From positions 1 through 27,369 of the IMG/VR virus record IMGVR_UViG_3300033273_000210: DNA of 27,369 bases. One strand, written 5' to 3'. Position numbers and translations under genes: made by a program. The notes below the pieces were generated by a model, which made no database searches, was not told where the DNA came from, and saw only the letters and a list, made by a program, of their open reading frames with translations. Shown in pieces: positions 1 to 27,369 of this stretch (position 1 is its first letter; every line of letters starts with the position of its first letter). The stretch comes from a virus.

Positions 1-192
1 AGCATTAATGAATTGCAGACACTTAATTCTGATCACGTGATATCAGTGGCTGCACCAAGTAGCGTAGCAATGGAATACTTTGATGGCGTCGTAGAGGAAG
101 TATCAGCTTTATCCGAAGGCCCAGAAATTTATGATGCAGCTGAAGAAATATTATATGACTCATCGTATGATGGTGAAATACAGATACATTAA
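1..192 (+). CDS. C-terminal end of an unrecognised protein (5' truncated)
   Basis: Frame 1 is open from the first base to a TAA at 190-192, giving the last 63 residues of a protein that starts outside the window. The fragment is acidic (many Glu and Asp) and ends in DGEIQIH. No motif is recognised, so no function is proposed. It is followed by a gap of about 150 bases that carries the gp55 promoter, so it is probably the last gene of the preceding transcription unit. Confidence 0.6.
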   Translation, partial: SINELQTLNSDHVISVAAPSSVAMEYFDGVVEEVSALSEGPEIYDAAEEILYDSSYDGEIQIH

Positions 193-290
193 TTGGTATA
201 CTCCTTCACCCCGGCGGTACTTACCTATTTTACACTGAAAATGTGATTTTGTACATCTTTATTTTTTAATTCGAGAATAGAATTCAAATG

Positions 291-319
291 TTTACTTTTT
301 AATCAATATGTTGTATAAT
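291..319 (+). promoter_or_regulatory. Sigma70-like promoter for gp55
   Basis: TTTACT (291-296) and TATAAT (314-319) are separated by exactly 17 bases, 25 bases before the start codon at 345. A second TGTACA at 250-255, with GAGAAT at 273-278 and also a 17-base spacer, could be a weaker upstream promoter. The rest of the gap from 193 to 344 is AT-rich and shows nothing else I can name. Confidence 0.6.
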
Positions 320-344
320 GTTAATACATTGAATGGAGGATGAC

Positions 345-935
345 ATGACTAAGAAAAAGAGTGTGCATTATGTAAACAATGCAGATTTTTCTCAAGCAGT
401 CGTCGATTATGTGACCCTAGTAAATGAGGCAAAGGATAAAGGTAATAATCCACCTGTAGTTCCTAATTATATTGCACAATGTTTCTTACGTATCGCTGAA
501 GGCTTGTCTCACAAGCATAATTTTATTCGCTATACATATCGCGAAGAGATGGTAATGGATGCGGTTGAAAACTGTTTAAAAGCAATATATAATTACGATC
601 TATCTCATGCAACGAGAACAGGTAAACCTAACGCTTTTGCGTATTTTACTCAAATTACTTGGTATGCATTCTTACGACGAATTGCAAAGGAAAAGAAACA
701 ACAAGATATTAAAATGAAATACCTGGCAAAAGCTTCACCTGAAGATTTCATTGAAGGATTTGATGGAGAAACACCAGGCTTGCAAGAAGTCACAAGCTAT
801 GTTGATTTACTACGTGACCGTATTGATCGTGTAAAAGATCAGGATGAGAAGATTAAAGAGTTTGGTAAAGAAGAAAAGAAACGGAAGAAACGTGCAGTTC
901 ATGCCGATTCTGATTTGACGGAGTTTTTAGAATGA
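345..935 (+). CDS. 55: gp55-type sigma factor for late transcription
   Basis: A small phage sigma factor that binds host RNA polymerase and directs it to late promoters; in T4 it works with the DNA-loaded sliding clamp. The protein has 196 residues from this start (T4 gp55 about 185). The central part around NAFAYFTQITWYAFLRRI resembles the sigma region 2 core kept in T4-type gp55, and the C-terminus is highly charged (Lys/Glu). An in-frame ATG at 333 is possible, but GGAGGA at 335-340 is ideally spaced for ATG 345, so 345 is preferred. TATAAATA elements elsewhere in the window fit its expected target. The last four bases overlap the next gene. Confidence 0.85.
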   Translation: MTKKKSVHYVNNADFSQAVVDYVTLVNEAKDKGNNPPVVPNYIAQCFLRIAEGLSHKHNFIRYTYREEMVMDAVENCLKAIYNYDLSHATRTGKPNAFAYFTQITWYAFLRRIAKEKKQQDIKMKYLAKASPEDFIEGFDGETPGLQEVTSYVDLLRDRIDRVKDQDEKIKEFGKEEKKRKKRAVHADSDLTEFLE

Positions 936-1111
936 GTGATAATGTTTATGAGGCACCGATTCAGGTTGACTCTGATGGCGATTTAATCCTTGTATTTCCA
1001 GATGAATTGCTAGCAGCAATGGATTGGAATGAAGGCGATACTTTAGTATGGCAACAAAATGAAGATGGTAGTTGGACTCTGACACGAAATGAAAATAGCG
1101 ATACTGAATGA
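932..1111 (+). CDS. AbrB/MazE-like small DNA-binding-type protein
   Basis: A 59-residue ORF that starts in an ATGA overlap with gp55 and runs 23 bases into gp47. The pattern DGDLILVFPDELLAAMDW, then NEGDTLVW and a closing DGSWTLTR strand, matches the swapped-hairpin AbrB/SpoVT/MazE fold: polar strand, 'P-ell-l-W' turn, 'GD-l-W' strand. Such proteins are DNA-binding regulators or antitoxins. No toxin gene sits beside it, so a regulatory role is more likely. Tight coupling with 55 and 47 argues that it is a real gene. The fold assignment is from pattern recognition only. Confidence 0.7.
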   Translation: MSDNVYEAPIQVDSDGDLILVFPDELLAAMDWNEGDTLVWQQNEDGSWTLTRNENSDTE

Positions 1112-2153
1112 TACACATTGTGATGTTCGTAATTCAGCTGACATCTTTTTAGAAAATCAAACACGATTCTATACAGATACATTCTTTCCATATTGTAAAG
1201 AACATGGCATCACTCAGGTACTTCATCTGGGTGATTACTACGATAATCGTAAACAAATCTCTGTCAAAGCACTTGGCCACAATCGTAGAATCTTCCTAGA
1301 TCCTCTACGTGATAATGGTATGCATATGGATATCATTCCAGGTAACCATGACGTATACTATAAAAATACAAATGAATTGTGTTCTTTGAAAGAATTGCTT
1401 GGTCATTATATGAACAATATTCATATTATCATGGAGCCTACGGTTCTTGAATATGGTAGTATGAAGATTGGTATGGTTCCATGGATTAATAATCAAAACT
1501 ATCATTCGACTGTTGACTGGATTCAAAACACAAGTGCTGATGTACTTTGTGCCCATCTTGAATTGAATGGATTCGATATGATGCGTGGTGTCAAATCTAC
1601 GAGCGGAATGGATGCCGCACTTTTTAAACGGTTTGAAATGGTTTTATCTGGTCACTTCCATACAAAATCTCAGAGAGAGAATATTCACTATCTAGGTAAT
1701 CAAATGGAATTGACATGGTCAGATGCAGGTGATCCTAAGTACTTCCACGTCCTAGACACGGAAACACGTGAGCTTACACCCGTACGAAACCCACATACAT
1801 TATTTAAAAAAGTTGTGTACAATGACCGTGATACAGAGTATAATGATGTAACAGTTGGAGAAGAATACGACAACAAGTTCGTCAAAGTTGTGGTAGCAAA
1901 TAAGTCAGACCATTTTATCTTTGAACGTTTCTTAGATCGTATTCAGTCTCGTAAGATTTTTGAACTTAAAATTGCAGAAAACTTTCAGGAGTTTATTGGT
2001 GAAAACGTTGAAGACGAAGGTGTTAACCTCGAAGACACTGGCGAGTTGCTTAATACTTACATTGACAATGTTGATACCGATCTAAATAAAGATCGTATTA
2101 AGAATGAAATGAGTGATTTGATGAACGAGGCGCAGGCACTTGATATCGTTTAA
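1089..2153 (+). CDS. 47: gp47-type recombination nuclease (SbcD/Mre11 family)
   Basis: Catalytic subunit of the gp46/gp47 complex, the phage Mre11/Rad50 equivalent, which resects DNA ends for recombination-dependent replication. All metallophosphoesterase signatures are visible: DTH at residues 8-10, GDYYDNR at 48-54, GNHD at 85-88, a lone His at about 156 and GHFH at 188-191. Length is 354 residues (T4 gp47 about 339). The start overlaps the AbrB-like gene and the stop overlaps gp46, so the pair is translationally coupled. Confidence 0.93.
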   Translation: MKIAILNDTHCDVRNSADIFLENQTRFYTDTFFPYCKEHGITQVLHLGDYYDNRKQISVKALGHNRRIFLDPLRDNGMHMDIIPGNHDVYYKNTNELCSLKELLGHYMNNIHIIMEPTVLEYGSMKIGMVPWINNQNYHSTVDWIQNTSADVLCAHLELNGFDMMRGVKSTSGMDAALFKRFEMVLSGHFHTKSQRENIHYLGNQMELTWSDAGDPKYFHVLDTETRELTPVRNPHTLFKKVVYNDRDTEYNDVTVGEEYDNKFVKVVVANKSDHFIFERFLDRIQSRKIFELKIAENFQEFIGENVEDEGVNLEDTGELLNTYIDNVDTDLNKDRIKNEMSDLMNEAQALDIV

Positions 2154-3855
2154 AACTGTTCGGTACAAAAACTTTTTAAGTACTGGTAATACTTTTACTG
2201 AGATTAAATTAGATCGATCTCAGTCTACATTAGTTGTAGGTCAAAACGGAGCTGGTAAATCTACAATGCTAGATGCTATCTCCTTTGGTCTATTTGGTAA
2301 ACCTCATCGTAATATTAATAAACCACAACTTGTCAACTCAATTAATCAGAAGCAATGCTTGGTTGAGGTGGAATTCAATGTCGGTAAGACAGAGTATAAG
2401 GTTGTTCGTGGCATTAAGCCTGGTAAGTTTGAGATCTATAAAAATGGTCAGATGTTTAATCAAGAATCTCATGCAAAAGAATATCAGAAAATGTTGGAAC
2501 AGAATATTCTGAAGCTAAACCACAAGAGTTTCCACCAGGTGGTCGTGCTGGGAAGTAGTAGCTTTATTCCATTTATGCAACTCCCGGCCGGCCACCGCCG
2601 AGATGTGATTGAAGATCTGTTGGATATCAATGTCTTTTCAAAAATGAATACCATTCTACGTGAAAAGAATGCAAGTCTGAAGGACATGACAAATGAAGTT
2701 GCTTATCAGCTCGACCTTATCACTGACAAAATTGATACACAGAAAAAATACATTAAGGATGTCAAGGCACTCAATAAAGAATATGCGGATAAGATTGAAG
2801 AAGAGATTGCGAAGCTTGAGGAAGAACAAACCAGACTCACGGACGAAAATACTGAGCTCGGGTCGTTCATTGAATCCAATACAACAAAGGTATCAGAAAC
2901 GCTTGCTAAGCTCAACTCAAAGCAATCGACGCTCAAGGAGCACGAGCATGAACTCAAATCAGAAATCAAAAAGCTTGTTAAAGAAACAAAATTTTTCGAA
3001 GAGAATAGCACCTGTCCAACATGTTCCCAAGATATTCGTGATGAACTTAGGAAAGCTAAAATCGAAGATGCTTCGTCCTCAGCAAAGAACATTAGTTCAA
3101 AACTCAAAGCTATCGCTGAAGAGTCTGCTAAAAATGGAACAGATCTTGAGATCGCGACTAAAGTACAGGATGCTATCACGAACAAACAGCATCTGTTATT
3201 ATCTAACAATAAGCGACTCGGGCAGATTTCGGAAAACCTTGTATCTAAGAGAAGTGATCTCGGAAAAATGCAAAGTGGTGGAGAAGATCTGGCATCGGCA
3301 ACGGAGACTCTTGAGAGCTTATCCGAGCAAAAGGACTCTTATACCGAACAGCGATTACACCTCAGTGAGCAACGAAGCTACAATGAAGTTATCGGAGAGA
3401 TGCTAAAAGATACTGGTATCAAAACAAAAATTATCAAACAATATCTTCCGGTAATCAATAAACTTGTTAATCAGTATCTACAGATCCTTGACTTCTTTGT
3501 ACACTTTGATTTAGACGAGTCATTCCAAGAAACAATTCGGTCACGTCACCGTGATGAGTTTACATATGATTCTTTCTCAGAAGGTGAGAAGCAACGCATT
3601 GATTTGAGTCTTCTCTTTACATGGAGACAGATTGCAAAGATGAAAAATTCTATCTCAACAAATCTTTTGATTCTTGATGAGACGTTTGATTCATCTCTTG
3701 ATGTGGATGGCGTAGAAAACCTACAAAAAATATTATCATATTTAAGTGATACAAATGTGTTTGTAATATCACACAAAGGTGATATTCTGGACGGTAAATT
3801 TAGATCAAAGATCGAATTTATCAAAGATAAAAACTTTAGTAAGATGGTAGCATAA
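2140..3855 (+). CDS. 46: gp46-type recombination ATPase (SbcC/Rad50 family)
   Basis: ATPase partner of gp47. Walker A GQNGAGKST lies at residues 34-42. Long Glu/Lys-rich coiled coils flank a zinc-hook CPTC at about 292-295. The ABC signature SEGEKQR is near 480, Walker B LLILDET near 509-515 and the H-loop VISHKG follows. Length is 571 residues (T4 gp46 560). The start is TTG: the frame is closed by TGA at 2122-2124, TTG 2140 is the only start codon before the conserved N-terminus, and GAGG at 2127-2130 serves as ribosome site. It overlaps gp47 by 14 bases. Confidence 0.95.
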   Translation: MISFKTVRYKNFLSTGNTFTEIKLDRSQSTLVVGQNGAGKSTMLDAISFGLFGKPHRNINKPQLVNSINQKQCLVEVEFNVGKTEYKVVRGIKPGKFEIYKNGQMFNQESHAKEYQKMLEQNILKLNHKSFHQVVVLGSSSFIPFMQLPAGHRRDVIEDLLDINVFSKMNTILREKNASLKDMTNEVAYQLDLITDKIDTQKKYIKDVKALNKEYADKIEEEIAKLEEEQTRLTDENTELGSFIESNTTKVSETLAKLNSKQSTLKEHEHELKSEIKKLVKETKFFEENSTCPTCSQDIRDELRKAKIEDASSSAKNISSKLKAIAEESAKNGTDLEIATKVQDAITNKQHLLLSNNKRLGQISENLVSKRSDLGKMQSGGEDLASATETLESLSEQKDSYTEQRLHLSEQRSYNEVIGEMLKDTGIKTKIIKQYLPVINKLVNQYLQILDFFVHFDLDESFQETIRSRHRDEFTYDSFSEGEKQRIDLSLLFTWRQIAKMKNSISTNLLILDETFDSSLDVDGVENLQKILSYLSDTNVFVISHKGDILDGKFRSKIEFIKDKNFSKMVA

Positions 3856-4076
3856 TGATTGAAATCTATGGTAAGCACGCATGCGCTTTTTGTGAAAAGG
3901 CTAAATGGCTTTGTGAATCACAAGGTTTAGAGTATACATATAGAACACTCGACAAAGATTATACACAACAAGAATTCTTTGAAATGTTTCCGACTGCACG
4001 TACGTTTCCACAGATTGTGGCGAATGGTCAACCAATTGGTGGTTACGATGCATTTGAGAAATCTTTAAAGGATTAA
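3855..4076 (+). CDS. Glutaredoxin
   Basis: A 73-residue thioredoxin-fold protein with active site CAFC at residues 10-13, the TFP cis-proline loop at 50-52 and GGYDAF near 62-67, which is a complete compact glutaredoxin. In T4-type phages such proteins supply electrons to ribonucleotide reductase; no reductase gene lies in this window. The TAATG junction with gp46 couples the two. It may also reduce other phage thiol enzymes such as the peroxiredoxin at 9566, but that is speculative. Confidence 0.88.
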   Translation: MIEIYGKHACAFCEKAKWLCESQGLEYTYRTLDKDYTQQEFFEMFPTARTFPQIVANGQPIGGYDAFEKSLKD

Positions 4077-4077
4077 C

Positions 4078-4266
4078 ATGTTTGTATTTTTGTTTACGGC
4101 TCTTTTTGCATATGATAATAAAGAGTTCTTTGAAATGGTAGAGCAAAGACAAAATGTTTGTGATTGGCACTATGTGGGTAGAACTGAAGTCACGGATGAA
4201 ATTGCTTTACCAGCAGTCGAACAAGACGGAACTAAAGTTTATTATTGGCACATTTGCAAAAAATGA
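4078..4266 (+). CDS. Small protein with hydrophobic N-terminus, unknown function
   Basis: A 62-residue protein that begins one base after the glutaredoxin stop. The first 11 residues (MFVFLFTALFA) are strongly hydrophobic, followed by an acidic soluble part containing two Cys and WHYVG/YYWHICKK at the end. The N-terminus could be a very short signal or membrane anchor, but it has no positive charge in front, so this is uncertain. No family is recognised. The gp45 promoter follows directly. Confidence 0.6.
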   Translation: MFVFLFTALFAYDNKEFFEMVEQRQNVCDWHYVGRTEVTDEIALPAVEQDGTKVYYWHICKK

Positions 4267-4295
4267 TTTACATATGGCCCGTTATGTGTTATAAT
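4267..4295 (+). promoter_or_regulatory. Strong sigma70-like promoter for the sliding clamp operon
   Basis: TTTACA (4267-4272) and a perfect TATAAT (4290-4295) with a 17-base spacer, 28 bases before the gp45 start. It lies in the only sizeable gap of this block. It probably drives gp45 and perhaps the clamp loader genes, unless the hairpin at 5212 stops transcription. Confidence 0.7.
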
Positions 4296-4323
4296 GGGCT
4301 ACATATAATACACGGAGAACATA

Positions 4324-4995
4324 ATGGAACTAAGTGAAAGCACCCTATCGGTTTTACGTAATTTTTCTGGCATCAACCAGAATATTATGATCCGTACCGG
4401 TAATACAGTCAAAACAATCTCAGAGGCTCGTAACGTCTTGGCTACGGCTAAAGTCGACGTTGAGTTTCCTCAGGATGTAGGTATCTACGATCTTAATGAA
4501 TTCCTTGGAGTACTCGGCCTTGTTGATACTCCACGACTCAAGTTTGATGATCAGTATGTAACAGTCAATGATTCTACTGGTCGTTCAAAGGTCAAGTACT
4601 TTTTCTCACCAGAAGAAACCTTGACAACCCCATCGAAAGACATCAATATGCCCGATGCAGATGTTAAGTTCACTCTTGATAACGATACCCTCAATCGTCT
4701 TAAGAAAGCTGCTTCTGCACTTGGGCATAATGAAGTCACTATTTCTGGCAAAAATGGTGTACTCAGTCTTTCGGTGGTGGAAAGCCAAAACTCAACATCA
4801 AATGCATTCTCAATTGATATTGATGGTGAGTTTGGCGATGCCACATTTAACTTCGTCTTGTCTATTGCAAATCTTAAGATCTTGCCAGGTGACTATGATG
4901 TAAGTATTTCAAATAAACTCATCTCAAATTTCTCTCATAAAGAGCTCGATCTCAATTACTGGATCGCTCTCGAAAAAACATCAACATATAATTAA
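4324..4995 (+). CDS. 45: gp45-type DNA polymerase sliding clamp
   Basis: Trimeric processivity clamp for gp43 and, in T4, the mobile enhancer for late transcription through gp55. Length is 223 residues (T4 gp45 228). The pattern of short strands (VKTISEARNVLATAKVD near 27-43; DVSISNKLISNFSH near the C-terminus) and the position directly before gp44/gp62 fit gp45. GGAG at 4314-4317 is the ribosome site. The call rests on length, weak similarity and strong gene-order support. Confidence 0.88.
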   Translation: MELSESTLSVLRNFSGINQNIMIRTGNTVKTISEARNVLATAKVDVEFPQDVGIYDLNEFLGVLGLVDTPRLKFDDQYVTVNDSTGRSKVKYFFSPEETLTTPSKDINMPDADVKFTLDNDTLNRLKKAASALGHNEVTISGKNGVLSLSVVESQNSTSNAFSIDIDGEFGDATFNFVLSIANLKILPGDYDVSISNKLISNFSHKELDLNYWIALEKTSTYN

Positions 4996-5004
4996 GGATC
5001 ATAT

Positions 5005-5208
5005 ATGAGCACACAAGCCGAACAACTTTCAGATCTTGCGAATCGTATTTCGCGCTCGACTATTGCAGTCGTGGATGCTGTCACGCAACGTGGCGGTTTT
5101 AAAGGTGAAGAACTATCAACCATTGGTCAGCTACGGGATCAATGTGTACAAGCTATTTCTCTTGTTGAGACTATGCAACAAGAAGATTCCCTGAACGTAG
5201 ATGAGTAA
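5005..5208 (+). CDS. Small helical protein, unknown function
   Basis: A 67-residue acidic protein predicted mostly helical (AEQLSDLANRISRSTIAVVDAV and onward), nine bases after gp45 with AAGGA at 4994-4998 as ribosome site. No membrane segment or cysteine motif is visible. It sits between clamp and clamp loader, so an accessory replication role is possible but unproven. A GC-rich hairpin follows its stop directly. Confidence 0.6.
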   Translation: MSTQAEQLSDLANRISRSTIAVVDAVTQRGGFKGEELSTIGQLRDQCVQAISLVETMQQEDSLNVDE

Positions 5209-5211
5209 AAC

Positions 5212-5230
5212 GGAGGGCGCAATGCCCTCC
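5212..5230 (+). terminator. GC-rich hairpin between gp45 unit and gp44
   Basis: GGAGGGC (5212-5218) pairs with GCCCTCC (5224-5230) around a five-base loop. It is followed by ACCTTT rather than a long T-run, so termination may be partial. It would reduce gp44/62 expression relative to gp45, or may act as an RNA processing or stability element. Confidence 0.55.
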
Positions 5231-5249
5231 ACCTTTGAGAGATTATATT

Positions 5250-6182
5250 ATGAGCAACGATTTTTTATGGGTTGAGAAGTATCGACCGCAAACTATTTCT
5301 GATTGTATTTTACCAGATCCACTTAAATCTACCTTTCAAAAGATTGTAGATGGTGGTGAACTTCCTAACATGTTATTTACTGGTACTGCTGGTCTTGGTA
5401 AGACAACAGTTGCCAAAGCTTTATGTAACGAACTAAATCTAGATTGGATTATTATTAACGCTTCAGAGTCAGGTAATATTGATACACTTCGAACAAAAAT
5501 TAAACAATTCGCGTCAACAGTTTCATTGCAAGGCGGATACAAAGTTGTTATCCTTGATGAGGCAGACTATCTTAATGCACAATCAACTCAACCAGCGTTA
5601 CGTGGATTTATTGAAGAATTTGCAAACAACTGTCGATTCATTCTAACTTGTAATTTTAAGAATCGGATCATCGAGCCGTTACATTCTCGATGCGGTGTGT
5701 ACGAGTTCAACACCACTAAAAAAGAACTCGCAAGTCTCGCGGGTCAGTTTATGAAACGCGCAACATCTATATTAGATGCAGAAGGTGTTAGTTACGATCA
5801 GAAGACCGTAGCTGACTTAATTATGAAACATGCTCCAGATTGGAGGAGGATACTCAATGAACTTCAGCGGCATTCTATTTTGGGGATTACTGGCAATGGG
5901 AGCGATAGTAATGTTCTATCCTATAATTCTCTCTTTGATCATTTAAAAACCAAAGACTTTAAAAAGATGCGCTCATGGGTAGCGCAAAATGTTGATGCTG
6001 ACGCCACAGCTATCTTTCGTGCAGTTTATGATCGCATGAATGAAAAGATCAAGCCCGAGTCAATCCCTCAGCTCGTCTTGATCTTGGCGGACTATCAATA
6101 CAAGAATGCATTTGTTGCAGACCATGAGCTCAACATTGTGGCTTGTATGACGGAAATCATGGCAAATGTGGAGTTTGTATGA
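5250..6182 (+). CDS. 44: gp44-type clamp loader large subunit
   Basis: AAA+ ATPase that opens the gp45 ring and loads it onto primer-template DNA together with gp62. FLWVEKYRP at residues 5-13 is the typical clamp-loader N-terminus. Walker A GTAGLGKTT is at 45-53, Walker B with DEAD at 103-106 and the SRC sensor/arginine-finger motif at 146-148. Length is 310 residues (T4 319). A TTG at 5235 is in frame, but ATG 5250 precedes the conserved start and has a GAGAG ribosome site. The leader resembles those at 15454, 26213, 26471 and 27176 and may be a RegA operator. Confidence 0.95.
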   Translation: MSNDFLWVEKYRPQTISDCILPDPLKSTFQKIVDGGELPNMLFTGTAGLGKTTVAKALCNELNLDWIIINASESGNIDTLRTKIKQFASTVSLQGGYKVVILDEADYLNAQSTQPALRGFIEEFANNCRFILTCNFKNRIIEPLHSRCGVYEFNTTKKELASLAGQFMKRATSILDAEGVSYDQKTVADLIMKHAPDWRRILNELQRHSILGITGNGSDSNVLSYNSLFDHLKTKDFKKMRSWVAQNVDADATAIFRAVYDRMNEKIKPESIPQLVLILADYQYKNAFVADHELNIVACMTEIMANVEFV

Positions 6183-6556
6183 ATCCGTTTGAATATCTAA
6201 ACTCAATTAATTATACAAAGAAAGATATCATGGTTGATGATATCGCTGAAAAGCAATACAACAGTTTCATGGTGAATAGGTCTTTGTCCTATTTTCCTGA
6301 TACTGTTCTTGCAGCAAATGAGATGAATCGATACCATCAGGTTGACAATCTTCTACAATTTCACTTTCTTATAAATATTATTCGTAAGCGGAAACGCTTT
6401 TCAAAATGGGATAAAAAGAAAACCGACAGTGACGTGGAAGTTATTAAAGAATATTATGGCTACAACGAAGAGAAAGCCTTACAAGTCCTTCAATTACTTT
6501 CCACTGACCAAATAACTGAACTACATAATAAGGTGAATAAAGGTGGAAGAAAGTAA
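6179..6556 (+). CDS. 62: gp62-type clamp loader small subunit
   Basis: Partner of gp44. The start is the ATGA overlap with the gp44 stop; a longer in-frame ORF from 6143 would run deep into gp44 and is not favoured. MNPFEYLNSINYTKKDIM is a typical N-terminus of marine T4-type gp62. The protein is 125 residues, clearly shorter than T4 gp62 (187). The middle is Lys/Arg-rich (INIIRKRKRFSKWDKKK). Identification rests on N-terminal pattern and the gp44-62-regA order. Confidence 0.85.
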   Translation: MNPFEYLNSINYTKKDIMVDDIAEKQYNSFMVNRSLSYFPDTVLAANEMNRYHQVDNLLQFHFLINIIRKRKRFSKWDKKKTDSDVEVIKEYYGYNEEKALQVLQLLSTDQITELHNKVNKGGRK

Positions 6557-6953
6557 TTTGATTGAATGGAACCCGGCAAAGATGCTAGAGGTGACATTGA
6601 ATGAACCAGACGATTTTTTGAAGGTTCGCGAAACGCTTACACGGATTGGCGTAGCATCACGTAAAGACAAAAAGCTATTTCAATCATGTCATATCTTACA
6701 TAAGCAAGGCAGATATTTTATCGTGCATTTCAAAGAATTATTCTTATTAGATGGAAAGAAATCAAATCTAGAAGAGAATGATGTAGCACGTAGAAATACT
6801 ATTGCAACCCTCATGTCTGATTGGGGTCTCATCTCAATTGAGAACTCAGAAGCAGCTAAACCACAAGCTCCGCTAAGACAGATTAAGATCATCTCTTTTA
6901 AAGACAAAGATCAATGGGAACTTTGTCCCAAATACAACATAGGAAATAAATGA
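6543..6953 (+). CDS. regA: RegA translational repressor of early genes
   Basis: RNA-binding protein that blocks translation initiation on early phage mRNAs. DDFLKVRETLTRIG, FQSCHILHKQGRYFIVHFKE, RRNTIATLMSDWGL and the C-terminal WELCPKY follow T4 RegA almost residue for residue. GTG 6543 has an AAGGTGA ribosome site at 6530-6536 and gives 136 residues with a 13-residue extension. ATG 6582 would give 123 residues, nearly the T4 length (122) and the T4 N-terminus, but has only a weak ribosome site. The true start is open. It overlaps gp62 by 14 bases. Confidence 0.94.
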   Translation: MEESNLIEWNPAKMLEVTLNEPDDFLKVRETLTRIGVASRKDKKLFQSCHILHKQGRYFIVHFKELFLLDGKKSNLEENDVARRNTIATLMSDWGLISIENSEAAKPQAPLRQIKIISFKDKDQWELCPKYNIGNK

Positions 6954-7111
6954 ACTATAAAAAAGTAGAATGCCCAAACTGTAAAAAAGAATTTCGTAAA
7001 GTAATCGACTCAGCATGGGTGATATTTTGTAGTGATAAATGTGCTAATGAACACGAAAGAAATAGAACAACATCTAGAAAAAATGATGGAGATCTTCGGC
7101 AGTCTGCCTGA
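6950..7111 (+). CDS. Small zinc-ribbon-like protein
   Basis: A 53-residue protein starting in an ATGA overlap with RegA. Two cysteine pairs, CPNC at residues 8-11 and CSDKC at 27-31, have the spacing of a small treble-clef or zinc-ribbon, and the tail is basic and polar. Such proteins often bind nucleic acid or an RNA polymerase. Function is unknown. Its end overlaps the following small gene by 65 bases in another frame. Confidence 0.65.
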   Translation: MNYKKVECPNCKKEFRKVIDSAWVIFCSDKCANEHERNRTTSRKNDGDLRQSA

Positions 7112-7178
7112 TCCTGTTCATCAGCCAAAAAAGTTTAAATATATGCTGGAAATGTATAAATTTTTATGGGTTAAATAA
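7047..7178 (+). CDS. 43-residue conserved-type phage protein, unknown function
   Basis: MNTKEIEQHLEKMMEIFGSL continues with PDPVHQPKKFKY and ends in FLWVK. Its TAA shares its last base with the ATG of the next gene (TAATG at 7176-7180), a coupling that supports real translation. From memory, similar 'FG-LPdP-h-P--F-yy-k-yk' micro-proteins follow regA in T4-type cyanophages; this is unverified. It is probably helical with no catalytic motif. Confidence 0.55.
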   Translation: MNTKEIEQHLEKMMEIFGSLPDPVHQPKKFKYMLEMYKFLWVK

Positions 7179-7735
7179 TGAAAACTTTTAAATATAATGA
7201 CTATGACCATTATGTAAATGAACAAATTGCAGGTAATCATAAAAAACTTTCTTGGCGATTTAAAAAAGAACATCATGTCAAATGGATTAAATCGCTACAA
7301 TTAGAAGCAAATAATATTATTTGTCATGGTACGCGCAATGGCGGTGAGCAAAAAATATTTAAAAAATATTATGAAGATGCTTATATAATTGGTACAGAAA
7401 TTAGTGATACTGCAGATCAATTTGAGATGACTATTCAGCATGATTTTGCTGAACCTAAAAAAGAATGGATTGGTAAATTTGATATTATTTATAGTAATTC
7501 ATTTGATCATAGTTTTAACCCAGAAAAAACTATTTTAACCTGGAAAAGTCAACTATCTAAAAAAGGTATGATGTTTTTAGATTGGAGTGATAGACATAAT
7601 TCGAATTCAACACCAATGGATCCTGTTTCTGGTACAACTGACGAATTTAAAAAATTTATAAAAAACTACAATATTAATGTGATTAATGAAAAAAAATTTC
7701 CCGAAGGCAACATACTTTTAGTTTGTATTGTATAA
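7178..7735 (+). CDS. SAM-dependent methyltransferase-like protein (class I fold)
   Basis: A 185-residue protein. ICHGTRNGGEQKIF at about 48-61 resembles motif I (SAM loop), YIIGTEIS an acidic strand-2 end, and KFDIIYSNSFDHSF plus LSKKGMMFLDW the motif IV and post-IV strands of methyltransferase type 11 proteins. The target is unknown; small molecule, lipid or DNA are all possible. It is AT-rich with A/T-ending codons, more so than replication genes around it, which hints at separate acquisition. It is coupled to the upstream micro-gene by TAATG and ends inside a late-type promoter. Confidence 0.6.
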   Translation: MKTFKYNDYDHYVNEQIAGNHKKLSWRFKKEHHVKWIKSLQLEANNIICHGTRNGGEQKIFKKYYEDAYIIGTEISDTADQFEMTIQHDFAEPKKEWIGKFDIIYSNSFDHSFNPEKTILTWKSQLSKKGMMFLDWSDRHNSNSTPMDPVSGTTDEFKKFIKNYNINVINEKKFPEGNILLVCIV

Positions 7736-7738
7736 ATA
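7731..7738 (+). promoter_or_regulatory. T4-type late promoter upstream of hsp20
   Basis: TATAAATA is an exact match to the T4 late promoter consensus recognised by gp55-RNA polymerase. It overlaps the stop codon of the methyltransferase-like gene and lies 64 bases before the hsp20 start. The gap 7736-7801 otherwise holds a strong AGGAGG ribosome site at 7790-7795. Confidence 0.6.
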
Positions 7739-7801
7739 ATTTCGGATGCGGAATAGGTCCGGTCCAAGTAACATAACCTTGCTTTAACTAGGAGGTCAAT
7801 C

Positions 7802-8305
7802 ATGACAGCACAAGGTGTAAATCATTTATTCCCACGTTCAGCGTTTGTAGGGTTTGATCATTTATTTGATGAACTCGACCGTGTCGCAAGGCATGCGAAC
7901 GATAACTATCCACCACATAACATCGTCAAGGTAGGCGATACCAAATATCTTATCGAACTGGCAGTCGCTGGTTTTGCTCGCAATGAGTTAGAGATTGAGG
8001 TAAAGGATAGATCGCTGAAGGTCAAGGGTAAACATGAAAATCGAGGTAGAGAATATATTCATAAGAATATCTCAACCAAAAAGTTTGAAAAAACATTTCG
8101 TTTGTCTGAGTATGTTCAGGTAAATGGAGCAGATCTTACGGATGGCATTCTTGCCATTGAATTGGAAGTTGTAATCCCAGAAGAAATGCGTCCTCGTACA
8201 ATTGAAATCAATTCGCGAGGAGTCACACATGACAACAGCAACACACTTACCGGAGAATCGCAGAGCGAGTTTCTCACTGAAAAAGGCCATAGCGCCCGTT
8301 ACTAA
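7802..8305 (+). CDS. Hsp20 family small heat-shock chaperone
   Basis: A 167-residue alpha-crystallin protein. The core spans about residues 40-135: KYLIELAVAGFARNELEIEV, LKVKGKHENRGREYIHKNIS, FEKTFRLSEYVQV, then ADLTDGILAIELEVVIPEE, the classic strand order. It should bind unfolding proteins without ATP. Small Hsp20s are frequent in marine T4-type phages and may aid capsid assembly or host proteostasis. AGGAGG seven bases before ATG and an upstream late promoter suggest high late expression. The last 26 or so residues overlap the next gene by 77 bases and look unlike the family, so the C-terminus is phage-specific. Confidence 0.92.
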   Translation: MTAQGVNHLFPRSAFVGFDHLFDELDRVARHANDNYPPHNIVKVGDTKYLIELAVAGFARNELEIEVKDRSLKVKGKHENRGREYIHKNISTKKFEKTFRLSEYVQVNGADLTDGILAIELEVVIPEEMRPRTIEINSRGVTHDNSNTLTGESQSEFLTEKGHSARY

Positions 8306-8471
8306 CTTCATCGTTCGTATCTTTGATGCGCTCGTAGAAGCCCGTCGCCTCCAGGCGGCAATGGAAACGGCACAACATCTGAAAGCTCATAACAGAGATT
8401 ACAGAAACGTGTCGCTAGGTGACATTGTCAGAGAAATTATGAAAGACACTGACACCAAAGGAAAGGAGTAA
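8229..8471 (+). CDS. 80-residue helical protein overlapping hsp20, unknown function
   Basis: GAGGAG at 8217-8222 lies six bases before this ATG, so 8229 is preferred over the longer frame from 8202. An amphipathic helix (NFIVRIFDALVEARRLQAAM, residues 26-45) is followed by a basic stretch and SLGDIVREIM. The Arg-rich helix plus a 'sl-DI-re' end vaguely recalls DUF1127-type small proteins, but I would not assign it. The gene begins inside hsp20 in another frame, giving an unusually long overlap. Confidence 0.55.
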   Translation: MTTATHLPENRRASFSLKKAIAPVTNFIVRIFDALVEARRLQAAMETAQHLKAHNRDYRNVSLGDIVREIMKDTDTKGKE

Positions 8472-8492
8472 TTCAAGTCAGGTTTGGTAGTT

Positions 8493-8600
8493 ATGGTACT
8501 ACTAGCTGGATTCGGAATTGCCGAAGTTAGACACAAGTCTACAATAGACACACTTACACACAGAAAAGGAAACTATTATGTCGAACAAAAATCCATTTGA
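8493..8600 (+). CDS. Possible 35-residue hydrophobic micro-protein
   Basis: After the previous stop the same frame stays open to TGA at 8598-8600. MVLLAGFGIAEVRHKSTID would be a short hydrophobic start with a basic tail; TTG 8484 is an alternative start. AGGAG at 8464-8468 is rather far upstream. It overlaps the next gene by 23 bases. Weak evidence; this could be non-coding leader instead. Confidence 0.25.
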   Translation: MVLLAGFGIAEVRHKSTIDTLTHRKGNYYVEQKSI

Positions 8601-8799
8601 AATCCGTACTGAAATGCTTCAGCTAGCAAAAGACTACATGGATACTCAGTATCACATGAATGTTGAATTTGCTACAAAGGCATTAGAGACTGGTAGAAAA
8701 TCTGTTGAAGAAGTACAAGAAATGTACAAGATGTATTCAATGGAAGATCTAATGGAAAAAGCAAGAGAAATGTATTCTTTTGTTTCAAAGAAAGACTAA
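8578..8799 (+). CDS. Small helical protein of conserved phage type, unknown function
   Basis: A 73-residue protein with NPFEIRTEMLQLAKDYMD near the N-terminus, rich in Met, Glu and Lys and almost wholly helical. From memory, short 'NPFEIR-e-L-LA-dy' proteins occur widely in marine T4-type phages without known role (unverified). AAGGAA at 8567-8572 is the ribosome site. A strong terminator follows seven bases after its stop. Confidence 0.7.
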   Translation: MSNKNPFEIRTEMLQLAKDYMDTQYHMNVEFATKALETGRKSVEEVQEMYKMYSMEDLMEKAREMYSFVSKKD

Positions 8800-8805
8800 T
8801 TGATC

Positions 8806-8829
8806 GGAGTCCTTCGGGACTCCTTTCTT
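8806..8829 (+). terminator. Rho-independent terminator with UUCG tetraloop
   Basis: GGAGTCC (8806-8812) pairs with GGACTCC (8817-8823) around TTCG, forming the extra-stable C(UUCG)G loop, followed by TTTCTT. It ends the hsp20 unit. The next gene starts 13 bases later. Confidence 0.8.
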
Positions 8830-8841
8830 ATAGGAGACAAC

Positions 8842-9306
8842 ATGCAACTAAGTAAAAATTTCACGATGGCTGAGTTCACAAAGTCACAGACTGCAGAGCG
8901 TAAAGGCATCGACAATACTCCGGAAGGAGATCATCTTGAAGCAGCTAAAGCACTTTTCGAAAATGTGGTCCAACCTGTACGAGACTTTTTTGGACCGACT
9001 GTACTTAATTCAGGTTACCGTTCCCCTGAGCTCAACGCAGCGGTTGGCGGCTCTTCTACTTCGCAACATTGTAAAGGTGAAGCGGCAGACATTGAAGTTC
9101 CAGGCGTACCTAATGCGGAACTGGCTGAATGGATCCGGGATAATTTGGATTTCGATCAGCTCATTCTGGAGTTCTATACTCCGGGTATCCCTGATTCTGG
9201 CTGGGTGCATGTTAGCTATAAAGCTGATGGGGATAATCGTAAGTCTATTTTGACTGCATCTCGTGTCGACGGAAAGACACAGTATAGCGAAGGAATCAAT
9301 GCTTAA
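8842..9306 (+). CDS. M15-family peptidase, candidate endolysin
   Basis: A 154-residue zinc peptidase related to D-Ala-D-Ala carboxypeptidases (peptidase M15A group). SGYRSPELNAAVGG at 57-70, then HCKGEAAD with zinc ligands His76 and Asp83, and WVHVS with His123. The N-terminal LSKNFTMAEFTKSQ is usual for this group. It has no signal peptide and would need a holin for export; none is obvious beside it. A TTG at 8800 is in frame but lies upstream of the terminator, so ATG 8842 with AGGAGA is chosen. Likely role is host wall cleavage at lysis, though a virion-associated role is possible. Confidence 0.85.
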   Translation: MQLSKNFTMAEFTKSQTAERKGIDNTPEGDHLEAAKALFENVVQPVRDFFGPTVLNSGYRSPELNAAVGGSSTSQHCKGEAADIEVPGVPNAELAEWIRDNLDFDQLILEFYTPGIPDSGWVHVSYKADGDNRKSILTASRVDGKTQYSEGINA

Positions 9307-9433
9307 GGACAAAGCACGAAACATTTGGCTAAAGCTATTGAAGGCTGAGGCCAAACATCGTACTAAGAAAATTCAAAAACATGAACAGCGATTAATTGAA
9401 ATCGAATTGGAGATGAAAAAGAATGGCAGCTAA
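9299..9433 (+). CDS. 44-residue basic helical micro-protein
   Basis: Starts eight bases before the end of the M15 peptidase with AAGGA at 9290-9294 as ribosome site. The product (MLKDKARNIWLKLLKAEAKH and so on) is Lys/Arg/Glu-rich and forms one long amphipathic helix or coiled coil. It overlaps the next ORF by 11 bases. No family is recognised. A lysis accessory role is possible by position only. Confidence 0.55.
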   Translation: MLKDKARNIWLKLLKAEAKHRTKKIQKHEQRLIEIELEMKKNGS

Positions 9434-9566
9434 AAGTTCTATGGGTGTCGCATGGCGTCCAGAATCTTTTAAAAAGGGTACTTCTATTGGTAGAGGTACA
9501 TTAAAAACTTCTTCTATGAATAAAACAAAGAAGAGATCACACAAGGCATATAGAGGACAAGGATAA
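9423..9566 (+). CDS. 47-residue very basic phage micro-protein
   Basis: A Lys/Arg/Ser/Gly-rich protein: WRPESFKKGTSIGRGTLKTS, then KKRSHKAYRGQG at the end. It overlaps both neighbours (start in the previous gene, TAATG into the peroxiredoxin gene), which argues for translation. From memory, small 'TSIG--------K-R-yKkYRGQG' proteins are widely kept in T4-type marine phages (unverified). The charge suggests nucleic acid or ribosome binding. Function unknown. Confidence 0.6.
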   Translation: MAAKSSMGVAWRPESFKKGTSIGRGTLKTSSMNKTKKRSHKAYRGQG

Positions 9567-10096
9567 TGGAAGGCAGAACAATTCCTGCCGTGACTTTCAA
9601 GAAGAGAGTCCGTGATGAATCTATCGGAGGGGACAACCCATTCAAATGGGTAGACGTAACAACAAAAGATATTTTCCTAGGCAATCGTGTCGTAGTATTT
9701 GCACTACCGGGTGCGTATACACCCACTTGCTCTACTTATCAAGTGCCGGGTTTTGTGCAGCATCACGAAGCTATCAAAGCACTTGGTGTGGATGATATCT
9801 ATGTTCTATCAGTTAACGATACTTTTGTCATGCGCAAGTGGATGCTAGAGCAGGATTGTGCTGGTAAAATCGACTTCATTCCAGATGGTAACTGTGAGTT
9901 TACTAAACAAATGGGCATGGACTTAGATATGTCAGCCGTTGGTTTTGGTAAGCGTTCACGCAGATATGCTATGGTTGTAGATAACGGTGTTATTGAAAAA
10001 ATGATGGCAGAACCAGATGCAACTGAAGACGATCCAGATCCATATGGTGTATCATCACCAGAGTCTGTAATGGAGTATCTTAACAGTGTCAAGTAA
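9566..10096 (+). CDS. Peroxiredoxin (Prx5-like)
   Basis: Thiol peroxidase reducing H2O2 and organic peroxides. PGAYTPTCS carries the peroxidatic Cys55 with the conserved Pro and Thr around it; VLSVNDTFVMRKW and MGMDLDMSAVGFGKRSRRYAMVVDNGVI follow the Prx5 pattern. Length is 176 residues, usual for the family. The recycling partner could be host glutathione or thioredoxin, or the phage glutaredoxin at 3855. It is a host-derived auxiliary gene, probably guarding against oxidative stress during infection. The ribosome site is within the upstream micro-gene. Confidence 0.9.
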   Translation: MEGRTIPAVTFKKRVRDESIGGDNPFKWVDVTTKDIFLGNRVVVFALPGAYTPTCSTYQVPGFVQHHEAIKALGVDDIYVLSVNDTFVMRKWMLEQDCAGKIDFIPDGNCEFTKQMGMDLDMSAVGFGKRSRRYAMVVDNGVIEKMMAEPDATEDDPDPYGVSSPESVMEYLNSVK

Positions 10097-10256
10097 ATGG
10101 CATGGCGGGAAGGGGAGCGATCCCCGTCCTGTTGATCCTAAAAAGTTCTCTAAGAACTGGGATGAGGTGTTTAAGAAGCACGATAAGTGTGGAACGCCTG
10201 AATGTTGTGGAGAATGCGATACTTCTCTTAAAACAAAAAACCTAATGAAATCATAA
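10086..10256 (+). CDS. 56-residue Cys-rich micro-protein
   Basis: Starts with GTG inside the end of the peroxiredoxin gene, with GGAG at 10072-10075. The N-terminus SSKWHGGKGSDPRPVDPKKF and KNWDEVF match, from memory, a micro-protein widely kept in T4-type marine phages (HGGKGS...nWd-iF). The C-terminal half carries CGTPECCGEC, four cysteines in ten residues, which could bind metal. Function unknown. A late-type promoter and a hairpin follow. Confidence 0.65.
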   Translation: MSSKWHGGKGSDPRPVDPKKFSKNWDEVFKKHDKCGTPECCGECDTSLKTKNLMKS

Positions 10257-10266
10257 CATTCCAAAC

Positions 10267-10274
10267 GATAAATA
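10267..10274 (+). promoter_or_regulatory. Possible late promoter upstream of pstS
   Basis: GATAAATA differs by one base from the TATAAATA late consensus and lies 65 bases before the pstS start. No sigma70-like -35/-10 pair or Pho box is seen here, so late expression is the best guess. Confidence 0.35.
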
Positions 10275-10279
10275 ATATT

Positions 10280-10301
10280 GAGGGGCACGGCAATGCCCCT
10301 C
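10280..10301 (+). terminator. Hairpin between the micro-gene and pstS
   Basis: GAGGGGCA (10280-10287) pairs with TGCCCCTC (10294-10301), an eight-base stem with a six-base loop, followed by TTATG. The T-tract is weak. It could end the peroxiredoxin unit or form a leader structure just downstream of the late-type promoter. Confidence 0.55.
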
Positions 10302-10338
10302 TTATGTAATCAATATTAACTCACAAGAGGAACTTACT

Positions 10339-11367
10339 GTGAAAAAACTGATCACAGGTTTATTTATATGTGCACTTAGTGCTTCTGTCTCAGCCAGAGA
10401 TTATATTTCAATCGCTGGTTCATCAACTGTCCTTCCATTTGCAACAATCGTTGCTGAACGTCTCGGCCGAGGCATCAATCAGAAAACTCCTGTCGTAGAA
10501 TCCGGTGGATCATCTGTCGGTAAGAAAGGAGTATGCGATGGTATAGGTACTCAGTTTATCGATATCGGTAATGCATCTTCACGGATGAAGCCAAAAGAAT
10601 TAGAATACTGCGCAAAGAACGGAGTATCACTCACAGAAATTAAAGTTGGTTATGACGGCATCGTCTTGGCTAACTCTAAGCAAGCACCTCAACTGTCTAT
10701 CTCACTTTATGACCTTGGTAAAGCATTGACAGCTAAAGTACCAGTTAATGGTGAAATGATAGATAATCCATATAAGACTTGGAAGGATGTAAATCCAGAA
10801 CTTCCAGATCTTCCAATCCGTGTCATGGGACCACCAACCACATCTGGTACTCGTGCATCATTTGTAGAAATTGTTAATCAAAAGGCATATTGTAAAAAAG
10901 ATGCTGAGGTAAAAGCAATTGGATATAAGGCTAAGAAGTGTCGTGCAATGCGAACTGATGGTGCTTATATCGAAGCAGGTGAGCAGGATAACCTGATTGT
11001 ACAGAAACTACAAGAAGATCCAAATGCGTTTGGTATCTTTGGATTCTCATACCTTGATCAGAACTCTGATACAATTCAAGGTGCTAAGTTGTCTGGTGTA
11101 GTACCAACATTTGAATCAATCGCTGAAGGTAAATACAAAGCATCTCGTGCATTGTACTTCTATGTGAAGCATTCCCATGTGGGTGTTGTTCCAGGTATTC
11201 AAGAATACATGGAAGAGTGGACAAAGCACTGGGATGAAGATGGAATCTTGGCTGATGCTGGTATGATTCCTATGCCTGAAGCCGAGCGTGAAGAAATGAA
11301 AGAAAGAATGTCAACACTTGTTACGTTGACTGAAAATGATTTAGTGAATAAGGTTGCAGCAAAATAA
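10339..11367 (+). CDS. pstS: PstS-like periplasmic phosphate-binding protein
   Basis: A 342-residue solute-binding protein. A signal peptide covers about residues 1-19 (basic MKK, hydrophobic core, SVSA cleavage site). SIAGSSTVLPFATIVAE at the mature N-terminus, ESGGSSVGKKGVCDG and PPTTSGTRASF form the phosphate-binding loops of PstS. It would capture phosphate in the host periplasm for the host PstCAB transporter. Phage pstS genes are known from marine T4-type phages and are host-derived. GTG start with AAGAGGAA at 10325-10332. No Pho box is recognised upstream. Confidence 0.9.
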   Translation: MKKLITGLFICALSASVSARDYISIAGSSTVLPFATIVAERLGRGINQKTPVVESGGSSVGKKGVCDGIGTQFIDIGNASSRMKPKELEYCAKNGVSLTEIKVGYDGIVLANSKQAPQLSISLYDLGKALTAKVPVNGEMIDNPYKTWKDVNPELPDLPIRVMGPPTTSGTRASFVEIVNQKAYCKKDAEVKAIGYKAKKCRAMRTDGAYIEAGEQDNLIVQKLQEDPNAFGIFGFSYLDQNSDTIQGAKLSGVVPTFESIAEGKYKASRALYFYVKHSHVGVVPGIQEYMEEWTKHWDEDGILADAGMIPMPEAEREEMKERMSTLVTLTENDLVNKVAAK

Positions 11368-11397
11368 TTGTACTTTTGCTTAAATTTGATGTATAAT
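11368..11397 (+). promoter_or_regulatory. Sigma70-like promoter for DNA polymerase
   Basis: TTGTAC (11368-11373) and TATAAT (11392-11397) with an 18-base spacer, in the gap right after pstS and 24 bases before the gp43 start. ATGGAGAA at 11409-11416 is the ribosome site. Confidence 0.6.
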
Positions 11398-11420
11398 ACC
11401 TTATTCATTATGGAGAAACT

Positions 11421-13862
11421 ATGCCCTTTTATACATCAGTTGTTCGTTATGCAAATCAAATGTTCTATCGCGGATACTCCGACAAGGGTGTCCGCGTTGA
11501 ACGCAAAGACAAATTCAAACCTACCCTTTATGTTCCATCCAAAGAATACACCGGATGGACAGCACTTGATGGAACAGATGTAGATTCCATTCAATTTGAT
11601 TCTATGCGTGATGCCAAGAACCACATCGAAATGTATCGTGATGTGGCTGGATATAAAATGTATGGCGCAAAGAATTATATCCACCAATATATCACAGAAA
11701 AGTTTCCGAATGAGATTCGCTTTGACCGTGATATGATCAACGTCCTGACAATCGATATTGAGACTGCATACGAAGATGGATTCCCTGAACCATCCAAGGC
11801 GGATCAAGAGGTTCTATCGATTACTGTTAAATCCAGTAAAGATGATTACTATCGTGTCTGGGGTTACGGTGACTTTGATACAGAGAAAGCACTGATTCAG
11901 CCAATGCATTTTATCAAATGTGAATCTGAGTTTGACCTGCTTGCAAAGTTCCTTGAGTATTGGAATAATCCTGTTCACAGTCCAGATGTTGTGACAGGCT
12001 GGAACATTCGGTTCTTTGATATTCCATACCTCATCAACCGTACTGCCAAGATTGTTGGCCTAGAAGCTGTCAAAAAATATTCACCGTGGGGTCTGATTGA
12101 TTATAAAGAGATCGCAGTCCGCGGCCGTACACAAGATTCATATGATATCAAAGGTATCAATCAACTTGACTATCTAGAACTCTTCCAAAAGTTTGGTTAT
12201 TCTTACGGTGCACAAGAATCGTACAAGCTTGACCACATTGCTCATGTAGTTCTCGGTGAAAAGAAACTTTCCTTTGAAGAACATGGCTCATTACGTAATC
12301 TGTATACTGAAGACTATCAACGGTATATCGACTATAACATGAAGGATGTGCAGCTTGTCGAACGTCTTGAAGATAAGATGGGACTGATTACTCTGGCTAT
12401 GACTATAGCATACAAAGGTGGTGTCAACTATCAGGATACAATGGGTACCACTGCGATCTGGGAATCAATCATCTATCGTAAGCTTCTGACATTACGTAAG
12501 GTTCCACCATTCGATATCAAACCTGCAGGCAAAACTACATTTGCCGGTGGTTATGTCAAAGAACCTCAGGTCGGATTACATGATTGGGTAGTGTCATTTG
12601 ACTTAAACTCTCTGTATCCAAATATTATCGTTCAGTGGAATATGTCACCTGAAACTCTGATAGATACACAGTCAGACGATGCAACGTGTGCAGCAAACGG
12701 CTCGTTCTATCGCAAAGACAAAGAAGGTGTTATTCCAAACATTATTGTAGACTATTACGAGGAGCGATCAAGCGTCAAGAAGATGATGCTTGCGTCACAA
12801 CAAGAATATGAAAAGAATAAATCTTATGAGCTTGAGAAGGAGATTAATCAACTTGAGAACAGGCAGATGGCCCTCAAAATTCTTCTTAACTCTCTCTATG
12901 GTGCTCTTGGGAATCAGTACTTTAAATATTTTGATCTCCGCTTAGCAGAAGGTGTTACACTGACCGGTCAACGGGTAATTCAGTGGGCTGAGTCAGCGAT
13001 CAATGATGAGATGAATAAACTCTTGAAGACGGATAAAGACTATGTTATTGCAATCGATACTGATTCTCTTTATGTTGATTTTGGTAGCTTCGTTAAGCAC
13101 TTTAATCCCAAGGATCCTGTTGCATTTTTGGATGAAGCATGTAGAAACCACTTCGAAAAGATCTTAGAGAAAGCTTACGATAAGCTATTCCATAACATGA
13201 ACTGTTACAAGAAACGTATGGTCATGGCAAGGGAAGTGATTGCTGATCGTGGTATTTGGACAGCAAAGAAACGTTACATTCTCAATGTCCACAACTCAGA
13301 AGGTGTACAATATGCAGAGCCGAAACTTAAGATCATGGGCATTGAGGCGATCAAGTCGTCTACTCCGGCAGTCTGTCGAGATGCGCTCAAATCCATGTTC
13401 AAAGTTATTGTCCGAGGTAGCGAGACTGAGACACAAGATGCTATCGCAAAGTTTAAAGCAGTATTTAAATCACTGTCGCCAGAAGAAGTATCCTTTCCCC
13501 GTGGAGTATCGGAACTTAATAAGTGGACCGACCGCAAGACGATTTATACCAAAGGCACTCCGATCCACGTACGGGGTGCATTACTCTATAACAACCAGAT
13601 CAAGGATAAATCCTTACAAAAGAAATATGAACTCATTCAGGCTGGAGACAAAGCTAAGTTCTGTTATCTGAGAGTGCCAAACCATATTCGTGAGAATGTA
13701 ATTACTTTCCCAGAATATCTTCCACCAGAGTTGCAGCTGCATAAATACATTGACTATGATAAGCAATTTGAGAAGACATTCTTGGAACCGCTCAATTTTA
13801 TTTTAAACGCAATCGGCTGGAAAGCCGAAGAAGAAGCATCGTTGGAGGATTTCTTCGTATGA
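11421..13862 (+). CDS. 43: gp43-type DNA polymerase (family B)
   Basis: Replicative polymerase with 3'-5' proofreading. Exonuclease motifs: DIE at 112-114, VTGWNIRFFDIPYL, and YNMKDVQLVERL. Polymerase motif A is FDLNSLYPNI (Asp394), motif B KILLNSLYGALGN near 485-497 and motif C DTDS at 546-549. Length is 813 residues against 898 in T4, as in marine relatives. The last residues, ASLEDFFV, look like the clamp-binding peptide that docks on gp45. All catalytic residues are present, so it should be active. Its stop overlaps the next start (ATGA). Confidence 0.97.
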   Translation: MPFYTSVVRYANQMFYRGYSDKGVRVERKDKFKPTLYVPSKEYTGWTALDGTDVDSIQFDSMRDAKNHIEMYRDVAGYKMYGAKNYIHQYITEKFPNEIRFDRDMINVLTIDIETAYEDGFPEPSKADQEVLSITVKSSKDDYYRVWGYGDFDTEKALIQPMHFIKCESEFDLLAKFLEYWNNPVHSPDVVTGWNIRFFDIPYLINRTAKIVGLEAVKKYSPWGLIDYKEIAVRGRTQDSYDIKGINQLDYLELFQKFGYSYGAQESYKLDHIAHVVLGEKKLSFEEHGSLRNLYTEDYQRYIDYNMKDVQLVERLEDKMGLITLAMTIAYKGGVNYQDTMGTTAIWESIIYRKLLTLRKVPPFDIKPAGKTTFAGGYVKEPQVGLHDWVVSFDLNSLYPNIIVQWNMSPETLIDTQSDDATCAANGSFYRKDKEGVIPNIIVDYYEERSSVKKMMLASQQEYEKNKSYELEKEINQLENRQMALKILLNSLYGALGNQYFKYFDLRLAEGVTLTGQRVIQWAESAINDEMNKLLKTDKDYVIAIDTDSLYVDFGSFVKHFNPKDPVAFLDEACRNHFEKILEKAYDKLFHNMNCYKKRMVMAREVIADRGIWTAKKRYILNVHNSEGVQYAEPKLKIMGIEAIKSSTPAVCRDALKSMFKVIVRGSETETQDAIAKFKAVFKSLSPEEVSFPRGVSELNKWTDRKTIYTKGTPIHVRGALLYNNQIKDKSLQKKYELIQAGDKAKFCYLRVPNHIRENVITFPEYLPPELQLHKYIDYDKQFEKTFLEPLNFILNAIGWKAEEEASLEDFFV

Positions 13863-14047
13863 TTACACTTAAATGGGATTGCCCAAATATTCATGAAGAA
13901 TTTACTGCCGATCGGCAAATTGTTTTTCAAATTAAAGATGAAGCAACACTTGATGAGATGCTAGAATCATATACGCATTTCTTAAAAGCACTTGGATACC
14001 ATGTGCCTGAAAATAATTATTTACAATTTGTTGATGATGGTGTATAA
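13859..14047 (+). CDS. Small acidic protein after gp43, unknown function
   Basis: A 62-residue protein coupled to gp43 by an ATGA overlap. ITLKWDCPNIHEEF and then DEMLESYTHFLKALGYHVP give a strand-strand-helix outline; the 'l--mLe-y-hFLka-Gyh' pattern is, from memory, seen in small proteins of T4-type marine phages. Its stop codon lies within the -10 box of the next promoter. No function is proposed. Confidence 0.65.
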   Translation: MITLKWDCPNIHEEFTADRQIVFQIKDEATLDEMLESYTHFLKALGYHVPENNYLQFVDDGV

Positions 14048-14048
14048 T
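14020..14048 (+). promoter_or_regulatory. Sigma70-like promoter inside the end of a gene
   Basis: TTTACA (14020-14025) and TATAAT (14043-14048), 17-base spacer, 23 bases before the next start. The promoter is buried in the preceding coding sequence and its -10 box contains that gene's TAA stop (14045-14047). Confidence 0.65.
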
Positions 14049-14071
14049 ACCCACCTAAACGGAGAAAATTA

Positions 14072-14506
14072 ATGTCAGATAATATGGTAAAAGATATTCA
14101 CGATATGCATGCTAAGTATGGTGTGCATGAGTGGGTAAGAACAAAGATTGAATCTGGTGACACAGAATCACTTAAATCATTTCTTAGTTTTCGTATGGAT
14201 TTCATTAATGAAGAATATACTGAAACACTAAAAGCAATTTTTCATGATGAAGATCCTGAAGAGATTGTTGACGGTCTCATTGATATTATCGTTGTTGCCT
14301 TAGGTACACTCGATGCCTTTGGTGTGAATCCTCAAAAAGCTTGGGATGAAGTACATAATGCAAACATGGCAAAAGAAGTTGGCGTCAAAGCTGAACGACC
14401 AAATCCACTCGGACTACCAGATCTTGTCAAACCAAATGGATGGACAGCACCAAGTCATGACGGAAACCACGGGTATTTCCCTCACTTTGTTCAAAAGCAT
14501 ATTTGA
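14072..14506 (+). CDS. MazG-like all-alpha NTP pyrophosphohydrolase
   Basis: A 144-residue protein with the metal-binding pattern EExxE (47-51) followed by ExxD (64-67) in FINEEYTETL and PEEIVDGLIDIIVVALGTLDAF, the signature of the MazG/HisE/dimeric dUTPase superfamily. The enzyme would hydrolyse a nucleoside triphosphate to the monophosphate. Substrate is unknown: dCTP or dUTP hydrolysis would feed the dCMP genes downstream, and alarmone turnover has been proposed for phage MazG. The C-terminal 45 residues are a Pro/Gly-rich tail. CGGAGAA gives the ribosome site. It overlaps the next gene by 50 bases. Confidence 0.75.
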   Translation: MSDNMVKDIHDMHAKYGVHEWVRTKIESGDTESLKSFLSFRMDFINEEYTETLKAIFHDEDPEEIVDGLIDIIVVALGTLDAFGVNPQKAWDEVHNANMAKEVGVKAERPNPLGLPDLVKPNGWTAPSHDGNHGYFPHFVQKHI

Positions 14507-15401
14507 TAACAAAACTCATAAGCGAATGGACCTCAAGTCCTTCGCTGATTTTGAGAAGCTGCTTTTCGAACTTTCACAAATTCCACGTGAAAATAAAAAA
14601 TCAGCACAGTTGATATCACCTGCAACATATATAGAAAATACAACCCGCGCTAATAATAACGTAATCGATTGGGGTGGCTGGTGTGCAGTCGACGTTGACG
14701 ACCACGAATTCAAAGGAGACTTAAAACATGAGTTGGATGTACTGGCTGGTGATTGGCACTACGTTTGTTATTCTACTGCAAGTAGTCGGAGCGATTCGCC
14801 AAAATTTAGGCTTGTATTTCCACTTAGACGAAGAGTTAGAAAAGAAGATATCAAAGCATTCTGGTTCGGACTCCAATCAAAACTTGGAAACATTGGAGAT
14901 CGCCAAACTAAAGACCTATCAAGAATGTATTATATCCCTGGTCAATATCACGACGCTGACAACTTTATTTTTACTGGTGGTGGCGTACAATCTATTGATC
15001 CGTATGCCTTGATGCAGGAATTCCCTTACACTGAAAAGCGTGAGGGTAATAACTTCTTTGATCGTCTACCTGAAGAAGTTCAAAAGCAAATCATTGAACA
15101 TCGTAAGTCTAAACTAGATAACACTAACTATAGTTGGAACTCATATCATGACTGTCCGTTCTTTCCGAAACACCTTGAAGCGGAGTATCGTTCTATTACT
15201 GGTACTGGCTGGTATCACACAATGTATCGAATTATGGTTTCTGTGGCTGCAAACGCCGTAAGAAAGCAATACCCTATTACTGCTGCAGAGATCTCACAGA
15301 TGTGTAAGCAGCTTGATGCCGAGACCGGTAACTGGTACTCTAACCGTCCACTTGATAAAGAAGCTGATCGTGCACTTGAATTTGTTTACAAAAATATGTA
15401 A
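14457..15401 (+). CDS. Primase-like protein with VirE_N/AEP-type domain
   Basis: A 314-residue protein. LTLFKSIFDNKTHKRMDL near the N-terminus is the usual opening of VirE_N (BT4734-like) proteins, which belong to the archaeo-eukaryotic primase superfamily. Then come WGGWCAVDVDDH (candidate metal site), YSTASSRSDSPKFRLVFPL and DLSRMYYIPG, matching the core strands of that fold. The C-terminal helical part (about 220-314) may be a PriCT-like region; no helicase domain is fused. It could prime replication or act as another nucleotidyltransferase. ATG 14457 overlaps the MazG-like gene by 50 bases. No DnaG/gp61-type primase is in the window. Fold assignment is from memory. Confidence 0.6.
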   Translation: MTETTGISLTLFKSIFDNKTHKRMDLKSFADFEKLLFELSQIPRENKKSAQLISPATYIENTTRANNNVIDWGGWCAVDVDDHEFKGDLKHELDVLAGDWHYVCYSTASSRSDSPKFRLVFPLRRRVRKEDIKAFWFGLQSKLGNIGDRQTKDLSRMYYIPGQYHDADNFIFTGGGVQSIDPYALMQEFPYTEKREGNNFFDRLPEEVQKQIIEHRKSKLDNTNYSWNSYHDCPFFPKHLEAEYRSITGTGWYHTMYRIMVSVAANAVRKQYPITAAEISQMCKQLDAETGNWYSNRPLDKEADRALEFVYKNM

Positions 15402-15408
15402 AAAAGTG

Positions 15409-15437
15409 TGTACATTTCCAGAAATCTTTGATAGAAT
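15409..15437 (+). promoter_or_regulatory. Sigma70-like promoter, TGTGTACATTT class
   Basis: TGTACA (15409-15414), 17-base spacer, TAGAAT (15432-15437). The 11-base block TGTGTACATTT (15407-15417) recurs exactly at 26171 and 27137. The leader then runs to a GAGAGA ribosome site and ATG 15473. Confidence 0.65.
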
Positions 15438-15472
15438 GGCTTTACTGTTCATTAAATGAGAGAGACTATATT

Positions 15473-16147
15473 ATGGGATTACTTGAAGAATTTGGTGTCG
15501 TAACAATTCCTCACGATACAATTGAAACACTTGGTCAAAATACCTTTAACTTAGATGGTGAATATACACCTCTTATTGAAGGTATTCGTTTTATTATGCC
15601 TAAAGTAAAACAAATGTATAAAGATGAAATACTTGCCGGCTTCAGACGTTTTAAACGTAAAGATGCTGTCGAATATTTTGATTCACTTCCTACATCACAA
15701 AGATCTGTGGAGCTTTCAAAGCAAATGGGTGATTCGATAAACAATTTATTCGAAGAGCTTTTAGAAGAATCCGGAATTACGCTATTAGTAGATCAAGGCG
15801 ATGGTTTTGACTGGGCATATGAAAACAAACGTAAAACATTAATTGAAGACAAAAATGCAATGTCTCAAGATCTTAATAATCGTGCTTGGGTTGGTAATTC
15901 TAATTCAGGAGCAAAAGTAAGTATGCATCTTCTTAAAAGATTTCAATTAAATGAAAAGTATGAGTTAACTGGTGCACATGTTTCACTTGTTAATTTAGAT
16001 GATACCACACAAAAATGGAAATCACCCAGTGCTGGTGCTAGAAGTACTTTATCATTTACAAAAGAAGATATTTATGGTATAATAACTGTTTTTGGTAGTT
16101 GGGAACCTAAAACCAAAAACATTTTTCCACGTTGGGAGGAACTATAA
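15473..16147 (+). CDS. AT-rich orphan protein, unknown function
   Basis: A 224-residue protein with no recognised motif. The N-terminal half is charged and helical (PKVKQMYKDEILAGFRRFKR, then ELSKQMGDSINNLFEELLEE); the C-terminal half (about 140-224) looks strand-rich, with an SGAKVSMHLLKRFQL segment. ATG 15473 is chosen over TTG 15428 because the promoter and a GAGAGA ribosome site lie between them. Codon use favours A/T endings more than nearby replication genes. It is coupled by TAATG to the next gene, and the pair forms a possible two-gene unit behind its own promoter. Confidence 0.65.
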   Translation: MGLLEEFGVVTIPHDTIETLGQNTFNLDGEYTPLIEGIRFIMPKVKQMYKDEILAGFRRFKRKDAVEYFDSLPTSQRSVELSKQMGDSINNLFEELLEESGITLLVDQGDGFDWAYENKRKTLIEDKNAMSQDLNNRAWVGNSNSGAKVSMHLLKRFQLNEKYELTGAHVSLVNLDDTTQKWKSPSAGARSTLSFTKEDIYGIITVFGSWEPKTKNIFPRWEEL

Positions 16148-16437
16148 TGGCTATTACAAATGCTGATATTACTCGTACTATCCAGCAGCAAATACTAAAT
16201 TTTTTATTAACTAAACCTAATGGTTATATTATAACTAGTGGTAATTTAATTACAGATTTAGGACTAAACACAGAAGATAGAATGTATGATGATTTTGTTT
16301 TTAGAGCATTATCAAATATTAAATGCGATAATCTTTTAGCTGAAATTGGTAAAAAACTTACTCGAATAGGATATAAATCTAAGTTTAGTCGAAATGGTAA
16401 AAGACCAACCGCACTGTATAAATTAGAGGCATTATAA
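16147..16437 (+). CDS. Small protein with possible winged-helix fold
   Basis: A 96-residue basic protein. TRTIQQQILNFLLTKPNGYI, a loop, then LITDLGLNTEDRMYDDFVFRALSNI and a terminal strand pair ending RPTALYKLEAL resembles a helix-turn-helix with a beta wing, as in small DNA-binding regulators. This is a pattern impression only. GGAGG at 16135-16139 lies seven bases before the start. AT-rich like its upstream partner. Coupled to both neighbours by TAATG junctions. Confidence 0.55.
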   Translation: MAITNADITRTIQQQILNFLLTKPNGYIITSGNLITDLGLNTEDRMYDDFVFRALSNIKCDNLLAEIGKKLTRIGYKSKFSRNGKRPTALYKLEAL

Positions 16438-16805
16438 TGCGTGAATCAATTAAAGTCCTGCAAGAATGTGCAGAGATTCAAGACAAAAAGTCTCGAGACT
16501 ATCAGAATGAAAAGTCTCGTATTTGCCAAGCAGATTACTATCCGCGTGGCATTTTGTCAATTATGGAACTGATCAATACTAAGACAATCCGTCTGTGGTC
16601 AGTACTCGAAGCTATGGAGAATGATCCAGACTATGCACCAAACTTTGAATCAATCGAAGATTCGCTTAAAGATCTAATCAACTATTCTTCGTTTGCTGTT
16701 GCGTATTCTCGTGGTAAGATCGATGGCCAAAGCCCAGATCGTGATTTCCTCAATCGTAAAAAGCCATCAACTGTGAAAGAGATCCGTGATGCTGAAGGTC
16801 AATGA
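16437..16805 (+). CDS. DUF1599-like protein (nucleotide modification-associated domain 1)
   Basis: A 122-residue helical protein. KKSRDYQNEKSRI near 17-29, the long helix around TIRLWSVLEAMEN and ESIEDSLKDLINYSSFAVAY at about 71-90 follow the DUF1599 pattern (K-kDY..., kt-RL..., e-i-DsLkDliNY). The family is often found next to thymidylate synthase-type genes in phages that alter their bases, and it lies directly before a gp42-type dCMP hydroxymethylase here. Its biochemical role is not established; binding of a modified nucleotide is a guess. Confidence 0.65.
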   Translation: MRESIKVLQECAEIQDKKSRDYQNEKSRICQADYYPRGILSIMELINTKTIRLWSVLEAMENDPDYAPNFESIEDSLKDLINYSSFAVAYSRGKIDGQSPDRDFLNRKKPSTVKEIRDAEGQ

Positions 16806-17475
16806 TATCCGTGCCGACTTTATTGATAAGTTGGCTGCAGAAGAATTTACTATTGATAAGACTGGTCAAAAGACTATTGAGATCATCGGTGCATCGTTTC
16901 ATGCAGATGAACCTGCTATCTTTGGCGAAGTGAATCAAGAGTATGTATGTGCAGAGATTGAGTGGTATCTAAGCGGATCTACGAATATTCATGACATTTA
17001 TTGTGGCACACGTGAACCTCCACAAGCATGGAAACATTGTTCAGATGAGTGGGGTAATATTAATTCTAACTATGGCTATCTCATCTTTGATCCATTATAT
17101 CATGGACAATATGAAATGGCGTTACAAGAATTGATAAATAATCCTGATGGCCGAAGAGCTTCAATGATCTATACTCGACCATCCATCTGGATCGAATACT
17201 CAGAAAATGGTAAAAATGATTTTATCTGCACAAACTCAGTCACCTATTATATCCGAGACAACTATCTCCATGCCGTAGTACAAATGCGTTCTAATGACGT
17301 AGTCTTTGGTTATAAGAACGATTATGCATGGCAACGATTTGTATTAAATAGACTGGCAGACGATATTAATGTTTCTGCAGAAAACATGTTTGAAGAAGAT
17401 ATTCGTCCAGGTAATATTGTATGGCAAGTTCAGAACTTGCATGTATATGAACGACATTTCCACTTGGTGAAATAA
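16789..17475 (+). CDS. 42: gp42-type deoxycytidylate 5-hydroxymethyltransferase
   Basis: Thymidylate-synthase-fold enzyme that converts dCMP and methylene-tetrahydrofolate to 5-hydroxymethyl-dCMP. DKTGQKTIEIIGASFHADEP (23-42), INSNYGY, MIYTRPSIW, DFICTNSV with catalytic Cys147 and MRSNDVVFGYKNDYAWQ (166-182) track T4 gp42 closely. Asp178 occupies the position where dTMP synthases have the dUMP-selecting Asn (T4 gp42 Asp179), so dCMP should be the substrate. Length is 228 residues (T4 246; about 20 fewer at the C-terminus). ThyX at 25081 makes dTMP separately. ATG 16789 overlaps the previous gene; GTG 16786 is an alternative. Confidence 0.9.
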   Translation: MLKVNDIRADFIDKLAAEEFTIDKTGQKTIEIIGASFHADEPAIFGEVNQEYVCAEIEWYLSGSTNIHDIYCGTREPPQAWKHCSDEWGNINSNYGYLIFDPLYHGQYEMALQELINNPDGRRASMIYTRPSIWIEYSENGKNDFICTNSVTYYIRDNYLHAVVQMRSNDVVFGYKNDYAWQRFVLNRLADDINVSAENMFEEDIRPGNIVWQVQNLHVYERHFHLVK

Positions 17476-17909
17476 TGAAAGTTTGTATTGGTCCATATAA
17501 AGAAGAAGGTCCTCGTAAAGAGGAAATTCACATCCATGATTACGATACTTGGAGTATGGACCATACACTTGCACTTATCGCTTTACCGATGCTGAAGCAA
17601 CTCAAAGAAACAAAGCATGGTGTTCCATCATGTATTGAATATGAGGATATGCCATTACATCTTCAATTCATTGAAAAGCAATATAGTCAAACTTACGAAT
17701 TATTTCCAGAAGATGATATGTGGGAACCAGAATTTGAAAGACAAGCAAAGGTTTGGGATTGGATCATGGACGAAATGATCTGGGCAATGGACCAGCTTGC
17801 TAATGAAGATAAAGTAGATCCAGAAACCTGGTATTCAAGAGAATTTAATGATCGCATGAGTAATGCGCTAAAATTATTTGGAAAGTATTATAGATCGTTA
17901 TGGGATTAA
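17475..17909 (+). CDS. Conserved-type phage protein, unknown function
   Basis: A 144-residue acidic, Trp-rich protein. HIHDYDTWSMDHTLALIALPMLKQLKETKHG is split over residues 19-48 and WDWIMDEMIWAMDQL lies near 94-108; the end is LFGKYYRSLWD. From memory the 'DyDtWSmDhTLA-i-lPML-qLK-tkhG' pattern is very common in phages of many hosts, often near nucleotide genes, without an assigned role. The His/Asp cluster in the first 31 residues could bind metal. TAATG coupling to gp42 and overlap with dCMP deaminase suggest a part in nucleotide metabolism. Confidence 0.75.
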   Translation: MKVCIGPYKEEGPRKEEIHIHDYDTWSMDHTLALIALPMLKQLKETKHGVPSCIEYEDMPLHLQFIEKQYSQTYELFPEDDMWEPEFERQAKVWDWIMDEMIWAMDQLANEDKVDPETWYSREFNDRMSNALKLFGKYYRSLWD

Positions 17910-18340
17910 AGTGGGATCAGAGATATTTAAAACTTGCTGAAGAAGTAGCGAGTTGGTCGAAAGACCCGTCACGGAAAATAGGTGCCGTGGCTGTAGGAGC
18001 CAAAGGTCAGGTTCTGGCCCAAGGCTTTAACGGATTTCCTCGAGGGATTGACGATAGTATAGAACGCTACAATGATCGTGAGAGGAAATATGAGCTGGTA
18101 GTTCACGCTGAGATGAATGTCATTTATAATGCAACATATAGTGGTGTATCTTTAGACGGTGCAGACTTATATGTGACGGGACTACCGGTATGTTCTGAAT
18201 GTGCCAAAGGAATTGTACAAGTCGGTATCAAACGTGTTATAATGAGAGATATGGAAATACCTGAATCTTGGTTAGCCTCATGGCATAAAACACAGGAGAT
18301 ATTCAATGAAGCCAAAATATTATTCGAGTTCATTAAGTAA
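17900..18340 (+). CDS. cd: Deoxycytidylate (dCMP) deaminase
   Basis: Zinc enzyme converting dCMP to dUMP, the substrate for dTMP synthesis. HAE at 69-71 and PVCSEC at 96-101 form the zinc and catalytic site. SKDPSRKIGAVAV and NGFPRGIDD are typical of the dCMP deaminase branch. Length is 146 residues; T4 Cd is longer (193). It shares dCMP with the hydroxymethylase two genes upstream, so both branches of the dCMP pool are encoded together. Confidence 0.93.
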   Translation: MGLKWDQRYLKLAEEVASWSKDPSRKIGAVAVGAKGQVLAQGFNGFPRGIDDSIERYNDRERKYELVVHAEMNVIYNATYSGVSLDGADLYVTGLPVCSECAKGIVQVGIKRVIMRDMEIPESWLASWHKTQEIFNEAKILFEFIK

Positions 18341-18476
18341 ACTTTTTACAAAAGGAGATATAACTACAAAAAATCCCAAAACAGTTGAAGAGCTTGTTGT
18401 ACAGATAGAGGAACTATCAGAGCGTATCAAGCAACTTGAAATTGAACAAGCGTATAATCAACGGGAGGCTTCTTAA
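18306..18476 (+). CDS. 56-residue coiled-coil micro-protein
   Basis: Starts 35 bases before the end of the deaminase gene with CAGGAGA at 18293-18299 as ribosome site. The first 25 residues are basic and polar (MKPKYYSSSLSKLFTKGDIT); the rest, VEELVVQIEELSERIKQLEI, is a clear heptad coiled coil that could dimerise. Function unknown. A strong terminator begins four bases after its stop, so it is the last gene of the gp43-to-deaminase run. Confidence 0.6.
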   Translation: MKPKYYSSSLSKLFTKGDITTKNPKTVEELVVQIEELSERIKQLEIEQAYNQREAS

Positions 18477-18479
18477 TTT

Positions 18480-18505
18480 AGGCCGGGCGAAAGCCCGGCT
18501 TTTCT
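18480..18505 (+). terminator. Strong rho-independent terminator with GAAA loop
   Basis: GCCGGGC (18482-18488) pairs with GCCCGGC (18493-18499) around a GNRA-type GAAA loop, followed by TTTTCT. It is the most GC-rich stem of the window and a clean boundary between the nucleotide genes and the 18519 cassette. Confidence 0.88.
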
Positions 18506-18518
18506 ACTTGAGATCTAT

Positions 18519-19484
18519 ATGATGAATGTAATTACAAATCCTATTTCAAATATTCCCGTCAATCCAAAATCACACGTCCATGGTTGGTCACAGGTATGGA
18601 GAGACCAACTCAATGCATCTATTAATCACAAGTGTACACCAGATACCCTCAGAAGTAATATTCTGTATATCGATCATGGTGCAAACTTTGGTGGTACACT
18701 AAATCTATTCGGTGGTGCTACAAAAGAAGTATACGATAGAATTAATCTAGTATGTTCACACTCTTATGTTGTATCATTAGATTGGGACATGCCAGACTAT
18801 GGGGCAATGCTCAAGAAAAGGATCGGAGCAAAAACAACTTATGAAGGGATAACTGAACAATGGTGTGATCAGGTATCTCAGAGATGTAAACACATCTCAT
18901 CTTTAAAACAACAGGATTTAAATTATGACAACATCATTGTGGGAGATTCTCATACTATCGCTTTTAGTGATAGCACTGATCGGGTGTATCGTAACGATGG
19001 TAAGACTTTGTATGGTGCAATCAAGTCGGGGCTTGGACAACTCCTCAGAGAGACTACTCCGAGCGGTCGAGTCACTTTATGCTTTGGTTCTATTGACATT
19101 AGGCATCATGTATTACGACACGATAACTTTGACATTAAAGACTTTGTTAGGCAATATGTAGAACAGGGAAATGATTTGGCAGAGGATGTATGGTATTGTG
19201 CACCGGTTCCAGTCGAATATGAAGATCGTAAGATTCCTAAATCAGGGTTCTACAAAGGTACACCGTTCTATGGATCAGCAACTGATCGTCGTGATATCAC
19301 AATGCACTTTCTAGACGAGTTATACATACAATCGAACGATAAAGTTGTTCAACCACCAGATGACTGGTATACAATGGATGGCAAATCATATGCCAATACT
19401 TACATGGAATTTGGATCAAGCTTTCATATAGCACCTCCATTTTACCGTAGAAACGATTGGGGAGTATCACCACTTGGCGCATAA
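18519..19484 (+). CDS. SGNH/GDSL-hydrolase-like protein
   Basis: A 321-residue protein. GDSH at 142-145, preceded by a hydrophobic strand (YDNIIV), is block I of SGNH hydrolases with the candidate nucleophile Ser144. CFGSIDIRHHVLR (188-200) resembles the 'FGeIDcR-H' block of one SGNH branch often found beside carbohydrate genes. The N-terminal 130 residues (LYIDHGANFGGTLNLFGGA) are a separate domain I do not recognise. It may act on an ester or acyl group, substrate unknown. First gene of a four-gene overlapping cassette. The ribosome site is weak (GAGA); ATG 18522 is an alternative. Confidence 0.55.
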   Translation: MMNVITNPISNIPVNPKSHVHGWSQVWRDQLNASINHKCTPDTLRSNILYIDHGANFGGTLNLFGGATKEVYDRINLVCSHSYVVSLDWDMPDYGAMLKKRIGAKTTYEGITEQWCDQVSQRCKHISSLKQQDLNYDNIIVGDSHTIAFSDSTDRVYRNDGKTLYGAIKSGLGQLLRETTPSGRVTLCFGSIDIRHHVLRHDNFDIKDFVRQYVEQGNDLAEDVWYCAPVPVEYEDRKIPKSGFYKGTPFYGSATDRRDITMHFLDELYIQSNDKVVQPPDDWYTMDGKSYANTYMEFGSSFHIAPPFYRRNDWGVSPLGA

Positions 19485-20361
19485 TAATCATGTAGTTGAT
19501 GGAATTAATAAAGATGTTGGACCATTATATACAGTTGACGATGCAAGATCTTACTATTTTGATCTTGCTAAAGATTGGACTGATCCTTACGGTGAACCTG
19601 TTGTTACCACTCATGATGGCGTTAGGGTTGTCCGGGATGATTACTTGGTTGGTTCTAAGGTACGCGGGGGTGACTGTCTCATTTCCTCGCTCCCTGATCA
19701 TATTGATACCATTGTTTATGTTCAACCTCGTACTGGTCTTGCTGGTGTTTCTATTCTAGATGTAGCAAAACGTTACAATAAAAAAGTAATGTTGTTTATG
19801 CCGTCATCTAAAAAGATCTCACATCATCAGGCCTGTTGTATTGAACGTGGGTGTGACTATTCATTCCATCGTATTGCAGCAATGCCTAATCTTAATTTGA
19901 TTGCAAAGAAATGGGCAGATGAAAGACCGAATGCTTTCTTTGTTCCATTAGGATTAAAGCATGAACGTGTAACGGCTGGCTTTGTTAAGACTGCATCTCA
20001 GATACCAGAACCTGATGAGGTGTACACCGCCACGTCCACGGGCGTGCTCACACGGGCACTTCAGATTGCTTGGCCAAATGCTAAGTTTACTTCTGTTTGT
20101 GTATCACGAAATATGAAAGCAGGTGAACTGGGTGTTGCAACTCCGATATCAGAACCACTTGCATTTACAGCATCAGAAAAAACTGAGAACCTTCCACCGT
20201 TTCCGAACATCGATACCTACGATGGTAAGGTGTGGAAGTATATACCTAAGAATAGCGATAAGGATATTTTATTCTGGAACGTTGGGAAGGAACCTGAATT
20301 AATAGACGAATCGATTTACGATCGAATAGATTCATACAGAGATTGGAAAAAGAAATGTTAG
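19474..20361 (+). CDS. PLP-dependent enzyme-like protein (fold type II)
   Basis: A 295-residue protein. VVRDDYLVGSKVRGGD at 52-67 resembles the 'vkRDDl-gGnK-RkLe' loop of the ACC deaminase/D-cysteine desulfhydrase branch, which makes Lys62 the candidate PLP lysine. YVQPRTGLAGVSILDVAKRY and KVMLFMPSSKKIS fit the next two strands, and TATSTGVLTRALQIAWP is a Ser/Thr/Gly loop where the PLP phosphate would sit. It could remove or exchange a side group on an amino acid; substrate unknown. TTG start with GGGGAG at 19459-19464 and an 11-base overlap with the SGNH-like gene. No other in-frame start fits. Confidence 0.5.
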   Translation: MAHNNHVVDGINKDVGPLYTVDDARSYYFDLAKDWTDPYGEPVVTTHDGVRVVRDDYLVGSKVRGGDCLISSLPDHIDTIVYVQPRTGLAGVSILDVAKRYNKKVMLFMPSSKKISHHQACCIERGCDYSFHRIAAMPNLNLIAKKWADERPNAFFVPLGLKHERVTAGFVKTASQIPEPDEVYTATSTGVLTRALQIAWPNAKFTSVCVSRNMKAGELGVATPISEPLAFTASEKTENLPPFPNIDTYDGKVWKYIPKNSDKDILFWNVGKEPELIDESIYDRIDSYRDWKKKC

Positions 20362-20957
20362 AAACTTGCTCAGACTTAATGCGCCGTGCGTATGAAACAA
20401 ACTTCATAACAGTCCGTGATGGTAATATCAGTATTGCTCATCATGACCGTGATCATTTTTGGATTACACCAAGTGGTATTCGTAAACCAGATCTACAGCC
20501 GAATATGTGGAAAAAGATTGATAGTAAATCTGGCAAGTCATTACCATACACTGATATCAGTGCTAATCTAACTCCAAGTGGCGAATTACCATTGCATTGG
20601 GGACTACAAAGAGTTTTACCCGAAGATATTGAAACTCGTGTTGTTGTTCACTTACATCCAACGTATATTGTTGCTGCAATGCACCGTGGACTTAAATTAG
20701 AAGAATTAGTAGATCACTTTCCTGAGTTAGGTAGATACACTCGAGTTGCAAAGAGTACTCCAGATGTTCCACCAACGTCAAATGAACTTGGTGCTGCATG
20801 CCATGATAACCTAGGTTTAGGTACTGACGGTAGTTTGAAATTTGATATTGTAGGAATCAAAGGTCATGGTTGTGTTGCTATTGATGAGACACCATGGAGA
20901 GCATACGAACACATTGAACGATTGGAACATATTTCTAAGATTGTATTGGTATCATGA
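20355..20957 (+). CDS. Class II aldolase family protein
   Basis: A 200-residue zinc aldolase or epimerase of the fuculose-phosphate aldolase/AraD family. DGNISI at 22-27 and ITPSG at 37-41 bind the phosphate; SGELPLHWG holds the catalytic Glu77; HLH (99-101) and His171 in KGHGCVAID are the zinc ligands. All key residues are present, so activity is likely. The reaction is retro-aldol cleavage of a sugar phosphate or a related aldol. It is rare in phages and not part of the T4 core. ATG 20355 overlaps the PLP gene stop; TTG 20343 is an alternative. Confidence 0.85.
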   Translation: MLETCSDLMRRAYETNFITVRDGNISIAHHDRDHFWITPSGIRKPDLQPNMWKKIDSKSGKSLPYTDISANLTPSGELPLHWGLQRVLPEDIETRVVVHLHPTYIVAAMHRGLKLEELVDHFPELGRYTRVAKSTPDVPPTSNELGAACHDNLGLGTDGSLKFDIVGIKGHGCVAIDETPWRAYEHIERLEHISKIVLVS

Positions 20958-21976
20958 AGTGGATTAACGAAGAAGCAATTGACATCCTGACAAACTATTA
21001 TTACCCCAGAGCAAAATGGCTGCAGCTAAATTGTAACTGGGGTAAAATTCCTTACGTCGGAGAAGAATCTAATTTAGAAATAAATGACGATTTGATGCAA
21101 AAGATTGATATATATGATTGCTATACACGAAATGCAGCAGGATTCTCAAACGTATTGCAAGACCTCAAGTTCATGACAGATACTCCGAAGAAGCATCACC
21201 ACGATGCCAATCGTCGGCGTATTGTAGAAAGTTATGATACAAAATCGTGGGACCTTAAAACATGGTTCTATGTCTATATGTGTCACCGAGTCACTGGCTC
21301 AGGTGCATCGTTTACCCGAGATCACGGATATCGTAATAATGCAGTGCAGCATTGGGGTAATCTCCGTGATATTAGTGATATGAAAGAACATATGGTTCGA
21401 ACAAAAGAATCAGGTAAACCGCTCTTCACATCTATCGGTAACCAACCACCATCACCTCGTAAGGGTGTTACATGTTTAGACTTTATGACAAATGAACTTG
21501 AACCACTTCTTGATAGACTGATTGATTGGTTGAATCAAGGTGTCAAAAAGACTCACAAACAGGTTGTAGATTATTTAAACAATTACAATATTGAACAAGG
21601 TCACAAGCGTTTTAATTTTGTCTATGCTGCATTCTCGTATGATCTGGGAGACTATCATAAGGATTTAGTTGATGATATGTCTCACGGATATTTTGGTAAT
21701 AATGCAGTGCGATGTATGAAAGTATTATCGAGTGGTTACTCAACCGATGAGTTCATGGATATCCTGTGTGAACGTATGGGTGGAGCACCAAGAGATAATG
21801 AGGATGTGATGTGTGACTTTGTAAGATTTGGTCAGAATTATGTACCACGATCAGATGATACATTTGACCATGTTCCGAGTGACATTACAAACAATTCTGG
21901 TTGGGTATCAGGCTGGGAACAAAGACAAGGCCGACCTACAAATAGTAGTGTACCTTTAGATGAATTCATGGTATAA
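20954..21976 (+). CDS. 340-residue unknown, last gene of the 18.5-22 kb cassette
   Basis: ATGA overlap with the aldolase gene. Mostly helical, with conserved-looking stretches: KKHHHDANRRR at 79-89, WFYVYMCHRVTGSGASFTRD at 104-123 followed by HGYRNNAVQHWG, and YAAFSYDLGDYHKDLVDD later. The TGSG...HGYRNN pattern invites comparison with the amino-acid:DNA transferase and alpha-glutamyl/putrescinyl thymine pyrophosphorylase groups that build hypermodified bases; I recall this only loosely and give it as a lead. The His and Arg cluster suggests nucleic acid or phosphate binding. Its stop lies within the -10 box of the uvsX promoter. Confidence 0.6.
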   Translation: MKWINEEAIDILTNYYYPRAKWLQLNCNWGKIPYVGEESNLEINDDLMQKIDIYDCYTRNAAGFSNVLQDLKFMTDTPKKHHHDANRRRIVESYDTKSWDLKTWFYVYMCHRVTGSGASFTRDHGYRNNAVQHWGNLRDISDMKEHMVRTKESGKPLFTSIGNQPPSPRKGVTCLDFMTNELEPLLDRLIDWLNQGVKKTHKQVVDYLNNYNIEQGHKRFNFVYAAFSYDLGDYHKDLVDDMSHGYFGNNAVRCMKVLSSGYSTDEFMDILCERMGGAPRDNEDVMCDFVRFGQNYVPRSDDTFDHVPSDITNNSGWVSGWEQRQGRPTNSSVPLDEFMV

Positions 21977-21977
21977 T
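21949..21977 (+). promoter_or_regulatory. Sigma70-like promoter for the uvsX unit
   Basis: TGTACC (21949-21954) and TATAAT (21972-21977) with a 17-base spacer, 23 bases before the next start. It lies in the end of the preceding coding sequence, and the -10 contains that gene's stop codon, as at 14043. Confidence 0.6.
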
Positions 21978-22000
21978 AGGCAGATCACAAGGAGAAGTCT

Positions 22001-22165
22001 ATGCCAAAAAGAAATGTTCCGCTCACTTCAAATACCGCATACTGCGTTTTTAAAGAAAACGGAAAACAATATACCGTGTACTCAAAACAAGTACTTAACC
22101 GACGAATCGAAGAAGGTATCATTACCGATACAGATCGAGTCGTAATTAAGAGGATCGGCAACTAA
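22001..22165 (+). CDS. 54-residue basic micro-protein before uvsX
   Basis: First gene after the promoter, with AGGAGAA at 21990-21996 as ribosome site, coupled to uvsX by TAATG. MPKRNVPLTSNTAYCVFKEN continues into YTVYSKQVLNRRIEEGIITD and ends VVIKRIGN: short strands, a helix, a strand. It is basic and may bind nucleic acid. No family is recognised. Co-translation with uvsX suggests a recombination-related role, by position only. Confidence 0.6.
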   Translation: MPKRNVPLTSNTAYCVFKENGKQYTVYSKQVLNRRIEEGIITDTDRVVIKRIGN

Positions 22166-23199
22166 TGTCTATAATGGATAAACTAAAAAAGAATTCGAAG
22201 ATTAAAGAATCATCAATTCTTTCTGAATCAAAATTCTTTACAGATAAAGATATGATTCCAACTTCAGTGCCAATGATTAACGTGGCGCTGTCAGGTGATA
22301 TGGAAGGTGGTTTGACCCCAGGTCTTACAGTTCTTGCAGGCCCGTCAAAACATTTTAAAACTTCCTTTGCATTGATTATGGCATCAGCATACTTAGAAAA
22401 GTATGAAGATGCAGTTCTACTCTTTTATGATTCAGAGTTTGGTTCACCTCAGTCTTACTTTCAGACTTATGGTATTAACACCGAGCGTGTACTCCATACT
22501 CCTGTCATGAATATTGAAGAACTCAAGTTTGATCTAATCAATCAGCTTGAAAATATTGACAAGAAAGATAAGGTCATTGTGATCATCGATTCTATCGGTA
22601 ATATTGCTTCGAAGAAAGAATTAGAAGATGCAATGAATGAAAAGTCCGTGGCTGATATGTCACGTGCAAAGCAGCTCAAGTCATTATTCAGAATGACTAC
22701 ACCATATCTTACAATGAAAGATATTCCGTGTGTTGCTATTAACCATACGTATAAAGAACAAGGACTGTTCCCGAAAGATATTGTATCAGGTGGCACAGGC
22801 GTTTACTATTCAGCAGATAATATCTGGATTATTGGACGTCAACAAGACAAGCAAGGAACAGAGATCAAAGGTTATCACTTTGTGATTAACGTGGAGAAAT
22901 CAAGGTTTGTTAAAGAAAAATCTAAATTGCCTATCTCAGTTTCTTGGGAAGGTGGTGTTCAGCGTTGGAGCGGTTTGCTTGATGTTGCTTTGGATGGCGG
23001 CTACGTCGCTAAGCCTTCTAACGGTTGGTATTGTCGTGTCGACCGGAGCACTGGCGAGCTTATGGACCCAAAGTCGCGAGAACGGGATACGCTCACTCCT
23101 GACTTCTGGGAACCCATATTGGCAGAAACAGACTTCAAAGACTATATCAAACAACGATACTCAATCGTAATGGAGGGTGTCAGTGCTGAAGGAGAATGA
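22165..23199 (+). CDS. uvsX: UvsX recombinase (RecA family)
   Basis: Strand-exchange protein that coats single-stranded DNA and starts recombination-dependent replication. SKFFTDKDMIPTSVPMIN (22-39), Walker A GPSKHFKTS (59-67), LLFYDSEFGS, Walker B VIIDSIGN near 138-145, ASKKELEDAMNEKSVADM and INHTYKEQ follow T4 UvsX almost throughout. Length is 344 residues against about 390 in T4; the missing part is the acidic C-terminal tail, as in other shorter marine homologues. In T4 it works with UvsY loader and gp41 helicase; gp41 lies two genes downstream. Confidence 0.96.
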   Translation: MSIMDKLKKNSKIKESSILSESKFFTDKDMIPTSVPMINVALSGDMEGGLTPGLTVLAGPSKHFKTSFALIMASAYLEKYEDAVLLFYDSEFGSPQSYFQTYGINTERVLHTPVMNIEELKFDLINQLENIDKKDKVIVIIDSIGNIASKKELEDAMNEKSVADMSRAKQLKSLFRMTTPYLTMKDIPCVAINHTYKEQGLFPKDIVSGGTGVYYSADNIWIIGRQQDKQGTEIKGYHFVINVEKSRFVKEKSKLPISVSWEGGVQRWSGLLDVALDGGYVAKPSNGWYCRVDRSTGELMDPKSRERDTLTPDFWEPILAETDFKDYIKQRYSIVMEGVSAEGE

Positions 23200-23485
23200 A
23201 GATTACGAACTGATTGCAGTTGAAGATAATCCTGATGCTTGGGGCGTCAGGATTAAAACTGGTATCTTTACTGAAACAGTTATTGTTTTTGGTGCAATTG
23301 GATTTAATCAAGTTAAAGATAATCTAACATTTAATTTTGAAGTGTATTCTTCACCAGATTCTGAATTAACACCAGAAAATGTTGATCTACAAGAACATTG
23401 TACAAAACTGTTAGAAAGTATTATAATTGACGGTATCGAAGACGGTACTGTGGAGTTAATGGACACTAATGCAAGCGAATCTTGA
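23183..23485 (+). CDS. Small acidic protein between uvsX and gp41, unknown function
   Basis: A 100-residue protein. GTG 23183 is chosen because GGAGGG (23172-23177) lies five bases before it; GTG 23177 is also in frame. LKENEDYELIAVEDNPDAWG, VRIKTGIFTETVIVFGAIGF and LTFNFEVYSSPDSEL alternate strands, followed by a C-terminal helix: a small beta-sandwich-like outline. It overlaps uvsX by 17 bases and gp41 by 17 bases, so it is translated with them. I know this protein type from phages but not its function. Confidence 0.65.
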   Translation: MLKENEDYELIAVEDNPDAWGVRIKTGIFTETVIVFGAIGFNQVKDNLTFNFEVYSSPDSELTPENVDLQEHCTKLLESIIIDGIEDGTVELMDTNASES

Positions 23486-24848
23486 ACAAACAATTTTAAG
23501 AAATCTCCTTACGGATGAAAAGTTTATGCGTAAGGTTTTGCCTTTTATCAAGCCTGATTACTTTGAAGGTGTTTATCGTATTCTTTTCAAAGAAGCTGGT
23601 AAGTTTGTTGCTAAGTATAATAAACTACCAACATCAGAATCTTTTCAGATTGAAATTGATCAGTCAGATCGCCTAACAGATGAACAATATCGTATGGCAT
23701 CAGAGATTCTTCCACATCTTTTTAACAATGAAAAGGTTGATGAAGAATGGCTATCTAATACCACAGAAAAATGGTGTCAAGATCGGGCAATTCATAATGC
23801 CATCATGGAATCTATTTCTATTATTGATGGTAAACATGAGACACTTACAAAAGGTGCATTACCTGATTTATTAAGCAAAGCACTTGGTGTTGCCTTTGAT
23901 ACTAATGTAGGTCATGATTATGTCGAAAACGCAGAACAACGATACGAGTTTTATCACACTGAGGAAGAACGCTTACCTTTCGACCTTGACTACTTCAACC
24001 GAATTACAAAAGGAGGTTTACCGGCTAAAACGCTTAACATTGCTCTTGCAGGTACTGGTGTGGGTAAATCTTTGTTCATGTGCCATATGGCTGCTGCTTC
24101 TCTAACTCAAGGGTCAAATGTTTTATACATAACTATGGAAATGGCAGAAGAACGTATTGCAGAACGTATCGATGCTAACTTATTGAATGTGCCTATCGAC
24201 CAGCTTGATAAACTATCAAAAGATATGTTTACAACAAAGGTTGCTGATATCTCTCGTAAGACAACTGGTAGTTTGATCATTAAAGAGTATCCTACTGGTT
24301 CTGCACACTCTGGTCATTTCCGTGGTTTATTGAATGAGTTGAAATTAAAACGAGAGTTTGTTCCGGATATTATCTTTATTGATTATTTGAATATTTGTTC
24401 TAGTTCAAGAATGAAAGGTATGGGTGGTGCAATTAACTCCTATAATTATATTAAAGCAATTGCAGAAGAGATTCGGGGACTCGCTGTGGAATTCGATGTA
24501 CCTATTGTATCTGCAACCCAGACGACCAGGTCCGGTTATTCCAACTCTGATGTTGGCCTTGAGGACACATCAGAATCATTTGGTCTCCCTGCAACTGCCG
24601 ACCTCATGTTTGCGCTTATATCTACAGAAGAACTTGAGAACTGCGGTCAACTCATGGTCAAGCAACTCAAAAACAGATATAACGACCCAACTGTCCACAA
24701 ACGATTTATTATCGGCGTTGATCGAGCTAAGATGAGATTGTATGACGTTGAGGAACAGGATTTAATGAATGACGATCCTATCCCTGATAAACCGTTAAAT
24801 AGTTTTGGTAATAACGAGAGACCTGATACAAATGGTTGGAAAATATGA
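23469..24848 (+). CDS. 41: gp41-type replicative helicase (DnaB family)
   Basis: Hexameric 5'-3' helicase of the replication fork. The N-terminal primase-interacting region spans about 1-150, then LPFDLDYFNRITKGGLPAKT, Walker A AGTGVGKS (194-201), YITMEMAEERIAERID, Walker B IIFIDYLNI near 301-309 and SATQTTRSGYSN, the DnaB motif order. Length is 459 residues (T4 475). All ATPase residues are present. In T4 the partner is primase gp61; no gp61-like gene is in this window, while a primase-like protein of another family is at 14457. Confidence 0.95.
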   Translation: MQANLEQTILRNLLTDEKFMRKVLPFIKPDYFEGVYRILFKEAGKFVAKYNKLPTSESFQIEIDQSDRLTDEQYRMASEILPHLFNNEKVDEEWLSNTTEKWCQDRAIHNAIMESISIIDGKHETLTKGALPDLLSKALGVAFDTNVGHDYVENAEQRYEFYHTEEERLPFDLDYFNRITKGGLPAKTLNIALAGTGVGKSLFMCHMAAASLTQGSNVLYITMEMAEERIAERIDANLLNVPIDQLDKLSKDMFTTKVADISRKTTGSLIIKEYPTGSAHSGHFRGLLNELKLKREFVPDIIFIDYLNICSSSRMKGMGGAINSYNYIKAIAEEIRGLAVEFDVPIVSATQTTRSGYSNSDVGLEDTSESFGLPATADLMFALISTEELENCGQLMVKQLKNRYNDPTVHKRFIIGVDRAKMRLYDVEEQDLMNDDPIPDKPLNSFGNNERPDTNGWKI

Positions 24849-25084
24849 AAGATGAACTAATGACTATTACTATGGAAGAATGTGGTGAAGTGATTCAAGC
24901 GTGTTCTAAAATGCAAAGATTTCCTGGTGATCAATCTGCAGAAATGTTAAAGAAAGAACTTGGCGATCTGTATTGTATGATTGAAATCTGTATTGAGAAA
25001 AGATTATTGACATATACTGAGCTTATGGATGGAGCACGAGCCAAACGACATAAACTAAAAGAGTGGAGTAATCTTGAATTATGA
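24845..25084 (+). CDS. Short MazG-like NTP pyrophosphohydrolase
   Basis: A 79-residue protein starting in an ATGA overlap with gp41. EECGE (11-15) and ELGD (38-41) give the EExxE...ExxD metal site of the MazG superfamily in a minimal single-domain form. It is coupled to thyX downstream (ATGA), so removal of a specific dNTP or clean-up of dUTP beside dTMP synthesis is likely. It is the second such enzyme of the window; the 14072 protein has a long extra tail, so the two probably differ in substrate. Confidence 0.82.
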   Translation: MKDELMTITMEECGEVIQACSKMQRFPGDQSAEMLKKELGDLYCMIEICIEKRLLTYTELMDGARAKRHKLKEWSNLEL

Positions 25085-25743
25085 ATGTCAAACTAATTAG
25101 TTACAGCAAAGGTCATGGCTCTATGGGTGGAATCAAAGAGCTCAAAGATCTTATTGCCTATAGCGCACGTGTATCTAATCCATCTAATCAAATGAATACG
25201 GAAACAAATGACAAACTTCTTAACTACCTTATCAAACACAAGCATTGGTCTCCCTTTGAAATGGCGTCGGCGTGTCTTGAGATTGAAACGACTCGCGACA
25301 TCGCTCGTCAAATACTAAGACATCGGTCATTTTCATTTCAAGAATTCAGTCAGCGATATGCAAATCCAGATGCTGAATTTGATCAGATGTTTGAAAGACG
25401 TGAACGTCGTGAGCAGGATCCTGTCAACCGTCAAAATTCTATTCCGGTAGAAGATGAAAGTTACGACTGGGAAAGACTGCAGAAACGTGTTGAGTGGATG
25501 TGTGAACGGGAATATCGCAATGCAATTAAAATGGGTATTGCAAAAGAACAAGCCCGAGCATTGCTTCCTGAAGGTTTGACTAAGTCACAGATGTATATGA
25601 ATGGAACGATTCGTTCTTGGATTCATTATATTGATTTGAGATCTGGCCACGGAACTCAGAAAGAACATATGGAAGTTGCAAGAGCTTGTGCAAAAGCTTT
25701 AGAACCAGTATTTCCTATGATTATGGAGTTTGTTAATGAGTAG
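25081..25743 (+). CDS. thyX: ThyX, FAD-dependent thymidylate synthase
   Basis: Converts dUMP to dTMP with methylene-tetrahydrofolate, FAD and NADPH. The ThyX signature RHRSFSFQEFSQR spans residues 80-92, HKHWSPFEMASACLEIET precedes it and SQMYMNGTIRSWIHYIDLR contains the dUMP-binding Arg. Length is 220 residues, usual for the family. T4 itself uses a ThyA-type Td; here the ThyA-fold enzyme at 16789 is of the dCMP hydroxymethylase type, so ThyX fills the dTMP role, fed by dCMP deaminase at 17900. Confidence 0.96.
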   Translation: MNVKLISYSKGHGSMGGIKELKDLIAYSARVSNPSNQMNTETNDKLLNYLIKHKHWSPFEMASACLEIETTRDIARQILRHRSFSFQEFSQRYANPDAEFDQMFERRERREQDPVNRQNSIPVEDESYDWERLQKRVEWMCEREYRNAIKMGIAKEQARALLPEGLTKSQMYMNGTIRSWIHYIDLRSGHGTQKEHMEVARACAKALEPVFPMIMEFVNE

Positions 25744-25936
25744 CTTTCCACCAATTCATGCAATTCCTGGAGTACAGTATAATCCAACACCAGAAGTGAC
25801 TACTACAAGCAAGGATATAATCCGTGTCTATGATGATAAAGTAGTGACTATTACAGCAGAATACATCACATATGATAAAGGAGGAAGTGTCAAGACTGTT
25901 ACAAATACCAGTCAGCTAATTGACCTTTTAATATAA
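25736..25936 (+). CDS. 66-residue protein, unknown function
   Basis: Starts eight bases before the thyX stop with GGAG at 25725-25728. MSSFPPIHAIPGVQYNPTPE is proline-rich and extended, then strand-forming IIRVYDDKVVTITAEYITYD and a polar end. It could be a small beta protein. No family is recognised. It is coupled to the next gene by TAATG. Confidence 0.6.
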   Translation: MSSFPPIHAIPGVQYNPTPEVTTTSKDIIRVYDDKVVTITAEYITYDKGGSVKTVTNTSQLIDLLI

Positions 25937-26148
25937 TGTCTAAAATCGTCGATCTAAACGAATACCGTAAAAAGAAAGAAGAAGCTGAAGAAGCTGCAAT
26001 GGCAAATGATTTGTATAATCTTCTGAGTGAACTTATGATCGACGATGAACCTCTCATAATTTCCATGATCGATTCAGATGGTAATGAAACTCGTATCAAT
26101 TTGGATGATGTTTTAGGCCTAAGTGATTCAAATTATTCACCTTTTTAA
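25936..26148 (+). CDS. 70-residue acidic protein, unknown function
   Basis: MSKIVDLNEYRKKKEEAEEA opens with the 'ivdLneYR' type helix common in small phage and bacterial proteins, followed by an acidic helix and a strand pair (LIISMIDSDGNETRINLDDV). The C-terminal half resembles small modules of unknown role. It ends the thyX run; a promoter follows after a short AT-rich gap. Confidence 0.6.
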   Translation: MSKIVDLNEYRKKKEEAEEAAMANDLYNLLSELMIDDEPLIISMIDSDGNETRINLDDVLGLSDSNYSPF

Positions 26149-26172
26149 TTTTAAAATAATTTAAAAAAAGTG

Positions 26173-26200
26173 TGTACATTTCTCTCTTATATAGTATAAT
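26173..26200 (+). promoter_or_regulatory. Sigma70-like promoter, TGTGTACATTT class
   Basis: TGTACA (26173-26178), 16-base spacer, TATAAT (26195-26200), then a leader with AGGAGAGAG and ATG 26229. The block TGTGTACATTT (26171-26181) is identical to those at 15407 and 27137. Confidence 0.72.
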
Positions 26201-26228
26201 GGTACCATAATCAATGAGGAGAGAGATT

Positions 26229-26471
26229 ATGAAAAATTATGTAACTGGCTTTGAGTACTCAGGTGTTAACGCAGCAACTTTAGCAGCTGCTGGTGTTGAT
26301 TCGGTTGTTACTTTCAAGCAGGCTGTCAAGTCGCTTGGAATTCCTGGTACTAAGCTCAAAGGTTTAAAAGCATGTGCCAAATTGGTCATGTTCAAAGAAG
26401 ATGAAGATGGCGAGAAAAAGCCACGGTTCTTCTCAGTGTTTGACGCGTCCGAAGTATTGGCTCGGGCGTAA
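26229..26471 (+). CDS. 80-residue protein, early-type gene, unknown function
   Basis: ATG 26229 follows AGGAGAGAG and is preferred over ATG 26214, which lies before that ribosome site. MKNYVTGFEYSGVNAATLAA, VDSVVTFKQAVKSLGIPGTK and a charged end (FKEDEDGEKKPRFFSVFDAS) suggest a small mixed alpha/beta protein. No family is recognised. A strong promoter directly in front and the run of short genes behind it suggest early expression, possibly in host takeover. Confidence 0.65.
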   Translation: MKNYVTGFEYSGVNAATLAAAGVDSVVTFKQAVKSLGIPGTKLKGLKACAKLVMFKEDEDGEKKPRFFSVFDASEVLARA

Positions 26472-26482
26472 GGAGAGATATT

Positions 26483-26665
26483 ATGATTAAAGAAATGATT
26501 AAAGAAATCGAGGCGATGAAAGATTGCCGCCTTGTAAAGCCAACTCTTGCATACGATGCAATTGCATATCTTGAAGTTGATGATATTAATGAAATCGAAG
26601 ATTTTGAAAGCATGAGTGTTACTGAAGCAGTTGATTACGTTCTTGATATTGTGAGGAGTGTATAA
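26483..26665 (+). CDS. 60-residue acidic helical protein, unknown function
   Basis: AAGGAGAGA at 26470-26478 precedes the ATG. MIKEMIKEIEAMKDCRLVKP, then EVDDINEIEDFESMSVTEAV: highly acidic with a helical end. No motif. Its stop and the next start share bases (TATAATG), so the following membrane micro-protein is coupled to it. Confidence 0.6.
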   Translation: MIKEMIKEIEAMKDCRLVKPTLAYDAIAYLEVDDINEIEDFESMSVTEAVDYVLDIVRSV

Positions 26666-26766
26666 TGGGTTATACTGCAAACTATCTTGACGTCATGATT
26701 GTACTTGGCGTCACTGGAGTTGCCATCTCTTGGCTGCTTATCTCTGGCGAATGGAGAAAGTTCTAA
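26665..26766 (+). CDS. 33-residue single-span membrane micro-protein
   Basis: MGYTANYLDVMIVLGVTGVA followed by ISWLLISGEWRKF forms one transmembrane helix (about residues 8-27) with a basic Arg-Lys end, predicted N-out/C-in by the positive-inside rule. GAGGAG at 26653-26658 is ideally spaced, and both ends use TAATG couplings. It could be an inner-membrane effector; a holin-like role is possible but one short span is thin evidence. Confidence 0.6.
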   Translation: MGYTANYLDVMIVLGVTGVAISWLLISGEWRKF

Positions 26767-27098
26767 TGATTCGCATTCTTCGTGAAACGACTGGTACGAT
26801 GGGTGACTTCACCTACCAGCCACATTTATATTATGTCAATGAAAAAGACAAACTCGTTTGGTTTCAAGTTGGCGATTATTCTCGTGGGCTTGATAAGTAT
26901 AATAAACCTTTGGCGTTCGACATGCGCCATCGTAAGTTTGATTTGGTTGGCACAGTTCCAGAGTTGCATGACGATTCTATTGTCGAAGTCAAATCTGAGA
27001 GTGGATATATCCACCACGTGAATACGAGTAAGAATACTTGTACATGTAAGGGATATAAATTCCATGGACGTTGCAAACATTTGAAGATGGTTGCATAA
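26766..27098 (+). CDS. SWIM-type zinc-finger protein
   Basis: A 110-residue protein. CTCKGYKFHGRCKHLK at the C-terminus (about 92-107) has the CxCx(n)CxH layout of the SWIM zinc finger, a module for DNA or protein contact. The first 80 residues are a strand-rich region, with HLYYVNEKDKLVWFQVGDYS, that I do not recognise. GGAGAAAG at 26752-26759 supports ATG 26766 rather than the longer frame from 26730. Possible role in binding host or phage nucleic acid. Confidence 0.72.
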   Translation: MIRILRETTGTMGDFTYQPHLYYVNEKDKLVWFQVGDYSRGLDKYNKPLAFDMRHRKFDLVGTVPELHDDSIVEVKSESGYIHHVNTSKNTCTCKGYKFHGRCKHLKMVA

Positions 27099-27138
27099 GT
27101 GATTGATAACGTTACACAAACTTTTGTGAAAATAGTTG

Positions 27139-27166
27139 TGTACATTTGCTTCAGACTTGGTATAAT
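27139..27166 (+). promoter_or_regulatory. Sigma70-like promoter, TGTGTACATTT class
   Basis: TGTACA (27139-27144), 16-base spacer, TATAAT (27161-27166), followed by an AATGAGGAG leader and ATG 27193. Third copy of the 11-base block TGTGTACATTT (27137-27147). Confidence 0.72.
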
Positions 27167-27192
27167 GGTCTTAAGAAATGAGGAGATATATT

Positions 27193-27369
27193 ATGAAGAT
27201 GTTAAATAAAGTTGCTGCTTCTACTACCATTCGTTTGGATATTATGAAAAAGCTAGATGCAATCTCAGTTGACATCGATCGCCTGATTAGTGACCTTAAC
27301 GAGATTGGCGGTAAGAAAGACGAAGTCGACACGATTGGTGCTGCTTATTGGAATGTGCGTCGTGCGATG
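27193..27369 (+). CDS. N-terminal part of an unknown early-type protein (3' truncated)
   Basis: The frame is open from ATG 27193 to the window end (59 residues). MKMLNKVAASTTIRLDIMKK, then DAISVDIDRLISDLNEIGGK: a helical, coiled-coil-like start. GAGGAG at 27179-27184 is the ribosome site. Own promoter directly upstream. No family is recognised from this part. Confidence 0.65.
   Translation, partial: MKMLNKVAASTTIRLDIMKKLDAISVDIDRLISDLNEIGGKKDEVDTIGAAYWNVRRAM

Follow-up and report, generated by a model that had tools for sequence, protein, structure and literature searches.

A conserved gene cassette linked to a T4-type dCMP hydroxymethylase, a candidate pathway for amino-acid-type hypermodification of cytosine in phage DNA

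The window analysed in this study is the whole stretch of 27,369 nucleotides from the IMG/VR virus record IMGVR_UViG_3300033273_000210. The features considered are the following.

16786..17475, + strand: predicted dCMP hydroxymethylase of the T4 gp42 type, with a thymidylate synthase (TS) fold
17900..18340, + strand: dCMP deaminase, a usual neighbour of the cassette (PF00383, E 1e-20; phrog_174)
18480-18501, + strand: intrinsic terminator 5' of the cassette, with a 9 bp stem (7 GC pairs) and then a T-rich stretch
18519..19484, + strand: ORF1, SGNH-fold protein (AF2 model, structure matches, phrog_13881)
19474..20361, + strand: ORF2, putative fold-II PLP enzyme of the M6 gp052 family, with Lys62 (GSK-R) as candidate PLP lysine
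20355..20957, + strand: ORF3, class II (Zn) aldolase-family protein, from the ATG at 20355 (upstream TTG at 20343)
20954..21976, + strand: ORF4 (U340), AADT-like all-helical protein, candidate amino acid:DNA transferase (AF2 model, BFVD)
About 22001-22165: 54-codon ORF between ORF4 and uvsX
25081..25743, + strand: ThyX, flavin-dependent thymidylate synthase (PF02511, E 4e-41)

The four ORFs are all on the + strand and overlap or abut one another (18519-19484, 19474-20361, 20343-20957 and 20954-21976), as the earlier note had claimed, and dozens of independent contigs share their frames and linkage with identities of 60-90%, a conservation that is far beyond chance. ORF2 starts at the TTG codon at 19474, its relatives beginning at the same MAHN-type residue, and ORF3 more likely starts at the ATG at 20355, since its relatives begin with MLETCSD. 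The terminator previously placed at 18480 is indeed a stem-loop followed by a T-rich run, and ranks first of the three found (1.8 expected). The uvsX promoter proposed at 21949 is unsupported, as none is listed there and promoter-like sites are fewer than expected (11 observed, 14.4 expected).

The protein encoded at 16786 matches the T4 dCMP hydroxymethylase with an E-value of 5.6e-71, compared to about 1e-4 for thymidylate synthases. Its D179 aligns with the Asp of T4 gp42 and is conserved as D in 67/67 relatives, and this base-recognition position is an Asn in TS and in the M6 and ViI enzymes. It is strongly supported that this TS-fold gene codes for a dCMP hydroxymethylase of the T4 type and not of the dUMP type, its activity being predicted. 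ThyX provides a separate source of dTMP, so that the TS-fold gene is not required for this purpose. A 5-hydroxy-dCMP synthase of the RB69 type was also considered for this gene and rejected, the sequence identity being only 25% as against the strong match to the T4 enzyme. These results bear on the possibility that the locus serves thymidine hypermodification of the M6/ViI kind, in which the TS-fold protein would be a dUMP hydroxymethylase and the cassette would decorate 5hmdU. In favour of this explanation, the pathways in which AADT-like and PLP genes have been described to date are those of thymidine (PMC6449724); however, we give it very little credence given the T4-type match, the Asp at the discriminating position, the low identity to the RB69 enzyme and the lack of HMUDK kinase and HMUDK_hel matches above cut-off in the cassette contigs searched (see below).

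The AF2 model of ORF1 (pLDDT 87.7, pTM 0.87) consists of an N-terminal alpha/beta domain (residues ~1-128) added to an SGNH domain (129-316). Structure comparison matches it to SGNH/GDSL esterases with Z about 10, acetyl-xylan and sialate esterases among them, and it is also matched by phrog_13881 (E 7e-90). The residues invariant among 34 relatives are G-D-S144-H, G-x-I-D-x-R-H-H and S-x-H303, with G142-D143-S144 as the GDS motif. On the evidence of the modelled fold, the GDS nucleophile motif and the C-terminal His, ORF1 belongs to the SGNH/GDSL superfamily, which bears out the SGNH call made earlier from the sequence; hydrolase activity is not claimed.

For ORF2, the profile matches are PALP (E 0.0023) and phrog_7093 (E 1.7e-33), the latter also matching the full length of gp052 from Pseudomonas phage M6 (2e-159). 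The two proteins align directly over residues 49-270 (hhalign probability 96, E 1.3e-9; BLASTP 7e-6), and K62 is invariant among the ORF2 relatives. Judged by its sequence, ORF2 is a member of the M6-type hypermodification PLP family (phrog_7093), and the fold-II PLP assignment with Lys62 holds. At least 500 relatives of this family are encoded in IMG/VR contigs; in 50,697 GenBank phages the matches to ORF2 are distant only, and a PLP scan of genome_contigs found none. The class II aldolase assignment of ORF3 stands as well (PF00596, E 1.4e-22, 80.9 bits for a cut-off of 22.2).

ORF4 codes for 340 residues with the conserved motifs TGSG..HGYRNN and EDVMCDF, and was rightly described as an unknown by sequence: its family (29 members) has no Pfam match, PF18724 included, and no matches to it were found in 50,697 GenBank phages. 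Profile-profile comparison with PF18724 (ADDT) and PF18723 (HMUDK_hel) gave no significant link with either shallow or deeper alignments, and the family was not significant with a purpose-built ADDT profile, its members being nevertheless enriched among the sub-threshold matches (18 of the top 40). The ADDT profile does find the PaMx11 5-PmdU glycinyltransferase (8z2n) by sequence (1.6e-120). A weak PF18724 match elsewhere (G004, E 0.0012) is a clamp loader and was dismissed as noise. AF2 models ORF4 with confidence (pLDDT 86, pTM 0.87) as all-helical. In BFVD the model matches A0A6J5L8T5 over the whole chain (E 2.5e-13, TM 0.77/0.68, 26% identity), a protein that carries the name amino acid:DNA transferase, and other significant matches are AADT (1.8e-4) and the 5-hmdU kinase helical domain (5.6e-3), all three with a probability of 1.00. 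Plain Foldseek of the model against the PDB returned nothing significant. With VIA-align, the first of the solved structures is 8z2n_B (Z 9.3 over 202 residues, 3.8 A, 6% identity), tying with AGOG DNA glycosylases (Z 9.0 and 8.8). As AGOG scores as well as the transferase, the solved structures indicate the superfamily fold of ORF4 and not its activity. The earlier suggestion of a comparison with the ADDT/aGPT-PPlase families was thus fruitful, ORF4 grouping with AADT/aGPT-PPlase-type proteins. We label it AADT-like, and not a PF18724 member, because no sequence match exceeds the PF18724 cut-off; that it is a candidate amino acid:DNA transferase is supported by the modelled fold and the context, the transfer itself being inferred.

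Amongst 79 distinct loci, the SGNH, PLP and ORF4 genes stay together in several orders (SGNH-PLP-U340, U340-PLP-SGNH, PLP-SGNH-U340 and c37-containing ones), always on a single strand and tightly packed. Counting against the explanation we favour, L015 has SGNH-aldolase-U340 with no PLP gene within its 6 kb contig. The aldolase gene is present in a minority of loci (3/31 with flanks), which makes it an optional member: of the four-gene cassette first described, SGNH, PLP and ORF4 stand as the core and the aldolase is an extra. The co-occurrence with the gp42-type hydroxymethylase looked for in the earlier note is found in all 31 loci with enough flank, each of which has all three core genes. 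Phage C48C1, the closest named-phage relative by polymerase, has no TS-fold gene, nor a cassette at the corresponding locus, and is a case of negative covariation of the two. That the cassette could act on a metabolite, in a pathway for a small molecule or cofactor with no relation to DNA, is conceivable insofar as every enzyme class (PLP lyase, aldolase, esterase) is generic and two of the folds, aldolase and PLP, are metabolic, but this linkage, the covariation in C48C1 and the DNA-glycosylase/AADT type of the ORF4 fold leave it scarcely any weight.

Glycan chemistry has to be considered too, in which the SGNH protein would act as an esterase or transferase of sugar O-acyl groups and the cassette would decorate a sugar on 5hmC or the host surface. 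Besides the acetyl-xylan and sialate esterases among the structural matches, UDP-glucose dehydrogenase and epimerase genes are found near many loci, and the SGNH gene of Aeromonas phage 25 comes after a UDP-galactopyranose mutase gene and another that, as read by eye, is glycosyltransferase-like. The conserved core, however, is without a glycosyltransferase, the families matched by ORF2 and ORF4 belong to hypermodification of the amino-acid type, and the dehydrogenase and epimerase occur at only 12/31 and 9/31 flanked loci, respectively. Both were rejected as pathway members, as the cassette-less C48C1 carries them as well. We therefore regard this explanation as unlikely.

In the M6 and ViI thymidine pathways, AADT-type transfer is followed by PLP trimming. 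The M6 cluster (gp051 AADT, gp052 PLP, gp053 annotated photolyase, gp054 5-HMUDK, gp055 HMUDK_hel, gp058 TS family) resembles the cassette in its compactness, homologous PLP enzyme, AADT-like helical protein and TS-fold hydroxymethylase. The cassette differs in having a predicted dCMP instead of a dUMP hydroxymethylase, an SGNH protein in place of the HMUDK kinase and gp053-type gene, and an ORF4 beyond the sequence-profile reach of AADT. PaMx11 gp46 (8z2n), the top solved match of ORF4 by Z despite the low identity, acts on 5-phosphomethyl-dU. In T4-like phages, hydroxymethylcytosine is known to be shielded by sugars. T4 (glucosyl-hmdC) and RB69 (5-arabinosyl-dC, PMC13390438) share with the present phages the T4-like type and a cytosine modified at C5 via a TS-fold enzyme, inferred for the present phages, but their sugars are added by glycosyltransferases, absent from the cassette core.

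Neither PF18748 (5-hmdU DNA kinase) nor PF18723 was found above cut-off in ten cassette contigs and the window, the contigs being partial; of the controls, M6 and Vi01 were detected and phiW-14 was not. A search with M6 gp054 in cassette contigs was empty, without a positive control. A candidate for the missing kinase, an APS-kinase-like P-loop protein encoded between uvsX and gp41, was rejected since just one of the 11 cassette records searched, counting that of the window, contains it. ORF1 homologues are found in the T4-like Aeromonas phages 44RR (ORF233c, 795 aa; 44RR also has gp42) and 25 (ORF225c), both without ORF2 and ORF4 relatives. The homologues in 44RR and AS4 are fusion proteins whose C-terminus is HMUDK_hel-like, and in 44RR an SSF symporter is encoded upstream. 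In phage 25 it stands beside sugar genes, which counts against the explanation we favour.

This explanation, which we consider likely, is that the cassette hypermodifies cytosine by a pathway of the AADT/PLP kind, placing an amino-acid-derived group on 5-hydroxymethylcytosine in DNA. The earlier proposal that it elaborates 5hmC is favoured by the structure comparison and the gp42 linkage, but remains an inference, as no chemistry has been shown and no modified nucleoside measured. The hydroxymethylase would make 5-hydroxymethyl-dCMP (strongly supported), whose incorporation into phage DNA is inferred from T4. The hydroxymethyl group would then be activated in DNA, an inferred step for which the strongest candidate is the SGNH protein, since no 5-hmdU-type DNA kinase was found in the cassette contigs searched and, in Aeromonas T4-like phages, a homologue carries a fused AADT/kinase-helical-like domain. 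ORF4 may attach an amino acid or similar nucleophile to the activated base (supported by fold and context), the PLP enzyme may trim or decarboxylate it to an aminoalkyl-type group (supported by family), and in a minority of phages the aldolase could, speculatively, alter the side chain further. The cytosine would end up bulky, probably with a positive charge, and resistant to host nucleases. The specific kinase-free route, in which 5hmC is acylated, or activated in some other way, by the SGNH protein and ORF4 displaces this group with an amino acid before PLP trimming, is put forward tentatively and may well prove wrong.

The proposed modification would probably serve as protection against bacterial DNA-cutting defences, with relevance for restriction and Cas evasion and for whether enzyme-based library preparation misses such phages. 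Amino-acid-type chemistry is so far known for thymines, and its proposed presence on cytosine here would be an extension of that range. The proposed steps involve a small set of proteins and are testable on readily available 5hmC DNA. If true, amino-acid-type cytosine modification would constitute a class of DNA base unlike sugar-protected hydroxymethylcytosine, seemingly a common one considering the number of PLP-family relatives in IMG/VR, and a kinase-free route would mean amino-acid-type cytosine hypermodification with a new activation chemistry across T4-like phages.

The four genes that the earlier note described at 18519-21976 are genuine ORFs on one strand, each overlapping or abutting its neighbour. 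The terminator it had placed near 18480 was borne out by a convincing signal in the terminator scan, while the promoter scan gave no support to its promoter. The relevant features are:

16786-17475, T4-type dCMP hydroxymethylase with the thymidylate synthase (TS) fold, identified by its match to the T4 enzyme and Asp179
18480-18501, intrinsic terminator upstream of the cassette
18519-21976 (+), cassette of ORF1 (SGNH protein), ORF2 (PLP enzyme), ORF3 (class II aldolase) and ORF4 (340 residues), in one shared orientation
25081-25743, ThyX, a separate gene able to provide dTMP

ORF3 probably starts at the ATG at 20355, judging by the start of its relatives. The window is itself a virus contig of 27 kb, whose DNA polymerase is nearest to that of phage C48C1 (Kyanoviridae, 54%), followed by T4-like cyanophages.

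The 16786-17475 protein matches T4 dCMP hydroxymethylase at E 5.6e-71, compared with about 1e-4 for thymidylate synthases. Its Asp179 aligns to the Asp of T4 gp42 and is an Asp in 67/67 relatives, whereas a true TS and the enzymes of M6, Vi01 and phiW-14 carry Asn. The RB69 homologue, whose type yields 5-hydroxy-dCMP (PMC13390438), is a mere 25% identical to it. Because the hydroxymethylase is of T4 type with Asp179 and ThyX is present for dTMP, sequence evidence indicates that the base concerned is 5-hydroxymethylcytosine (5hmC) and not 5-hydroxymethyluracil. PRA-PH-like and MazG-like pyrophosphohydrolases are encoded at 14072-14506 and 24836-25084, and could be the dCTPase that cytosine replacement needs.

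ORF2 matches Pfam PALP only weakly (E 0.0023), and phrog_7093 at E 1.7e-33. The same profile matches gp052 of Pseudomonas phage M6 over its full length (2e-159), and the two proteins are related directly (BLASTP 7e-6; hhalign probability 96, E 1.3e-9), with a common C-terminal signature, PFP..YD.K.WK..FWN.G. The PLP family assignment holds, and Lys62, the candidate PLP lysine, is invariant. In M6, gp052 lies immediately 3' of the ADDT (amino acid:DNA transferase) gene gp051, near the kinase gp054 (PF18748), the HMUDK_hel protein gp055 (PF18723) and the TS-family gp058; M6 DNA contains 5-(2-aminoethyl)deoxyuridine, to which 5hmdU in the DNA is converted via a phosphorylated intermediate (PMC6449724). 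In Erythrobacter phage R6L and Microcystis phage Mae-JY30 (L002:6792-9214, L003:6378-8693), other ORF2 relatives adjoin, or are fused with, DNA-methylase and ParB-like genes, possibly another modification system; an ADDT gene was looked for in both and found in neither.

ORF4 had no match in Pfam and none convincing in PHROG. Its AlphaFold2 model (29 sequences) is all-helical and confident (pLDDT 86, pTM 0.87), and among viral models the significant match that bears a name, at E 2.5e-13 and TM 0.77, is to an "Amino acid:DNA transferase domain-containing protein"; next come another amino acid:DNA transferase (1.8e-4) and, starting at 5.6e-3, several 5-hmdU DNA kinase helical-domain proteins. 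Plain Foldseek against the PDB returned nothing significant; with VIA-align, the PaMx11 5-PmdU glycinyltransferase ranked top, 8z2n_B scoring Z 9.3 and AGOG 8-oxoguanine DNA glycosylases coming out all but level with it. The ADDT profile matches 8z2m/8z2n at 1.6e-120, which makes that structure a true member of the family. The kinship with ADDT that the earlier note raised is therefore supported by predicted structure but not by sequence profiles, whose ORF4-to-ADDT comparison stayed below significance, so on its model ORF4 is termed AADT-like and not placed in PF18724. Its relatives form two classes, about 30% identical mutually, at the same position adjoining nearly unchanged PLP genes; the second (L074, L080, L083, L123, L126) may mark a different transferred group.

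The SGNH call agrees with structure comparison: residues 129-316 of the ORF1 model (pLDDT 87.7, pTM 0.87) match SGNH/GDSL esterases (Z about 10), and GDSH (Ser144) and His303 are invariant in 34 relatives. Named phages with such relatives are Aeromonas, Stenotrophomonas and Tenacibaculum phages only. Aeromonas 44RR and AS4 encode the homologue as a fusion protein, whose C-terminal region weakly matches HMUDK_hel (44RR region alone, E 5.6e-4, under the curated cut-off). Directly 5' of this fusion lies an SSF sodium:solute symporter gene (44RR, L001:6408-10388; likewise AS4, L180), which might import the group placed on DNA. In Aeromonas 25 (L178:2776-6047) the SGNH gene comes right after genes for a UDP-galactopyranose mutase and an unclassified protein, which might point to cytosine being modified with a furanose.

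IMG/VR stretches encoding these proteins numbered 36 by ORF4 search and at least 500 by ORF2 search. Across 79 non-redundant loci the core genes (SGNH, PLP, ORF4-like U340) always share a strand, mostly overlapping or no more than 60 bases apart, in the orders SGNH-PLP-U340, U340-PLP-SGNH or PLP-SGNH-U340, with versions including an extra ~330-aa protein, c37. This unnamed family lies within or adjoining the cassette in some phages (L089:4088-5080, L126:2963-4006, L111:5055-6008), and its EDKxC motif resembles AADT/HMUDK_hel proteins by eye. Co-occurrence with a gp42-type hydroxymethylase, on which the earlier reading hung, was found: both triad and hydroxymethylase are present in 31/31 loci whose contigs extend far enough to either side, conditional on one core gene, as loci were picked by PLP or U340. 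The aldolase, confirmed as class II (PF00596, 80.9 bits), occurs in only 3/31; it is placed elsewhere in the genome in L019/L030 and occupies the usual PLP position in L015. C48C1 lacks a TS-fold gene, and from primase to the uvsX position it has only an epimerase and a UDP-glucose dehydrogenase. UDP-glucose dehydrogenase and nucleotide-sugar epimerase genes also lie near uvsX with and without the cassette (L004:5853-7597, L184:7327-9227).

With the ORF2 family, the ORF1 and ORF4 folds, the hydroxymethylase type and the gene linkage established, we infer that hmC would go into phage DNA, that ORF4 would add an amino acid, and that the PLP enzyme would then trim it, the aldolase being an optional side-chain step. 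The 5-hmdU kinase profile, positive in M6 and Vi01, gave no hit over cut-off in the window or in the ten cassette contigs searched; absence is not proven, since the contigs are partial and phiW-14 also gives no signal. The SGNH protein is, with low confidence, the best candidate for the activating step, given the 44RR fusion and its constant presence. A small APS-kinase-like P-loop protein occurs in the uvsX-gp41 interval of about 16 loci (L004:8951-9364).

The combination of hydroxymethylase, AADT and PLP enzyme is already known for thymine; here the target would be cytosine, an SGNH protein joins the set and no kinase was found in the contigs searched, which makes the arrangement a new one. 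No description of an amino-acid-type modification of 5hmC was found in the literature searched. A pelagiphage study takes the TS genes carried by marine T4-like myoviruses, which lack the pyrophosphorylase gene, to function in thymidylate synthesis alone (PMC9599517), a presumption to which the cassette phages would be an exception.
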